Assembly: GCA_005883575.1 (NCBI GenBank)
Contig: VBFH01000022.1
Span: 1-64,000 of the forward strand
Direction: 5' to 3'
Source: Chloroflexota bacterium
Lineage (GTDB): Bacteria; Chloroflexota; Dormibacteria; Dormibacterales; Dormibacteraceae
Length of the DNA: 64,000 bases
A program made the position numbers and the translations under genes. The notes beneath the pieces were generated by a model. The model had not been told where the DNA came from and did not search any database. It was given only the letters and a program-made list of their open reading frames with translations. Positions 1-64,000 of this stretch are shown one piece after another; the stretch's first letter is position 1, and each line of letters opens with the position of its first letter.

Positions 1-65
1 CCCCCGTGGGGCCCCCTCCGCGCAAAGTGGCGTCCGCAGGCGTCTGGTCGTACGCGCCGGGTGAC

Positions 66-84
66 GGCCGGAATGAATCCGGCC
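66..84. other. perfect 7-bp hairpin beyond the 3' end of osmC
   Basis: GGCCGGA and TCCGGCC flank a 5-nt loop. It lies just past the minus-strand osmC stop, so it could end that transcript, but neither strand has a T-run after it. Bases 1-65 show no gene. Confidence 0.35.
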
Positions 85-107
85 TAGAGCCTCACCTCGT
101 CTTTTGA

Positions 108-527
108 TTAGTGGCTGTCCCTGCGGCGGTGCTCGATCTTCACCCCGCGGGAGAGCGTGGCGTGGATTGGGCAATACCGGTTGCACGCCCAGTCGAGGGC
201 CTGCTCGACCAGCTTCTTATCGATGTCGCTATCCCAGGTGCAATGGAAAGTGATCTCGATTCGATTGAAGGCTTTCGGCCATTCCTCGTCCCGATCGCCT
301 TCGACCCCGACCTCCAGCGATCGCAGCGGCTGCTTGAACTTCTTCAGCAGGAGCACGGCGTTGAGCCCGGTACAGGCGCCGAGCGCGCCGAGCAGCATCT
401 CGGTCGGCCGCATCGCGGCGTCATCGCCGAAGATCGGCGCTTCGTCGATCTGGACCGTGTGTCCGGATGCCGACTCGATGTCAAAGAGCACCTTGGACCC
501 GGTCCATCTGGCGGTCGCCTTCGTCAT
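108..527 (-). CDS. OsmC/Ohr-family redox protein
   Basis: A 139-residue protein of the OsmC fold, small homodimeric thiol peroxidases or related proteins that handle organic or sulfur oxidants in the cytoplasm. The two family cysteines are present: C52 in LGACTGLNA at the start of the core helix and C119 in RYCPIH, so a redox-active pair is plausible. The size is normal for the YhfA-like branch. A start 12 nt upstream (position 539) is possible, but that ATG lies inside the probable -10 box, so the leaderless start at 527 is preferred. The substrate cannot be read from the sequence. It stands alone on the minus strand. Confidence 0.9.
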   Translation of the reverse strand: MTKATARWTGSKVLFDIESASGHTVQIDEAPIFGDDAAMRPTEMLLGALGACTGLNAVLLLKKFKQPLRSLEVGVEGDRDEEWPKAFNRIEITFHCTWDSDIDKKLVEQALDWACNRYCPIHATLSRGVKIEHRRRDSH

Positions 528-534
528 CGGCGAA

Positions 535-540
535 ACCATA
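535..540 (-). promoter_or_regulatory. -10 box of osmC, leaderless
   Basis: TATGGT on the minus strand, 7 nt before ATG 527. The predicted transcription start (7 nt past the box) falls at the start codon. No Shine-Dalgarno is present. Confidence 0.5.
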
Positions 541-703
541 TACTCGGTTGTGATTCGTAGAGGGGAGTAGCTCGGCCGGAGGTGCGCCCCGCGCGCGCCC
601 CGACCCCCGTCGGTCCCGTCAAGACGGCGCGAGCCCGGGACCGGCGGCGGACATGGTCCGCGGCGAGACCTCTACTCGGAACTTGATTCGAGTGGAGGCT
701 GAA

Positions 704-985
704 ATGACCAGGACCATTCTCGTATCCATCGCGCTCATCGCGTTCACCGACGTGGCGCTGCAACTCGACAACGCCCTCGCCATCTCGTCGGTGGCGAGCA
801 CGGTGCCCTCGAGCTACCGCCTGCCTGTGCTTGCCGGTGGAGTGCTTCTGGCTGCTCTGTGTCTTTTCGCGTTCACCTTGATCGGATCGCAGCTGATCGA
901 GCGCATCGCATGGTTGAAGCCGGTGGCCGGCCTGGCCTTGTTCGTGATCGGGGGCAAGCTGGTGTACGACTACTTCCGACCCTAG
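704..985 (+). CDS. half-size TerC/YjbE-like membrane protein
   Basis: A 93-residue, very hydrophobic protein with about three membrane spans (residues 4-32, 40-62, 71-90). The stretch DVALQLDNALAI in the first span matches the TerC/YjbE signature, where acidic residues in the membrane are linked to metal-ion or tellurite-resistance transport. Family members are usually about 200 residues, so this is roughly one half. GGAGG at 694-698 lies 5 nt before ATG 704 and fixes the start; an in-frame GTG/ATG-like extension to 653 adds only a polar leader. It might act as a homodimer or be a remnant; the sequence alone does not decide. The -10 box of the next gene overlaps its stop codon. Confidence 0.6.
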   Translation: MTRTILVSIALIAFTDVALQLDNALAISSVASTVPSSYRLPVLAGGVLLAALCLFAFTLIGSQLIERIAWLKPVAGLALFVIGGKLVYDYFRP

Positions 986-988
986 ACT
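983..988 (+). promoter_or_regulatory. -10 box for leaderless methyltransferase gene
   Basis: TAGACT ends 6 nt before ATG 995, so transcription should start at the A of the start codon. The box overlaps the stop codon of the TerC-like gene. Confidence 0.55.
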
Positions 989-994
989 CACGGC

Positions 995-1756
995 ATGTCT
1001 CCCGATGTAAGGGACAGCTTCCGCAATGTCGCCGCCAACTACGCGCGCTCGACCTTCCACACGTCGTCGATCCGGCTGCAAGAGGTCGTCGATCTGGCCC
1101 AACCGAAACCTGACGACCTCGCGCTCGACGTGGCGACCGGCACCGGCAACACGGCCTTCGCGCTAGCGCCGCACGTTCGCCGCGTCATTGGACTCGACCT
1201 CACGCGGGAGATGCTCGACGAAGCGCGGCGGATCGCAGCGGAGCGTGGTATCGCCAACGCCGACTGGGTGATCGGCGACGCACAGGATCTGCCTTTCCCA
1301 GACGAGACGTTCGACCTCTACGCGGTGCGCGCCGCACCGCACCACTTCATGGACGTCGATACCTTCCTGGCCGAGGCCTACCGGGTGCTGAAGTGGGACC
1401 ACGACGCGCTGTTCATCGACTGCGCACCGCCCCAGCCGGCACGCGCCGTCCTCCACGAGGTCGAGATGCGGCGCGACCCGTCGCACGTGCTCTCGCTGAC
1501 TCTCGACGAGTGGGTGGCGAAGCTGGAGCGTGCTGGATTCGAGGTTGAAAGGGCAGACGCGCGCGAGCTCGACTGGAACTACGAGGAATGGATGGGAAAC
1601 CAGGCGGTCGCGCCTGAGCTTGCGGCAGAGCTGGCGGGGCTGATCGAGTCGGCCGAAGGAGAGGCTCGCGCACAGCTTCATCCTGAGCGACGGGACGGCA
1701 AGCTGTGGCACGCATACTGGCACGCGCTGATCCGAGCCCACAAGCCGGGCACGTGA
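995..1756 (+). CDS. class I SAM-dependent methyltransferase
   Basis: A 253-residue soluble methyltransferase of the UbiE/Coq5-like type. Motif I is LDVATGTGNT (about residues 44-53), the acidic residue after strand 2 is in GLDLTREML, and the motif II/III region is GDAQDLPFPDETFD (about 92-105). The C-terminal part (from about 165) is a variable substrate domain, so the methyl acceptor is unknown; a quinone or a small metabolite are the usual options. It is the first gene of a probable leaderless unit and overlaps trmI by 4 nt, so the two are likely co-translated. Confidence 0.8.
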   Translation: MSPDVRDSFRNVAANYARSTFHTSSIRLQEVVDLAQPKPDDLALDVATGTGNTAFALAPHVRRVIGLDLTREMLDEARRIAAERGIANADWVIGDAQDLPFPDETFDLYAVRAAPHHFMDVDTFLAEAYRVLKWDHDALFIDCAPPQPARAVLHEVEMRRDPSHVLSLTLDEWVAKLERAGFEVERADARELDWNYEEWMGNQAVAPELAAELAGLIESAEGEARAQLHPERRDGKLWHAYWHALIRAHKPGT

Positions 1757-2571
1757 GCCGGCCATTCGCGGACGGCGAGGTCATCGTCCTGGTGGACAAG
1801 GCGGGGAGGAGGCATCGCGTCCGCCTGCGCGCCGGGGAGCGCCACTCGATCCACTCCGGGCTGATCCAGCATGACGACCTGATCGGGCGGTCCGAGGGCG
1901 TGGTGGTCACCACCCAGATGGGCGCAAGGCTGCTCGCGGTCCGCCCTACGTTCGCCGAGCAGATAACCGGCCGGCGTCGGCAGACGCAGCCGATCTACCC
2001 CAAAGACCTGGGCGCGATCATGGTTGGCGCCGACATTTACCCGGGGGCGCATGTGCTCGAGGCAGGAACTGGCACTGGCGGGCTGACCCTCGCCGCCGTG
2101 CGCGCCGTTGGACCCGACGGGTCGGTGGTCAGCTACGAGATGCGGGAGGAGTTTCTGGAGGCGGCGAAGCGGGGCATCGTCGAAACCCTTGGCGCGCTTC
2201 CCACCAACCTGACCCTGAAGCTGGGCGACGTGTACGAGGGGGTCGAGGAGCGCGAAATGGACCGCGTGCTGCTCGACCTGGCCGAGCCCTGGCAGGCTGT
2301 CCCGGCCGCGAAGGCCGCGCTGCGGCCGGGCGGGATCGTGTTCGCGCACTGCCCGAACGTCAGCCAGGTGCAGAGGTTCTTCGACTGCCTCCGCGAGGAG
2401 CGGGGATTCGGCATGCTCGAGGCCTTCGAGCTGCTGCAGCGAGGCTGGACGGTGAGGGGGCGCAGCATGCGCCCTTCCCACCGGATGGTCGCGCACACAG
2501 GTTTCCTGTGCTTCGCCCGACGCCTGGCCGAGGATGAGCTCTTCGAACCCGAAGGAGAAGGGTTCCGGTAA
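1753..2571 (+). CDS. trmI: tRNA (adenine-58-N1)-methyltransferase TrmI
   Basis: A 272-residue enzyme that methylates N1 of A58 in the T-loop of tRNAs, normally as a homotetramer. The N-terminal small beta domain (residues 1-60) carries the IQHDDLIG segment typical of TrmI. The Rossmann domain has VLEAGTGTGGLTLA (SAM site), SYEMREEF, and the catalytic-region motif LDLAEPW. The C-terminal segment RSMRPSHRMVAHTGFL is also conserved in the family. The start is GTG 1753, overlapping the preceding TGA as GTGA. In Actinobacteria trmI often neighbours proteasome genes; none are seen here. Confidence 0.93.
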   Translation: MSRPFADGEVIVLVDKAGRRHRVRLRAGERHSIHSGLIQHDDLIGRSEGVVVTTQMGARLLAVRPTFAEQITGRRRQTQPIYPKDLGAIMVGADIYPGAHVLEAGTGTGGLTLAAVRAVGPDGSVVSYEMREEFLEAAKRGIVETLGALPTNLTLKLGDVYEGVEEREMDRVLLDLAEPWQAVPAAKAALRPGGIVFAHCPNVSQVQRFFDCLREERGFGMLEAFELLQRGWTVRGRSMRPSHRMVAHTGFLCFARRLAEDELFEPEGEGFR

Positions 2572-2601
2572 CGATTCGGGCGGTGGGTTCGTTGCATAGA
2601 C

Positions 2602-3000
2602 ATGGGGCGCCGCGTCCTACGACTGGTCCTACTTCTCGTCTCAGCAATCGTCACCGTCGCGATGTTCGCCGTCGCCCCCAATGCCATCCATAACCGGATC
2701 GTTTACGGAACCTTCGCGACCGCGGACGCTCCGCCTCGGGTCGATTTCTGTGGGCGGACCTACTACCCAGCCGACAAGCCCCGTGCCCAGACTCTCTCGC
2801 AGGTCGCCGATTTGCTTTCCAGGAACGGGATCCACGGGCTCACGCGCATCGACACGGCACCTTCCGGAGATGCCGTGGTCGCCAACGTGATGTCACCAGA
2901 GATGCGTGCCAGGTTCCGCACCAACGTGTGCACCATGGTGGTCTGGGTGCAGACGGGCCCAGATTCGTATGTCAGCTATGGATTGAGCGGAGGACCGTAG
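2602..3000 (+). CDS. small membrane-anchored or secreted protein, unknown
   Basis: A 132-residue protein not assigned to a family. Residues 1-4 are basic, 5-26 form one hydrophobic segment (signal anchor or signal peptide), and the rest is predicted extracytoplasmic. Two cysteines, C50 (DFCGRTYYP) and C110 (TNVCTMVV), could form a disulfide. High-GC codon use and the tight fit between trmI and mdh support a real gene. There is no clear Shine-Dalgarno at ATG 2602. Confidence 0.6.
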
Positions 3001-3007
3001 TCGGGGC

Positions 3008-3013
3008 TAGGAT
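3008..3013 (+). promoter_or_regulatory. -10 box of mdh
   Basis: TAGGAT lies 10 nt before ATG 3024. A weak TTGAGC at 2983-2988 is 19 nt upstream. The predicted leader is 4 nt or less. Confidence 0.5.
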
Positions 3014-3023
3014 TGCCCGTGAT

Positions 3024-4028
3024 ATGAGCGGGGGGCACGTGCCCGTCCAGGTCACGGTCACCGGTGCGGCCGGCCAGATCGGCTACTCGCTCCTCTTCCG
3101 GATCGCCTCCGGCCAGATGTTCGGTACAGATCAGCCGATCGTCCTCCGCATGCTCGAGATCGAGCCGGCGATGAAGTCGCTGGAAGGCGTCGCGATGGAG
3201 CTCGACGACTGCGCCTTCCCCATGCTCGCCGGCATGGTCCTGACCAGCAAGGCAGAGGAGGCGTTCGAGGGCGCGAACTGGGTGCTGCTCGTCGGTGCCG
3301 CGCCCAGGAAGCAGGGAATGGAGCGCGCGGATCTCTTGTCGGTCAACGGCGGGATCTTCGGGCCCCAGGGCAAGGCTGTCGCGAAGACAGCCTCGAGCGA
3401 CGTCCGGATCCTCGTCGTCGGCAACCCCTGCAACACCAACTGCTACATCGCCCGCATGAACGCTCCCGAGATCCCGCAGGAGCGCTGGTTCGCGATGACG
3501 CGGCTCGACGAGAACCGCGCGCGGACCCAGCTCGCGCAGAAGGCCAAGGTTCCGGTGGCCGCGATCTCGAACCTGGCCGTCTGGGGAAACCACTCGACCA
3601 CGCAGTACCCGGACGCTCACAACGCCCGCATCGCCGGTCTGCCGGTCGAGGAAGTCATCACCGACCACGGCTGGCTCAAGGGGAAGTTCGTCGAGATCAT
3701 CCAGAAGCGCGGCGCGGCCGTGATCGAGGCACGGGGTGCGTCGTCCGCCGCGTCTGCGGCCAACGCCGTGATCGACTCGGTCATCAGCATCCGTACGCCG
3801 ACACCGTGGGGAGATTGGCACTCGCTGGCGGTCGTCAGCCACGGCGAGTACGGTGTGCCGGAAGGGCTCCAGTTCGGCTTCCCGGTGCGTTCCGACGCCG
3901 AGCGTTGGGAGGTCGTGCCCGATCTTCAGCACGACGACGACGGTTGGAAGCGGATCAGAGTCACGACGCAGGAGCTCCTGCAGGAGCAGAACCTGGTCAA
4001 GGAGCTGGTTCCGAGCCAACCTGCCTAA
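3024..4028 (+). CDS. mdh: malate dehydrogenase
   Basis: A 334-residue cytoplasmic NAD-dependent enzyme interconverting malate and oxaloacetate (TCA cycle). The dinucleotide site is [16 protein letters not shown] near the N-terminus. Substrate-binding and catalytic segments are [10 protein letters not shown], the DENRA segment and [11 protein letters not shown] with the catalytic His. This is the long type related to cytosolic/chloroplast MDH rather than the lactate-dehydrogenase-like type. The start is ATG 3024 behind a short or absent leader. The stop codon TAA forms the first bases of the -10 box of the next gene. Confidence 0.95.
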
Positions 4029-4031
4029 TCT
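4026..4031 (+). promoter_or_regulatory. -10 box for the chelatase-like gene, overlapping mdh stop
   Basis: TAATCT begins with the TAA stop of mdh and lies 7 nt before GTG 4039, giving a predicted start of transcription at 4038. Confidence 0.5.
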
Positions 4032-4038
4032 TGGTTCC

Positions 4039-6132
4039 GTGAGCGTCACGCTCGACCGCCACTCGTTCCCTTTCACGGCGATCGTCGGCCAGGAGTCGAT
4101 GAAGCTCGCCCTGATCCTCAACGCGGTCGTGCCCACGATCGGCGGCGTCCTCATCCGGGGCGAGAAGGGCACCGGCAAATCGACCGCAGTGCGCGCGCTC
4201 GCCCGGCTGCTGCCGGAGCACGACGTGGTCGAGGGCTGCCACTTCGGCTGTGATCCGGCAGACGGAGAAGCGCTCTGCGCGGATTGCCGGGCCCGCCTCA
4301 AGTCTGCGGGCACCCTTCCTCACCACGTGCGGCGCATGCGCGTCGTCGAGCTGCCGATCAACTCGTCGGAGGACCGCGTCGTTGGCACGATCGACATCGA
4401 GGCCGCGCTGCGCACAGGCAGGCGCCGCTTCGAGCCGGGGGTGCTTGCCGAGGCCAACCGCAACATCCTCTACGTCGACGAGGTCAACCTCCTCGACGAC
4501 CACCTGGTCGACGTTCTGCTCGACGCGGCGGCGATGGGCATCAACGTGATCGAGCGCGAAGGAGTCTCCTACAGCCATCCCTCCCGGTTCATCCTCGTCG
4601 GGACGATGAACCCCGAGGAGGGTGAGCTGAGGCCCCAGCTGCTCGACCGCTTCGGCCTCTGCGTCGACGTGGAGGGGATACGCGACCCCGATGAGCGGGT
4701 GCTGATCGCGGAGCGCGACGCCGCGTTCAAGCGTGGCGACCACGAGTTCACCAACGAGTTCGCGGCCGCGGACAACAACCTTTCCCGCGCGCTGGCCGAG
4801 GCGATCGGCCGCGTCAAGGACGTCCGCATCACCGCCGGCCACGCCCGCCTCATCTCCTCCATCTGCGTCGAGGCTGAGGTGCTCGGGCACCGCGCCGACG
4901 TGGTCATCGACCACGCCGCGCGAGCGCTGGCCGCCTACCGCCGCCACGTCTCCCCCTCACGGGAGGACATCTACGACGCCGCGAGCCTCGCCCTGGCCCA
5001 TCGCGCGCGACAGCCGCTGCGCCGCGACGACGAAAACCGGACCGCGCCGGAGCACGGGGAGGAGCAGGAGGGATCGCAGCCGACGGAGTCCGAGGCCGGC
5101 GAACCGCAGCCTTCGGACAGCGAGGCGAGCGCAGAGGCGACCGCCGAGCAAACGGCCAGCTCCGCTGAAACCGGACAGCAGTCCGCCGGCGCCGACACCG
5201 GCGTGACGACCGGCGGCTCCAGCGGCCACGAATCGGCGCCCGAGGCGCTGCAGACCTTCAACTTGCGCCGGATCGACCTGCCGCGCCAGCGCCGGGTGCG
5301 TAAGCAGGGGGGCAAGCGTGCCGCGAGCCAGACGCCCGACCGGCGCGGGCGCTACGTGCGGGCCGAGCCCAAAGAGAAGGTGAGCGACCTGGCGATCGAC
5401 GCCACTGTGCGCGCCGCCGCGCCGATGCAGATGGAACGGGGACGCCGCCACGGCGAACGCCTCATGCTGGAGAGGCAGGACCTGCGTCAGAAGGTGCGCG
5501 AGCGCAAGGTCGGCAACCTGATCGTCTTCGTCGTCGATGCGTCCGCGTCCATGGATGCGGAGCAGCGGATGGCCGCCACCAAAGGCGCGATCCTGTCCCT
5601 CCTCCAGGACGCGTACGTCCGGCGGGACCGCGTCGCCGTTGTCATCTTCAAGAACCGGACCGCCGAGGTGGTCCTGCGTCCTACGTCCAGCGTCTCTCTG
5701 GCCCGACGCCGGCTCGAGAGGCTGTCGGTCGGAGGAACGACACCCCTGACACACGGCTTGATGGCGGGCTACAAGGTCGTGAAGACCGAGCTTCTCCGCG
5801 ATCCGACCATCCGCCCGCTGCTGGTGTTGATCAGCGACGGGCGTGGCAACATCTCGATGTTCAAGGAAGAGCCCCTGGTGGAGGCGCAGAAGGTCGCCGC
5901 CATGATCGACGCCGAAGACATCGATGCACTGGTCATCGACTCGGCCCGCGACTATAGTCACCTGCCGTCGGTGCAGCACCTCGCGCGCGTGGCTCCGATG
6001 TATCAGACCTATGCGATCAACGCTTGCGCGGACCTGGCGGAGCGCATGGGAGCGCACTATTACGGGCTCTATGACCTTTCCCGAGACGAGATCGCGACGG
6101 CGGTGGAGCGGGAGCTGGGCCGCGGCCGCTAG
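4039..6132 (+). CDS. magnesium/cobalt-chelatase-type AAA+ and VWA fusion protein (ChlI-ChlD-like)
   Basis: A 697-residue protein. Residues 1-330 are a ChlI/BchI-like AAA+ module with Walker [10 protein letters not shown] (41-49), Walker B ILYVDEVN (143-150) and four cysteines in a C-x3-C...C-x2-C pattern (67, 71, 80, 83). Residues about 335-480 are an acidic, Ser/Glu-rich then basic linker. The C-terminal 200 residues are a VWA domain with MIDAS DASAS (about 498-502), as in ChlD. In the family, the AAA+ ring and VWA subunits drive ATP-dependent metal insertion by a large H/CobN subunit. No such subunit is in this window, so the metal target is open. Start GTG 4039. The N-terminal half is a close paralogue of the protein at 6631. 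Confidence 0.85.
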
Positions 6133-6607
6133 CGTCCGCATCCTGGTCGTGGTGGCCCTTTTGGCGGCCGCCTGCTCGGGCAGCGAGAAGGCATCGGCGC
6201 CCACGCCAACCCCGACACCGACGGCCCAGTCGACTCCGTCGCCCTCGCCGAGCCCCTCATCGGATGAGACTCCCGTGTCACGACAGGCACTGCCGCCGGC
6301 CAGCGATCAGCCGGTGGCGAACCTCTGCTCCAAGTCAATCGTCACCACCGCCGACGGAAACGCGACGCCGCTGCTGTGCAGGAGCGGTGCACTCAATGTC
6401 CTCGCATGGGCGTATTACGCCAACATCAGCGCCAGCGTCCTCGGCCTGGGTCTGAACCCAACCGAGGGGCAGGTGCAAAGCGCCATCTGCGACGACCTCA
6501 ACCACAACCATGCGACACGACCCGAGGAGGTCAGCGGCTACCGGCTTGCCACCATTTACTACGGCTGGGCCTTCAACATCGACCCGACCAAGCTGGTGTG
6601 CCAATGA
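6071..6607 (+). CDS. probable lipoprotein, unknown function
   Basis: Up to 178 residues. A hydrophobic segment ending in LLAAACSG resembles a lipoprotein signal (lipobox AAAC, not ideal), followed by a Pro/Thr/Ser-rich stretch (about residues 38-65) and a globular C-terminal part with cysteines in LCSKS, LLCRSG, AICDD and LVCQ. The true start is unclear: no ATG/GTG/TTG lies just before the signal segment. ATG 6071 gives a basic n-region but overlaps the preceding gene by 62 nt. It sits between two chelatase-type ATPase genes. No family was recognised. Confidence 0.6.
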
Positions 6608-6614
6608 GCGTCGG

Positions 6615-6620
6615 TACTAT
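6615..6620 (+). promoter_or_regulatory. -10 box for the second chelatase-type gene
   Basis: TACTAT lies 10 nt before ATG 6631, with no Shine-Dalgarno in between. Confidence 0.4.
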
Positions 6621-6630
6621 CTAGCTGCGC

Positions 6631-7662
6631 ATGGCAATCGACCGCTACTCCTACCCCTTTACCGCGATCGTCGGACAGGACGAGATGAAGCTGGCGCTGG
6701 TCCTCAACGCCATCAATCCGACGATCGGCGGCGTGCTCATCCGGGGCGAAAAGGGCACAGGAAAGTCGACGGCTGTGCGCGCCCTGGCCCGGCTGCTTCC
6801 GGACCAGAAGGTGGTGGAGGGTTGCCACTTCGGCTGCCATCCCGACGACCCGGAGGATTGGTGTCTCGACTGTCGCGAGCGTGCGGTCGCGGGCGCGCTC
6901 CCCGTGGCGACGCGGCGCATGCGAGTGGTCGAGCTGCCGATCAACGCTTCGGAAGACCGAGTCGTCGGCACGATCGACCTCGAGGCCGCCCTCAAAGAAG
7001 GCTCGCGGCGTTTCGAGCCAGGCGTTCTTGCCGAGGCCAACCGGAACATCTTGTACGTCGACGAGGTGAACCTGCTCGACGACCACATCGTCGATGTCCT
7101 CCTGGACGCGGCCGCGATGGGCGTCAACACGGTCGAGCGCGAAGGCGTTTCCGTGTCGCACCCCTCGCGCTTCATCCTGGTCGGCACCATGAACCCCGAG
7201 GAGGGCGAGCTGCGGCCGCAGCTGCTCGACCGGTTCGGCCTGTGCGTCGACGTTGAGGGCATCCGCGATCTCGACCAGCGGGTCGCGATCGTGGAGAAGC
7301 GGGCGGTGTGGGAGGACGATCCCAACCTCTTTTATCAGCAGCACGCGGAGTCAGAGCAGTCGGTCAAGTCGCAGATCGCCGAGGCGATCGCGACGTTCCC
7401 GGAGGTCACCCTGCCGCGTGAGATCCTGCGCTTGATCGCGCAGATCTCGATCGCGCTCGAGGTCGACGGGCACCGCTCCGACCTCGTGTGCGCGCGCTCG
7501 GCACAGGCCAAGGCCGCGTACGACAGCGCGGAAGAGGTCGACGTCAAGCACGTCGGCGAGGTGGCGGAGATGGTGTTCGCGCACCGAGTGCACTCGGTGC
7601 CTTTCGGAAAGGGCGGACCAAACCTAGGCGAGGTGATCTCCCGGATGGTCGGCCAGGGTTAA
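6631..7662 (+). CDS. magnesium-chelatase-type AAA+ ATPase (ChlI/BchI-like)
   Basis: 343 residues. Walker [10 protein letters not shown] (39-47), Walker [13 protein letters not shown], sensor segment [20 protein letters not shown] and a C-terminal helical lid are all in place. Four cysteines (65, 69, 78, 81) copy the pattern of the upstream fusion protein, and long stretches are identical to it, so the two arose by duplication. This copy lacks the VWA domain and may form mixed rings with the fusion protein. A role in chlorophyll synthesis is not supported because no pigment genes accompany it; a cobaltochelatase-like or unknown metal-insertion role is more likely. Confidence 0.85.
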
Positions 7663-7723
7663 ACCCCGTAAGAACGACGGAAGCGAAGTGAATATGACGG
7701 GATTTGTCGCCGAGTCGCGCCTC

Positions 7724-7729
7724 TAGACT
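7724..7729 (+). promoter_or_regulatory. -10 box of moxR cluster
   Basis: TAGACT, identical to the box before the methyltransferase at 995, lies 10 nt before GTG 7740. Confidence 0.45.
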
Positions 7730-7739
7730 GGCGATCATT

Positions 7740-8702
7740 GTGGCCGCGACACAGGAACCATCCCTCCAGCCACGTCGTGCCGCCGAGCTGCTCGACCGGG
7801 TGGAGAAGAACATCCACCTCGTCATCGTCGGCAAGGACCGCGTGGTCCGCCTGGCCCTGGCCGGTCTCGTGGCAGGCGGACACATCCTTCTCCAGGACCT
7901 GCCTGGCACGGGCAAGACTATGCTCGCGCGAGCCCTCGCGACGTCTGTAGGCGGCATCTTCCGCCGGATCCAGTGCACCCCAGACCTTCTGCCCTCCGAC
8001 ATCACGGGCTCGAGCGTCTTCAACCAGAAAGACCTGACGTTCGAATTCATACCGGGGCCGATCTTCGCCCACATCGTGCTCGCCGACGAGGTGAATCGGA
8101 CCACGCCGCGCACGCAATCCGCCCTGCTCGAGGCGATGGGCGAGGGTCAGGTCACCGTGGAGGGCACGACTCGGGTCCTCGAGCGGCCCTTCTTCGTGGT
8201 CGCGACCCAAAACCCGGCCGAATTTCACGGGACCTATCCGCTGCCCGAATCGCAGCTCGATCGCTTCGTCCTAGCGGAGGAGATGGGACCTCCCACCGAC
8301 TCCGAGGCACTCGAGGTTCTCGCCCGGCGCGAGCACGGTGATCCGATCGCCGAGCTGAGCGCGGTGATCGACATCCGCGAGGTCATCGAGCTGCAGGAGG
8401 CCTGCCTTCGAGTCGTGGTTGCGCCGGCCATCCGCAGCTACATCGTGGCGTTACTGCGGGCGATCCGGGCCCGGCCCGACGTCCTGCTGCCCGCGAGCAT
8501 GCGCTCCGGCGTTTACCTGCAGCGCGCCGCCCAGGCCTGGGCACTGTTCGAAGGCCGGGACTTCGTTCTGCCCGACGACATCAAGCTCTTGTCAGGCCCA
8601 GTGCTCGCGCACCGCCTGGGCATGAAGGGTCGAGGCAGGGCGGCGGACATGCTGAGCGAGGTCGTCTCGACGCTGCCCATCCCGCCCCTGCGCCAGCACT
8701 GA
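7740..8702 (+). CDS. MoxR-family AAA+ ATPase
   Basis: 320 residues from GTG 7740 (a TTG at 7704 would add 12 residues but precedes the -10 box). Walker A is LPGTGKTMLA (about 54-63), Walker B is IVLADEVNRTTPRTQ, and ATQNPAEFHGTYPLPESQLDRF holds the sensor and arginine-finger region. MoxR ATPases act as chaperones that mature or activate partner complexes, often through VWA or DUF58 proteins. The DUF58 gene starts 12 nt downstream and a transglutaminase follows, the standard MoxR-DUF58-TGase arrangement. Confidence 0.92.
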   Translation: MAATQEPSLQPRRAAELLDRVEKNIHLVIVGKDRVVRLALAGLVAGGHILLQDLPGTGKTMLARALATSVGGIFRRIQCTPDLLPSDITGSSVFNQKDLTFEFIPGPIFAHIVLADEVNRTTPRTQSALLEAMGEGQVTVEGTTRVLERPFFVVATQNPAEFHGTYPLPESQLDRFVLAEEMGPPTDSEALEVLARREHGDPIAELSAVIDIREVIELQEACLRVVVAPAIRSYIVALLRAIRARPDVLLPASMRSGVYLQRAAQAWALFEGRDFVLPDDIKLLSGPVLAHRLGMKGRGRAADMLSEVVSTLPIPPLRQH

Positions 8703-8713
8703 GGAGGGCAGTC

Positions 8714-9838
8714 CTGAGGCCGACCTGGCGCGTGGCCGGCGCAGTTGTGCTCTGGATAGTGCTCGAGTGGTACGGCGCCACTTCAGAGGTGTCGTGGCTG
8801 TTCCTGCTTGCCTCATGGGTGTTCGCGCTCCTGGCCGTTTGCGCCCTCTACGCAGTGTGGAATCGCGGGCTCACCCTACAGCTCTCGATGCGAAACAGCC
8901 GCCCGGCCGCCGGATCGCCAGCCGAGGACCTGCCTGAGCACGTTCTGCGCCGAGGTCCTTACCCGGCGCCGATCTTCGAAGGTGACGCACTCGAGCTCGC
9001 GGTTGGCCTGGACACCAAAGGAGGAGCGCGCGGTCCGGCCTGGATCGCCGGCGAAGTCGCCGGCAGCAAGCTCAGCTCTGGAACGGGCGTCGTGCCCCGG
9101 CAGGGATGGCGGCACCTGGAAGTGTTGCCAGACCTGCTGCGGGGACCCGTCGGTGCGACCGGATGGCGGATCAGCACAAGCGACCCGATTGGCTTTTTCT
9201 ATCGCCGAAAGCGATGGCCGGACGGGGAGGTGGCCGTGGTCCTTCCCAGGTTTGCGTCGCTCGCGGGACTGAGGCAGTCGCGCCAGCTGGAGGCAAGCGT
9301 TGCGGCGCCTCGCGCCGGTTCGGGGAACCAAGTGTTCGGCATCCGGGAGTATCGCGCCGGCGACTCGCTTCGGCGCATCCACTGGCGGTCGAGCGCACGC
9401 CACGGCGAGCTGGTTGTGCGCGAGTACGAGCCGCCCGGCTTGCAGACGCTTGGAATCTTCATTGATTCCTCGCCACCGAGCCGAGAGGTGGCCGATCAGG
9501 TAGCGCGCATCGCAGCCTCGGAGACGTGGGACTGCATCCGGGACGGCGGCCGAGTCGTGCTCTGGGCGCCCGGCATGAAGGCGAGCGAACCGCCGCAGGG
9601 GCGAGACATCTGGGCCTTGCTGGAGTGGCTGGCCCGCTATCCCGGGGCTGCCGCCGACGATCCCGCGCCAGCGGTGTCCGAGGCCGTGATGGTCAGCGGA
9701 TCCGCCGACCAGCGCCTGATCGATGCGGTCGAGACCGCCCGGAGGCGCGGCGCCCGCGTTCGAGCCTGGGTGGTTGGCGAAACAGAGGTCGTCGTCGACG
9801 CGCCCGTCGAACGCACCGGCATCGAGTGGCCGCTTTGA
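8714..9838 (+). CDS. DUF58 membrane protein of a MoxR cluster
   Basis: 374 residues if started at CTG 8714, which has GGAGGG (8703-8708) 5 nt upstream and gives a basic N-terminus before the first membrane span. GTG 8732 is the first ordinary start but sits 23 nt from that ribosome site. Two membrane helices (about residues 8-50) precede an extramembrane domain. The DUF58 signature is REYRAGDSLRRIHWRSSAR, followed by a VWA-like fold (LGIFIDSSPP). Members are thought to work with MoxR in cell-envelope assembly. The stop overlaps the next start as TTGA. Confidence 0.88.
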   Translation: MRPTWRVAGAVVLWIVLEWYGATSEVSWLFLLASWVFALLAVCALYAVWNRGLTLQLSMRNSRPAAGSPAEDLPEHVLRRGPYPAPIFEGDALELAVGLDTKGGARGPAWIAGEVAGSKLSSGTGVVPRQGWRHLEVLPDLLRGPVGATGWRISTSDPIGFFYRRKRWPDGEVAVVLPRFASLAGLRQSRQLEASVAAPRAGSGNQVFGIREYRAGDSLRRIHWRSSARHGELVVREYEPPGLQTLGIFIDSSPPSREVADQVARIAASETWDCIRDGGRVVLWAPGMKASEPPQGRDIWALLEWLARYPGAAADDPAPAVSEAVMVSGSADQRLIDAVETARRRGARVRAWVVGETEVVVDAPVERTGIEWPL

Positions 9839-11853
9839 CGCGCAGGTTGCGCCTCCCATCGTCACCGATCGAGAACTCGGTCGAGGCGCGTGCGTTTGTG
9901 TTCTCGGCGTTCGCTGTGGCCGTGCTGGCGATCGTGCTCTACGGCCAGGACTACGTCCTGCCTGTGCTCGGCATCGCTGGGGCGGCCGCGGGACACGTCA
10001 TCAGCTACCGGGAGCGCGATCGCAAGCGCGGCTTCTGGCGTCAGGTCTTTCTCGCCGTGCTGGTTTTCGGTGCGCTCTTCTACCTCATCGCGGATTCGTC
10101 GCTGGCGCTGTTCGGTGGGGTCCTGCCGCAGGCAAACTTCGCGGTCCTGCTGGTCGCGATCACCAGCTTCGACCTGAAAACGCGGCGCAACTGCTACTCG
10201 AGCCTTTGGATCAGCCTCGCGATCGTCTATCTCGCCGCCGTCTACGCGTGGGACTACGAGTTCGGGCTGCTGCTCGCCCTGTGGGCGCTCTGTTTGGGAG
10301 GGTTCTGGGCTTCCTCGCACCTCCGGCGCATGAACCTGCAGATGCGGTTTCCGGCTCGTGCGATCGCGGTCGCAGGTGTGGCCGCATTGATCGCGGGCGT
10401 CGCCCTGTTTGTCGCCACCCCGCAGCCTTCAGGGGTTCCCATCTCGCCGCTGATCGTCTCGCTTCCAAACTTCACGAGCTTCCGGGGTGACATCGAGAGC
10501 GCGGCGCTGCCCCTGGTGCAGCTGACCGGTGACCCGTCGGGTGCGAACGGTAGCGTCGATCTGCACTTCCGCGGCCGCCTCGGCGACACGCCCGTCATGT
10601 ACGTGAGGACGGGAGCGCCCGCCTACTGGCGCGGACTCGCCTTCGACAGGTACGCCGATGGCGCCTGGACGGCGTCGATTCACGGCTACCGGGAGATGCA
10701 GCCTTACGTTCCGCCACGCTTCCTTCCACCTGCACCGAAAGACAATCTCGGCACCTTTGTCCAGACCTTTCGCGTCCTACGGCCGATGCCGGCCGTCATC
10801 AACGCTGCGTACCCGATCGAGAGCCTGTACGCGCCGGTCGCCGCGCTGAGGGAGGACGCCTACGGCACGTTCCACACTCCCGACCAGCTGAGGCCAGGCC
10901 AGACCTACTCGGTCGTGTCGTACGTGCCCAACCTGACCCAGGCTGTCCTTCAGGCGGAACCGCCACTGGATCCGGCGTTCCTGGACCTGTACCCGGGTCA
11001 CGCTGCGCTCTACACCGATGCCGGTCGCCTATCGCCCCGCGCCCGCACCGTCGCGGTCCACGTCGCCGGAAGCAATTCGAGCGAGTACGACCGGGTGATG
11101 GCTTTGACCGGTTATCTGCAGCACAACTTCCGGTACACGCTCGACCTTCCGCGAGTGCCGACGGGCGTCGATCCGGTGGACTGGTTTCTCTTCGACGTCA
11201 AGACCGGCTACTGCGAGCAATTCGCGACCGCGCTCGCGCTGATGCTGCGCAGCCTGGACATTCCCGCGCGCCTGGTCACCGGCTACGCCACCGGCGACTA
11301 CGACGCGGTGTTGAATCAGGCGGTCGTACGCGAGCGCGACGCTCACGCGTGGGTGGAGGTGTGGTTCCCAAATCATGGCTGGGTGCCCGTGGACCCCACG
11401 CCCGGCGTCTCGCCGCTGGCGGCAACAACGTTTCCCAGCCACTGGGCGGCGGGCGGCTTGGCTCGATTGCTGCCGCACCTGACCATCGGCGCACCGGCCG
11501 CCGGGCTGGGCTCCCTCGGTGCGCTGGCGGTGGTCCCTGCCGCGGTGGCCGTCGGCTTGGCGGTGGTGCTTGCCTACGCCTGGGTGCGCCGGCGCCGCTG
11601 GCATTCCGGCGCCAAAGCGCAGCCCGGCGAGTCGGAGCTGCTCCGTCTTTACGAACGTCTTCAGCGCAGGCTGGGGCGCCGCCGGGCGCCGCCGGAAACG
11701 CCGCTCGAGTATCAGAAGACCATGCCGTCGGCGCTGCTCGAAGAGGTGACGCGGGCGGTCAACGAAGGCGCCTACGCGGGCCGCTGGCCAGACCCTGCGC
11801 GGCTGCGCAAGCTGGCCCTAAGGGTACCCGCGAAATCGCGCCGTAGGCTCTGA
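9835..11853 (+). CDS. transglutaminase-like membrane protein (TgpA type)
   Basis: 672 residues. Five or six membrane helices occupy residues 20-190, followed by an extracytoplasmic transglutaminase-like domain, then one more helix (about 565-590) and a basic cytoplasmic tail with a DUF4129-like end. The catalytic triad is visible: Cys in KTGYCEQFATALALML, His in RDAHAWVEVWFP and Asp in WVPVDPTPG. It is the third gene of the MoxR-DUF58 cluster and starts with TTG overlapping the previous TGA. In relatives such proteins are linked to peptide crosslinking or cleavage outside the membrane; the substrate here is unknown. Confidence 0.9.
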   Translation: MTRRLRLPSSPIENSVEARAFVFSAFAVAVLAIVLYGQDYVLPVLGIAGAAAGHVISYRERDRKRGFWRQVFLAVLVFGALFYLIADSSLALFGGVLPQANFAVLLVAITSFDLKTRRNCYSSLWISLAIVYLAAVYAWDYEFGLLLALWALCLGGFWASSHLRRMNLQMRFPARAIAVAGVAALIAGVALFVATPQPSGVPISPLIVSLPNFTSFRGDIESAALPLVQLTGDPSGANGSVDLHFRGRLGDTPVMYVRTGAPAYWRGLAFDRYADGAWTASIHGYREMQPYVPPRFLPPAPKDNLGTFVQTFRVLRPMPAVINAAYPIESLYAPVAALREDAYGTFHTPDQLRPGQTYSVVSYVPNLTQAVLQAEPPLDPAFLDLYPGHAALYTDAGRLSPRARTVAVHVAGSNSSEYDRVMALTGYLQHNFRYTLDLPRVPTGVDPVDWFLFDVKTGYCEQFATALALMLRSLDIPARLVTGYATGDYDAVLNQAVVRERDAHAWVEVWFPNHGWVPVDPTPGVSPLAATTFPSHWAAGGLARLLPHLTIGAPAAGLGSLGALAVVPAAVAVGLAVVLAYAWVRRRRWHSGAKAQPGESELLRLYERLQRRLGRRRAPPETPLEYQKTMPSALLEEVTRAVNEGAYAGRWPDPARLRKLALRVPAKSRRRL

Positions 11854-11873
11854 ATTCGTGGGGATGGAGCGGA

Positions 11874-11879
11874 TATCCT
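11874..11879 (+). promoter_or_regulatory. -10 box of pepF, leaderless
   Basis: TATCCT lies 8 nt before ATG 11888; the predicted transcript begins at 11886. Confidence 0.5.
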
Positions 11880-11887
11880 GACTTTTG

Positions 11888-13678
11888 ATGGTCCAAGCTG
11901 TAACTACGACGGGCGCCGAGACGGTCCGTTGGAACCTCAGCGACCTCTTCGCGTCGCCTGACGACCCTGAGATCGAGGCGACGCTCACGCGGGAGCTCGA
12001 GCGCGCAAAGCGATTCGAGGCGACGTACAAGAGCAGGGTCACGACCCTCGAGCCGAAAGCATTCGCGGCGATGATGCGCGACCTCGCGGAGTACGAAGAG
12101 TCATCGGCGAAGCCTGAGGTCTACGCCTACATGCTCCACAGCCAGGACACGCAGGATCCCGCCGCCGGCCGGCTCCTGGCCCGGGTCCGCGAGGCCTCCG
12201 CCGAGCGCGGCAGCCACATGGTCTTCTTCTCGCTCGAGCTGGCGCAGATCACCGACGACCACGCGGCCGCCGTGTACGCCGATCCGGAGGCGGCCGCCTA
12301 CCGGCACACCGTGGAAGAGGCTCGCAAGTTCCGGCCGCACCAGCTGTCGGAGCCAGAAGAGCGCGTGCTCACCGACTTCAGCCCGGTCGGAAATTCAGCG
12401 TGGGTTCGGCTGTTCGAAGAGCTGTGCGCGCGCATCCGGGTCGAGATCGACGGGGAGGACCTCGCCCTCGACCAGGCGCTCAACCTCCTGCGCGAGACGG
12501 ACCGCGAAGTCCGGCGGAGGGCCAGCGGCGCCGTGACGGAGGCATTGAGCGGCGACATCCGCACGCGCGGCTACATCTTCAACGTCATCCTCCAGGAGAA
12601 AGCGATCGACGACCGGGTGCGTCACTTCCCCAGCTGGATCAGCGCCCGCAACCTGGCCAACGAGACCTCAGACGAGGCGGTGCAGGCGCTGGTCGACGCG
12701 GTGACCGGTCGGTATGACGTGTGCGTGCGCTACTACCGCGTCAAGCGAAAGCTGCTCAACGTCGGCGAGCTCCATGAGTGGGATCGGTACGCGCCCGTGA
12801 GCGAAACGACCCGCAACCTCAGCTGGGACGAGGCGAAAGAACTGGTGTTGGGCTCGTACCACCGCTTCTCGCCTCGCGCGGGCAAGCTCATCGAGCAGTT
12901 CTTCAACGAACGCTGGATCGACGCGCCGGTGGTTCCGGGGAAGGCGGGAGGTGCCTACTGCATGCCCGTGACCCCGCACCACCACCCCTACGTGCTCATG
13001 AACTTCACCGGCAAGCTGCGCGACGCGCTTACGCTCGCGCATGAGCTCGGGCACGGCCTTCACGATCGCCTGGCATCGAAGCAGCACGTCTTCGACTACC
13101 ATCCGCCCCTAACCCTCGCCGAGACAGCGTCTGTGTTCGGCGAGGCGCTGACGTTCGACCGGATCATGGCCGAGGAGAAGGACCCAAAGGTCCGCCTCGC
13201 GATGCTCTGCAACCAGTGCGAGGACGCCTTCTCCACCGTCTTCCGCCAGGTCGCGTTCAACCGCTACGAAGACGCCAGCCACACCGCGCGCCGGACCGAG
13301 GGCGAGCTGTCAGTGGAGCAGCTGGGCGAGATCTTCCAGGAGAAGCTGCAGGCGATGTTCGGCGATGCGTTGACCTTGACGGAGGAGCACAAGGTCTGGT
13401 GGAGCTACGTCGGCCACTTCCTGCACACTCCCGGCTACGTCTACGCGTACGCGTTCGGTAACCTGCTGGCGCTCTCCGTCTACCACCGCTTTCTCGAGCG
13501 GGGCCCGGCCTTCGTGGACGATTACCTGGACTTCTTGGCCGCGGGCGGATCGACGCGGCCGGACGAGCTGGTCAAACGCATCGGCATGGACATCACGGAC
13601 CCGGGTTTCTGGGACGCGGGGCTGAAGATCCTGGACGGCATGGTCACCGAAGTCGAACGACTTTCCAGCGCTCGATAA
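11888..13678 (+). CDS. pepF: M3-family oligoendopeptidase F
   Basis: A 596-residue cytoplasmic zinc peptidase of the M3 family, all-helical. The zinc site LAHELGHGLHDRL (HExxH, about residue 384) is followed by the third ligand region LAETASVFGEALTFDRI. Length and the C-terminal HTPGYVYAYAFGNLLALS segment match PepF, which trims short peptides, possibly for turnover or signal-peptide degradation. It is monocistronic, ending 65 nt before tkt. Confidence 0.92.
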   Translation: MVQAVTTTGAETVRWNLSDLFASPDDPEIEATLTRELERAKRFEATYKSRVTTLEPKAFAAMMRDLAEYEESSAKPEVYAYMLHSQDTQDPAAGRLLARVREASAERGSHMVFFSLELAQITDDHAAAVYADPEAAAYRHTVEEARKFRPHQLSEPEERVLTDFSPVGNSAWVRLFEELCARIRVEIDGEDLALDQALNLLRETDREVRRRASGAVTEALSGDIRTRGYIFNVILQEKAIDDRVRHFPSWISARNLANETSDEAVQALVDAVTGRYDVCVRYYRVKRKLLNVGELHEWDRYAPVSETTRNLSWDEAKELVLGSYHRFSPRAGKLIEQFFNERWIDAPVVPGKAGGAYCMPVTPHHHPYVLMNFTGKLRDALTLAHELGHGLHDRLASKQHVFDYHPPLTLAETASVFGEALTFDRIMAEEKDPKVRLAMLCNQCEDAFSTVFRQVAFNRYEDASHTARRTEGELSVEQLGEIFQEKLQAMFGDALTLTEEHKVWWSYVGHFLHTPGYVYAYAFGNLLALSVYHRFLERGPAFVDDYLDFLAAGGSTRPDELVKRIGMDITDPGFWDAGLKILDGMVTEVERLSSAR

Positions 13679-13742
13679 ACTTCTAGGTAAATCCGCAAAC
13701 CCCCGCAAAGGGACCTTCGCACCGTGAGTGCCAAGGAGTGAC

Positions 13743-15659
13743 ATGGCCGTCACCGAGACGATTGCGACCACAGATCTAGAGTTCGCGCGCCAGCTCGGCC
13801 AGCAACTGCGGGTGGATTCGATCCGGTGCAGCACCGCGGCCGGCTCAGGCCATCCCACGTCATCGATGTCTGCGGCCGACCTCATCGCGGTCCTCATCTC
13901 GCGCTACCTGCAGTACGACTGGGGCAAGCCGAAAGACCCGAACAACGACCACCTGATCTATTCCAAGGGACACGCTTCGCCGCTCTGCTACGCGATGTTC
14001 AAGGCGGTCGGCGCCATCACCGACGCCGAGATGATGACCTTCCGCAAGTTCGGCTCGAGGCTCCAGGGCCATCCGACGCCGGCGATCCCGTGGATCGACG
14101 TCGCCACCGGTTCGCTGGGCCAGGGCCTGCCGATCGGTGTCGGCGTCGCGCTGGCGGGCCAGTACCTCGACAAGCTGCCATTCCATGTCTGGGTCCTCTG
14201 CGGCGACTCCGAGCTGGCTGAAGGCTCGATCTGGGAGGCGCTAGACAAGGCCGGGCACTACAAGCTTTCGAACCTGACCGCGATCTGGGACATCAACCGC
14301 CTGGGACAGCGCGGCGAAACCGAGTTCGGCTGGAACCTGGACGTCTACCGCCGGCGCGTCGAATCGTTCGGCTGCTTTCCGATCGTGATCGACGGGCACG
14401 ACATGGCCGCCATCGACCGCGCTTTCGGCGAGGCGCTGTCCAACACAGGCAAGCCGACGGTGATCATCGCCAGGACCATCAAGGGCAAGGGTTTCACCGA
14501 GATCGAGAACAAGGACGGCTGGCACGGAAAGGCGTTGCCGCCGGACATGGCGGAGCGGGCGATCAAGGAGCTCGGGGGCATCCGCCCCCTCAAGGTCAAG
14601 ACCCAGAGGCCCGAGCACGGCGGCGTGCCCCGGCGGCCGGCGGTGTCGGATCCGGTCATGCCGAGTTACAAGAAGGACGAGAAGGTGGCGACACGCAAGG
14701 CCTACGGCGACTCGCTGCTCGCCTTGGCTGCGCTGCCCGAGGTGGTGGCGATGGACGGCGAGGTCTCCAACTCGACGCACGCGGACGAGTTCGCCAAGGC
14801 GCATCCGGACCGATTCTTCGAGATGTGGATCTCAGAGCAGCAGCTGGTCGCGACCGCGGTCGGCATGAGCGTGCGCGGATACAAGCCCTTCGCATCGACG
14901 TTCGCGGCGTTCTTCAGCCGTGCTTACGACTTCATCCGCATGGCCGGCATCTCGCAGGCCAACATCCGGCTCGCCGGGTCTCACGCCGGCGTCGAGATCG
15001 GCCAGGACGGGCCCTCGCAGATGGCGCTCGAAGACCTCGCCTCGATGCGAGCCATCCACAGCTCGACCGTGCTCTACCCGTGCGATCCGAACCAGACCGC
15101 GAAGCTCACTAGGATCATGGCCGACACACCCGGGATCGTCTTCATGCGCACGACCCGCGGCGCCTACGCAACGCTGTACGGGGCCAATGAGACGTTCAAG
15201 GTCGGGGGCTCGAAGGTCCTGCGCCAGAGCCCCAAGGACAAGGTGACGCTGATCGGGGCCGGCGTCACGCTCCACAGCTGCCTTGCCGCCGCCGACGCCC
15301 TGGCGGCGAAGAAGATTCCGGCTCGAGTGATCGATCTCTACTCGGTCAAGCCGGTCGACGTGAAGACGCTGCGCGAGGCGGCCCGCGTGACCAACGGACG
15401 GCTTGTCGTGGTCGAGGACCACTACCCCGAGGGCGGCATCGGCGCCGCCGTGCTCGAAGCCCTGGCGGGCGACCCGCCGGTTCGCCTGGCGCACCTCGCC
15501 GTGAAAGAGCTGCCGGAGTCCGGCAAACCGGAAGAGCTCATGAATGCCGCGGGGATATCAAGCCGGCATATTGTCGCCGCGGCGACCAAGCTGGTGCACG
15601 CGTCAGGGGCCCCCGCGAACTCACGGCGAAGCATCGGAGTTCGTGGGGATCTGAAGTGA
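13743..15659 (+). CDS. tkt: transketolase
   Basis: 638 residues. It transfers two-carbon units between sugar phosphates in the non-oxidative pentose phosphate pathway, using thiamine diphosphate. The N-terminal region has SGHPTSSMS and the ThDP segment GDSELAEGSIWEA; the pyrimidine domain has the catalytic Glu in MWISEQQLVATAVGM; the C-terminal transketolase domain follows from about residue 500. AAGGAG (13733-13738) lies 4 nt before ATG 13743 and decides the start over GTG 13728. It heads an eight-gene pentose phosphate operon. Confidence 0.95.
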   Translation: MAVTETIATTDLEFARQLGQQLRVDSIRCSTAAGSGHPTSSMSAADLIAVLISRYLQYDWGKPKDPNNDHLIYSKGHASPLCYAMFKAVGAITDAEMMTFRKFGSRLQGHPTPAIPWIDVATGSLGQGLPIGVGVALAGQYLDKLPFHVWVLCGDSELAEGSIWEALDKAGHYKLSNLTAIWDINRLGQRGETEFGWNLDVYRRRVESFGCFPIVIDGHDMAAIDRAFGEALSNTGKPTVIIARTIKGKGFTEIENKDGWHGKALPPDMAERAIKELGGIRPLKVKTQRPEHGGVPRRPAVSDPVMPSYKKDEKVATRKAYGDSLLALAALPEVVAMDGEVSNSTHADEFAKAHPDRFFEMWISEQQLVATAVGMSVRGYKPFASTFAAFFSRAYDFIRMAGISQANIRLAGSHAGVEIGQDGPSQMALEDLASMRAIHSSTVLYPCDPNQTAKLTRIMADTPGIVFMRTTRGAYATLYGANETFKVGGSKVLRQSPKDKVTLIGAGVTLHSCLAAADALAAKKIPARVIDLYSVKPVDVKTLREAARVTNGRLVVVEDHYPEGGIGAAVLEALAGDPPVRLAHLAVKELPESGKPEELMNAAGISSRHIVAAATKLVHASGAPANSRRSIGVRGDLK

Positions 15660-18442
15660 TGGCCACAGCAACCGGCTCAAAGACAAACGCGATCAAAGAG
15701 CTCAAGCAGCTCGGCCAGTCGCTCTGGCTCGACAACATCCGCCGCCAGCTCATCACCTCGGGCGAGCTCGCCCGGCTGCGCGACGAGGGTTTGACCGGCG
15801 TCACGTCAAACCCGACGATCTTCGAGAAGGCCGTCAGCGGATCGACGGACTACGACGAGGCGATGGTCCGGCTGGTCCGCGAGAAGAAGAGGCCGGCGGA
15901 CATGCTGTGGCAGCTGATGGTTGAGGACATCCAGGCCGCGGCCGACACATTCCGACCGGTCTACGACAAGACGAAAGGTCGTGACGGTTTCGTCAGCATC
16001 GAGGTGGCTCCCACGCTCGCGAACAACACGCGTGGCACGATCCGGATGGCCGAGGATCTGCGCGACCGCTGCAAGCGGCCGAACGTCATGGTGAAGATCC
16101 CGGCGACCAAGGAAGGACTGCCGGCGATCTTCGACCAGATCTCCAAGGGCCACAACATCAACATCACCTTGATCTTCGCTGTCGACCGGTACGCCGAGGT
16201 CGTCGAGGCTTACTTGGCGGGCCTGGAGAGGCTGCAGAAGGACGGAGGCGACCTCAGCAAGGTGGCCAGCGTGGCGAGCTTTTTCGTCAGTCGCGTGGAC
16301 ACGAAGGTCGACAAGATCCTGGCCGAGAAGATGAACCGGACGCAGGATCCCCAGCAGAAAAGAACGCTGGACCAGGTCTTCGGCAAAGCCGCCATCGCCA
16401 ACTCGAAGTTGGCCTACGAGCGCTACAAGGAACTGTTCGCTGGTCCCCGCTGGGACAGGCTCCGCAAGGCCGGCGCCCGGACGCAGCGATGCCTCTGGGC
16501 CAGCACCTCGACGAAGGACCCTCGCTACCCCGACACCTACTACGTCGAGGAGCTGATCGGACCGGATACCGTGGACACGGTTCCACCCGCCACGCTGGCC
16601 GCGTTCCGCGAGCACGGCGAAGTACGCCGCAGCCTCGACGAGAACGTCGAGCTGGCGCACCGGCAGCTGAAGCAGCTCGCCGGCATGGGGGTGGATCTGG
16701 ACCAGGTCACAAAGGATCTCGAGGTCGAGGGGGTGGAAGCCTTTACCAAGTCGTTCGAAAGCCTGCTCACCGCGCTGGACAAGAGCGCGAAGGAGATCAA
16801 GGCCGGCAAGGGCCCGCGCCAGTGGTACAGCCTTGGCGGGCTGCAGCCTGTCGTCGACGCGCAGCTCACGAAGCTGCAGAAGGACGAGGCGCCGCGACGT
16901 CTCTGGGCCAAGGACTCGACCCTCTGGACGGCGGATCCGGCCAAGCGCCAGGAGATCCGCGACCGGCTCGGCTGGCTGGACGTCGCGGACAAGATGCAGG
17001 AGAAGGCGGATGAGCTGAGCGAGCTGGCGGCGCAGGGCCGCAAGCTCTCCGACGTCGTGCTGCTCGGGATGGGCGGCTCGAGCCTGTGCCCCGACGTGCT
17101 GCGCAACACCTTCGGCACCCTGAAGGGACGACCGAAGCTCCACGTCCTGGACACGACCGACCCCGCGACCATCCTCGGCGTGCGCGCGAAGATCCGGCTT
17201 GCGACCACGCTTTTCATCGTCGCTTCCAAGTCAGGTGAGACGACCGAGACGCTTTCTCACTTCGCCTACTTCTTCAACGAGACCAGGCAGAACGGAAAGC
17301 AGTTCGCGGCCATCACCGATCCCGGAACGTCGCTGGAGAGGCTGGCCCGGGACAACGGTTTCCGGTGGGTCTTCTCCAATCCACCGGACATCGGCGGACG
17401 CTACTCGGCGCTGTCGTACTTCGGGCTCGTGCCCGGCGCCCTGATGGGAGTCGACGTGAGCGAGCTGCTCGAGCGCGCGGTCGAGATGGAGCACTCCTGC
17501 GCCGACTCCGTGCCGGTCGAGAGCAATCCCGGCGCCTGGTTGGGCGCGGTCATGGGCCGGCTTGCGACCCAAGGCCGCAACAAGGTCACGCTCATCACCT
17601 CGCCAAAGGTCGCCACATTTGGCTACTGGGTGGAGCAGCTGCTCGCCGAGAGCACCGGCAAGGAGGGCAAAGGCCTGGTGCCGATCGAGGGCGAGCCAAT
17701 CGGCAAACCGACCGTGTACGGCGACGATCGGCTGTTCGTCTACATCCGGATGGACGCCGACCCCCCGAACCGCGCCGTGCGGGCGCTCGAGAAGTACGGG
17801 CACCCTGTGGTGACCTTGACGATGCGCGACAAGCTCGACCTCGGCGGCGAGTTCTTCCGCTGGGAGGTCGCGACCGCGATCGCGGGCGCGGTCCTCGGCA
17901 TCGACGCGTTCGACCAGCCCAACGTTCAGGAGTCGAAGGACAACACCAAGAAGGTGCTGGCGACGTTCAAGAGCCGAGGCAATCTGCCGGCGGCCGACTC
18001 GGTGCCGGCGGCCAAGGCAAAGGCCCAGATCGCCTCGCTTGTGGACCGCGCCAGGCGCGGCGCCTACTTCGCGATCATGGCCTACACGAGCCGCACGCCC
18101 CAGTCGGAGGCCGCCATCGCGGCGATCCGGACCGCGGTTCGGGACAAGACGAAGATCGCGACCACCGCGGGATACGGCCCGCGGTTTCTTCATTCCACAG
18201 GCCAGCTGCACAAGGGCGGACCGAAGACCGGCCTATTCCTGCAGATCGTGCAGGACGATGCCAAGGACGTGAAGATTCCGGGCCAGCCGTACACGTTCTC
18301 GGTCCTCAAGCAGGCGCAGTCGCTCGGCGACCTTCAGTCGCTGACGTCGCGCCGGTTGCCGGTGCTGAGGGTGACGTTGGGACGCGAACCCGCGGCGGGT
18401 TGGCGAGCACTGACGGGCGCCGTCAGACAAGCGGTCCGCTGA
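15659..18442 (+). CDS. tal-pgi: bifunctional transaldolase / glucose-6-phosphate isomerase
   Basis: 927 residues. The first part (about 1-370) is a class I transaldolase with GVTSNPTIFEKA near the N-terminus and the Schiff-base Lys in NVMVKIPATKEG. The second (about 380-927) is a phosphoglucose isomerase with two SIS domains (LLGMGGSSLCPDVL, FIVASKSGETTETL). The fusion joins the enzyme that makes fructose 6-phosphate to the one that returns it to glucose 6-phosphate, the substrate of Zwf encoded two genes on. This bifunctional form is known in some bacteria. ATG 15659 shares one base with the tkt TGA. Confidence 0.95.
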   Translation: MATATGSKTNAIKELKQLGQSLWLDNIRRQLITSGELARLRDEGLTGVTSNPTIFEKAVSGSTDYDEAMVRLVREKKRPADMLWQLMVEDIQAAADTFRPVYDKTKGRDGFVSIEVAPTLANNTRGTIRMAEDLRDRCKRPNVMVKIPATKEGLPAIFDQISKGHNINITLIFAVDRYAEVVEAYLAGLERLQKDGGDLSKVASVASFFVSRVDTKVDKILAEKMNRTQDPQQKRTLDQVFGKAAIANSKLAYERYKELFAGPRWDRLRKAGARTQRCLWASTSTKDPRYPDTYYVEELIGPDTVDTVPPATLAAFREHGEVRRSLDENVELAHRQLKQLAGMGVDLDQVTKDLEVEGVEAFTKSFESLLTALDKSAKEIKAGKGPRQWYSLGGLQPVVDAQLTKLQKDEAPRRLWAKDSTLWTADPAKRQEIRDRLGWLDVADKMQEKADELSELAAQGRKLSDVVLLGMGGSSLCPDVLRNTFGTLKGRPKLHVLDTTDPATILGVRAKIRLATTLFIVASKSGETTETLSHFAYFFNETRQNGKQFAAITDPGTSLERLARDNGFRWVFSNPPDIGGRYSALSYFGLVPGALMGVDVSELLERAVEMEHSCADSVPVESNPGAWLGAVMGRLATQGRNKVTLITSPKVATFGYWVEQLLAESTGKEGKGLVPIEGEPIGKPTVYGDDRLFVYIRMDADPPNRAVRALEKYGHPVVTLTMRDKLDLGGEFFRWEVATAIAGAVLGIDAFDQPNVQESKDNTKKVLATFKSRGNLPAADSVPAAKAKAQIASLVDRARRGAYFAIMAYTSRTPQSEAAIAAIRTAVRDKTKIATTAGYGPRFLHSTGQLHKGGPKTGLFLQIVQDDAKDVKIPGQPYTFSVLKQAQSLGDLQSLTSRRLPVLRVTLGREPAAGWRALTGAVRQAVR

Positions 18443-18444
18443 CG

Positions 18445-19368
18445 ATGGAGCTGGGCATGGTCGGCCTGGGCCGCATGGGCGGCAACATGGCCCTGCGCCT
18501 GATCAAGCGCGGCCACCGCATCGTTGCGTTCGACCTCTCGCAGGCCGCGGTCCAGGCGCATGCGGCCCAGGGCGCCGTCGGGGCGACGTCGTGGGAAGAC
18601 TTTGTTGCCAGATTCGAGAGCAGGCCGCGCGTGATGTGGATCATGGTCCCGGCGGGCGATCCGACCACGCAAACCATCAACAAGCTGATCGAGCTCGGCG
18701 ATCCGGGCGACATCATCGTCGACGGCGGCAACACCAACTGGAAGCTCGCGCTCGAAGACTGCGCCCGAATCAGGGCCAAGGGCATGCACTACATGGACGC
18801 CGGCACCTCAGGCGGCATCTGGGGCCAGGACTACGGCTATTGCCTGATGGTCGGCGCCGAGGAAGACATCTACGACCACTGCCTCCCGCTCCTCAAAGAC
18901 CTCGCGCCCGACGATGGCGGTCTCGTGCACACGGGGCCCGAGGGGTCGGGCCACTTCGTGAAGATGGTCCACAACGGCATCGAATACGGCTTGATGCAGG
19001 CGTACGCCGAGGGTTTCCAGGTCATGAAGATGTCGAAGTCCTTCCCGGGGATGGACATGCGCGCGATCGCGGAAGCCTGGCGCACCGGGAGCGTGGTCCG
19101 CTCCTGGCTGCTGGACCTGGTCGCGCTGGGCCTCGCCCAGGATCCTGAGCTGACCAGCATCAAGGGCTGGGTCGAGGACACAGGCGAGGGACGCTGGACC
19201 GTCGAAACCGCGATCGAGGAGTCGGTGCCGACGCCGGTGATCGCGGAGTCGCTGTTTGCGCGCTTCCGAAGCCGGATGGAGAACACGTTTGGCGACCGGA
19301 TGCTCGCAATGATGAGGGCGCAGTTCGGTGGCCACGCCGTAGTCAAGGATGCCGCGTCGGAGAAGTGA
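18445..19368 (+). CDS. gnd: 6-phosphogluconate dehydrogenase, short YqeC/GndZ type
   Basis: A 307-residue enzyme that oxidatively decarboxylates 6-phosphogluconate to ribulose 5-phosphate. N-terminal nucleotide motif GLGRMGGNMA; after strand 2 comes VAFDLS, where an Asp usually favours NAD over NADP (inference). Substrate and catalytic segments are DAGTSGG and GHFVKMVHNGIEYG with the catalytic Lys. It lacks the long C-terminal tail of the 470-residue NADP enzymes, as expected for this type. It begins 2 nt after tal-pgi and overlaps zwf as GTGA. Confidence 0.94.
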   Translation: MELGMVGLGRMGGNMALRLIKRGHRIVAFDLSQAAVQAHAAQGAVGATSWEDFVARFESRPRVMWIMVPAGDPTTQTINKLIELGDPGDIIVDGGNTNWKLALEDCARIRAKGMHYMDAGTSGGIWGQDYGYCLMVGAEEDIYDHCLPLLKDLAPDDGGLVHTGPEGSGHFVKMVHNGIEYGLMQAYAEGFQVMKMSKSFPGMDMRAIAEAWRTGSVVRSWLLDLVALGLAQDPELTSIKGWVEDTGEGRWTVETAIEESVPTPVIAESLFARFRSRMENTFGDRMLAMMRAQFGGHAVVKDAASEK

Positions 19369-20897
19369 AGGTTGAGGAAGCCCCTAATCCGCTAGCGGAG
19401 GGCCTTCACGACTATCGCGTGGCCGACCCGGCGGTCATGGTCATCTTCGGCGCCACCGGGGATCTGAGCGGTCGGAAGCTGTTGCCGGCTCTGTACAACC
19501 TGGCCAAGCAGCGCTCGCTGCCGGCCGGATTTGCGGTGGTAGGTGCAGCGAAGGACGAGTTGTCGGACGATGCGTTTCGCAAGCGCGCCGCCGACAAGAT
19601 CCACCAGTTCTCGCGCACGCAGCCGATCGACGACAGCGTCCTCGAGGCGTTTTTGTCGTCCGTCTCCTACGTCAAGGTCGACTTCGGCAAGCTGGACGAC
19701 TTCAGGGCGCTCGGGCGCAGGCTGGAGGAGCTCGACAACAGCCGCCATATCCCCGGCAACCGGATCTTCTACTGCGCCACCCCGCCACCCACATACCAGA
19801 CGATCACCCTTCAGGTGCAGGCCGCGGGTCTCAACAGGGGCAGCGGCTTTCACCGCATCGTGGTGGAAAAACCGTTCGGTTTCGACCTCAGGTCGGCGCG
19901 CGAGCTGACGGCGACGCTGCAGAAGGTATTTCCCGAAGATTCCGTCTACCGCATCGACCACTATCTCGGCAAGGAGACCGTCCAGAACATCCTTGCCTTC
20001 CGTTTCGCAAACTCGATCTTCGAGCCCATGTGGAACGCCAACCTCATCGACTCCGTGCAGATCACGGTCGCCGAAGAGATCGGCATCGAACAGCGCGGCG
20101 CTTATTACGACCGAGCCGGGGCGCTGCGCGACATCGTGCAGAACCACGGTTTGCAGCTCGTGACGTTGACCGCCATGGAGCCGCCGCTTGCATTCCAGGC
20201 TATGGAGGTCAGGGACGAGAAGGTGAAGGTGCTGCGCGCGATCCGGCCTTTGCTTGGTGAAGACATCGAGCAGTCGACGGTGCGCGGCCAGTACACGGGG
20301 GGCTGGGTGCTGGGAGAACAGGTGGTCGGGTACCGAGAGGAGAAAGAGGTCGCGGCTGACTCCGGGACGGAGACGTTCGCGGCGTTGCGGCTGTTCATCG
20401 ACAACTGGCGCTGGGCCGGCGTGCCCTTCTACATCCGCGCCGGCAAGCGGCTGCCGAAGCGGGTCACCGAGATTCGCATCCAGTTCAAACGTCCGCCCCA
20501 CCTGACGTTCGGCAGGGAGGCGATGAAGGAGGTCGACCCCAACGCGATCACGCTGCGGATCCAACCCGAGGAAGGCATCTCCCTCAAGTTCGGCGCCAAG
20601 GTGCCCAGCGCCGGGCTGCGTATCAGAAGCGTCACCATGGACTTCGAGTACATGACGTCCTTTCTCGTGGAGGCGCCGGAGGCATACGAGAGACTGCTGC
20701 TCGACTGCATGATCGGCGATCCGACCCTGTTCACCCGAGCCGACGAAGTGGAGGCGGCGTGGATGCTGATGGACCCGATCGAGGACGCGTGGCGGAACGG
20801 GCGACCACCGCTTGGCACCTACGCGGCGGGCACGTGGGGCCCGGACGGCGCGACGAAGCTGCTGCAGGGCGATGGACGGGAGTGGCATCGCCCATGA
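19365..20897 (+). CDS. zwf: glucose-6-phosphate 1-dehydrogenase
   Basis: 510 residues. First enzyme of the oxidative pentose phosphate pathway, reducing NAD(P) while making 6-phosphoglucono-lactone. Nucleotide motif FGATGDLSGRKLLPALYNL near residue 28; active-site motif RIDHYLGKETVQN; the coenzyme/substrate segment RAGKRLPKRVTEI follows in the C-terminal domain. GTG start overlaps the gnd stop, and its own stop overlaps opcA (ATGA). The direct opcA partner points to redox-regulated tetramer assembly, as in cyanobacteria and actinobacteria. Confidence 0.96.
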   Translation: MKVEEAPNPLAEGLHDYRVADPAVMVIFGATGDLSGRKLLPALYNLAKQRSLPAGFAVVGAAKDELSDDAFRKRAADKIHQFSRTQPIDDSVLEAFLSSVSYVKVDFGKLDDFRALGRRLEELDNSRHIPGNRIFYCATPPPTYQTITLQVQAAGLNRGSGFHRIVVEKPFGFDLRSARELTATLQKVFPEDSVYRIDHYLGKETVQNILAFRFANSIFEPMWNANLIDSVQITVAEEIGIEQRGAYYDRAGALRDIVQNHGLQLVTLTAMEPPLAFQAMEVRDEKVKVLRAIRPLLGEDIEQSTVRGQYTGGWVLGEQVVGYREEKEVAADSGTETFAALRLFIDNWRWAGVPFYIRAGKRLPKRVTEIRIQFKRPPHLTFGREAMKEVDPNAITLRIQPEEGISLKFGAKVPSAGLRIRSVTMDFEYMTSFLVEAPEAYERLLLDCMIGDPTLFTRADEVEAAWMLMDPIEDAWRNGRPPLGTYAAGTWGPDGATKLLQGDGREWHRP

Positions 20898-22267
20898 ACA
20901 CTGTGGTCAAGCCGCCTTCCAACCGGGTTTGGCAGGGCGACGACGTGACAGTCAGCGACGTCTTGAACGCGCTCGCCGACATTCGCGGCAAGTTCGCCCG
21001 AGCGGAGGCCGATGGCGACGAGCACGCCCATCCGCGGAACTGTGTGATGACGCTGATCGCGGTGGCCGCAAGCGAGGCCGACGAGCGGCTTGCGGAGCAG
21101 ACGTGCCTGACGATCTCATCGCAGCATCCCGCGCAGGCGATCGTGATCCGTGAAGAAGCGCCGCTTCGAGGTCACCACCTGGATGCGTGGATCACGACCG
21201 ACGTCAAGCGACCCGAGATGTCCTGCGCTGTGGAGTGCGAGATCATCACGCTTCACGTCCGCGGAGCCGCGGCTGACCACCTGGACGCCCTGGTCGATCC
21301 TCTTTTGGTGAGTGGTGTGCCGACTTACCTGTGGTGGATGGGCACGCCGCCCTTTCGAAAGAATGAGCTGCTCGCCGCCCTGCGTGTCGGCGACGGCCTC
21401 GTCGTGGACTCAGCGCGGTTTGAAGAGCCCCACCGTTCTTTTGTGGGCCTGGCGCGGCTTTTGAAGGTCGCCCATCACCGCCTTGGCCTTGCCGACCTGC
21501 AGTGGTCGCGGTTCCGCCCGTGGCGGGAGACGATCGCGCAGTTCTTCGGACCCGCCGACCGGCGCGCGTTTTTGACTGGAGTTTCTGAGGTCGGAATCGA
21601 TTACGCGGGCGAAGGCAGAGGCAACCGAATCGCCGCGGCGTTGATAACAGGCTGGATGGCGGCGGCCCTGGGCTGGAAGCTGAAGCGAGCCGCAGCCGGC
21701 GCGGGCGGCGTCGTGGTGGCCCACTTCGAGAACGGCCCTCATTCAGTCGAGGTCGACTTCAGGTCGGTGGAAAGGGCCCATCTCGCCCCCGGCGAGCTCA
21801 GCTCGATCCGCATCGGTGGCGCCTCAAACGGGGTGACGTTCCGGCTGTCGGTGCAGCACGACCCGGAACGCAAGCCTCGCGTATCGGTGCCCGCGTACCG
21901 CACCGTGCACCCGGCCGAGGGGGAGGATGACGCGGCTATCGAGCTGGCCGAGCGCCGCGCGGAATGGCATCGCGACGTGCTCCATGAAAATCTCGATTCG
22001 CTGCATCACACCGCGACTGGCGACCCGCCGGGCGAAAGCCGTCCGCAACGCCCGGTCGTCGTCACGCACGACCGGCGCCGGCGGGACACGGGACGGGTTC
22101 TGCTGACGATGATCGAGATGGGTGAGGTTGAGCCGCTGCGACATGTGCAGCAGCTGGATCGCGAGGACGAGGCGGCCCTCCTGCTCGACCTGCTCGCGAC
22201 CGGAACGCACGACGAGGTCTTCAATCGGTCGCTCGCCGCGGCGTCCGAGCTGATGCACTTGTTCTAG
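20894..22267 (+). CDS. opcA: glucose-6-phosphate dehydrogenase assembly protein OpcA
   Basis: 457 residues. OpcA is the allosteric partner needed for full Zwf activity. Recognisable family segments are NCVMTLIAVA near residue 50, a middle part with YLWWMGTPPF, and RSFVGLARLL further on. The tail from about residue 360 is longer and more charged than in the roughly 310-residue actinobacterial proteins and is closer in length to cyanobacterial ones. ATG 20894 overlaps the zwf TGA. The tail contains several Arg-rich stretches and no cysteine cluster. Confidence 0.9.
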   Translation: MNTVVKPPSNRVWQGDDVTVSDVLNALADIRGKFARAEADGDEHAHPRNCVMTLIAVAASEADERLAEQTCLTISSQHPAQAIVIREEAPLRGHHLDAWITTDVKRPEMSCAVECEIITLHVRGAAADHLDALVDPLLVSGVPTYLWWMGTPPFRKNELLAALRVGDGLVVDSARFEEPHRSFVGLARLLKVAHHRLGLADLQWSRFRPWRETIAQFFGPADRRAFLTGVSEVGIDYAGEGRGNRIAAALITGWMAAALGWKLKRAAAGAGGVVVAHFENGPHSVEVDFRSVERAHLAPGELSSIRIGGASNGVTFRLSVQHDPERKPRVSVPAYRTVHPAEGEDDAAIELAERRAEWHRDVLHENLDSLHHTATGDPPGESRPQRPVVVTHDRRRRDTGRVLLTMIEMGEVEPLRHVQQLDREDEAALLLDLLATGTHDEVFNRSLAAASELMHLF

Positions 22268-22912
22268 TTGGCCGAGTTCACCGTGCTCGCCACCGCCGAA
22301 GAGGTTGCCGAGGCCGCGGCGGCGGAGATCGCAGAGGCGTTGCGCGGCGGAGCGACGACACTCGTCCTTGCGGGCGGCACGACCCCCAAACGCTGCTACG
22401 AGCTGCTTGCCGGCCTCGATGTGGAGTGGGGTAGGGTGGCCGTGCTCTTCGGCGACGAGCGCTGCGTTCCGCCGGACCACCCTGAGAGCAACTACCGCAT
22501 GGCGAAGGAGACGTTGCTCGATCGGGTCGCGCCCGCCACCGTCTACCGCATGCCCGGCGAGCTGGGCCCGGACGAGGGGGCCGACCTGTATGCGGAGGTC
22601 GTCGCCAATGCCTCCCCGCTCGACTTCGTGGTCCTGGGGGTGGGGGAGGACGGACATGTCGCATCGCTGTTCCCAGGGCATCCAGCGCTGCACGCCTCCG
22701 GACTCACCGCCGGGATCCACGACTCGCCGAAGCCGCCGCCCGAGCGGGTCACGCTGACCATGGAGGCGCTGCAGGACGCGGGACGTGTGCTGATCCTGGC
22801 GACGGGTGCGGGGAAGGCGGAGGCCGTGGCCCTGGCCCGGCGTGGCGAATCGCCATCCGGGATGATTGCTGGCGCACGATGGCTGATCGATCGAGCCGCC
22901 GCGGGTCAGTGA
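22268..22912 (+). CDS. pgl: 6-phosphogluconolactonase
   Basis: 214 residues of the NagB/RpiA-like fold (DevB type). Hydrolyses 6-phosphogluconolactone between the Zwf and Gnd steps. Motifs: LVLAGGTTPKRCYELL, the LFGDERCVPPDHPESNYRM active-site segment, and LGVGEDGHVASLFPG. The TTG start immediately follows the opcA TAG, and the stop overlaps rpe as GTGA. Confidence 0.93.
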   Translation: MAEFTVLATAEEVAEAAAAEIAEALRGGATTLVLAGGTTPKRCYELLAGLDVEWGRVAVLFGDERCVPPDHPESNYRMAKETLLDRVAPATVYRMPGELGPDEGADLYAEVVANASPLDFVVLGVGEDGHVASLFPGHPALHASGLTAGIHDSPKPPPERVTLTMEALQDAGRVLILATGAGKAEAVALARRGESPSGMIAGARWLIDRAAAGQ

Positions 22913-23556
22913 AGATCGAGATCGTCCCTTCGATCCTGTCCGCAGACGCGGGACGGCTGACAGAGCAGGTCAAGGAGGCAGAGAGCGCCGGCGCCGACCG
23001 GATCCAGGTCGACGTCATGGACGGCCATTTCGTCCCTAACCTCACGTTTGGGCCGCTCGTGGTCGAGGTCGTGCGCCGGGCGACCTCCCTGCCTGTGGAG
23101 GCGCATCTGATGGTCGAGCGGCCAGAGCGGTTCCTCGAGGAGTTCGCCAAGGCGGGGGCGACGCTTATCGAGGTCCAGGTGGAGGCGACGACTTCGCTGT
23201 ACCGAACGGTTCAGACGATCAAGGAGCTGGGAGCGCGAGCGGGCGTGGCGATCAACCCCGCCACCCCGGTTGACGACCTGCGTGAGATCTTGCCGTACAT
23301 CGACCTCGTCAACGTCATGACCGTCGAGCCGGGATTCGGCGGTCAGAAGTTCATTCCGCACAGCCCGGAGAAGCTTCGCCGCCTGCGGGCGATGTCCACC
23401 GACGTCGAGATCGAGGTGGATGGCGGCATCGACGCGCGCACCGCCCCGCTGGTCGTTGCCGCCGGGGCCACGGTGCTTGTCGCGGGTAACTCGGTCTACG
23501 GCTACAAGGGGGGCATCGCCGCCGGCATCAAGGCGATACGTGACGCTGTTGACTGA
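22909..23556 (+). CDS. rpe: ribulose-phosphate 3-epimerase
   Basis: A 215-residue TIM barrel converting ribulose 5-phosphate to xylulose 5-phosphate. Metal and catalytic residues lie in SILSADAGRL, VDVMDGHFVPN, HLMVERPERF, VMTVEPGFGGQKF and EVDGGID. Start GTG 22909 continues the GTGA overlap series; an in-frame ATG at 22879 is the alternative. The next gene starts inside its 3' end. Confidence 0.95.
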   Translation: MKIEIVPSILSADAGRLTEQVKEAESAGADRIQVDVMDGHFVPNLTFGPLVVEVVRRATSLPVEAHLMVERPERFLEEFAKAGATLIEVQVEATTSLYRTVQTIKELGARAGVAINPATPVDDLREILPYIDLVNVMTVEPGFGGQKFIPHSPEKLRRLRAMSTDVEIEVDGGIDARTAPLVVAAGATVLVAGNSVYGYKGGIAAGIKAIRDAVD

Positions 23557-24235
23557 CGAGCTCAAGCAGGCGGCCGCCTACAAGGCGCTGGAGCTGGTCC
23601 AGGACGGGATGCTGGTAGGCCTCGGGAGTGGATCGACGGCGCGGTTCTTCACGGAGGGAGTCGGCCGCCTGGTGGCCGAGGGGATGAAGGTGCGCGGAGT
23701 GCCCACGTCTCGGGCGACGGCGGAGCTGGCTGCGGAGGTCGGGATCCCGATCGTCACCGAGCTCGTCGGACCGATCGACCTGGCGGTCGACGGGGCGGAC
23801 GAGGTCGACCCCTCGCTGAACCTGATCAAAGGTCGTGGCGGTGCGCTGTTTCGAGAGAAGCTGGTCGCGACGGCGTCCAAGCGTTTCGTCGTCGTGGTCG
23901 ATGAGTCGAAGATGGTCAAGCAGCTCGGGGCCGGGGTCCTGCCTGTGGAGGTCTTGCCGTTCTTGTGGCGGTCGAGCGCGGAGCGGCTGGCGGGGCTTGG
24001 GTTGAGCCTGGTGATCCGAGGTGGGGAGGAGACCCCCTTCATCACCGACAACGGAAATCTGATCCTCGACGTGACCGTCGAAGGCGGGATCAAGAGCCCG
24101 GGCGACTTCGGCGTGGAGCTGAAAAAGATCACGGGCGTGGTCGAGCATGGGTTGTTCGTGGGCATGACCGACACCGTGATCGTGGCCGGCCCGGAGGGTC
24201 CGAAAGCCCTCGGCCGTGCCTCGAGCGGGATCTAA
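23540..24235 (+). CDS. rpiA: ribose-5-phosphate isomerase A
   Basis: 231 residues. Interconverts ribose 5-phosphate and ribulose 5-phosphate and completes the pathway encoded by this operon. Motifs: GLGSGSTARFF, the catalytic segment DGADEVDPSLNLIKGRGG with Asp and the following KLVA, and VDESKMVKQLG. GTG 23540 overlaps rpe by 17 nt; TTG 23549 is a second option. It is the last gene of the operon. Confidence 0.94.
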   Translation: MTLLTDELKQAAAYKALELVQDGMLVGLGSGSTARFFTEGVGRLVAEGMKVRGVPTSRATAELAAEVGIPIVTELVGPIDLAVDGADEVDPSLNLIKGRGGALFREKLVATASKRFVVVVDESKMVKQLGAGVLPVEVLPFLWRSSAERLAGLGLSLVIRGGEETPFITDNGNLILDVTVEGGIKSPGDFGVELKKITGVVEHGLFVGMTDTVIVAGPEGPKALGRASSGI

Positions 24236-24330
24236 GGTCGATTTCCACACGTCTGGTGTCAGCCGATCCCTAGGTTGTGTGCGGGTTTGGCATGTCTGCC
24301 GCCATAAACTCCCGACGCAGGCCCCCCATG

Positions 24331-24417
24331 GGCTTGGCAAGGGATGCCTGGAGAAGCCTGGGCCGCCCGAGCTAGGCGCCTCACGGTTGTTGACACAATT
24401 GTGCCGGGACGGGTCGC
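24331..24417 (+). repeat. upstream copy of an 87-bp tandem repeat
   Basis: Matches 24431-24517 at all but two positions, with an exact 100-bp period. It contains a hairpin (GGGCTT / AAGCC), the palindrome CACAATTGTG (24394-24403), and ends with 11 nt identical to the 5' end of the tRNA-Ser gene. The rest of 24236-24506 holds no gene. Confidence 0.9.
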
Positions 24418-24430
24418 ACGGTCGACCCCG

Positions 24431-24517
24431 GGCTTGGCAAGGAATGCCTGGAGAAGCCCGGGCCGCCCGAGCTAGGCGCCTCACGGTTGTTGACACAATT
24501 GTGCCGGGACGGGTCGC
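24431..24517 (+). repeat. downstream copy of the 87-bp repeat, covering the tRNA promoter
   Basis: The second copy includes the probable tRNA-Ser promoter and the first 11 nt of the tRNA. Its hairpin is stronger than in the first copy: CCCGGGCTT pairs fully with AAGCCCGGG, with an inner GGCA/TGCC stem. Confidence 0.9.
24494..24503 (+). promoter_or_regulatory. probable -10 region / palindrome before tRNA-Ser
   Basis: CACAATTGTG is a perfect palindrome; its CACAAT part lies 7 nt before tRNA position 1 (24507), as expected for a -10 box. TTGACA at 24490-24495 is too close to serve as the -35 of this promoter. Confidence 0.4.
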
Positions 24518-24595
24518 CTAGCTCGGTCGAGGGCGCGGCACTGGAAATGCCGTAGGCCCGCAAGGGCCTCGTGGGTTCAAATCCCACCCCGTCCG
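24507..24595 (+). tRNA. tRNA-Ser (anticodon GGA)
   Basis: A class II tRNA. Acceptor GGACGGG pairs with CCCGTCC (24588-24594) plus discriminator G; anticodon stem GGCA/TGCC encloses loop CTGGAAA with anticodon GGA, reading UCC/UCU; a long variable arm GGCCC-GCAA-GGGCC is typical of serine tRNA; the T arm is GTGGG-TTCAAAT-CCCAC. The CCA end is not encoded. Confidence 0.95.
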
Positions 24596-24662
24596 CTCTT
24601 TGGACTCGTCGCCGCCGGGCCTTAGCGCAAGAAGGCTGAATTTCGCGCCGTTATGACTACAG

Positions 24663-26390
24663 TTGTCAGCCTTGTCCCGGCCGCGGTCCGCCAGACGGCG
24701 TATGGCCGTCGCGGTCATCAGCACAGTCTTGCTCGCGGTCGTGTCCGCGGAATCGACAGCCGCCGACCACTCTCGCGTCCGCGTCGAAGCCAAATTGACC
24801 GCGAGTGGAGGCTGGCTGGCTCGGTTCAACGCCTGGCGGGCCAGCTCACGGCTCAGCCAGCTCGTCGAGAACGCCACCTGGAGCACCGGCGACTACGACC
24901 ACGCCGTATACATGGTCAAGAACGACCTCGTCACCCACTACGAAACCCTAGGCACGCCTTACTACACGACCGACGGCGACACGGCGGCGCGAAACAGCAA
25001 CATCTACGTCAGCTCGAGCACCGCCACCTCCGACGAGCAGGCGATCGATTGGTGGATGCAGGCGCCGTTCCACGCGATGGGGATGATGGATCCGAGGCTC
25101 ACGACCACCGCCTTCGGCTCCTATCGCGAGACCAAGTCCGGATGGGACATGGGCGCGGCCGTTGACGTACTTCGCGGCAATCCGTTTACGGGCGGCTCCT
25201 ATCCCGTCTTCTTCCCCGGCAGCGGCGCAGTTGTTCCGTTGACCTCCTTCTCGGGCGGAGAGAGTCCCAATCCGCTGCAGGCTTGCCCTGGCTACGCCGC
25301 CCCGACGGGCCTTCCGGCCTTCATTGAGATAGGAGGCAACGTGGCCACCACCGTATCGGCCCACTCCTTGACCGGCAACGGTGTGGCGCTCGCGCACTGC
25401 GTGATCGATTCCACGAACGCGACGTTCAGCAGCAGCCTAACCTCGCGGGGTGGAGTTATCGTGATTCCACAGGCGCCGCTGACCGTAGGCGTCACGTACA
25501 CGGTCGGGCTGACAGTCAACGGAACCCCCTACTCGTGGTCGTTCGGAGTGAACAACACCGGAACGATCGGCATCGCCCTCCCCAGCGGCTGGACAAGTCT
25601 TGGCGCGATCGGGACCTCATCGGTCGCCGCCTCGTCGTGGGGTGTGTCACGCACCGACGTCTTCGTGCGGGGCTCCGACAACGCCCTGTGGCACCGCATG
25701 TGGAACGGCAGCGCGTGGGCGGCCTGGGAGTCGCTGGGCGGCGTGATCACCTCAGCGCCGGCGGCGGTGTCGTGGAGTGGGAACCGAATCGACATTCTGG
25801 CCCGCGGTCAAGACAGAGCGCTGTGGCACCGCTTCTCTAACGGCACCACCTGGTCCGGCTGGGAGCGCCTGGGCGGAGCACTCGCGTCTGGGCCCGCGGT
25901 GGCCTCGTGGGCCAGTGGCCGGCTCGACATCTTCGTCCAGGGAACTGACGGTGCTCTGTGGCACAAATTTTGGGGAAGCACGTACTGGTCGCCATGGGAA
26001 TCGCTGGGCGGCGGATTCGTGTCCGATCCGGCCGCGGTCTCGTGGGGACCCAATCGCGTCGACATCTTCATCCGCGGCCATGACAACGCTCTCTGGCAGA
26101 AGACGTGGAATGGGCAGAGCTGGACGGGCTGGGCGTCGGAGGGCGGCATCCTCACCAGCGGCCCCGGTGTGACCTCGTGCGCCTCCGGACGTCTAGACGT
26201 CTTCGTGGCGGGCTCGGACCACGGCCTCTACCGGATGGGCTTCAACGGGAGCTGGGGGGCATGGCAGGGGTTCAACGGCTACTGGACGTCCGCCGCGGGT
26301 GTGACCTGCCCGCCGGGGACGACCACGGTCGGGATCTATGAGCTGGCGCTCGACGGCGCGGTCGCGACCTTCTCCGCCCCGGGTACATAG
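24663..26390 (+). CDS. secreted CAP-domain protein with tachylectin-like beta-propeller
   Basis: 575 residues. The N-terminus has a basic stretch (RPRSARRR) and a hydrophobic segment ending near residue 33, a signal peptide; this favours TTG 24663 over ATG 24702. Residues about 50-190 resemble a CAP/SCP domain (FNAWRASSRL, HAVYMVKNDLVTHYE, WWMQAPFHAMGMMDPR). A linker with an immunoglobulin-like stretch follows to about 310. The C-terminal 260 residues contain about five repeats of the form GSDNALWHRMWNG...WESLGG, typical of PLL/tachylectin-like sugar-binding propellers. It is probably exported and binds glycans or peptidoglycan-linked ligands; its enzymatic role is unknown. Confidence 0.85.
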   Translation: MSALSRPRSARRRMAVAVISTVLLAVVSAESTAADHSRVRVEAKLTASGGWLARFNAWRASSRLSQLVENATWSTGDYDHAVYMVKNDLVTHYETLGTPYYTTDGDTAARNSNIYVSSSTATSDEQAIDWWMQAPFHAMGMMDPRLTTTAFGSYRETKSGWDMGAAVDVLRGNPFTGGSYPVFFPGSGAVVPLTSFSGGESPNPLQACPGYAAPTGLPAFIEIGGNVATTVSAHSLTGNGVALAHCVIDSTNATFSSSLTSRGGVIVIPQAPLTVGVTYTVGLTVNGTPYSWSFGVNNTGTIGIALPSGWTSLGAIGTSSVAASSWGVSRTDVFVRGSDNALWHRMWNGSAWAAWESLGGVITSAPAAVSWSGNRIDILARGQDRALWHRFSNGTTWSGWERLGGALASGPAVASWASGRLDIFVQGTDGALWHKFWGSTYWSPWESLGGGFVSDPAAVSWGPNRVDIFIRGHDNALWQKTWNGQSWTGWASEGGILTSGPGVTSCASGRLDVFVAGSDHGLYRMGFNGSWGAWQGFNGYWTSAAGVTCPPGTTTVGIYELALDGAVATFSAPGT

Positions 26391-26408
26391 ACCCGGGCCG
26401 TAAGCGGC

Positions 26409-26414
26409 TAGCGT
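26409..26414 (+). promoter_or_regulatory. -10 box, leaderless
   Basis: TAGCGT lies 7 nt before ATG 26422; the predicted transcript begins 1 nt before the start codon. Confidence 0.5.
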
Positions 26415-26421
26415 TGAGCTG

Positions 26422-26943
26422 ATGCACGGACCAGCTGATCCACGTCCGCCGGCTCCCGACTTCGGGCGCGTCTCCGCCGAGCACGCCCAGACGTTCATCG
26501 CCATCGTCAACACGCTCCACAGCGAGCCCACGGCAGAGGCGTTCGGACGCCTGCTCAAGAAAAATCTCGAGCCCGACGACTACATGCTCCTTGCCCATCT
26601 GTTCGAGGAGATCAGCGTGCTCGCTCTGCACCACCTTATCCCCGAAGCGCTGCTTTTCGACGCGTTCGCCTTCGACCTCTACTGGGACGAGCTGCGCGAG
26701 GACGTCCTGGCGCTGCGAGCCCAGACGGGCAACGAGAAGTTCTGTGAGAACTTCGAGATCGCCGCGGAGCGTGCCCGCGAGTACCGGACGGATCGCCCGC
26801 CCAAGCTGCGGTGGAAGCACCGCGGCGGGGGAGAAGCGCCGCCGGATCCGCCTGGCGGCCTTGGCGTTCGGCCGCCGGGACCACGACCCCGCGGGGCTCC
26901 CACAAGGCCGGCGTCGGAGCCGGTGGGTCAGAAAGACACCTAA
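26422..26943 (+). CDS. DUF4760-like helical protein
   Basis: 173 residues. The central part (about 18-120) is helical and resembles DUF4760-type proteins: LEPDDYMLLAHLFEEISV, a LFDAFAFDLYWDELRE segment and CENFEIAAERAREYR. The last 50 residues are Pro/Gly/Arg-rich and probably disordered. No function is established for this type. It is a single gene with a leaderless promoter. Confidence 0.6.
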   Translation: MHGPADPRPPAPDFGRVSAEHAQTFIAIVNTLHSEPTAEAFGRLLKKNLEPDDYMLLAHLFEEISVLALHHLIPEALLFDAFAFDLYWDELREDVLALRAQTGNEKFCENFEIAAERAREYRTDRPPKLRWKHRGGGEAPPDPPGGLGVRPPGPRPRGAPTRPASEPVGQKDT

Positions 26944-26997
26944 ATCTGAGCTCGGCTGCAACCAGGAGCGGGTTCCCGGCATCAAACAAGCAGCAAG

Positions 26998-27531
26998 ATG
27001 TCAGCCGCATTGATGGAGCAACGACCCCAGATCCTCGCCCGAGCGGTCGAAGGCGACGCGGAATCCTTTTCGCGCCTGATCGAACCACTGCTCGATCCCG
27101 CCTACCGGCTGGCCGCGGTCATGCTTGCGGACCGATCCGCGGCTGAGGACGCCGTCCAGGAGGGCGCGATCAAGGCCTGGCGCAAGGTCCGGCAGCTTCG
27201 CGGCGATATCTCGTCGCTGCGGCCCTGGTTCCTCTCCATCGTCGCCAACGAGTGCCGGATGGCCCGGCGCACGCGGTGGTGGTCGGTGATCAAGCTCGCC
27301 GACGTAACGGCTCCGGCGGCCGACGAGCGGGAGAGCCACTCGGACCTGCGTCGCGCCCTGCTCCGACTGTCACCCGACGAGCGCCTGCCGCTCGTCCTCC
27401 ATTTCTATCTCGACCTTCCGCTCGAAGAGCTGGCGAAGACCTTGGGCGTGTCGCCCTCGGCAGCCAAATCGCGCGTCTATCGCGCCGCCAAGCGATTGCG
27501 AGCCGACCTCACGATCGAGGAGGTGTTCTGA
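26998..27531 (+). CDS. ECF-type sigma-70 family RNA polymerase sigma factor
   Basis: 177 residues. Region 2 (about 25-95) has AEDAVQEGAIKAWRKV and the LRPWFLSIVANECR segment; region 4 (about 115-175) is a helix-turn-helix with LDLPLEELAKTLGVSPSAAKSRVYRAAKRL. There is no region 1.1 or 3, as in ECF sigma factors. The strong AGGAGGTG near its 3' end serves the next gene, 2 nt downstream, which encodes a membrane protein in the position of an anti-sigma factor. Confidence 0.9.
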   Translation: MSAALMEQRPQILARAVEGDAESFSRLIEPLLDPAYRLAAVMLADRSAAEDAVQEGAIKAWRKVRQLRGDISSLRPWFLSIVANECRMARRTRWWSVIKLADVTAPAADERESHSDLRRALLRLSPDERLPLVLHFYLDLPLEELAKTLGVSPSAAKSRVYRAAKRLRADLTIEEVF

Positions 27532-27532
27532 C

Positions 27533-28273
27533 GTGAGCAACGAGAATTTCCGCCGGGAGCTGAACAACGCGTTTGACGAGGTCAGCGGCTCGCCGAACGC
27601 GGGGCTCCACGACCGCGTCCGCTCAGCTGTGACCCAGGCGCCCGAATGGCGAGCGCCGTACTGGATCGCCGGCGTCGCCGCATGCGTTATCGCGGTCTTG
27701 ATCGTCGGCGTGCTGTTCGTGGCCAACCCGCTCAAGCGTCCAGGTCCATCGACGGGCGGCGTCGTTGCCTCACCGAGCGCGAGTCCGAGCGCGAGCGCGT
27801 CGCCCTCCGCTCAGCCGACGCCGTCGGCCAGCCCGAGCGCTCAGCCGTTCGTGTGCGCCAACCAGGCCTTCCAGCCGGCGCCCTCAGGGACGCCCGTGAT
27901 CAGCGACCTGCGGACCGGTAGCCACGGGGCTTACGATCGCCTGACAGTCGAGTTCGCCAACGGGATGCCCGGCGACATCGAGGTCAGCGTCCATAGTGGA
28001 ACCGCTTTCACGCTGTCCCCTAGCGGCATGCCGACCACGTTGAAGGGCAGCAACGGAATCCTGGTCGTGATCCGAGGCTCCGACCTGCACACCTCGTACT
28101 CGGGGTCGACCGACATCCTGACCGGCTACGCCGCCCTGGCCGAGGTCAAGCGCATCGAAGACTTCGAGGGTGTGGTCCAGCTCGGACTCGGCGTCAACGG
28201 CCCAGCTTGCTACCGGGTGTCGTTCCTCACCAACCCGAGCCGGCTCGTGATCGACGTGCAGGCCGCCGGATAG
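27533..28273 (+). CDS. single-span membrane protein with extracytoplasmic AMIN-like domain; candidate sigma-factor partner
   Basis: 246 residues. A cytoplasmic part (1-40, FRRELNNAFDEV) precedes one membrane helix (about 42-64), then a Pro/Ser/Ala-rich low-complexity linker (about 75-105) and a globular domain (about 110-246) similar to AMIN-like domains (YDRLTVEFANG, LKGSNGILVVIRGSDL, RIEDFEGVVQLGLG). The short cytoplasmic part and the pairing with the ECF gene suggest an anti-sigma role, but the HxxxCxxC zinc motif is absent, so this is inference. Start is GTG 27533 behind AGGAGGTG. Confidence 0.7.
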   Translation: MSNENFRRELNNAFDEVSGSPNAGLHDRVRSAVTQAPEWRAPYWIAGVAACVIAVLIVGVLFVANPLKRPGPSTGGVVASPSASPSASASPSAQPTPSASPSAQPFVCANQAFQPAPSGTPVISDLRTGSHGAYDRLTVEFANGMPGDIEVSVHSGTAFTLSPSGMPTTLKGSNGILVVIRGSDLHTSYSGSTDILTGYAALAEVKRIEDFEGVVQLGLGVNGPACYRVSFLTNPSRLVIDVQAAG

Positions 28274-28302
28274 CCAGCTCGAGCTTGGCTCCGCCTCAGC
28301 GC

Positions 28303-28308
28303 TACATT
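28303..28308 (+). promoter_or_regulatory. -10 box of folE
   Basis: TACATT gives a leader of about 30 nt containing GAGGAG (28332-28337) 7 nt before ATG 28345. This is one of the leadered genes. Confidence 0.4.
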
Positions 28309-28344
28309 GGCCTGGATTGCCGGCCCAGGTAGAGGAGTGGAGCA

Positions 28345-28998
28345 ATGTCAACGCTTGCCTTCGATCCCGAAGAAACCACGCACTGGGAGCAGGTTCGTCC
28401 GCGCCAGATCCCACCCGACCAGTGGAGGAAGTTCGAAGGCTACGCGGCCGAGATCTTCCAGGCTCTGGGCATGGACCTCGACACCCCTGGCACGCGCGGC
28501 ACGCCGGAGCGCTACCTTCGGGCGCTGTTCGAATCGACCGCCGGCTACGAGGGCGATCCCAAGCTCCTCACCGCCTTCCCGACGGAGTGCCATGGCGGGC
28601 CGGACTGCAACATCAGCCAGGTCATCGAAGGGCCGATCGAGTTCTACTCGCTCTGCGAGCATCACGCTCTGCCCTTTCACGGCCATGCGTTCATCGGCTA
28701 CATCGCTCACGAGGAGATCATCGGCATCTCCAAGCTGACGCGCCTGGTGCGCGTTTTTGCTCGTCGCTTCACCGTCCAGGAGCGCGTTGGAGTCGAGATC
28801 GCCGACGAGCTCGTGCGAGTCCTCAAGCCACATGGAGTCGCGGTCCACCTCAACGCCATGCATCTGTGTACGCAGATGCGCGGCGTTCGCGAGAGCCACT
28901 CGCGCACATGGACTTCTTTCTGGCGCGGCAACTACGAAAGCGATCCGCAGCTCCGGACCGAATTCCTGCAGACGGCAAACTCCCGGCTCGAGCACTGA
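28345..28998 (+). CDS. folE: GTP cyclohydrolase I
   Basis: 217 residues. Converts GTP to dihydroneopterin triphosphate, the first step to folate and pterins. Zinc ligands lie in SLCEHHALPFHG (Cys and His) and MHLCTQMRGV (Cys). GISKLTRLVRVFARRFTVQERV is the family substrate segment. The C-terminal 25 residues extend past the usual end and are covered by the overlapping start of the next gene. Confidence 0.95.
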   Translation: MSTLAFDPEETTHWEQVRPRQIPPDQWRKFEGYAAEIFQALGMDLDTPGTRGTPERYLRALFESTAGYEGDPKLLTAFPTECHGGPDCNISQVIEGPIEFYSLCEHHALPFHGHAFIGYIAHEEIIGISKLTRLVRVFARRFTVQERVGVEIADELVRVLKPHGVAVHLNAMHLCTQMRGVRESHSRTWTSFWRGNYESDPQLRTEFLQTANSRLEH

Positions 28999-29798
28999 TC
29001 GAACCATTCGACGTCCTCTACGAAGGCGAGGTTCCGCGCTACAACTTGCCCACGGACCTCGAGCGGATCTATGGACAGCTGGGATTTGCGGATCGAATCC
29101 TCTACTCGAACTTCGTGACCTCGCTCGACGGGGTCGCCACGCTGGCGTCCGAGCCGTCGGCCGGCTCAGTGATCAGCGGCCGGAATCAGGCCGATCGATT
29201 CCTGATGGGATTGCTGCGTGCGTGCGCGGACGCCGTGCTGCTGGGCGCGGGCACCCTACGAGCAACGCCAGGCCACCACTGGACGCCCGAACACATCTTT
29301 CCGGAGATGGCAGCGGGCTTCTCCGAGCTGCGGATGAAGCTAGGGCGCAAGCCGCATCCGCGCCTCATGCTGGTCACAGCCTCCGGCCACATCGAGATGT
29401 CGCATCCGGCGGTGCAGGGCGGCGCGACGATCGTCACCAGCGAGCAAGGGGCCACGGAGTTGCAGGGACGCCTACCCGCGTCCTGCGACGTGATCGAGGT
29501 GGGGAAGAGCGGAGCGGTCGACATGACGCGTGCCTTGTCCGAGCTGCGCTCCCGCGGCTACGAGGTGCTGCTCACCGAGGGCGGCCCTCATCTGACCGGC
29601 GACCTGATCAAGCATGGCCTGCTGGACGAAGCATTCATCACCATCTCTCCTGTGGTCGCGGGCCGAGACCACGAGGTGCGCCTGGGCATGGTCGCCGGCG
29701 CGGAGCTACTACCCGCTCGCCGGCTGTGGAGCGGCCTGCTCAGCGCCCGGCGCCACGGCGACTTCCTGTTCCTGCGCTACGGCCTTCGCCGTTCCTAG
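28908..29798 (+). CDS. RibD C-terminal / dihydrofolate-reductase-fold reductase
   Basis: 296 residues from ATG 28908, which overlaps folE by 91 nt; no ordinary start lies between there and the conserved sequence. The domain matches the RibD_C reductase fold: SNFVTSLDGVATL near the N-terminus, GLLRACADAVLLGAGTLRATPG, and VLLTEGGPHLTGDL. It has no RibD deaminase domain. Known members reduce a pyrimidine ribotide in riboflavin synthesis or act on pterins; next to folE, a pterin or folate role is attractive but unproven. Confidence 0.85.
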   Translation: MDFFLARQLRKRSAAPDRIPADGKLPARALIEPFDVLYEGEVPRYNLPTDLERIYGQLGFADRILYSNFVTSLDGVATLASEPSAGSVISGRNQADRFLMGLLRACADAVLLGAGTLRATPGHHWTPEHIFPEMAAGFSELRMKLGRKPHPRLMLVTASGHIEMSHPAVQGGATIVTSEQGATELQGRLPASCDVIEVGKSGAVDMTRALSELRSRGYEVLLTEGGPHLTGDLIKHGLLDEAFITISPVVAGRDHEVRLGMVAGAELLPARRLWSGLLSARRHGDFLFLRYGLRRS

Positions 29799-31840
29799 CA
29801 GGTATCCGAACCCAGAAGCAGCGGTGCTGATGCGGCGGTGGCCGGCTGCGAAGTAACGGCGACCAGGGCCGCGGACCTGGCGCCCGGGGGGATCGCCACC
29901 GCCAGGTGGTCGGTCGGGATGACGACGACAAAGCCGCTTGCCGGTGTGGTCACCTTGGTTCCCGGGAGGTCGGTGGTCTGGCCGGTGCACCGGTCGAAGA
30001 ACTTGAGCGTGTAGGACACCGGAACGCTCTTCTGCACCGAACTGAAGTAAATTGCGACCTCGAGGCGGCAGGAATTCAGGTCGCATGCCGTCGCGCTCTC
30101 GGTCGGCTTCCCCGGGATCGCGCACGGCGACGCCGGAGTGCAGATTTGCACCCTGTTGATCGGGGATGCGCTTGCCGGACCGAAGTTCGTGGGCACCGCC
30201 CGCGGGGCCTTGCTGCTCGGGGATGAGCCCGGGGAGGTCCGCGGCGATCCCGAGGCGTGGGCAGACGGCGACGCGTGGACACCGATGGCGACCGGGCCGC
30301 TGCCGCGGTTCGCCAGGACCACGACCCCGAAGATGCCAAGCAGGATCACGATCGCGGCAGCGGCCGCCGCCGGGACCAACCACGGCGGGCGCTCCGAGGG
30401 TCCGCTTTCACCGGCGCGTGGCGGCCGCGGCACGGTGGGCTTCCGCTCGGGCACGGGCGCCGGCGTCCAGGAGGGCGCCTGCGGAGGTGCCGGGACCGGT
30501 GGAGGGGCAACCGGCGTCTCGGCAACCGGCGTGTCGGCCACCGCGACACCTGCGCCGAGCGGCTCCGCCGGTGCGGACTCGCCTGGCTTCCAGACGGGTG
30601 CTTCGACGGGGGTCCACGTCTGCTGGGCGGGCGGAGGCTCGGTTGGGGCCGGCGAGGACGCCGGGGGTGACGTCGCAAACGCCGGTGGCGGCGGCACATT
30701 CTCGAAAGCCGACGGGGCCTTGGAAGGCTCTGGTTCGGCGGCCGGAGCCTCGAACGAACCCGTCGCGGCCGGCGCATCCGTGGTGCTCGCGATCGGCTTC
30801 TCGACGGGTTCCGGCGTTGGCGGGGGCGCCTCGGACCAGGTCGGCACCGCAGGCGGGCTTGGAGGCGTCTCCACGGCCGGCGAAGGTTCCGGGACCGGGG
30901 CTGGGGCAGGGACCTGCGGAAAAGTCATCGCCGGCATCGACGGGTAGGTCTGGAGCGGACGATCCGGTGCGTCGTACGACACGGGCGTGCGGATTGGAGT
31001 TTCGTCCCGTCGCGGTGGTGCGATGTACGGGGCGGGCGAGGGGGTGGGAGGCGTTGGAGCGTCGGCCTGCGGCGGTGCGGCTGACTCGCCGCCGGGGAGG
31101 AACGGCGTGGCCGCCGGGACTTCCCGGCCACCTGCCCGGGTCGCGAGCTCCGACTGCGCCGCCATCTGGCGGTCGGGAGCCAGCAAAGGCGCCGCCATCT
31201 CGCGAAGCGCTCCTTGCGCCCTGTCCGCCGACGGGCCCATGGCGCCACTCGCCATCGACCGCATGGTCACGACCAGGCCGGGAGGGATGTTCGCGGGAGC
31301 CGGCGCTCCCGCCGGGTCCACGCCGAAGGCGGCGCAAACCGCCATGCCGCAAGAACGCACGTCAGCGCGCAGATCGCTCTGGGAAGGTGCGCCTCGCACG
31401 GCGGCTGCCGGGTGCCCGGCCAACCGAACCTCGCCGTTCGAGTTCACCCGTACGGCGGTCGCGCCGAAACCTCCCATCGCGATTCCGGTTTCGTGCAGAG
31501 CTGCTACACCTGAGAGCACGGCGGCGCCGAGAGCGGCCGCCGCGGGCGGGGTCATCGGGCCGCGGGCCAGGATCGAGCTCAACGGTGTCCCCTCGTTGGG
31601 CTCCACGGCGACCCAGATTCCGTTGGCGTCGGTGCCCCAGGCGAGTACCGGCGAAAGAGCGGGATGTCGGTGCTCGAAGAGGCGCTGCAGACGCGGCACG
31701 GCCGCGGTGGCCTCCGCCTGCGGAACCGGAATTTCGTGCACCACGGCCGGCTTTCCGCTCCTGAGGACGGCCTTCCAGCCCTGGCCTACGCCAGGCGCCA
31801 TGAGTTCGATCAGCTTGGGCTTTGGCTCTGATTCGGGCAT
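29795..31840 (-). CDS. membrane pseudokinase-like protein with Pro-rich linker and extracytoplasmic domain
   Basis: 681 residues. Residues about 20-200 follow a protein-kinase layout (EHRHPALSPVLAW, ALGAAVLSGVAALHETG, DVRSCGMAVCAAFG) but the catalytic HRD and DFG motifs are absent; AMGGFGATAVRV and VRLAGHPAA occupy their positions. A Pro/Ala-rich disordered linker runs to about 480. One membrane helix (about 487-510) follows, then an outer domain with cysteines (ICTPASPC, ACDLNSCRLEV) and a C-terminal Cys. This looks like a signalling scaffold rather than an enzyme. Its stop overlaps the preceding convergent gene in CTAG. Confidence 0.65.
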   Translation of the reverse strand: MPESEPKPKLIELMAPGVGQGWKAVLRSGKPAVVHEIPVPQAEATAAVPRLQRLFEHRHPALSPVLAWGTDANGIWVAVEPNEGTPLSSILARGPMTPPAAAALGAAVLSGVAALHETGIAMGGFGATAVRVNSNGEVRLAGHPAAAVRGAPSQSDLRADVRSCGMAVCAAFGVDPAGAPAPANIPPGLVVTMRSMASGAMGPSADRAQGALREMAAPLLAPDRQMAAQSELATRAGGREVPAATPFLPGGESAAPPQADAPTPPTPSPAPYIAPPRRDETPIRTPVSYDAPDRPLQTYPSMPAMTFPQVPAPAPVPEPSPAVETPPSPPAVPTWSEAPPPTPEPVEKPIASTTDAPAATGSFEAPAAEPEPSKAPSAFENVPPPPAFATSPPASSPAPTEPPPAQQTWTPVEAPVWKPGESAPAEPLGAGVAVADTPVAETPVAPPPVPAPPQAPSWTPAPVPERKPTVPRPPRAGESGPSERPPWLVPAAAAAAIVILLGIFGVVVLANRGSGPVAIGVHASPSAHASGSPRTSPGSSPSSKAPRAVPTNFGPASASPINRVQICTPASPCAIPGKPTESATACDLNSCRLEVAIYFSSVQKSVPVSYTLKFFDRCTGQTTDLPGTKVTTPASGFVVVIPTDHLAVAIPPGARSAALVAVTSQPATAASAPLLLGSDTC

Positions 31841-31849
31841 TAACGGTGC

Positions 31850-31859
31850 ATGGTACCCT
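31850..31859. promoter_or_regulatory. overlapping divergent -10 boxes around GGTACC
   Basis: On the minus strand TACCAT (31855-31850) lies 9 nt before ATG 31840; on the plus strand TACCCT (31854-31859) lies 8 nt before GTG 31868. The two boxes share two bases, so the promoters probably exclude each other. Confidence 0.5.
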
Positions 31860-31867
31860 TGCGGAGC

Positions 31868-32113
31868 GTGGCATACGTCATCGTCCAGCCCTGCATAGAC
31901 GTCAAAGACGCCTCATGTGTGGAGGTCTGCCCGGTCGACTGCATCCACTCGGACGACGCCGCCAACATGTATTACATCGATCCCGACGAGTGCATCGACT
32001 GTGGCGCCTGCGTCGACCCCTGCCCAGTGGACGCGATCTTCCCCGAGGATGAGGTGCCGGAGCAGTGGCGCAACTTCATCCAGATCAACGCCGACTACTT
32101 CAAGAACCGGTAA
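31868..32113 (+). CDS. fdxA: 7Fe ferredoxin (3Fe-4S / 4Fe-4S)
   Basis: 81 residues. Cysteines 9, 17, 21, 25 and 42, 45, 48, 52 form the two cluster motifs, CIDVKDASCVEVCP and CIDCGACVDPCP, of actinobacterial-type FdxA. The C-terminal EQWRNFIQINADYFK is also conserved. It carries electrons in the cytoplasm, for example to oxidoreductases or P450s; its partner is not evident. GTG 31868 is preferred to ATG 31850, which lies inside the promoter. Confidence 0.93.
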   Translation: MAYVIVQPCIDVKDASCVEVCPVDCIHSDDAANMYYIDPDECIDCGACVDPCPVDAIFPEDEVPEQWRNFIQINADYFKNR

Positions 32114-32140
32114 CCGCCGAATCACGCTCAGCTAAACGGG

Positions 32141-33232
32141 TTGGGTAGGCACGCAGTAACGCTCGTCCCCGGGGACGGCGTCGGACCTGAGATCTGCGAA
32201 GCCTCGCGACGGGTCCTGGAGGCTACCGGGGTCGAGTTCGACTGGGACCTGCAGAACGCCGGCGAAGCAGCCATCGCCGAGTTCGGCACCCCGTTGCCGG
32301 ATAAGGTGCTCGACTCGATCCGCAAGAACAAGGTCGCGCTCAAAGGACCGATCACCACCCCGGTCGGCAGCGGCTTCCGCAGCGTCAACGTGGCGCTTCG
32401 CCAGGCCCTCGACCTCTACGCTCTGGTGCGCCCCGTCAAGGCCTACAAGGGCGCGCGTAACCTGCGCGACGACCTCGACTTCGTCATCGTGCGCGAGAAC
32501 ACCGAGGACATATACGCCGGCATCGAGTTCGAGAAAGGCACGCCGGACGCCGAGCACCTGATCGAAGAGATCTCCGGCCTACTCAAGAAAAAGATCAGGC
32601 CGGACAGCGGGCTTTCGATCAAGCCGATCTCGGTAAGCGGATCCGAGCGCATCGTCCAGTTCGCGTTCGACTACGCAAGGCGCAACAACCGCCGGAAGGT
32701 CACGGCCGTGCACAAGGCGAACATCATGAAGCACACGGACGGCCTGTTCCTCGCGGTTGCGCGGAAGGTCGCCGAGCGCAACCCGGGCATCGAGTTCGAG
32801 GACCGGATCGTCGACAACATGTGCATGCAGCTGGTGCTGCGGCCCAAGGAGTACGACGTCCTTTGCTGTCCGAATCTGTACGGAGACATCATCTCCGACC
32901 TGGGTGCGGGCATGATCGGCGGCCTCGGTCTTGCGCCGGGTGCGAACATCGGCACCAACGGCGCCGTGTTCGAGGCCACGCACGGCAGCGCGCCGAAGTA
33001 CGCGGGCCAGAACAAGGTCAACCCCATGGCGGTGATGCTGTCGGGGGTGATGATGCTGCGCTACCTGGAAGAGACGGCTGCGGCCGACGCCATGGAGAAA
33101 GCGATCGCCAACGTCATCGCCCTCGGGGAGAACGTCACATACGACCTCAAAGAGAAGCGCGATGACCCGACTGCCGTCGGCACCAGCCAGGTCGCGGACG
33201 CTGTGATCGCGCAGCTGAAAGCAGCGGCCTGA
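32141..33232 (+). CDS. icd: isocitrate dehydrogenase (NAD type, IDH/IPMDH family)
   Basis: 363 residues. The sequence favours isocitrate: SVNVALRQALDLYALVRPVK and VRENTEDIYAGIEFE are typical of IDH. The metal and cofactor regions are NLYGDIISDLGAGM and NGAVFEATHGSAPKYAGQ; the latter is common in NAD-dependent members (inference). It converts isocitrate to 2-oxoglutarate in the TCA cycle, alongside mdh at 3.0 kb. The only available start is TTG 32141; no ribosome site is obvious. Confidence 0.9.
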   Translation: MGRHAVTLVPGDGVGPEICEASRRVLEATGVEFDWDLQNAGEAAIAEFGTPLPDKVLDSIRKNKVALKGPITTPVGSGFRSVNVALRQALDLYALVRPVKAYKGARNLRDDLDFVIVRENTEDIYAGIEFEKGTPDAEHLIEEISGLLKKKIRPDSGLSIKPISVSGSERIVQFAFDYARRNNRRKVTAVHKANIMKHTDGLFLAVARKVAERNPGIEFEDRIVDNMCMQLVLRPKEYDVLCCPNLYGDIISDLGAGMIGGLGLAPGANIGTNGAVFEATHGSAPKYAGQNKVNPMAVMLSGVMMLRYLEETAAADAMEKAIANVIALGENVTYDLKEKRDDPTAVGTSQVADAVIAQLKAAA

Positions 33233-33308
33233 TCCCCTGGCCAGAGGGGCGACAGCAGAAGTCCTTCGGCTTCGCCGCCTGTGGGGCGACCACATCCATT
33301 CACCGTCG

Positions 33309-33339
33309 CCTGTCGGCGGTTCGGATCCCCGCCGGCAGG
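33309..33339 (+). other. stable hairpin before a small ORF
   Basis: CCTGTCGGCGG pairs with CCGCCGGCAGG (10 of 11 Watson-Crick, one wobble) with a 9-nt loop, and its 3' arm runs into the AGGAGG at 33337-33342. The surrounding 33233-33341 region holds no recognised gene; it also contains CCCCT/AGGGG near 33240. Confidence 0.45.
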
Positions 33340-33341
33340 AG

Positions 33342-33553
33342 GTGGCCCTCTATGCGTCCTGGATCGGGAGCATCGTCGAGGTCGCCCTGGCTCGGGGCTC
33401 GCTCGACCCCAACCTGGCCAAAATGCTGGAAACACGCCGCGCGGAAGGGAACCAGGGCGTTTTCCGGGCGGCCGGCGAGCTGGGTGAGCCGGTTCGCTCC
33501 TATGTGGCCCGCCTGATCGCGATCGAGAATCTGCTGGCACAATTGCCGGTCAA

Positions 33554-33557
<4 letters not shown>
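33342..33557 (+). CDS. small ORF, unknown, possibly coupled to capA
   Basis: 71 residues, mostly helical (IGSIVEVALARG, VRSYVARLIAIENLL). It ends in ATGA, overlapping the capA start, which supports translation. Against this, AGGAGG overlaps the GTG start rather than preceding it. No family was recognised. Confidence 0.4.
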
Positions 33558-37124
<3,567 letters not shown>

Positions 37125-37129
37125 GGGGA

Positions 37130-38290
37130 TTGAAGCCCGCGTCGCGCGCCGTCCACGCGGGCCGCGAGCTGGAGGCCCGCAGTCCACTCGCACCAGACCT
37201 GAGCCCCGCCGCGGTCCACGTGTACACCGACCTTGACGATTACGACGCGGTGGTTCGCGGGGAGCGCCCTGGGCACTACTACGGACGCAACTCGAACAGC
37301 AACCGGGACATGCTCGAGCGAGCCGTAGCCGACCTCGAGGGCGCGGACGCGGGCGTCGCCACCGCGTCCGGCATGGCCGCGCTGCACGCGGCCATCCTCG
37401 CCCTGGCTCCGAAGCCCGTGACCATCGTGGCGACGAGGGAGCTGTATGGCGGCACGGCCGCCCTCCTACGGCTGGACCTGGAGCCGATGGGTTACGAGAT
37501 CCTCTTCGTCGATCTCACCGACCTCGACGCGGCGTCGCGGGCGATCCACACTGCCGGCCTCGTGATCGCGGAGACGATCACCAACCCGCTTTGCGGCGTG
37601 CCCGACATCGAGGCGATCGCCACGATTTGTCGCGAGCGCGGCGTGCCGCTTCTCGTCGACAACACGTTCGCCACCCCCATGCTGTGCCGGCCGCTTCAGC
37701 TCGGCGCCACTGTCGTCATGCACAGCGCTACGAAATACCTCGGCGGCCACTCCGACCTGGTGGCAGGTGTCATCGTGGGTGAAGCGGCCACGATGGCCGC
37801 CGCGCTTAAGCGCTCGGCCAGGACTGGCACGACGCTGGGGCCGTTTGACGCATGGCTGGCGCTGCGCGGCTTGCGCACGCTCGACGTCCGGATGCTGAGG
37901 CACAGCGACAACTCGTTGGCGCTCGCGCGGGCAATGCGCTCGATGCGCGGCGTCAGCCGTGTGCACCATCCGCTGCTCGAAAGCTCGCCCTCGTACGCAG
38001 TTGCGCACCGGCTCCTGGCCCACGGCTCCGGGGGCATGATGGCGTTTGACCTCGACGGCGGGCGAGACGCGGTGCAGCGAATGATGGAGCGCTTCCGTCT
38101 CGTGACGTTTGCGGCCAGCCTGGGCGGTGTCGAGACCACGATCTCGTACCCCGAGATCACGTCTCATCGCTCGATGAGTCCGGAGGAGAGAAAGGCGCTT
38201 GGAGTCGGAGCTGGCACGGTTCGCGTCTCGATCGGCATCGAAGACGCGGGCGACATCATTGCCGACTTCGAACAGGCCATCTCGCGCTGA
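37130..38290 (+). CDS. trans-sulfuration PLP enzyme (cystathionine gamma-synthase/lyase or methionine gamma-lyase type)
   Basis: 386 residues, fold-type I PLP enzyme of the Cys/Met metabolism family. The cofactor Lys is in HSATKYLGGHSD; other family segments are TASGMAALHA, the YGGTAAL active-site Tyr region, ETITNPL and LVDNTFATP. Which reaction it performs cannot be decided from motifs. It starts with TTG 37130 behind AGGGGG. The nearby cysM suggests sulfur amino-acid metabolism. Confidence 0.88.
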   Translation: MKPASRAVHAGRELEARSPLAPDLSPAAVHVYTDLDDYDAVVRGERPGHYYGRNSNSNRDMLERAVADLEGADAGVATASGMAALHAAILALAPKPVTIVATRELYGGTAALLRLDLEPMGYEILFVDLTDLDAASRAIHTAGLVIAETITNPLCGVPDIEAIATICRERGVPLLVDNTFATPMLCRPLQLGATVVMHSATKYLGGHSDLVAGVIVGEAATMAAALKRSARTGTTLGPFDAWLALRGLRTLDVRMLRHSDNSLALARAMRSMRGVSRVHHPLLESSPSYAVAHRLLAHGSGGMMAFDLDGGRDAVQRMMERFRLVTFAASLGGVETTISYPEITSHRSMSPEERKALGVGAGTVRVSIGIEDAGDIIADFEQAISR

Positions 38291-38293
38291 CAG

Positions 38294-38536
38294 TTGGCCG
38301 CGTACACGCTGCTGCAGCTATTCGAAGTCGGGGTCGCGAGCGTAATCCTTCTGATCGGAGTCTTGAAGGGATGGCCGCCGGTCGCCCTCCTCGGAGGAGG
38401 CTTTTTGATCGGCAAGGCGATCCTGAACATCCTGTGGCCCGAGGGTGGGTCGGTCTACCGGCGCTCACTGATCGGCTACGGGATCGCAGCTGTGTTCGTG
38501 CTGGGCGGCGTCATCTTCGCCCACTTCGCCGCCTGA
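38294..38536 (+). CDS. small three-helix membrane protein, unknown
   Basis: 80 residues with three hydrophobic segments (about 7-26, 29-47, 57-78) and few charges. TTG 38294 follows the preceding stop by 3 nt, so it is probably co-transcribed. No family was recognised. Confidence 0.6.
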   Translation: MAAYTLLQLFEVGVASVILLIGVLKGWPPVALLGGGFLIGKAILNILWPEGGSVYRRSLIGYGIAAVFVLGGVIFAHFAA

Positions 38537-38538
38537 GT

Positions 38539-38580
38539 CCCCTCCGTCGGCTGCGCCGACAGCTCCCCATCAATGGGGAG
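38539..38580 (-). repeat. palindromic element, copy B (intact, intergenic)
   Basis: Read on the minus strand: CTCCCCAT-TG-ATGGGGAG, 2 nt, GTCGGC-GCA-GCCGAC, GGAGGGG; 42 bp. It lies in the 70-bp gap before cysM and could also act as a terminator for the preceding operon. Confidence 0.85.
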
Positions 38581-38591
38581 TTGTCCCTTTC

Positions 38592-38597
38592 TATCCT
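38592..38597 (+). promoter_or_regulatory. -10 box of cysM
   Basis: TATCCT, identical to the pepF box, lies 9 nt before ATG 38607. Confidence 0.5.
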
Positions 38598-38606
38598 TTT
38601 ACCGAC

Positions 38607-39524
38607 ATGGCTGCGCTCGTGAGTCCAGGAATCACCAAACTCGTTGGCAACACACCGCTGCTTCGCGTGCGCCTCTTCGAACGCGAGTTCCCGAACGTTG
38701 AGGTCTACGCGAAGGCGGAATGGTTCAACCCCGGCGGATCGGTGAAGGACCGCGCGGCGTTGTCGATGGTTGAAGACGGCGAGAGGCGCGCCGCCCTCAC
38801 CAAAGACAAGACGATCATCGACTCGACATCAGGCAACACTGGCATCGCCTACGCCCTCATGGGCGCGGCCAAGGGATACCGGGTCAAGCTCGTCATGCCC
38901 GGCAACGTGAGCATGGAGCGCAAGGCTCTCGTCACGGCCTACGGCGCCGAGATCGTCTACAGCGATGCGGGCGAGGGATCAGACGGCGCGATCCGCCTGG
39001 TCCGGGAGCTGGTCGACCACGACCCTCAGGCGTATTTCTATCCCGACCAGTACTCGAATCCCGCGAACCCACGCGCGCACTACGAAGGGACCGCGGTCGA
39101 GATCCTGGAGCAGACCGGCGGTCGGATCACGCATTTCGTCGCGGGACTTGGCACCACCGGCACCTTCGTCGGCACCACCAAACGCCTGAAGGAGCATGAC
39201 GCGTCGATCCAGGCCATAGCCGTTCAGCCGGAGGATGCGTTTCACGGACTGGAGGGGCTCAAGCATCTGCCGACCGCGATCGTTCCGCGCATCTGGGACG
39301 CGGCACAGGCGGATGAGGTGTGGGGTTGTCCCACCGAGCCCGCCTACGACCTTGCAAGGTCCATCGCTCGGTCCGAAGGGCTCCTGGTCGGCCACTCGAG
39401 CGGCGCCGCGCTGTGGGCCGTCCGCAAGCTCGCCCAAAGCATACGGGAGGGTGTGGTGGTGACGGTCTTTCCCGACTCCGGCGACCGCTATCTGTCGTCT
39501 GGGCTTTATGGGAGGAATAAGTGA
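38607..39524 (+). CDS. cysM: cysteine synthase (CysM/CysK family)
   Basis: 305 residues. PLP-dependent beta-replacement making cysteine from an activated serine. The PLP Lys is in NPGGSVKDRAA; STSGNTGIAYAL is the substrate loop; GLGTTGTFVGTT binds the cofactor phosphate; VFPDSGDRYLSSGLY ends the protein. The branch resembles mycobacterial CysM, which uses a sulfur-carrier protein, because a Mec-like JAMM protease gene follows 34 nt downstream. Confidence 0.93.
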   Translation: MAALVSPGITKLVGNTPLLRVRLFEREFPNVEVYAKAEWFNPGGSVKDRAALSMVEDGERRAALTKDKTIIDSTSGNTGIAYALMGAAKGYRVKLVMPGNVSMERKALVTAYGAEIVYSDAGEGSDGAIRLVRELVDHDPQAYFYPDQYSNPANPRAHYEGTAVEILEQTGGRITHFVAGLGTTGTFVGTTKRLKEHDASIQAIAVQPEDAFHGLEGLKHLPTAIVPRIWDAAQADEVWGCPTEPAYDLARSIARSEGLLVGHSSGAALWAVRKLAQSIREGVVVTVFPDSGDRYLSSGLYGRNK

Positions 39525-39532
39525 GCGAGCGT

Positions 39533-39558
39533 CCCCTCCCGACCCGCACGGTGGGGAG
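39533..39558 (-). repeat. palindromic element, copy C (short form)
   Basis: Minus-strand reading: CTCCCCAC..., ...GGGAGGGG; 26 bp, without the second palindrome. It sits between cysM and the JAMM gene and abuts the GTG start. Confidence 0.6.
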
Positions 39559-39969
39559 GTGAAGATTCGGCAGGACGCCCTCGAGAAGATCCGTTCCCAC
39601 GGGGCTGAGGGTTTCCCGCACGAGATCTGCGGGCTGTTGATCGGAAGGCCGTCGGAGAACCTAATCACCGAAGTCCGGCCGGTCCGCAACGTCGAAATGC
39701 AAAACCCTGAGGTGCGGTACCTCATCGACGACAAAGAGGACATGCGCATCCGCAAAGAGCTATACAAGTCGGACCTCGACGTGCTCGGCTACTACCACAG
39801 CCACCCGAACCATCCCGCGCAGCCGTCGATCTTCGACACCGAGCGCTCGTGGGAGAGCTACGTGTACGTGATCGTCTCCGTGCAGGACGGCCGGCCGGCG
39901 GACGTGAATGCGTTCATCGCCCAGAACGACCGCGGTCCGATGGTCCTCGAGCCCCTCGAGGTCGCCTGA
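39559..39969 (+). CDS. JAMM/Mov34 metalloprotease, Mec-like
   Basis: 136 residues. The JAMM motif is complete: a Glu in the N-terminal HEICGLLIG, then YYHSHPNHPAQPSIFD (HxH...S..D) for zinc. In mycobacteria the homologue Mec releases cysteine from the carrier CysO after CysM action, and this gene directly follows cysM; that role is inferred. GTG 39559 gives the usual N-terminus (MKIRQDALEKI); an ATG at 39508 would read through the palindromic element. Confidence 0.88.
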   Translation: MKIRQDALEKIRSHGAEGFPHEICGLLIGRPSENLITEVRPVRNVEMQNPEVRYLIDDKEDMRIRKELYKSDLDVLGYYHSHPNHPAQPSIFDTERSWESYVYVIVSVQDGRPADVNAFIAQNDRGPMVLEPLEVA

Positions 39970-41162
39970 GAATTCAAACCGCCGCACCGGCCCCGGTCAG
40001 GTGGCTGAATCGAAACGTCCTGGGCATCGGCCTCGCCGACCTCGCCGCCGACGCGAATTACGAGATGGTGCTGGCGATCTTGCCGCTCTTCATCACCTCA
40101 GGCCTGGGTGCGCCCGCCCTCGCCGTCGGATTGGTGGAGGGGGTCGCGGACGGCTCGTCGGCGGCGATCAAGGTCTGGAGTGGTTGGTACAGCGACCGGA
40201 TAGAGTGGCGAAAATCGCTCGCGGCCGGCGGCTATGGCGCAACCGGCGTCGGCTTCGCGCTCCTTGTCGCGGTCACGACCTGGCCGCAGGTGCTTGTCTC
40301 GCGCGGGTTCGCGTGGATGGGCCGTGGAGTCCGGCAGCCGATCCGCAACGCGATGCTCGCGGGGTCGGTCGAGAAGAAGGACCTCGGCAAGGCGTTCGGC
40401 TTCCACGAAGCGATGGACACGGCCGGCGCGCTCATCGGCCCCGCCACCGCCTTCCTCTTGCTGGCGACGAACCACGGCTTTCGGACCGTGTTCGCGGTGG
40501 CGATGATCCCCGCCGCGTTCGCCGTCGCCTTTTTCGCTCTGCTCACCCGCGATCCCCGGCGAGGCACATGGCGCGTGGAAGCGCCGAATCTGAAGCTGCC
40601 CGCGGGTTTCTGGCGCTTGATGGTTCCGATTGGCATCTTCGGCGCGGGCAACTTCGCTACCGCCTTCTTCACCCTGCGCGTCGTGCAGATGCTGCAGCCC
40701 GAGCTGAGCCGGCCCGCGGCGACGGCCGCGGCGGTCGGCTTCTACCTCGCCCACAACGCGGTGGGCACTGCCGTTTCCTTTCCGGCCGGGTGGTTGGCGG
40801 ATCGGGTCGGCAAGCCCCAGGTCCTCGCCGCCGCCTACGTGACCTTCGGCCTTGCTTGCGTCGTGGGCGCGCTGGGCCATGGCTGGTTCGCGGTGGCGGG
40901 CCTGGCCCTCCTGGTCGGAGCGGAGTCGCCTGTGGTGTCCTCGGTGGAAGGGTCGCTGTCCGGATCACTCGTCGAGGAGCCGAAGCTCGGCACCGCCTTC
41001 GGGGTGCTCAACGGCATCAACGGGGCGGGAGACCTCCTCTCGAGCGTTCTGGCCGGCTTGCTGTGGATGGCGAGCCCGGCCGCCTCGATGGGCTTGGGCG
41101 CGGTCCTGAGCCTGGTCAGCACCTCAATCCTGTGGTTGAGGCCACCCACATCGTCTAATTGA
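39966..41162 (+). CDS. MFS transporter
   Basis: About 398 residues with some 12 membrane helices. The conserved loop between helices 2 and 3 is WSGWYSDRIEWRK, and a matching loop in the second half is GWLADRVGKPQ. The substrate is unknown. CTG 39966 overlaps the preceding TGA (CTGA) and is favoured because no ATG, GTG or TTG occurs between 39849 and the first helix; GTG 39849 would overlap the JAMM gene by 121 nt. Confidence 0.85.
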   Translation: MRIQTAAPAPVRWLNRNVLGIGLADLAADANYEMVLAILPLFITSGLGAPALAVGLVEGVADGSSAAIKVWSGWYSDRIEWRKSLAAGGYGATGVGFALLVAVTTWPQVLVSRGFAWMGRGVRQPIRNAMLAGSVEKKDLGKAFGFHEAMDTAGALIGPATAFLLLATNHGFRTVFAVAMIPAAFAVAFFALLTRDPRRGTWRVEAPNLKLPAGFWRLMVPIGIFGAGNFATAFFTLRVVQMLQPELSRPAATAAAVGFYLAHNAVGTAVSFPAGWLADRVGKPQVLAAAYVTFGLACVVGALGHGWFAVAGLALLVGAESPVVSSVEGSLSGSLVEEPKLGTAFGVLNGINGAGDLLSSVLAGLLWMASPAASMGLGAVLSLVSTSILWLRPPTSSN

Positions 41163-41165
41163 CCG

Positions 41166-42515
41166 ATGGCTCGGCCTATCGTCGCGATCATCGGTCGTCC
41201 AAACGTCGGCAAGTCGACCCTCTTCAACCGCATGATCGGCTGGAAGAAGGCGATCGTCGACCCCCAGTCCGGCCTCACCCGAGACCGGCTGTATGGCGTC
41301 GCCGACTGGCGCGGTCGGGAGTTCACGGTGGTCGACACCGCGGGCCTTGACCTGGACGGCGCGAAAGACTCCTCCCGAGCGGCGATTGAGGCGCAGTCGA
41401 AGATTGCCATCGACCAGGCCGACGTGATCGTCTTCCTGCTCGACGTGCGGCAGGGCCTCACTCCCATCGACCGCGATATCGCTCGAATGCTCCGGACGTC
41501 GCGACGCAACCTGATCGTCGCAGCCAACAAAGCCGACTCGCCCTCTGAGCGACATCTCGCGCACGAGGTGTCGGAGCTGGGGTTCGACGAACCTTCCCTG
41601 ATCTCCGCCCAACACGGGCTCGGCGTCGGCGAGCTGCTCGACCGCGTCATCGGAGTGCTGCCTCGCCCTGACGAGGCCGCGCCGGCGGACGATAACGCGG
41701 ACCGGCTCGCGATCATGGGCCGGCCCAACGTCGGCAAGTCGTCGCTGCTCAACGCCCTCCTGGGCGACGAACGAGCGCTGGTCAGCCCGACCCCGGGCAC
41801 GACGCGCGACCCCATCGACACCGAGCTCTCATTCGACGGCGTGCCGGTCGTGCTCATTGACACGGCCGGCATCCGCCGCAAGTCATCGAGCCGCGACCGT
41901 CTCGAGCGCTACAGCCTGCTCCGCGGCATCCATGCCATGGAACGTGCTGACGTGGTGCTGCTCGTGATCGACGCCTCCGCGGGTGTGCTTGCGCAGGACC
42001 AGCACGTCGCCGGGTACGCGCTCGAGGCAGGCAAGGGGCTTGTCATCGTGGTCAACAAGATCGACCTCGTGGAGCCGGACATGCGCATGCTGGCCTACTG
42101 GCGCAAGGCGCTGGCGTCCGATTTCAAATTTGCTGCTTATGCGCCGGTCGTCGCGGTGTCCGCCAAGACCAAGGTTGGGATCCCCTCCATTCTCCCGGTC
42201 GCGCTGGAGGTGGTCGGGCAGCGGCGCATCAAGATGCCATCCAACGAGCTGAATCGCGTGCTGCGCGACGCGTTTGTCGAGCACCCGCCACCCAGCTTCA
42301 AAGGCCGCCGGCTGAAGCTGACCTATGCCACTCAGGCGGGAGACCAAACCCCGACGGTGGTCATGTTCGTCAACGACACGAACCTCCTACATTTCTCCTA
42401 TCGGCGATACCTGGAGAAGAAGGTCCGCGATCGCTTCGGCCTTGTCGGCAACCCTTTGAAGCTGGTGCTGCGCGCCGAAGAAACCAGGCGATCCCGAGCC
42501 AGGGCGGCAAAATAG
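41166..42515 (+). CDS. der: ribosome-assembly GTPase Der (EngA)
   Basis: 449 residues. Two GTPase domains in tandem: GRPNVGKSTLFN with DTAGLDL and NKAD (first), GRPNVGKSSLLN with DTAGIRR and NKID (second), then a C-terminal KH-like domain (about 350-449) ending in basic residues. Der acts in 50S subunit maturation. It starts 3 nt after the MFS gene. Confidence 0.96.
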   Translation: MARPIVAIIGRPNVGKSTLFNRMIGWKKAIVDPQSGLTRDRLYGVADWRGREFTVVDTAGLDLDGAKDSSRAAIEAQSKIAIDQADVIVFLLDVRQGLTPIDRDIARMLRTSRRNLIVAANKADSPSERHLAHEVSELGFDEPSLISAQHGLGVGELLDRVIGVLPRPDEAAPADDNADRLAIMGRPNVGKSSLLNALLGDERALVSPTPGTTRDPIDTELSFDGVPVVLIDTAGIRRKSSSRDRLERYSLLRGIHAMERADVVLLVIDASAGVLAQDQHVAGYALEAGKGLVIVVNKIDLVEPDMRMLAYWRKALASDFKFAAYAPVVAVSAKTKVGIPSILPVALEVVGQRRIKMPSNELNRVLRDAFVEHPPPSFKGRRLKLTYATQAGDQTPTVVMFVNDTNLLHFSYRRYLEKKVRDRFGLVGNPLKLVLRAEETRRSRARAAK

Positions 42516-42520
42516 CGTCG

Positions 42521-42545
42521 TTTACACATCCCTCACACATGTAAG
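42521..42545 (+). promoter_or_regulatory. 11-bp direct repeat upstream of the response regulator
   Basis: ACACAT occurs at 42524-42529 and 42535-42540, a period of 11 bp, typical of OmpR-family binding sites. It may be an autoregulatory site; TTTACA at 42521 could also serve as a -35. Confidence 0.4.
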
Positions 42546-42593
42546 ACAGCCGTCTGACGTCCAGGTGATGAATTTGACGCCGTGGGTTCAGCG

Positions 42594-43283
42594 ATGACGT
42601 CGAAGATCCTCGTCGTCGACGACGAGAAGCACATCGTCGAGCTGGCGCGCCTTTATCTCACGCGTGCGGGCTATGAGGTCGAGGGGGTGGGGGACGGGGC
42701 GCAGGCGGTGGCCAGATTCGGGCAGGTCAAACCCGACCTCGTCATCCTCGACATCATGCTGCCCGGCACGGACGGCCTCACGATCTGCAAGGAGATCCGC
42801 AAGCAGAGCCAGGTTCCGATCATCATGCTGACGGCCCGCGACGAGGTCACCGACAAGGTGGTCGGCCTCGAGGTGGGCGCCGACGACTACCTCACGAAAC
42901 CCTTCCACCCACAGGAGTTGGTGGCGCGCGCAAAGGCTCTGCTCCGCCGCGCCCGGACCGAACCCGATCAGCCGAAGCTCGTCCGCGCCGGCAAGCTCGA
43001 GGTGGACATCGAGCGGCATGAGGTCCGCTATGGCTCAGAGCGCGTGCAGCTTAGGCCGAAGGAGTTCGACCTGCTTGCTCTGCTGGCGCGATATCCGGGC
43101 CGGGTCTTCCAGCGCAGCGAGCTGCTGGACCTGGTGTGGGGCTATGACTTTCCTGGATACACCCGCACCGTCGACGTCCACGTGCAGCAGGTCCGCGAGA
43201 AGCTTGCGGCCGCGAAGGTCACTGATCCCAGCATCCAGACTGTGTGGGGCGTCGGATATCGCCTGGAGCTGGCAGCCAGCTGA
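42594..43283 (+). CDS. OmpR/PhoB-family response regulator
   Basis: 229 residues. Receiver domain (1-120): VVDDEKH acidic pocket, phosphorylation Asp in LVILDIMLPGTDG, Thr/Lys in LTARDEV and YLTKPF. DNA-binding winged helix (about 130-229): RPKEFDLLALLARYPGRVFQRSELL and TRTVDVHVQQVREKL. ATG 42594 is preferred over GTG 42582. The kinase gene overlaps its stop. Confidence 0.95.
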   Translation: MTSKILVVDDEKHIVELARLYLTRAGYEVEGVGDGAQAVARFGQVKPDLVILDIMLPGTDGLTICKEIRKQSQVPIIMLTARDEVTDKVVGLEVGADDYLTKPFHPQELVARAKALLRRARTEPDQPKLVRAGKLEVDIERHEVRYGSERVQLRPKEFDLLALLARYPGRVFQRSELLDLVWGYDFPGYTRTVDVHVQQVREKLAAAKVTDPSIQTVWGVGYRLELAAS

Positions 43284-44758
43284 CACTGCGCTTCCGGCTC
43301 ATGGCGGCGGCCGCAGGTATCGTCGCGGTCAGCCTGCTGCTCGCCGGCGCCCTGACCTGGGTCCAGGTTCGCGATCTCGAGTTCCAGAGCGTGCAAGAGC
43401 AACTGGACCGCCAGATCACCTCCGCCGCGGCGGCGGTGCGAACGCAGGAATGCATCGTCACGCCGGCGCCGGGGACGGGCTTGTGCCGGCCGGCGTCGAC
43501 AAGCGATTTCAGGGACCGGTTGAACTCAGGCGCCACGCGCCTGGGAAGCGGGCGCCTGCTGCTTCTGGACCCTCAGCGATACATCGTCTACGACAGCGCT
43601 GACGGGGAGGCGGTCGGAGGCCATATGGCATTGACGCCGTCAGCGCGCTTCGCAAACGTCTTCGAAGCTCGGACGTCACTCGGAAACGAGACCTACCTTG
43701 CGGCTGCGATGAGGCTGCCCGGCAAAAGAGTCGATCCGCTCGGCGCCACGTTTGTCGTCCTGGCGCAGCCTCAGTCGTTCGTCGCCACCGCGGCCGCCGG
43801 CGATCTCGCGACTCGATTGCTCGAGGCCGGCGGCGCGGCGCTCGTCGTGGCCATGCTGCTCATCATGCTGGTCAGTCGTTCTGTGACGCGTCCCCTGACT
43901 CAGCTCGCGTCGGCGGCGGAAGACATCGCCGCGGGCAACTACTCACGCCGGGTGAGCCTGGCGGGCCAGGACGAGATCGGGATGCTCGGTTCGGCCTTCA
44001 ACCGAATGGCCGAAGCCGTGGAGCGTGCGCGGAAGGTGCAGCGCGACTTTCTCGCCAATGTCTCTCACGAGCTCAAGACTCCCCTCACGAGTCTCATCGG
44101 TTTCAGCCATGCGCTGGTCGACGGCAGCCTGCTCGGCGAGGCCGAACGGACGCGCGCCGCGACGATCGTGCACGAGGAGTCTGAGCGCGTGCTGCGAATG
44201 GCGCAGGAGCTGCTCGACCTCGCGCGTGTGGAAGCGGGGTCGATCTCGATGCACATCACGTCCGTCGATCTTGGCGGCCAGCTCGAGCAAGAGCTGGAGA
44301 TCGTCAGGCCGCGCGCCGCGTCGCGTGAGCTGTCGCTTCACCTCAACGTGCCCGACGACATTCCGCCTGTGGCCGCCGACCCGGAACGGCTGCACCAGAT
44401 CCTCGACAACCTGCTGGACAATGCCGTCAAGTACGCGCCCAATGGCTCGACAGTCAACGCGGTGGCGCGCCTCAGCGGCGGCTCGGTGGAGACGGTGATT
44501 TCCAATCCCGCCGGCGCGCATCGGCCCGACCCTGACCGCATGTTCGACCGCTTCTATCGCGCCGACCCGTCGCGATCAGCCGCAGCCGGCGGGGTTGGGC
44601 TCGGGCTGGCCATCTCTCGCGAGCTGGCCGCGGCGATGAGAGGCCGGCTCTGGGCGGACTTCGACGACGCCGCGAACCTGCGCCTGCACCTCACGCTTCC
44701 CGCCTCCCGCGAGGCCTTGCCGAAAGCTGACGAGGAACCTTCGGCCGCGGTCGCTTAG
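43280..44758 (+). CDS. membrane sensor histidine kinase
   Basis: 492 residues. Two membrane helices (about 10-30 and 180-205) flank an outer sensor domain of about 150 residues with two cysteines (TQECIV, GLCRP). HAMP follows, then the dimerisation His in FLANVSHELKTPLTSLIGFS and an ATPase domain with N box LDNLLDNAVKYAP and GGVGLGLAISREL. The usual DxGxG (G1) box is replaced by SNPAGAHRPDPDR, which may weaken ATP binding. CTG 43280 overlaps the regulator TGA and gives a basic N-terminus; GTG 43244 is the alternative. Confidence 0.92.
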   Translation: MTLRFRLMAAAAGIVAVSLLLAGALTWVQVRDLEFQSVQEQLDRQITSAAAAVRTQECIVTPAPGTGLCRPASTSDFRDRLNSGATRLGSGRLLLLDPQRYIVYDSADGEAVGGHMALTPSARFANVFEARTSLGNETYLAAAMRLPGKRVDPLGATFVVLAQPQSFVATAAAGDLATRLLEAGGAALVVAMLLIMLVSRSVTRPLTQLASAAEDIAAGNYSRRVSLAGQDEIGMLGSAFNRMAEAVERARKVQRDFLANVSHELKTPLTSLIGFSHALVDGSLLGEAERTRAATIVHEESERVLRMAQELLDLARVEAGSISMHITSVDLGGQLEQELEIVRPRAASRELSLHLNVPDDIPPVAADPERLHQILDNLLDNAVKYAPNGSTVNAVARLSGGSVETVISNPAGAHRPDPDRMFDRFYRADPSRSAAAGGVGLGLAISRELAAAMRGRLWADFDDAANLRLHLTLPASREALPKADEEPSAAVA

Positions 44759-45261
44759 TCGCTGTAGAAGCGTTGAGCGCTGCCCATGTTCGGCCAGAGG
44801 TAGGCCTGCACGTTCGCATACGCCTGCCGCAGATGATTCATGTCGTGATAAGCCCACTCGTGCAGGAGCTCATTGACGTTGATTGGCCCGACTTCGGGAT
44901 GGCGCCCCGAGCGCTCCAGCTGTTTGCCGCTCAGCGAGCGCACGAGCTCAACGCTTTCGCGTCGCAGGGGCTCGAACTCGTCCAGCAGCTCGTCCGGTTG
45001 GCGCTCGCAATCGCCGCGCCTCCTCGCCACCTCGGCTGAGTCCCACGCTTCGAGCGCCGGGTGCTCCGCGCCCAGGATGGTGCGGATGCGGCCGGCAAAG
45101 CCGCGCCTTTCGGCTTCGACGAGGTGACCCACCACCTCGTTCACGCACCACGCTTCTGGTGCGGGGCGCCAGGATGCGATGTCAGGCGTCAGGGAGCGGA
45201 GAAGGCCCGCGCAGGCCTGTCCCGAGGTCTCGAGGACGTTGGCGATCTCGTCGGGGGTCAA
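44755..45261 (-). CDS. DinB-family protein
   Basis: 168 residues, four-helix DinB/DUF664 type. Histidines in positions for a metal site: VGHLVEAERR, LLHEWAYHDMNHLRQ. Such proteins include thiol-dependent transferases and enzymes of unknown substrate. TTG 45261 overlaps the pdhC stop (TTGA), so it is the last gene of the pyruvate dehydrogenase operon; its stop overlaps the convergent kinase gene by 4 nt. Confidence 0.85.
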   Translation of the reverse strand: MTPDEIANVLETSGQACAGLLRSLTPDIASWRPAPEAWCVNEVVGHLVEAERRGFAGRIRTILGAEHPALEAWDSAEVARRRGDCERQPDELLDEFEPLRRESVELVRSLSGKQLERSGRHPEVGPINVNELLHEWAYHDMNHLRQAYANVQAYLWPNMGSAQRFYSD

Positions 45262-46583
45262 GAAGTCGAGACGAGCAGTGTGACCGGGTTTTCGATCAGG
45301 CGCTTGAGCTCGGCCATGAACTGCGCGGCGGTCGCGCCGTAGAAGACGCGGTGGTCGACGGACAGCGTCATGCGCATGACCTTGCCGGGCACGATCCGGC
45401 CGCTCTCGACGACCGGTACATCCTTGATCGCGCCCACGGCGAGGATCGCGGCTTCGGGCGGATTGATGATCGCCGTGAACTCATCCACGCCGAACATGCC
45501 GAGGTTCGAGATCGAGAAAGTGGCCCCGCTGAGGTCACCTTCGCCGGGCCGTCCAGATCGCGCGCGCTCGATAACCTGCCGCGAATCGATCGAGATCTGG
45601 ATCAGGTCCTTGATGTCAGCGTCGTGCACCACCGGCACCAGCAGACCCATGCCCTGGCTGGGCGCAACCGCAAGGCCGATGTTGATCGAGCGCTTGCGCT
45701 GGAACCTTCCGTCGGCCCAGGAGCTGTTGACCTCGGGGAACTTGCGCAGCGCAAGCGCGCAGGCCCGGACCAGGAAGTCCGTCATGGTGACCTTGTCCGC
45801 GCCGGGCACGGAATCTTTGAGCTGCTGACGCATGCTGACCGCCAGGTCGACGCGGGCTTCGACCGTGACCTGAAACTCGGGGACGGTCGATTTGGCCTCG
45901 GCCATGCGACGGGCGATCGTCGCCTGCATCCGACTGGGCTCGACGACCTCGACATCCGGGCCGCTCGGCCGCTCGGCGGTCGGCTGCGGCCTGCGCCGGT
46001 CGGATCTCGGCCGGCTGCCTCCGGCGGCGATCACGTCCTCTTTGACGATGCGACCTTCGGGGCCGGATCCCTTCAGCGACGCCAGGTCGACGCCCATCTC
46101 CGCGGCCAGGCGTTTGGCCAGCGGCGAGGCTTTGACCCCATCCTGCTGCTGGCCGTCTTCACCTCCCCGCTCGCGGGGAGTCGGCTGCGAGGCAGCCGGA
46201 GGGGCCTCGGGCGCCGTTTGCTTCGGAGCCGCTGACTTCTGCGCAGGCTCCCGCTCCTCGGCCACCTGCGCAGTCGGCTCCGGCTCCTTCGGTTTGGACC
46301 CGGCGGCGCCGTCCTTCTTCGGCGGGGCTTCTTTCGCGGCGGGCTCGGCGCCGGCCTCGCCTATCTTCGCAATTGGGGCGCCGATCTTGGCGGGGACCCC
46401 TTGCTCGACCAGGATCTGCAGCGTTCCGTCGGCTTCGGCCTCGAGGTCGAACGTAGCCTTGTCCGACTCGACCTCGGCCAGGACGTCGCCCGTCTTCACC
46501 TCATCGCCGCTCTTCTTCTTCCACTCGACGATGGTGCCCTCCTCCATCGTGTCGGACAGCTTGGGCATGTTGACGTCAGGCAT
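45258..46583 (-). CDS. pdhC: dihydrolipoyl acyltransferase (E2) of a pyruvate-type dehydrogenase complex
   Basis: 441 residues. One lipoyl domain (1-80) with the lipoylated Lys in VESDKATFDLE; a Pro/Ala/Glu-rich linker (about 82-150); a peripheral-subunit-binding domain (KASPLAKRLAAEMGVDLASL); and the catalytic domain from about 215. The end motif reads DHRVFYGATAAQF, so the Asp of the usual HRxxDG is a Tyr. Part of the linker is encoded by palindromic element copy D. The start overlaps the pdhB stop by 8 nt. Confidence 0.92.
   Translation of the reverse strand: MPDVNMPKLSDTMEEGTIVEWKKKSGDEVKTGDVLAEVESDKATFDLEAEADGTLQILVEQGVPAKIGAPIAKIGEAGAEPAAKEAPPKKDGAAGSKPKEPEPTAQVAEEREPAQKSAAPKQTAPEAPPAASQPTPRERGGEDGQQQDGVKASPLAKRLAAEMGVDLASLKGSGPEGRIVKEDVIAAGGSRPRSDRRRPQPTAERPSGPDVEVVEPSRMQATIARRMAEAKSTVPEFQVTVEARVDLAVSMRQQLKDSVPGADKVTMTDFLVRACALALRKFPEVNSSWADGRFQRKRSINIGLAVAPSQGMGLLVPVVHDADIKDLIQISIDSRQVIERARSGRPGEGDLSGATFSISNLGMFGVDEFTAIINPPEAAILAVGAIKDVPVVESGRIVPGKVMRMTLSVDHRVFYGATAAQFMAELKRLIENPVTLLVSTS
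46163..46204 (+). repeat. palindromic element, copy D (inside pdhC linker)
   Basis: CTCCCCGC-TC-GCGGGGAG, 2 nt, GGCTGC-GAG-GCAGCC, GGAGGGG; exactly 42 bp, so a clean insertion would keep the frame. On the coding strand it reads as a Pro/Ala/Gly-rich linker. Confidence 0.85.
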
Positions 46584-47601
46584 CGGGCTTTTTTCCGAGC
46601 GACGAGCGGACCAGGCGCTTGATGTCCTCCGAGGTCGGGATCGACGCCTTCTCCAGCGGCAGGCTGTAGGGCATCGGGACCTGCGCGCCACCCAGCCGCC
46701 GGATGGGCGCGTCGAGGTAGTCGAAGCACCGCTCCTGCACGCCCGCGGCTATCTCGGCTGTCACGCCATACGTCGACCAGCCCTCCTCGACCACGACGCA
46801 GCGGCTCGTCTTGCGCACGGAGTCGACGATGGGTTTCCAGTCGATGGGCCTGATGGAACGCAGGTCGATCACCTCGGCGTCGATATCCTCCTCTTCGAGC
46901 TGCTTCGCAGCTTCGTTGGCCAGCACCGCCATCCTTGACACACCGACAATGGTCACGTCGGAACCGTTGCGCCGCAGAGCGGCCTTGCCGAGCGGCACTG
47001 TGTAGTCGCCGGCCGGCACCATGCCCCGCACGTTGTACAAGCTCATCGACTCGAGGAACATCACCGGGTTGTCACCGCGGATCGCGCTCTTGAGCATTCC
47101 CTTGGCGTCTTCGGGGGTGGTCGGCGCCACGGTCAGCAGACCGGGGATCAGGCCGTAGAGGACCTCGAGGCTGTGCGAATGCTGGGCCGACAGCTGGTGA
47201 CCGGCGCCCCCGGGCATCCGGATCACCATCGGCACCTTGGCCTCGCCGCCGAACATGTACCGGATCTTCGCCGCGTTGTTGACGATCTGGTCGTACGCGA
47301 CCAGCGAGAAATTGATCGTCATCATCTCGACTACCGGTCGCAGACCGAGCATCGCCGAACCGATCGCGGTGCCGACGATCACCTCTTCGGCGATCGGGGC
47401 ATCGACTACGCGCTGAGGGCCGAACCTGTCGAGCAAGCCCTCAGTGACGCGATACGCACCACCGAACTTGCCGATGTCCTCGCCGATGAGGAACACCGAG
47501 TCGTCTCGCTCCATCTCCTCCATGAGAGCCTCGCGCAGCGCGACGCGGTAGAGCTTTTCCTCCGCGGCCGGGGCTTTCTTGCTCTGGGTTGCGGTGGCCA
47601 T
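46576..47601 (-). CDS. pdhB: pyruvate dehydrogenase E1 component, beta subunit
   Basis: 341 residues. Forms the alpha2-beta2 decarboxylase with PdhA. Family segments are LYRVALREALMEEMERD, GEDIGKFGGAYRVTEGL, APIAEEVIVGTAIGSAM and the transketolase C-terminal domain (VVVEEGWSTYGV). The catalytic His lies in the GGAGHQLSAQHSHSLE region. ATG 47601 shares one base with the pdhA TGA. Confidence 0.95.
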   Translation of the reverse strand: MATATQSKKAPAAEEKLYRVALREALMEEMERDDSVFLIGEDIGKFGGAYRVTEGLLDRFGPQRVVDAPIAEEVIVGTAIGSAMLGLRPVVEMMTINFSLVAYDQIVNNAAKIRYMFGGEAKVPMVIRMPGGAGHQLSAQHSHSLEVLYGLIPGLLTVAPTTPEDAKGMLKSAIRGDNPVMFLESMSLYNVRGMVPAGDYTVPLGKAALRRNGSDVTIVGVSRMAVLANEAAKQLEEEDIDAEVIDLRSIRPIDWKPIVDSVRKTSRCVVVEEGWSTYGVTAEIAAGVQERCFDYLDAPIRRLGGAQVPMPYSLPLEKASIPTSEDIKRLVRSSLGKKPDA

Positions 47602-48674
47602 CACAGAGGCTCCGAGCGCAGCTCGGGCCGGTTGTCCCACTCCCCGGCGTAGCCGTACTTGTAGAGGTCGTCGGTGTTCGGGTCAGGGCTCTCGTCCGCG
47701 AACTGGATGACGTCGCGAACTTGAGCATCGACCTCCTGGCGCACGCTTTTGAAATATTCCTCATCGGCGAGCCCGCTCTGCTCCAGCTCGTGCTCGAACG
47801 CGACGATGGGGTCGGCCTTCCGCCACTTCTCCTTGTCTTCGTCGGAGCGGTACTTGTCGGGGTCGACCACCGAGTGGCCTTTGAAGCGGTAGCAGAGGGC
47901 CTCGACGAAACGTGGCTCGGAGTCGCTCCGCGTCTTCTCCACGATCTCACTGGTTCGCAGCATGACCTCGCGCAGATTCATACCGTCGATCTGGATCGAC
48001 TCCATGTCGTACGCGCACGCCTTCTTGTAGATGTCCGCGATCGCAGACGCGGCCTCGACCGGCGTGCCCATCCCGTAGCGGTTGTTGATGCAGAACCACA
48101 CGACCGGGAGGTGGAAGACCTTCGACATGTTCAGCGACTCATGGAACGCGCCGATGTTGGTCGCGCCGTCACCGAACATGCAGAAGACCACATCCTTCTG
48201 CTTGTGATACCTGACCGCCCAACCGCCGCCGACCGCGAGCGGCAGGTGCCCGCCCACGATCCCGTACCCGCCCATGAATCGGAGGCGGGAGTCGAACATG
48301 TGCATCGAGCCGCCGCGACCGTGTGAAGTCCCGGTCTCCTTGCCGAAGAGCTCGGCCATGACGGCCTTGGGGTCGATGCCGCGAGCGATCGCGTGCCCGT
48401 GCTCGCGGTAGCTGGTGAAGATGTAGTCGTTCTTCTTGAGCGCGAGCACGCCACCTACAACTGTCGCCTCCTCGCCGATGTTGAGGTGGCAGTAGCCGCC
48501 GATCTTCGCCTTGGTGTACTGCTCCTGTGCACGCTCCTCAAAACGCCGGATGAGCTGCATCTGGCGGTGCATGCCGAGGAGAAAGTCGCGATTGTCCTTG
48601 CTCAGCTTCAGCGCTTTGGGATTGATCGCGTCGGGTATCGGGGGTGGGGAGGAGGGCTTGACCGTGGCCGCCAT
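47601..48674 (-). CDS. pdhA: pyruvate dehydrogenase E1 component, alpha subunit (internal start)
   Basis: 357 residues if started at ATG 48674, which has CAGGAG 6 nt upstream. ThDP-binding segment GDGATNIGAFHES...CINN, and YHKQKDVVF before it. Phosphorylation-loop-like YGMGTP and RFKGHSVVDPDKYRS are conserved. A second in-frame ATG at 48695 lies at the end of the palindromic element. The ribosome site implies E1 alpha is made on its own even if read-through from E3 also occurs. Confidence 0.9.
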   Translation of the reverse strand: MAATVKPSSPPPIPDAINPKALKLSKDNRDFLLGMHRQMQLIRRFEERAQEQYTKAKIGGYCHLNIGEEATVVGGVLALKKNDYIFTSYREHGHAIARGIDPKAVMAELFGKETGTSHGRGGSMHMFDSRLRFMGGYGIVGGHLPLAVGGGWAVRYHKQKDVVFCMFGDGATNIGAFHESLNMSKVFHLPVVWFCINNRYGMGTPVEAASAIADIYKKACAYDMESIQIDGMNLREVMLRTSEIVEKTRSDSEPRFVEALCYRFKGHSVVDPDKYRSDEDKEKWRKADPIVAFEHELEQSGLADEEYFKSVRQEVDAQVRDVIQFADESPDPNTDDLYKYGYAGEWDNRPELRSEPL

Positions 48675-50135
48675 CTGCTTCTCCTGATTATTCATCTCCC
48701 CACCGCGTGGGGAGGTGGCGGCCGAGCCGCCGGAGGGGGGACTGGAACCCGACTTGCGGTTGGCGATGTGTATTGCCCTGCCCTGCGCCGCTAGCGCTGC
48801 CTCCATCAGCGACTCCGGCAGCGTCGGATGCGCGTGGATGGTGAGGTCGATCTGCTCGAGCGTGAGCCCGTTCTGGACCGCAAGGGCCGCCTCCGCGATC
48901 AGATCCGTTGCGCGCGGGCCGATGATGTGCGCGCCGAGGAGCCTGCCCGACTCGGGATCGCTGAGGACCTTGGCGAAGCCCTCCGACTGCCCGAGCGTGA
49001 GCGCCCGACCAGAGGCGGCGAATGGGAAGCGGCCGACCTTAATCGCGATCCCTTTCTCCTTCGCCTCTTTCTCGCCAAGGCCGACGTGCGCGATCTCAGG
49101 GTCCGTGTAGACGCAGTTCGGCGCCGCGTGGTAGTCGGGCGTACGGCTGGCGTGGCCCGCGATGCTCTCGACCGCGCAAACCCCCTCGTACGACGCGACG
49201 TGGGCGAGCATGATCCCGCCGATCACGTCGCCGATCGCCCAGATCCCGTCCGCGTCGGTGTGCAGATGCTCATCCACCACCACGCGGTAGCGATCCAGCT
49301 TGACGCCCGCCTTCTCGGCGTCGAGGCCGTCCGTGTAAGGCACGCGACCCACGGCCAGAAGGACCTGGTCCGCATCCACCGCGCCGCCCTCAGCACCCGT
49401 CGAGAACTGGACCTGCAGGCCGCCGTTCTGCTTGACCACCTTCGACACCTTGCTGTTGGTGTGGACCTCGCCTCCGAGGCCGGCGAGGTGCTTGGTGTAG
49501 ACGTTGACCAGGTCGGCGTCGACCATGGCCAGCACCTGGGGAAGCATCTCCAGGACGGTGACCTTGCTCCCGAGGGCCGCAAACATCGCCGCAAACTCCA
49601 TGCCGACCACGCCGCCACCGATCACCGCCAGGCGACGCGGCACCTCCTTCAGCTCGAGGATCTGGTCGGAGTCGATGGTCAGGTCGGCGCCTGGCAGCGG
49701 GATGCGCGCAATCGCCGACCCGGTCGCGATGACGATGTCCTTGGCCTGCAGATGATCACCGCCGACGTCGACCACCCCTTCGCCCGCGAGCCGGGCCGCG
49801 CCCTTGAAGCTGGAAACCCCGCCTGCCTTCAGCAGGCCCTCGACCCCTTTGACCAGCTGGTCGACCACACTGGTCTTGCGCTTCTGGGCGGCTGACCAGT
49901 CAAACGCGATCTTGTCGGCCACGAGGCCGAAGGGCTCACCCGCCCTGGCGAGCGTGTAGAGCTCCGAGGACTGAAGCAGAGCCTTGGTCGGGATGCAGCC
50001 GCGGACGAGGCAGGTCCCGCCCATCCGGTCCTTTTCGACGATCGCCGTCCTGGCGCCCAGCTGGGCGGCCCGGAGCGCCCCGACATAGCCGCCGGGGCCA
50101 CCACCGATCACGACCACGTCAAAGGCTCCGCCCAT
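47601..50135 (-). CDS. lpdA-pdhA: continuous frame: dihydrolipoyl dehydrogenase (E3) followed by E1 alpha
   Basis: An open frame of 844 codons with no stop between the two enzymes. The first 465 residues are a full E3: FAD motif VVVIGGGPGGYVGA, redox disulfide GGTCLVRGCIPTK, NAD motif VIGGGVVGMEF, and active-site HAHPTLPESL. A 20-residue linker is encoded by palindromic element copy E, then E1 alpha follows from about residue 488. Normal E3 would end near GRAIHI, so the element apparently removed or displaced the stop. TAGGAGCT precedes ATG 50135. Whether an E3-E1alpha fusion is made, or the enzymes are produced separately by the internal start, is not decided. Confidence 0.85.
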   Translation of the reverse strand: MGGAFDVVVIGGGPGGYVGALRAAQLGARTAIVEKDRMGGTCLVRGCIPTKALLQSSELYTLARAGEPFGLVADKIAFDWSAAQKRKTSVVDQLVKGVEGLLKAGGVSSFKGAARLAGEGVVDVGGDHLQAKDIVIATGSAIARIPLPGADLTIDSDQILELKEVPRRLAVIGGGVVGMEFAAMFAALGSKVTVLEMLPQVLAMVDADLVNVYTKHLAGLGGEVHTNSKVSKVVKQNGGLQVQFSTGAEGGAVDADQVLLAVGRVPYTDGLDAEKAGVKLDRYRVVVDEHLHTDADGIWAIGDVIGGIMLAHVASYEGVCAVESIAGHASRTPDYHAAPNCVYTDPEIAHVGLGEKEAKEKGIAIKVGRFPFAASGRALTLGQSEGFAKVLSDPESGRLLGAHIIGPRATDLIAEAALAVQNGLTLEQIDLTIHAHPTLPESLMEAALAAQGRAIHIANRKSGSSPPSGGSAATSPRGGEMNNQEKQMAATVKPSSPPPIPDAINPKALKLSKDNRDFLLGMHRQMQLIRRFEERAQEQYTKAKIGGYCHLNIGEEATVVGGVLALKKNDYIFTSYREHGHAIARGIDPKAVMAELFGKETGTSHGRGGSMHMFDSRLRFMGGYGIVGGHLPLAVGGGWAVRYHKQKDVVFCMFGDGATNIGAFHESLNMSKVFHLPVVWFCINNRYGMGTPVEAASAIADIYKKACAYDMESIQIDGMNLREVMLRTSEIVEKTRSDSEPRFVEALCYRFKGHSVVDPDKYRSDEDKEKWRKADPIVAFEHELEQSGLADEEYFKSVRQEVDAQVRDVIQFADESPDPNTDDLYKYGYAGEWDNRPELRSEPL
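48696..48738 (+). repeat. palindromic element, copy E (lpdA-pdhA junction)
   Basis: CTCCCCAC-CGC-GTGGGGAG, 2 nt, GGCGGC-CGA-GCCGCC, GGAGGGG; 43 bp. All positions between lpdA and pdhA that could hold a stop are occupied by the element or flanked without one. Confidence 0.85.
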
Positions 50136-50180
50136 AGCTCCTACCTATACGAGATATCGATGGAAATTATGCCGGGGAGA

Positions 50181-51908
50181 TCAGAGGGCCCGTCCGCCGT
50201 TCGGGCTGTACCGGTTGACGATCGGCATCCGGCGGTCGCGCCCGAAGGCGCGCTCCGTGATCTTCACGCCCGGCGGTGCTTGGCGGCGCTTGTACTCGCT
50301 TCGATCGACGAGCTGGATGACGCGAGCCACGGTCTCGGCCCGGTGACCTGCGGCCACCAGCTCCTCCGGGCTCAGATCGTCCTCGATGTAGCCGATCAGG
50401 ATGGGATCGAGCTCCTCATAGGGTGGGAGGCTGTCGGTGTCCTTCTGGCCAGGCTTGAGCTCCGCCGAAGGCGGCTTGGTCATCACGCGCTCGGGGATCG
50501 CAGTGCCGAGCGAGTTGCGGTACCGGCAAAGCTCGTAGACGGTCGTCTTGGTGATGTCCTTGAGGACGGCGTATCCGCCCGCGATGTCGCCGTACAGCGT
50601 GCCGTACCCGGTCGCCAGCTCGGACTTGTTGCCTGTGCTGAGGACGATGTAGCCGAACTTGTTCGACAGCGCGTGGAGGATCGTGGAGCGGATGCGGGGC
50701 TGCAGGTTTTCCTCCGCCACGCCAGGCTTCGTGCCCATGAAGACCGGACTCAGAATCTCCTCGAACCCTTTGTGCGGTGGCTCGATGGAGAAGTCCATCA
50801 GCTGCATCCCGAGGTTCTCGGCCACCGATCCCGCGTCCTCCAGGCTTTCGGCGGAGGTGTGCCGCGAGGGCATGCGGACTCCGATGACGTTCTCTGGACC
50901 CAGCGCGTCGCATGCGATCGCCGCCGTCAGGGCGGAATCGATTCCTCCCGACATCCCGATCACGACTTTCTGGAAACCCTGCTTGCGCATGTAGTCGTGG
51001 GTGGCGAGCACGACCGCCGCATAGATCTCGGCCGCGCCTTCGAGCGGATCGGCGAGACGCTGCGTGATCGGAGGCTTCGGACCAGCGCTGCCACCTTCGA
51101 GCTGGATCTCCGAGACGTCGAGCTCCAGTCGCTCGGCGGCGTCGGCTTCCCGACGCAGTTTTTCGACCGGACGGTGGACGGGCAGGGACGTGTCGATGTC
51201 GCAGACGAGGAGCTCCTCGACGAACGAGGCCGCGTGCGCCAGCTGGCGCCCGTGCGGATCGAACACCACGCTGTTGCCGTCGAAGACGAGCTCGTCCTGA
51301 CCGCCCACGGTGTTCACCCACGCCACGAAGGCGCCGTAATCGGCCGCGCGCCCACCGATCATCGCTTCACGCGGGGCGCGCTTGCCGTAGTGGTATGGGG
51401 AGCCGTTGATGTTGATCAGGACTTGCGCGCCGTGATGCGCCTCCCAGGCCATCGGACCGGAGGGGAACCAGCAGTCCTCGCACACCGAGAGACCGAGGCG
51501 CACGCCATTCAGCTCGAGGATCGGGCAGCGGTGGCCGGGCTCGAAGTAGCGCTTCTCGTCAAACACACCGTAGTTGGGCAAGAAAACCTTGTGGAAGATG
51601 GCCTTGACCTCGCCGCCGTCGATGAACGCCGCGGCGTTGAAGATGTCGCCTTCCTCGTCGACAAACCCGACGACTGCCGCGATGTCCCTGGTCGTCTCGG
51701 CGATCGCCTTCAGCTGGGCGATGTTGTCGCGCACGAAGGACGGTTTGAGGACTAGGTCCTCCGGCGGATACCCGGTCAGCACGAGCTCGGGAAAGCACAC
51801 GATGTCAGCGCCCGCCTCGCGCGCCTTTTCGATCCAGCTGCCGACCAGGCGTGCGTTACCGGCGAGATCGCCGACGGTCGGGTTGACCTGGGCCAGCGCA
51901 ATCCTCAC
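50181..51908 (-). CDS. nadE: glutamine-dependent NAD+ synthetase
   Basis: 575 residues. N-terminal amidohydrolase (about 1-270) with the triad Glu in CFPELVLTGYPPEDL, Lys in KVFLPNYGVFDE and Cys in LSVCEDCWFP; C-terminal synthetase (about 290-575) with GMSGGIDSALTAAIA and STGNKSELATGYGTLYGD. Converts nicotinic acid adenine dinucleotide to NAD with glutamine as nitrogen source. GTG 51908; divergent from pyrF. Confidence 0.96.
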   Translation of the reverse strand: MRIALAQVNPTVGDLAGNARLVGSWIEKAREAGADIVCFPELVLTGYPPEDLVLKPSFVRDNIAQLKAIAETTRDIAAVVGFVDEEGDIFNAAAFIDGGEVKAIFHKVFLPNYGVFDEKRYFEPGHRCPILELNGVRLGLSVCEDCWFPSGPMAWEAHHGAQVLININGSPYHYGKRAPREAMIGGRAADYGAFVAWVNTVGGQDELVFDGNSVVFDPHGRQLAHAASFVEELLVCDIDTSLPVHRPVEKLRREADAAERLELDVSEIQLEGGSAGPKPPITQRLADPLEGAAEIYAAVVLATHDYMRKQGFQKVVIGMSGGIDSALTAAIACDALGPENVIGVRMPSRHTSAESLEDAGSVAENLGMQLMDFSIEPPHKGFEEILSPVFMGTKPGVAEENLQPRIRSTILHALSNKFGYIVLSTGNKSELATGYGTLYGDIAGGYAVLKDITKTTVYELCRYRNSLGTAIPERVMTKPPSAELKPGQKDTDSLPPYEELDPILIGYIEDDLSPEELVAAGHRAETVARVIQLVDRSEYKRRQAPPGVKITERAFGRDRRMPIVNRYSPNGGRAL

Positions 51909-51945
51909 AGCTCAATTTTCGCTTTATCCACCATCGCCCATTCCC

Positions 51946-51951
51946 TACGAT
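51946..51951 (+). promoter_or_regulatory. -10 box of pyrF
   Basis: TACGAT, 9 nt before GTG 51961; the leader would be 3 nt. Confidence 0.45.
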
Positions 51952-51960
51952 TGGGCGGCG

Positions 51961-52740
51961 GTGAGCTACTTCGAACAATTGCGTGCGCTCTCGCGCGAAC
52001 GCCAGACCATGCTCTGCGTCGGCCTTGACCCCGACCCGGACCGAATCGAAGGCGGGGCAGCCGGTGCGCTGCGCCACTGCCGCCAGGTGGTACGCCAGAC
52101 CGAACAGCATGTGTGTTGCTTCAAGCCGAACAGCGCGTTCTGGGAGCAGTACGGACCGGACGGATGGAAAGCCCTGCTCGAGCTCCGGGACGAGGCGCCC
52201 AGGACTCCGTTCCTGCTCGACGCCAAGCGCGGTGACATGGACAACACGATGCGGGCGTATGCGCGGGCGGTGTTCAGGACTCTGGGCATGGATGCGGCGA
52301 CGGTCAATCCTTACCTCGGCACAGATTCGCTCGAGCAGTTCACGGCCTTCGAGGATCGCGGCGTTTATGTCCTCTGCCGAACCTCAAATCCGGGTGCGGC
52401 CGAGCTGCAGCACCTCGAGTCCGACGGCAGGCCGATCTATCGGCACGTCGTCGAGCTGGCCGAGCGCCTGAACGCGCATGGGAACGTCGGTCTTGTCATC
52501 GGCGCGACCGCGCCGGCGCAGATCGCTGAGGTCCGCGCCGTGACCGACCTGCCGTTTCTTCTGCCCGGAGTCGGAGCACAAGGGGGTGATGTCGAGGCGA
52601 CCGCCCGCGCGGCATGGAATGGCGACCCCGCGTCATGCCTCGTCTCGGCAAGCCGCAGCGTCCTCTTCGCGCAGGATCCGGCCCGCGAGGCGGCCGCGCT
52701 CAAGACTCAGATCAACGCCGCGGCGGGGGTGCGAACGTGA
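51961..52740 (+). CDS. pyrF: orotidine 5'-phosphate decarboxylase (type 2)
   Basis: 259 residues. Final step of UMP synthesis. CVGLDPDPDRI near the N-terminus, catalytic FLLDAKRGDMDNT, NPYLGTDSLE and LLPGVGAQGGD are type 2 motifs. The stop overlaps the next start (GTGA), coupling it to an amino-acid-type enzyme gene. Confidence 0.94.
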   Translation: MSYFEQLRALSRERQTMLCVGLDPDPDRIEGGAAGALRHCRQVVRQTEQHVCCFKPNSAFWEQYGPDGWKALLELRDEAPRTPFLLDAKRGDMDNTMRAYARAVFRTLGMDAATVNPYLGTDSLEQFTAFEDRGVYVLCRTSNPGAAELQHLESDGRPIYRHVVELAERLNAHGNVGLVIGATAPAQIAEVRAVTDLPFLLPGVGAQGGDVEATARAAWNGDPASCLVSASRSVLFAQDPAREAAALKTQINAAAGVRT

Positions 52741-53975
52741 AGGACGGCAGACATACCGCGCGCCTTGTTCTTAAGGGCCACATCATCGATTCGATGATGC
52801 TGCCGCAGCTCATGGACCTGGTCATGGACCTCGGCGGCAACTTCACGATCGAGGAGTTGAAGGTCGGCCAGCACAAGACCGACACGTCGATCTGCCGGAT
52901 GGAGGTGTACGCCGATACCCCCGAGGAGCTCGATCGAATCGTGCAGCGCGCCCGCGCCCTGGGCGCGACCGCCGAGCACGAGCAGCCGGTGCGCGTCGAC
53001 AAGGTGGCGCGCGAGGGCGTCTTTCCCGAAGGCTTCTACTCGACGAGCAACCTGCCCACCGAGGTGCTGGTCGACGGCCGCTGGGTCGCGGTCGAGAACA
53101 TCGAGATGGACGCCGCGATCGCGGTCGACCGCAAGCTGAAGCGGGCGCGCTGCATCGTCTTCCAGGACGCAAAGCCGGGGATGGAGGTCGTGATCGGCCA
53201 CCACGGGGTCCGCGTGACGCCGCTGGAGCGATCACGCCAGACCGAGATCTTCAGCTTCATGGGCAGCGAGGTCTCCGCCGAGAAGCCGAAGAAGGTGCTC
53301 ATCGCCGGCATCGCCGAGGAGATGCGCCAGGCGCGCGCTGCGGGGGGCAAGGTCCTTGTCGTCGCCGGTCCCGCGGTAGTGCACACCGGCGCTGGCGTAT
53401 ACCTGTCGCGGCTGATCGAGCTGGGATACGTCCAGGTCCTCTTCGCGGGCAACGCGCTGGCGGTGCACGATGTCGAGTCGGTGCTTTTCGGCACCGCTCT
53501 CGGCATCAACATCGAGAGCGGCGTCCCCATCGAGCATGGCCATGAGCACCACATGCGGGCGATCAATCGCGTGCGCGCTGCAGGTGGGCTGCGGCAGATG
53601 GTTCGGAGCGGCGAGCTGAAGGCCGGCGTCATGAAGTCCGCGATCGATCACGGGGTCGAGATCGTGCTCGCGGGCTCCGTCCGCGATGACGGCCCGCTGC
53701 CCGACGTGATCACGGACATGATCGAGGCGCAGCGGCGGATGCGCGCCGCCCTGAGTGGTGTGCGCATCGCGCTGATGCTGTCGACCATGCTCCACTCGAT
53801 CGCGACCGGCAACATGCTGCCCGCCGGGGTGCGCACGGTCTGCGTCGACATCAACCCGGCCGTGGTGACCAAGCTGGCCGACCGCGGCAGCTGGCAGTCC
53901 GTCGGCCTGGTCACCGACGTCGAGTCATTCTTGCGCGAACTGGCCCTTGTCGTGGAAACTGGTCGCCATGGCTAA
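52737..53975 (+). CDS. TIGR00300/LOR-SDH family protein (possible ornithine cyclodeaminase type)
   Basis: 412 residues. The N-terminal part (1-110) has a ferredoxin-like LOR/SDH region (LVLKGHIIDSMMLPQLMDLV, GNFTIEELKVGQHKTD). The remainder matches the TIGR00300 group, with GPAVVHTGAGVYLSRLIELGY and NALAVHDVESVLFGT. Relatives include the archaeal-type ornithine cyclodeaminase and the C-terminal half of cyanobacterial AgrE, which makes proline from ornithine; the arginine dihydrolase half is not present here. The reaction is inferred. Confidence 0.75.
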   Translation: MKDGRHTARLVLKGHIIDSMMLPQLMDLVMDLGGNFTIEELKVGQHKTDTSICRMEVYADTPEELDRIVQRARALGATAEHEQPVRVDKVAREGVFPEGFYSTSNLPTEVLVDGRWVAVENIEMDAAIAVDRKLKRARCIVFQDAKPGMEVVIGHHGVRVTPLERSRQTEIFSFMGSEVSAEKPKKVLIAGIAEEMRQARAAGGKVLVVAGPAVVHTGAGVYLSRLIELGYVQVLFAGNALAVHDVESVLFGTALGINIESGVPIEHGHEHHMRAINRVRAAGGLRQMVRSGELKAGVMKSAIDHGVEIVLAGSVRDDGPLPDVITDMIEAQRRMRAALSGVRIALMLSTMLHSIATGNMLPAGVRTVCVDINPAVVTKLADRGSWQSVGLVTDVESFLRELALVVETGRHG

Positions 53976-54117
53976 AGGACGCGACAAGCAAGGACGCGAG
54001 GCCAAAAAGAAGAAGAAGCCGAAGCAGCCGGCCGCGGCGGTGCCGACGAACGTTCAGTTCCGGCATCACTCCGTGGTGACGGGTCAGCCCGAACCGCCGC
54101 CCCGCCCGACCGAATAA
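53968..54117 (+). CDS. 49-residue Lys/Pro-rich small protein
   Basis: ATG 53968 overlaps the preceding gene by 8 nt. The first 20 residues are strongly basic (MAKGRDKQGREAKKKKK), then Pro/Ala-rich, ending PPPRPTE. It may bind nucleic acid. Its position and coding pattern support a gene, but there is no family match. Confidence 0.45.
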   Translation: MAKGRDKQGREAKKKKKPKQPAAAVPTNVQFRHHSVVTGQPEPPPRPTE

Positions 54118-54125
54118 TCGACCGC

Positions 54126-54497
54126 CTGACCCCCCGGCACGTCGTTTTTCCGGTCATCGGCTTTCTCGGCGGGCTGCTCGGAGGGCTGCTGGGTGTCGGT
54201 GGCGGTTTCATCCTGGTTCCGCTGCAGGTGCTGTGGACGGACACGCCCCAGCGCAACGCCAACGCCAACTCTCTGGTCGCGATCATCCCCATCGCGGTCG
54301 CCGCGCTTCCCATCTACTACTTTCGCAAGGGTTCGCCGCAGATCGACTCTCACGTGGCGCTCTTCCTCGTCATCGGAAGCGTCGCGGGCGCGTACATCGG
54401 CGCTCGGGTGCTGAGCCGGATCCCCGATCGCCAGCTCAAGTTCGCCGTCGCGATCGTCCTCGGCGTGGTCGGGCTCAAGGAGCTGCTGTTGCCTTGA
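54126..54497 (+). CDS. TSUP (TauE/SafE) half transporter, first gene
   Basis: 123 residues with four hydrophobic segments. GLLGGLLGVGGGFILVPLQVL and ANSLVAIIPIAVAALPIYY are the TSUP repeat motifs. Full TSUP proteins have about 250 residues and two such repeats. CTG 54126 is the only possible start (also CTGA) upstream of the conserved glycine-rich segment; no ATG, GTG or TTG occurs there. It overlaps the second half gene as TTGA. Confidence 0.8.
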   Translation: MTPRHVVFPVIGFLGGLLGGLLGVGGGFILVPLQVLWTDTPQRNANANSLVAIIPIAVAALPIYYFRKGSPQIDSHVALFLVIGSVAGAYIGARVLSRIPDRQLKFAVAIVLGVVGLKELLLP

Positions 54498-54880
54498 GCT
54501 GGGCGGACGCGGCGGCCGTGGTGGGCGGCTTCGGCGCCGGTTTTCTGAGCGGCACGATCGGCATCGGCGGTGGGCTGCTCTTCGTGCCGACCATGACGGT
54601 CGGCCTCCGGCTGTCCCAGGCCGTGGCCCAGGGCACCTCGCTGGTCGCCATCATCCCGACGGCGATCGTCGGCGCCTTCACCCACTTCCGGCGAGGCAAC
54701 GTCCTGAGCCGGCCCGCGCTGATGATGGGCGGTGGGGGCGTGGTCGGGGCGGTGATCGGCGCCCTGGTGGCGGTCGAGGTGCCCGGGCCCTTGCTGGCAA
54801 GGATCTGGGGTGGGTTCCTCGTCTTCAGCGCCTACCGCCTGACGATGCAAGCCCTCAAGGCTTCGGAAAAAACGCCCTAA
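54494..54880 (+). CDS. TSUP (TauE/SafE) half transporter, second gene
   Basis: 128 residues, again four hydrophobic segments, with GFLSGTIGIGGGLLFVPTM and QGTSLVAIIPTAIVGAF. It is the second repeat unit of the transporter and ends 98 nt before the acyl-CoA dehydrogenase gene. Together with the previous gene it would equal one full TSUP sulfite/organosulfonate/anion transporter; the substrate is not known. Confidence 0.8.
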   Translation: MSWADAAAVVGGFGAGFLSGTIGIGGGLLFVPTMTVGLRLSQAVAQGTSLVAIIPTAIVGAFTHFRRGNVLSRPALMMGGGGVVGAVIGALVAVEVPGPLLARIWGGFLVFSAYRLTMQALKASEKTP

Positions 54881-54885
54881 TTTGT

Positions 54886-54914
54886 TGACAGGCTCGCTCG
54901 GCCCGGCGTAGCGT
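54886..54914 (+). promoter_or_regulatory. sigma70-type promoter of the acyl-CoA dehydrogenase gene
   Basis: TTGACA (54886-54891), 17-bp spacer, TAGCGT (54909-54914). This is the best complete promoter in the window; transcription should begin near 54921. Confidence 0.7.
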
Positions 54915-54928
54915 TTCACTCTGGAAAC

Positions 54929-54944
54929 GGTACGTACGAGTACC
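54929..54944 (+). promoter_or_regulatory. inverted repeat, candidate TetR operator
   Basis: GGTAC-GTACGA-GTACC lies just after the predicted transcription start and before the ribosome site; probable operator for the TetR regulator encoded downstream. Confidence 0.55.
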
Positions 54945-54978
54945 ACGGCGTTATGAGAGCAGGAGATCAGGCAGGGAC

Positions 54979-56172
54979 ATGATTTCGTTCGAGCTGAGCG
55001 ACGAGCAGAAGGAGATCCGGGATTGGGTTCACAGCTTCGCCGAGAGGGAGATCCGCCCGGTGGCCCACCAGTACGACGAATCCGAGGAGTTCCCCTGGCC
55101 GATCGTCAAGAAGGCGGCCGAGGTCGGGCTGTATGGGACCGAGTTCCTGCAGCAGACCTACGGCGACGGGACGGGCATCATGCCCGCCCTGGTCGCCGAG
55201 GAGCTGACCTGGGGCTGCGCCGGCATCGCGCTCGCCATCCAGGGCACCGGGCTGCCCGTGGCCGCCATCTTCTCCCAGGGCACGCCGGAGCAGATCTCGA
55301 CCTGGATCCCGGCCTGCTTCGGCACCCCTGACAAGCCGGCCCTGGGCGCCTTCGCGGTCACCGAGCCCGACGCGGGTTCGGACGTTTCCTCGATGAAGAC
55401 GCGAGCCGTCCGCAAGAACGGCGACTGGGTGATCAACGGCCAGAAGGTGTTCATCACCAACGGCGGCATCGCCGACGTCCACGTGGTCGTCGCCGCAGTC
55501 GAGCCTGAGCTCGGCACGCGCGGCCAGGCAAGCTTTGTCGTGCCACCGGGCACCAAGGGCCTGCGCATGGGCAAGAAGGAAAAGAAGATGGGCATCCGCG
55601 CCTCGCACACGGCCGAGGTGCTGCTGGAGGATTGCATCGTCCCGGTCGAGAACGTGCTCGGTGGCATGGAGAAGCTCGAGGCGCGGCTGGCCAGGGCGCG
55701 AGAAGGCAAGTCACAGCGCTCGTCGGTGGCTTTGAAGACGTTCGAGCTGTCGCGTCCCATCGTGGGCGCCCAGGCGCTGGGGATCGCCCGGGCGGCGTTC
55801 GAATTCGCCCTGGACTACGCCAAGCAGCGCAAGCAGTTCGGGCGCACCCTGATCGCGAACCAAGCGATCGCCTTCATGCTCGCCGACATGGCAACTGAGA
55901 TCGAGGCCACGCGGGCGCTGATCTGGCGGGCGCTGTGGGAAGGCCGCAGCGGCGGCGAGTTCAAGCGCGCTGAGGGTTCGATGGCGAAGCTGAAGGCCGG
56001 CGAGGTTGCGGTCAGGGTCACGGAGCAGGCGATCCAGATCTGCGGCGGCTACGGCTACATCCGCGACTTCCCGGTCGAGAAGTGGCACCGCGACGCCAAG
56101 ATCTACACCCTCTTCGAGGGCACGAGCGAGATCCAGCGACTGGTCATCTCGCGGGCTCTGGCCGCAAGCTAG
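54979..56172 (+). CDS. acyl-CoA dehydrogenase
   Basis: 397 residues. FAD enzyme oxidising acyl-CoA to enoyl-CoA. Signatures: AVTEPDAGSDVSSM, ITNGGIADVHVV, QRKQFGRTL, QICGGYGYIRDFPVEKWHRDAKI, and catalytic Glu in LFEGTSEIQRLV. Chain-length preference is unknown. AGGGAC lies just before ATG 54979. It is followed 6 nt later by a TetR gene that probably controls it. Confidence 0.94.
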   Translation: MISFELSDEQKEIRDWVHSFAEREIRPVAHQYDESEEFPWPIVKKAAEVGLYGTEFLQQTYGDGTGIMPALVAEELTWGCAGIALAIQGTGLPVAAIFSQGTPEQISTWIPACFGTPDKPALGAFAVTEPDAGSDVSSMKTRAVRKNGDWVINGQKVFITNGGIADVHVVVAAVEPELGTRGQASFVVPPGTKGLRMGKKEKKMGIRASHTAEVLLEDCIVPVENVLGGMEKLEARLARAREGKSQRSSVALKTFELSRPIVGAQALGIARAAFEFALDYAKQRKQFGRTLIANQAIAFMLADMATEIEATRALIWRALWEGRSGGEFKRAEGSMAKLKAGEVAVRVTEQAIQICGGYGYIRDFPVEKWHRDAKIYTLFEGTSEIQRLVISRALAAS

Positions 56173-56178
56173 GTCGTC

Positions 56179-56775
56179 GTGGCGGTCCCTGCGGCTCAGC
56201 TTCGGCGCGACGCACGGATCGAACGGCGCCGCAAGCGGATCGCCGAGGCCGCACTCGCGTTGTTTGCGGGTCGAGGATACACCGTGACCTCGGTCGACGA
56301 TATCGTCACCCGGGCGCGCGTTTCCAAGTCCGCGTTCTACGAGTTCTTCGAGTCCAAGGAGCACTGCTTTCGGGAGCTGCTGGACCAGGAGGGCGGCTCG
56401 TTGATTCACGACGTCCTCGCGGACGCGGCCACCGGCCACGACCACCACGAGAGGCTGCGGCGCGGCATCACGCGGTTCGTGCGTTCGTGTTTCGAGCGGT
56501 CGGACGTGGCTCGGCTGCTGATCGTGGAGTCGGTCGGGTTGAGCCAGGGGGTGGAGGGGGTCCGCCATGAGCTGCAGGCGCGATTTGCCGACGCGGTGGC
56601 GGAGGAGGTCCGGCATGCGATGACGCACGACGCCTTCTATGCCGACAAGGATCCGGCGGTTTTCGGGCGGGCGGTGGTCGGGGCGGTGAGCGACGCGGTG
56701 GGCTACTTCCTGACGCATCCGGGGGTCGACGCCGATTCGCTGGCGGCAAGCCTATGCGTGATCTTCGCGCCTTAG
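56179..56775 (+). CDS. TetR/AcrR-family transcriptional regulator
   Basis: 198 residues. N-terminal helix-turn-helix (about 20-65: RIAEAALALFAGRGYTVTSVDDIVTRARVSKSAFYEFF, shown here only by its position and end); ligand-binding helical domain after that. It is co-transcribed with the acyl-CoA dehydrogenase, so an acyl-CoA or fatty-acid ligand is plausible (inference). GTG 56179. Its stop overlaps the convergent mntP stop by 4 nt. Confidence 0.9.
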   Translation: MAVPAAQLRRDARIERRRKRIAEAALALFAGRGYTVTSVDDIVTRARVSKSAFYEFFESKEHCFRELLDQEGGSLIHDVLADAATGHDHHERLRRGITRFVRSCFERSDVARLLIVESVGLSQGVEGVRHELQARFADAVAEEVRHAMTHDAFYADKDPAVFGRAVVGAVSDAVGYFLTHPGVDADSLAASLCVIFAP

Positions 56776-57341
56776 ACGTTCAGCAGCCTCAACGCCAGAA
56801 GGACGAGCGCGACCATGATCAGCGCACCTCCGGCCGCCTGTTCCGATCGTTCGCGCACCGCTTCGCTGAGCCGGGCGCCGAGCCGTAGGCCGGCCTGCGC
56901 GGCGACGGAGGCTTGCAGGGCGATCCACATCACCGTCAGCGCAATCGAGAGTCCGAGCAGGCCGGCGCTGACGCCGATCGTGAGCTCGTCGACACTGATG
57001 CTCAGACCGAGGTCGAGGACGGCCAGGCCACGCGCATGCGCGAGCAACCTAAGGCGCCGCTCGTCTTCGTCATCGCTCATGCCCGAGCGAAGGAGCAAGA
57101 GGCCGGCAAAGACGAGAAACAGAATTCCGCCATAGCCGGCCCACGCCCCGACGAAGCTGCCCACGACACGGCCGATGACCAGGCCGAGGATCGGCATCCC
57201 CGCCTCGAAGGCGGTGAAGACCAGGGTGATCCGGAGCCGGTCGCGTTGCTCCAAGCCGGCCACCCCGAGCGCCGCGGCGAGGGCGAAGGTATCGAGGGCG
57301 AGGGGGAGGAGGAGACCAGCCGTGACCAGCAACTGGCGCAC
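56772..57341 (-). CDS. mntP: putative manganese efflux pump MntP
   Basis: 189 residues, six membrane helices in two related halves. Conserved acidic residues in PLALDTFALAAALG and GLSISVDELTIGVSAG match MntP. It exports Mn2+ from the cell. GTG 57341 is the annotated start. It is transcribed away from the SOS-type promoter at 57.37 kb, 32 bp from the LexA box, so it may also be affected by LexA. Confidence 0.88.
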   Translation of the reverse strand: MRQLLVTAGLLLPLALDTFALAAALGVAGLEQRDRLRITLVFTAFEAGMPILGLVIGRVVGSFVGAWAGYGGILFLVFAGLLLLRSGMSDDEDERRLRLLAHARGLAVLDLGLSISVDELTIGVSAGLLGLSIALTVMWIALQASVAAQAGLRLGARLSEAVRERSEQAAGGALIMVALVLLALRLLNV

Positions 57342-57364
57342 CGCAAGAGCTTAACAACCGCCCA

Positions 57365-57393
57365 TTGCGCCTCGAACGCGCGTTCGCTACAAT
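57365..57393 (+). promoter_or_regulatory. sigma70-type promoter with a LexA (SOS) box between -35 and -10
   Basis: TTGCGC (57365-57370), 17 bp, TACAAT (57388-57393). CGAACGCGCGTTCG (57373-57386) is a perfect palindrome of the CGAAC-N4-GTTCG type recognised by Gram-positive LexA, and it fills the spacer. Confidence 0.7.
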
Positions 57394-57404
57394 TGATGTC
57401 GAAC

Positions 57405-57770
57405 ATGCGTACGCTGGCAACCCAGGTCAAGCTGCACCGTCTGGTCCGGGCCTTCGGCGAGGCCCACGGCCGCCTGGCGTCCGAGCCGGACCATCGTCGG
57501 GCGGTCGGCCCCGTCGTGGACAGGTTGCTGGAGTTGGCGGCTGATGTGAGGACGTCGTGGCGCCGCGAGAGCCTGGTGCAACCTCTGGAGGCGCCGCTGG
57601 AGGCCTACGTGGCGGATTCGCTGCGCACGGCCGAGCTGGCGATCGCCGGGCTGCGCCAGGCCGGCGCGGACCTGGAGTTGCTGCGCGGCGACTTCGAGGG
57701 AGCGGCGATGCCGCTCGAGGTGTTCATGCGCGGCCTGAACGCGGAACCGGCTCTGCAGCGCTCAGCATAG
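57405..57770 (+). CDS. unknown 121-residue protein under SOS control
   Basis: Mostly helical, soluble, without cysteines, no known domain recognised. N-terminus TLATQVKLHRLVRAFGEAHG; the middle has many Arg/Glu/Leu. The transcription start predicted from the promoter (57400) favours ATG 57405; ATG 57396 is in frame upstream. The LexA box makes DNA-damage induction likely. No nuclease, polymerase or toxin motif is visible. Confidence 0.75.
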   Translation: MRTLATQVKLHRLVRAFGEAHGRLASEPDHRRAVGPVVDRLLELAADVRTSWRRESLVQPLEAPLEAYVADSLRTAELAIAGLRQAGADLELLRGDFEGAAMPLEVFMRGLNAEPALQRSA

Positions 57771-57895
57771 AGGCTCAGTCGGTGTCATCCGCAAGGCGAT
57801 GCAACTCGCCGCACATGATCAACCGCGCCCGGATATCTAAACCCTAGTGCTTTCCTAAAGGCCTATTATCAAGTCCATAATCTTGCTCGGGCGGC

Positions 57896-58126
57896 CTACT
57901 CGAGCCCCTTGCCCACCGCTCTTTCCAGCTGCTCGAGGCGGATTTTGCCCTCAGCCACGACGCGATCGTCGACCAGGACGACGGGCACGCGCCAGTCGTA
58001 GAGGTCGTGCAACCGATCGTCGGCGTCGACGTCGGCCAGCTCGGGCTCGCAGCCGAGCGAGCGGAGGAGGCTCAGGGCTTCGTCACAGAGCTGGCAGCCC
58101 TGGCGCGTGACCATGACCAGCCTCAT
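57896..58126 (-). CDS. glutaredoxin-like thiol protein
   Basis: 76 residues with redox motif GCQLCDE and cis-Pro in WRVPVVLVDD, a DUF836/glutaredoxin-like fold. Thiol-disulfide exchange in the cytoplasm; the partner is unknown. ATG 58126 is chosen; GTG 58144 is in frame. It follows the LysM gene by 30 nt on the same strand and is probably in the same transcript. Bases 57771-57895 hold no gene. Confidence 0.8.
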   Translation of the reverse strand: MRLVMVTRQGCQLCDEALSLLRSLGCEPELADVDADDRLHDLYDWRVPVVLVDDRVVAEGKIRLEQLERAVGKGLE

Positions 58127-58156
58127 CTGTTGGGCGCCTTGCACGCGGCGGGCAGC

Positions 58157-58468
58157 TCAGCCTGGGAGCCGGAGGCTCTGCCCCACCTCGATCCGCGGCC
58201 CCCGCAGGTCGTTGGCCTGCTCGATGTCGTTGACACGAACTCGCACATCATCCGCCGGATAGTGTTCGGCCGCGATCGACCACAGCGTGTCGCCCGGCTG
58301 CACGACCACGGTCGTGTAGGCGGTTTCCGTGCTTCCGCGGGCGGCCAGGGCGAGTCCGAGGCTCAGGAAGGAGACGGCGGCGACTGCCGCCAGCAGCCGC
58401 CGCACAGAGCGAAAACCGCCGGCACGGGGTGCCCGCCAAGGTTTGAAGCCGTGCCCGGCGCCGTACAT
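58157..58468 (-). CDS. LysM membrane protein, YneA/ChiZ/DivS-like SOS division inhibitor
   Basis: 103 residues. Basic N-terminus, one membrane helix (about 23-45), then a LysM domain (VVVQPGDTLWSIAAEHYP ... VGQSLRLPG). It is divergent from lexA with LexA boxes between, exactly the position of yneA in Bacillus and Rv2719c (ChiZ) in Mycobacterium, which halt division during SOS. ATG 58468 is preferred; ATG 58501 would place the coding start over a LexA box. Confidence 0.8.
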   Translation of the reverse strand: MYGAGHGFKPWRAPRAGGFRSVRRLLAAVAAVSFLSLGLALAARGSTETAYTTVVVQPGDTLWSIAAEHYPADDVRVRVNDIEQANDLRGPRIEVGQSLRLPG

Positions 58469-58484
58469 ACGTTCGGAATCATAA

Positions 58485-58498
58485 CGAACGGTCGTTCG
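58485..58498. promoter_or_regulatory. LexA box 1 (lexA/LysM intergenic)
   Basis: CGAACGGTCGTTCG, CGAAC-N4-GTTCG form. It lies 17 nt upstream of the LysM gene start and 104 nt before lexA. Confidence 0.75.
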
Positions 58499-58512
58499 CA
58501 TGTCAAATTAAC

Positions 58513-58526
58513 CGAACAAAGGTTTG
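58513..58526. promoter_or_regulatory. LexA box 2 (overlaps the lexA -35)
   Basis: CGAACAAAGGTTTG, near-consensus; 28 bp from box 1 centre to centre. It overlaps the lexA -35, so LexA would block its own promoter. Confidence 0.6.
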
Positions 58527-58552
58527 CGCTCGGGGCGCCAAAGTGCTAGGAT
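58524..58552 (+). promoter_or_regulatory. lexA promoter
   Basis: TTGCGC (58524-58529), 17 bp, TAGGAT (58547-58552). The -35 is the same as at the SOS gene promoter at 57365. Confidence 0.6.
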
Positions 58553-58588
58553 CGATCTCAACGTCCCCCACTACGATCTTGAAACCCC

Positions 58589-59218
58589 TTGGAGAACGAC
58601 AAATTGACCGAAACGCTGACCGAACGGCAAACCCGGATTCTCGACTACATCCGCTACGTGACCAAGGTCCGCAACTACCCGCCCAGCGTGCGCGAGATCG
58701 GCGAGGCGGTTGGCCTGAGCTCGAGCTCCACCGTGCACAATCACCTCAACCAGCTGGAGCGCCGGGGCCTGATCAAGCGCGACCCCAGCAAGTCTCGCAC
58801 CGTCCAGCTGGTCGCCGACATCGAGCTCGACCAGGAGCGCCGCAACGCGGTTTCGGTGCCGATCGTCGGCCACGTCGCCGCCGGCAGCCCGATCCTGGCC
58901 GAGCAGAACATCGAAGACCACGTCCTGCTCTCCGCGGAGCTGGCCAAGGACGGCTACTTCCTGCTCCGGGTCCGCGGAGACAGCATGATCAACGCCGGCA
59001 TCCTCGACGGTGACCTGGTCCTGGTCCGGCCTCAACACGAAGCCAGCAACGGCTCGATCGTGGTCGCGCTGATCGACGGCGACGCCACCGTCAAGCGCTT
59101 CGAGCGCAGCGACGGCCACGTCAAGCTGATTGCCGAAAACCCGGCCTACGAGCCGATCGTGACCAACAACGTGAGCCTGGTCGGGCTCGTCCGGGGTGTG
59201 ATCAGGCTTTTCCGTTAG
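58589..59218 (+). CDS. lexA: SOS repressor LexA
   Basis: 209 residues. N-terminal winged helix (about 8-70, RQTRILDYIRYV and PSVREIGEAVGLSSSSTVHNHL); C-terminal S24 protease: cleavage site HVAAGSPI, catalytic Ser in RVRGDSMINAG and Lys in GDATVKRFE. Represses SOS genes until RecA-stimulated self-cleavage. Start TTG 58589 (TTG 58604 also possible). Two LexA boxes upstream imply autoregulation. Its 3' end overlaps hflX by 17 nt. Confidence 0.96.
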   Translation: MENDKLTETLTERQTRILDYIRYVTKVRNYPPSVREIGEAVGLSSSSTVHNHLNQLERRGLIKRDPSKSRTVQLVADIELDQERRNAVSVPIVGHVAAGSPILAEQNIEDHVLLSAELAKDGYFLLRVRGDSMINAGILDGDLVLVRPQHEASNGSIVVALIDGDATVKRFERSDGHVKLIAENPAYEPIVTNNVSLVGLVRGVIRLFR

Positions 59219-60497
59219 CCGTAAAAGTCTCGAACCGACGGGCGGCATGACGGGGGGCCCAACCCCATGCCCGCGTGCCGCCCTCGACGTATTCGGTTCG
59301 CTCCACCCCACCTACTTTGCGTAGCTCGGCCAGGACGCCTTCCCGACCGTAGGGGACAAGGATCTCCACCGGCACGGAGTCGCCGCGGCTGGCTTGGTCG
59401 ATCGCGGCCAAGAGCTCGCCCAGCCCAGTGCGGCTGGTGGCGGAGATGGCAACCGCCCCCGGATAGCGCTGGGTGAGCGCGGCGATCGCCCGGCGCCGCG
59501 ACGCCGGACCGAGCTGGTCGATCTTGTTCAGGGCCACGACTCTTGGTTTCCGGGCGGCACCGAGCTCGGCCAGGACACGCTCCACGGTTCCGGCCTGATC
59601 CTCGACCCAAGGTGAGCTGACATCCAGGACCTGGATCACCAGGTCGGCCTCGGTGACCTCCTCGAGAGTGGCTCGGAAGGCGGCGACCAGGTCGGTCGGC
59701 AGCTTCTGGATGAAGCCGACCGTGTCGGTGAGCAGCAGCTCCCGGCCGGCCGGTAGCTCGAGTTTGCGCGTGGTCGGGTCCAGGGTGGCAAAGAGCCGCT
59801 GTTCGGCTCGCACATCCGCTCCGGTCAGGACGTTAAGCAGCGTCGACTTGCCCGCGTTGGTGTAGCCGACGATCGCCGCCGTGTCCAGCTCCGCGCGGCG
59901 GCGTCCCGTGCGCTGCTGGTGCCGCTGCGTCCGCACCTGCTCGATCTCGCGGTCGAGGTCGCGAAGGCGCTTGCGAATGCGACGCCGCTCGACCTCGATC
60001 TGCTGCTCGCCGAAGCCGCCGCGGGCGCCCACTCCCCCGCGCCGCCCGCCTACCTGGCGGTCATAGGCGTAGGCCCCGATCAGTCGCGGCAGAAGGTGAT
60101 GCAGCCGGGCCGCCTCGACTTGCAGCCGGCCCTCGTGGGTACGTGCGTGCTGAGCGAAGATCTCGAGGATGATCTCCGTCCGGTCGAGCACGCGCGCCTT
60201 CAGCTCCAGCTCGAGGTTGCGCTGCTGGCGGGGACTCAGGTCCTCGTTGCAGATGACCAGGTCGAAAGATCCTTCGACCTTCATGTCGCGCAGCGACGCG
60301 ACCTTGCCCATGCCGATGAAGTGCGCTGGATCGACCTCGGATCGCCGCTGGACGTCAGAGCCGACGACCTCGGTGCCGGCCGTTCTGGCCAGGTCGGCCA
60401 GCTCGGTCATCTGGTCACCGACCGACTCTGGAGTCGAACCCGGGAGCAGGATGCCGACGAGATAGGCCCGCTCCCGCGGGCTCCCGGTCGTGATCAG
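59202..60497 (-). CDS. hflX: ribosome-associated GTPase HflX
   Basis: 431 residues. Splits stalled 70S ribosomes. N-terminal domain begins RAYLVGILLPGS and has IGMGKVASL, then coiled-coil REIEQVRTQR, then the GTPase core with GYTNAGKSTLLN, DTVGFIQKLP and NKID. CTG 60497 overlaps the preceding TGA (CTGA). The conserved segment before the first ATG (60410) shows that translation must begin upstream, and no ATG/GTG/TTG is available there. Confidence 0.93.
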   Translation of the reverse strand: MITTGSPRERAYLVGILLPGSTPESVGDQMTELADLARTAGTEVVGSDVQRRSEVDPAHFIGMGKVASLRDMKVEGSFDLVICNEDLSPRQQRNLELELKARVLDRTEIILEIFAQHARTHEGRLQVEAARLHHLLPRLIGAYAYDRQVGGRRGGVGARGGFGEQQIEVERRRIRKRLRDLDREIEQVRTQRHQQRTGRRRAELDTAAIVGYTNAGKSTLLNVLTGADVRAEQRLFATLDPTTRKLELPAGRELLLTDTVGFIQKLPTDLVAAFRATLEEVTEADLVIQVLDVSSPWVEDQAGTVERVLAELGAARKPRVVALNKIDQLGPASRRRAIAALTQRYPGAVAISATSRTGLGELLAAIDQASRGDSVPVEILVPYGREGVLAELRKVGGVERTEYVEGGTRAWGWAPRHAARRFETFTANGKA

Positions 60498-61666
60498 AGC
60501 TGGAGCTTCCTCATCCGATTCATCGCCTCCTCGAGGCGCGCGTCAGGCGCGGTCACCGAGAGGCGGAAGTATCCCTCGCCGCGGGATCCAAAACCAACGC
60601 CCGGTGTGATGTTGACCCCGACCTGGTCCAAAACGTGGCTCGCAAAGCCGATCGAGTCATAGCCTGCTGGCACAGGCGCCCAGACATAAAACGTCGCCCG
60701 TGGTGGCTTGATCTTCCAGCCCAGGCTGTTGAGGGTGGCCGCGACCAGTCGATGGCGCCGCGCGTAGACCGCGCATGCCGCTCGCGTCTCCTCCTCTCCC
60801 CCATTGATGGCCTCGATCGCCGCCCACTGCACGGCCTGGAAGATGCCGGAGTCGATATTGGTCTTCAACTGGCCGATGAGGTTGACGAGGTCCGAGCGGC
60901 CACACACCCAGCCGATTCGCCAGCCCGTCATGTTGTAGGTCTTGGACAGGGAATGGAACTCGAGACCGATTTCCTTGGCGCCGGGAATCTCAAACAGGGT
61001 CAGCGGTCGGTACCCGTCGAAAGCGATCTCGGAGTACGGAGCGTCGTGACACAGGACGACGTTGTGGCGGTGGCAAAAAGCAACCGCGCGCTCCAGGAAG
61101 TCTCGATCCGCGGTCGCCGCCGTCGGATTGTTCGGGTAGTTGAGCCACATCAGCCGCGCGCGGTCGGCCACGCCGGCGGGAATCGCGTCGAGGTCGGGCA
61201 GCCAGCGGTTCGCTTCGGTCAGGGGCATCGCGTACGGCTCCGCCCCCGCCATGATCGCCCCGGTCACGTAGACCGTGTAGCCAGGATCTGGCGCCAGCAC
61301 CACATCGCCGGGGTCGACCAGCGCCATCGGCACGTGGCTGATGCCGTCTTTGGAGCCGAGCGTGGGCAGGATCTCCGTGCCCGGGTTCAGCTCCACACCG
61401 GCGCGATCGTTGTACCAGCCGGCGATCGACTCCCTCAGCTCCGCGAGGCCGAAGTAAGACGGGTAGCGGTGGTTCGACGGATCGGCCGCGGTTTCCTGGA
61501 GCACGCTGACGATCCGACCTGGCGTCGGCAGGTCCGGGTCGCCGATGCCGAGCGAAATGACATCGACACCTGCGCGCTTTTTCTCCTGCACCTTGCGGTC
61601 GATCTCGGCGAAGAGATAGGGCGGGATGCGACCCAATCGCTGCGCACCCGCAAACGTCTTGCTCAA
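60494..61666 (-). CDS. dapL: LL-diaminopimelate-type aminotransferase
   Basis: 390 residues, fold-type I PLP enzyme. The PLP Lys is in SLSKTYNMTGWRIG; YPNNPTAATA and the Asp/Tyr pair HDAPYSEI bind the cofactor. The sequence resembles DapL, which makes LL-diaminopimelate directly from tetrahydrodipicolinate for lysine and peptidoglycan; another substrate is possible. TTG 61666 overlaps the miaA TGA. Confidence 0.85.
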   Translation of the reverse strand: MSKTFAGAQRLGRIPPYLFAEIDRKVQEKKRAGVDVISLGIGDPDLPTPGRIVSVLQETAADPSNHRYPSYFGLAELRESIAGWYNDRAGVELNPGTEILPTLGSKDGISHVPMALVDPGDVVLAPDPGYTVYVTGAIMAGAEPYAMPLTEANRWLPDLDAIPAGVADRARLMWLNYPNNPTAATADRDFLERAVAFCHRHNVVLCHDAPYSEIAFDGYRPLTLFEIPGAKEIGLEFHSLSKTYNMTGWRIGWVCGRSDLVNLIGQLKTNIDSGIFQAVQWAAIEAINGGEEETRAACAVYARRHRLVAATLNSLGWKIKPPRATFYVWAPVPAGYDSIGFASHVLDQVGVNITPGVGFGSRGEGYFRLSVTAPDARLEEAMNRMRKLQL

Positions 61667-62553
61667 GCCGACTCCGCCATGTAACTGAGGATACCCGCCA
61701 GTGGTTCGGCCTCGATCTCAAACCACCGCACGCGGCGGTCGCGGCGCCACCATCGCAACTGCCGCCGCGCGTACCGGCCGTTCGAGCGCGCCATCGCGGC
61801 CGGCAGCTCAGCGAGCGTGAGCTCCCCGCGAATGTGCCCGAGCGCCTCCGCATAACCGATGCCGGTCAACACCGGCGCCGTGGGCGGCACTCCAGCGTCG
61901 AGCGCAGCTTGCGTCTCGGCGACGAGCCCGCGCTCAACCTGACGGCGGCTGCGTTCTTCGAGCCGGCGGTCGATGACGTCGAGGCTGGCGCTCAGGCCGA
62001 TGCGGCGGGGTTGCCAGGTCGGCGCGGCCCGGGTGCGCATGCGCCGCAGCGGGGGTCCCGCAGTCGCGAGGATCTCGATCGCCCGAATCATCCGCACCGG
62101 GTTGCGAAGGTCAACACCAGGATCGGCGTCGAGGCTCAAGAGCCGCTCACGCAGTGAATCGGTGTCCAGCCGCTCCAGCTCGGCGCGAAGCGCGGGATCA
62201 GGGGGAATCCCCGTCAGCGTGAAACCGTCGCACAGCGCGTCGACGTACAGCATCGTCCCGCCTTCGACGATCGGGAGACGGCCCCGCGACACGATGTCTT
62301 CGATCGCGGCTCGCGCGCCCTCGACGTACTGCGCGGCGTTGAAGCTCGCCGCCGGATCAACGAAATCGATCATGTGATAGCGAACTTGTTGCCGTTGGTC
62401 AGGGCCTGGCTTGTTGGTCGCGATGTCGAGGCGCTGGTAGACCTGCCGCGAATCCGCGACGACAATCTCGCCGCTTAGCTCCAGGGCAAGCTCAAATGCC
62501 AGCTGCGACTTGCCGATCCCGGTCGGCCCCACGACGACCGGAACTGTCGTCAG
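61663..62553 (-). CDS. miaA: tRNA dimethylallyltransferase MiaA
   Basis: 296 residues from CTG 62553, which overlaps the mutL stop (CTGA); GTG 62589 adds 12 residues. P-loop VGPTGIGKSQLAFELA, DSRQVYQRLDIATNKP, GGTMLYVDAL and YARRQLRWWRRD are MiaA signatures. Adds the dimethylallyl group to A37 of tRNAs that read codons starting with U. It forms a mutL-miaA-dapL-hflX transcription unit. Confidence 0.94.
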   Translation of the reverse strand: MTTVPVVVGPTGIGKSQLAFELALELSGEIVVADSRQVYQRLDIATNKPGPDQRQQVRYHMIDFVDPAASFNAAQYVEGARAAIEDIVSRGRLPIVEGGTMLYVDALCDGFTLTGIPPDPALRAELERLDTDSLRERLLSLDADPGVDLRNPVRMIRAIEILATAGPPLRRMRTRAAPTWQPRRIGLSASLDVIDRRLEERSRRQVERGLVAETQAALDAGVPPTAPVLTGIGYAEALGHIRGELTLAELPAAMARSNGRYARRQLRWWRRDRRVRWFEIEAEPLAGILSYMAESA

Positions 62554-64000
62554 TAGTTTCGGCGGAAGTGGCGCGTCAGCTCCTGCCACTCGACCAGGAG
62601 TCGGGTCGGACGCCCGTGCGGACAGGTGATCGATTCTTCGGCCGCTTCAAGATCCGCCAGCAGGCGGCGCTGCTCGGCGACGTCGAGCACGTCGCCAAAC
62701 CGCACCGCGGAGTGGCATGCGAGCGCCGCGGCGGCGTTTTCGATGGCGCCATCTCCCCGGCTCTCGGCCAGCGCGCCCAGCGTCTCCTGGATTGCGGCGG
62801 TTGCCCGCCCCGCCGGGAGCTCGATCGGCACCGCGGTGATGCGCAGGCTGCGCGGCCCGAACTCCTCGTACTCGAGTCCAAGGTTGGCCAGGTCGGCTCG
62901 GTGCTCGGCAGCCGCGGCGATCAGTGCTGGCTCCAGATCCACAGCTTGCGGAATCAGGAGGGGCTGGCTGGCGCCCCGCCCGCTGCGCAGCCGCTCCAGC
63001 AGCCGGTTGTAGAGGACACGTTCATGGGCCGCGTGCTGGTCAACCAGGACCAGCCCGTGGGGGCCTTCGGCGACCAGGTAGCCGGGTCCGGCCTGGCCGA
63101 TCGGGCGCAGGACCGCGGCCGGCGCGTGACCGTTCGTCTCTACCGCTGCCGCGGTCCAAGGTCCGTCGTGCAGCGTGAGCTGCGGGCCGGAGACGGTCGC
63201 GGTCGCGGCGGGTGGGCCCTCCGTCGGGCGGTAGCGAAACGGGTCGCTGCCGTCCAGCGCGGAACGCACCGCTCGCTGCAGAGCCGCGAAGACCGCGCCT
63301 TCATCGCGAAATCGGACCTCCTTCTTCGCCGGATGGACGTTCACGTCGACAAGCTCGGGATCGATGCCGACGTCGATGACGGCGATTGGATGGCGGCCGC
63401 GCTCGAGCCGTCCCTGATAGCACTCCTCGAGGGCGTAGACAAGCGACCTTGCGCTGATCGGCCGCCCGTTGACCGCGAGCACCATGCCGTCGCGGCTGCC
63501 CCGACTGAGGCGCGGCTGGCTCACCAGGCCGGCGACCAGCGGCATGCCGATCATCTCCAGCATCTCAGCGGCGACCGGGGGACCGTAAACAGCGGCGATC
63601 GCGCGCCGCCGGTCGCCGTCGCCGTTGCTGCTCACCGCCGCACGGCTGTCGATCGTGAGATGGAAGCGGACGTGCGGGTGGAGCAGCGCGAACGCGCTGA
63701 CCACGTCCTTGATGGCCGCGACCTCGGTCGCGTCGCTCTTGAGAAACTTGAGTCGCGCCGGCAGGTTGGCGAACAGGTCGCGAACCTCGATCGCGACTCC
63801 CGGCAGGAGCGGCCCCACCCCCTGCTCGACGACCTCGCCGTTGCGGACCCGAAGCGTCGCGCCACCGCTGGCGCATTCCACGTCCGCCACGGCGGCAATG
63901 CTCGCCAGCGCTTCGCCGCGAAAACCAAAGGATTCGATGACCGCGAGGTCGGCCAGCGACGTCAGCTTGCTGGTCGTATGGCGGACGAACGCGAGGCCCA
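62550..64000 (-). CDS. mutL: DNA mismatch repair protein MutL (N-terminus beyond the window)
   Basis: Partial: 483 residues, cut at the window edge. The ATPase domain enters with RHTTSKL, FGFRGEAL; then the transducer domain (VNGRPISARSLV, DVNVHPAKKEVRF). The C-terminal dimer/endonuclease domain begins near residue 310. DQHAAHERVLYN resembles the endonuclease metal motif DQHA(X)2E(X)4E but ends in Asn instead of Glu; ACHSAVRFG and CPHGRPT are retained. Confidence 0.95.
   Translation of the reverse strand, partial: GLAFVRHTTSKLTSLADLAVIESFGFRGEALASIAAVADVECASGGATLRVRNGEVVEQGVGPLLPGVAIEVRDLFANLPARLKFLKSDATEVAAIKDVVSAFALLHPHVRFHLTIDSRAAVSSNGDGDRRRAIAAVYGPPVAAEMLEMIGMPLVAGLVSQPRLSRGSRDGMVLAVNGRPISARSLVYALEECYQGRLERGRHPIAVIDVGIDPELVDVNVHPAKKEVRFRDEGAVFAALQRAVRSALDGSDPFRYRPTEGPPAATATVSGPQLTLHDGPWTAAAVETNGHAPAAVLRPIGQAGPGYLVAEGPHGLVLVDQHAAHERVLYNRLLERLRSGRGASQPLLIPQAVDLEPALIAAAAEHRADLANLGLEYEEFGPRSLRITAVPIELPAGRATAAIQETLGALAESRGDGAIENAAAALACHSAVRFGDVLDVAEQRRLLADLEAAEESITCPHGRPTRLLVEWQELTRHFRRNY

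Follow-up and report, generated by a model that had tools for sequence, protein, structure and literature searches.

How does a membrane transporter family that usually joins two homologous repeats in a single polypeptide come to be encoded as two overlapping half-size genes, and how would two such halves be made and put together? This question arose from the DNA analysed here (64,000 nucleotides, hereafter the window), which belongs to a soil lineage of Chloroflexota and in which two adjacent open reading frames, A and B, each carry one repeat of the TSUP (TauE/SafE) family. The original prediction, made from the sequence, left open whether the pair represents a heterodimeric state preceding repeat fusion or a later split. 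We found no description of a split TSUP protein in the openly accessible literature.

A conserved pair of overlapping half-genes

Each gene matched PF01925 (TauE) over one of the two repeats, with Pfam scores of 98.7 bits for A and 81.3 bits for B, both above the curated cut-off of 32.6 bits, and no further match to this family was found in the whole 3.6 Mb genome. The repeat and GxGGG motif attributed to each gene from sequence were thereby recovered (GVGGG in A, GIGGG in B), and the two genes jointly provide the two repeats and two motifs of a TSUP protein. A and B share 41% identity over 59 residues around the motif, and are homologous genes for half-size membrane proteins lying side by side. 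No sequence match was obtained for either of them among solved structures, nor among plasmids. The proposed TTGA overlap is present at 54494-54497, the stop codon of A being TGA 54495-54497 and B extending from TTG 54494 to TAA 54880 (Table 1). Of the predicted lengths, 128 residues is correct for B, while 123 residues for A implies a start at 54126, which is a CTG and not an ATG, GTG or TTG.

Table 1. Features of the split TSUP locus in the window
Feature	Position	Strand	Basis
Ornithine cyclodeaminase, nickel-pincer-nucleotide (NPN) dependent, first operon gene	52614..53975	+	TIGR00300, PF21570, PF04455, PF21571
Small lysine-rich ORF, 49 aa (MAKGRDKQGREAKKKKK...FRHHSVV...TE)	53968..54117	+	Overlaps end of cyclodeaminase gene
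ATAA: ATA in A frame over TAA stop of lysine-rich ORF, proposed A start	54114..54117	+	Sequence; offset in relatives
Half A, first TSUP repeat, GVGGG motif	54114..54497	+	Pfam TauE E 5.5e-28, 24-row alignment, AlphaFold2 helices; start codon uncertain
TTGA overlap: A stop TGA and B start TTG	54494..54497	+	Junction four-mers in 24 loci
Half B, second TSUP repeat, GIGGG motif	54494..54880	+	Pfam TauE E 1.1e-22, 22-row alignment

Among 60 relatives searched, neighbouring half matches recurred throughout the genus and family, while other members had single-ORF forms. The same pair is present in all 24 split loci collected (that of the window plus 23 of other genomes), always as separate ORFs and never as the single chain that is usual for TSUP proteins, although the Pfam model does not require it. 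A ends within GTGA (14 loci), ATGA (7) or TTGA (3), B occupies the overlapping -1 frame relative to A in all loci except L038, and a canonical start is available to B in 24 of 24. Both halves are under purifying selection, with within-genus pN/pS values of 0.21 for A and 0.30 for B, so that neither half alone is the conserved one. Each also has its own invariant residues, such as YYF in A (24-row alignment) and AQGTSL in B (22-row alignment), and the linker of about 15 or more residues that separates the repeats of fused relatives is absent from the split pairs.

The one-base frame difference between the halves is what a frameshift or assembly error within an ordinary single gene would leave at the junction, a concern raised in the original prediction. 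This reading is refuted by conservation and retains a practically nil probability: the same type of junction, with a stop and an adjoining start every time, recurs in 24 loci from separate assemblies, no single frame is restored in any of them, and A and B are not separated by the linker expected from the fused relatives. The arrangement common to 24 loci, together with purifying selection and half-specific invariants, excludes chance as well as sequencing or assembly error.

Predicted fold, orientation and origin of the halves

The fused relative L075 (462-1289) yielded a confident predicted model (mean pLDDT 89.1, pTM 0.86) in which each of two repeats is made of five helices, with a short one in second position. 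Half A modelled alone (AlphaFold2) displayed the same five-helix pattern at lower confidence, with helices at 8-26, 30-42, 46-73, 79-100 and 105-125 and a mean pLDDT of only 69.8. Compared with solved structures, the L075 model was much closer to the undecaprenyl-pyrophosphate phosphatase BacA/UppP (Z 14.3, rmsd 3.9, 239 residues, 13% identity) than to any other, the next row having Z 5.7; Foldseek also ranked BacA first, with an E value of only 1.8e-3. The repeats of BacA each consist of a re-entrant helix pair followed by three transmembrane helices and are inserted into the membrane in opposite orientations (PMC5852022). Two repeats of this composition are found in the L075 model, an assignment that applies to this fused relative and not to the window proteins as a complex. 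The model comparison suggests that the TSUP transporter family and the BacA/UppP phosphatase share an inverted-repeat fold.

The distribution of positive charges supports opposite orientations of A and B, as a heterodimer would show; topology prediction by charge bias was a check named in the original prediction. Mean K+R counts reached 1.96 at the N-terminus and 3.88 in loop 4-5 of A, against 0.23 at the N-terminus and 3.41 at the C-terminus of B. The bias is clear at these four places; loop 3-4 does not discriminate, being nearly equal in the two halves (1.79 and 1.86).

We infer that the inverted repeats of a single TSUP transporter have been split into two chains, A and B, which pair as an antiparallel heterodimer, and we consider this reading as a whole probable. 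A single-chain ancestor would have been cut at the loop between its repeats, releasing two halves that would each fold as a re-entrant helix pair, with GxGGG at its tip, followed by three transmembrane helices. The cytoplasmic end would be the N-terminus in A and the C-terminus in B, allowing antiparallel pairing, and the two GxGGG loops, one per half, would meet mid-membrane at a shared site, by analogy with BacA, to form the putative transport unit. On the predicted topology the A/B junction would be extracellular, and a break at this position would be harmless to insertion. A ribosome ending A would restart on the overlapping start of B, keeping the halves in step, and A itself would most likely be started likewise, on a non-canonical codon, by a ribosome that has just completed the upstream gene. 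Coupling of B to A by termination-reinitiation is suggested by analogy with overlapping gene pairs translated in this way in tested cases (PMC6728339), and by the enrichment of subunits of heteromeric complexes among gene pairs spaced -8 to +10 nt, 4.5-fold in Escherichia coli and 8.1-fold in H. volcanii relative to distant pairs (PMC10666635).

Other Chloroflexota families harbour two lone TSUP half-genes (L198, L199) and a further half-gene pair (L200), and these bear on two other explanations. Since the lone half-genes indicate that a repeat need not have a partner gene, A and B might remain unpaired, each forming its own dual-topology homodimer. A charge bias that is fixed and opposite in the two halves, invariant residues specific to each, strict A-B linkage with overlap and the preservation of the A-B order in fused relatives all make this very unlikely. 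The lone half-genes and the additional pair would also be expected if single-repeat forms were old, the A/B pair then being a relic of a state predating repeat fusion. In the tree of A plus B sequences, rooted with fused Actinomycetota proteins, every outgroup sequence used is fused, including those of the sister family f3 of the same class; fused sequences lie at the base and the split rows fall within this tree. Constraining the 24 split rows to one clade was not rejected (p-AU 0.298). The relic reading is therefore unlikely, and between the two origins originally envisaged the later split of a single-chain ancestor is favoured, the fit being better with outgroups that are all fused and with a single split clade that the data do not reject. 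The best tree inserts a fused clade of the same family between split rows, a weakly supported placement. One later split explains the tree most simply, and two splits or one re-fusion are also compatible with it.

The nearest fused relatives have their repeats in the same order as A-B. In the split pairs and in some fused relatives, the Pfam alignment puts A against the C-terminal part of the TauE model and B against its N-terminal part, and a circular permutation was considered on this basis. It was dropped after scoring the halves of full-length relatives: the order proved inconsistent, and in the closest fused proteins of Actinomycetota the best match to A was the N-terminal half. The inverted placement by Pfam thus gives no support to permutation. 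In addition, one genome from another family of the class (G046) contains both a split copy (L063) and a fused copy (L064). The split copy groups with L071 among the split rows of the window's family, which suggests horizontal transfer.

Operon context and the start of half A

The operon begins with a cyclodeaminase gene whose product scored 498.8 bits against TIGR00300 (cut-off 410.8), and the C-terminal motif of this enzyme was recognised upstream of A in 21 of the 24 split loci. The small lysine-rich ORF occurs in 20 of 24, with a conserved FRHHSVV motif, and gave no significant match in Pfam or NCBIfam. The order cyclodeaminase, lysine-rich ORF, A, B is conserved. The genome also has a gene for LarC. 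Sulfite reversibly inhibits LarA, an NPN enzyme from L. plantarum, and shields the cofactor of this enzyme (PMC11851776); sulfur-based molecules are the predicted cargo of TSUP proteins (PMC5840216). From the NPN-enzyme context, the sulfite effect on LarA and these TSUP substrates, sulfite or a related anion may be guessed as the substrate of A/B, a speculative proposal that we regard as rather more likely wrong than right. A gene for an MntP-type manganese efflux pump (PF02659, window 56775-57341, minus strand) follows the TSUP pair two genes downstream, on the opposite strand.

The conserved absence of a canonical start codon for A, which the original prediction did not mention, is more surprising than the split itself. 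In the window, the first ATG, GTG or TTG met in the A frame after the previous stop is GTG 54228, already beyond the GxGGG motif. Likewise, no such codon precedes the first helix of A in 22 of 24 loci, the exceptions being a GTG in L038 and an ATG in L057, and no canonical start was found near the first helix of five fused relatives (L046, L049, L059, L072, L074). In the window A could start at ATA 54114, which shares bases with the upstream TAA stop, at ATC 54117 or at CTG 54126. A does not simply begin further upstream, because the coding frame there is the one used by the lysine-rich ORF (pN/pS 0.27, purifying selection) and not that of A (pN/pS 1.53).

Of the 24 loci, 22 were scored with a -1 offset to the nearest upstream stop (NTAA, NTAG or NTGA); about 20 of these are clear, since for L052 and L058 the stop used was not the one ending the lysine-rich ORF. 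The codon of A lying over the stop is mostly ATA or GTA, with TAA or TAG, and is CTG in L048 and GTG in L038. L047, L054 and L056, which lack the lysine-rich ORF and have A directly behind the cyclodeaminase gene, keep the same geometry. This overlap in about 20 loci, with or without the lysine-rich ORF, makes ATA 54114 the favoured start of A; ATC 54117 or CTG 54126 are possible in the window. An NTA codon was rejected as the sole start rule, given L041 (a stop in A's own frame followed by a later ATC), L052 and L058 (other geometry), L038 (GTG) and L057 (ATG).

Alternatively, A could be produced without a start of its own, as a fusion to the lysine-rich ORF through ribosomal frameshifting or readthrough, to which the -1 frame of A relative to this ORF in most loci and the A-rich lysine tract ahead of A would lend themselves. 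No single recoding step suits all loci, however: L041 has A in an unchanged frame beyond a stop, L052 and L058 show a different offset, three loci lack the lysine-rich ORF, the A frame of several loci contains a stop ahead of or behind the lysine tract, and the upstream A frame is not coding. Frameshift fusion was discarded as a general mechanism on account of this varied geometry and the ORF-less loci, and we judge any such fusion highly improbable. We tentatively propose instead, as a plausible account that is somewhat short of probable, that A is started by the just-terminated ribosome at whatever codon overlaps the stop (ATA or GTA in NTAA or NTAG, where NTGA would have NTG), this Chloroflexota lineage being more widely tolerant of non-canonical starts in stop-overlapping genes.

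A codon-usage screen of a small sample (four genomes of the genus, about 675 kb in all) examined start codons in other genes. It returned 23 CTGA-joined tandem pairs at first sight, nine of which read CTGATG, with ATG as the likelier start. In six CTGA pairs the downstream coding frame has no canonical start nearby, three of the six being orthologues of one transporter-like gene, for which a CTG overlaps the upstream TGA in the window (39966-39968, plus strand) and likewise in G004 and G007. In the window genome and three genus relatives, the start region of hflX (window 60495-60497, minus strand) is devoid of ATG, GTG and TTG, and a CTG within CTGATC (window CTG 60497) occupies the same place in all four. 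One gene of G007 has ATAG with no canonical start nearby. The CTG of miaA (window 62553) was set aside as a weak case, a conserved in-frame GTG lying 12 codons upstream, and a raw-BLAST start screen of the window was rejected, many of its flagged cases being false and due to shadow ORFs. A few other genes of the genus thus seem, from sequence, to use CTG or ATA starts.

Implications and comparison with known systems

The conserved split provides natural single repeats of a TSUP/BacA-like architecture, so that the stability and pairing of isolated re-entrant repeats become directly testable with A and B. These are half-genes that look like the product of a later split and not like a fusion intermediate. 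A is also a conserved, selected gene without ATG, GTG or TTG in 22 of 24 loci, which standard gene callers miss or truncate, and its start makes the codon requirement of termination-reinitiation testable.

With canonical TSUP/TauE-SafE proteins (PF01925), the pair shares its sequence family, two repeats with a GxGGG motif apiece and the repeat order of the nearest fused relatives. It differs by carrying these repeats on two chains of about 125 residues each, whereas a survey of more than 300 TSUP proteins of sulfate reducers reported lengths of 240 to 790 residues (PMC5840216). BacA/UppP resembles the pair in the predicted two inverted repeats, each with a re-entrant pair and three transmembrane helices, but is a single-chain enzyme with 13% identity in the structural alignment, and no common function is claimed.

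Three families with paired half-genes are compared here for their mode of action, with no homology implied. SMR pairs (YdgE/YdgF) and DUF606 proteins are, like A and B, small homologous membrane proteins with opposite charge bias and antiparallel pairing, but belong to other folds and families. DUF606 occurs as homodimer, heterodimer and fusion forms (PMC3962082), for which the proposed order is duplication, divergence and then fusion, whereas a later split is favoured for A/B. The UPF0016 family (TMEM165/Gdt1) is known as singletons, as pairs of neighbouring half-genes and as two-domain fusions, with opposite orientations in the membrane, its pairs having a cytosolic N-terminal extension on the first member and a cytosolic C-terminal one on the second (PMC4067407). 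It thus parallels A/B in combining half-gene pairs, fused forms and opposite orientation, although it is an unrelated family with another motif; its pairs have been reported from Cyanobacteria only and were read as a step towards fusion, while the A/B pair appears to have taken the opposite path, from one chain to two.
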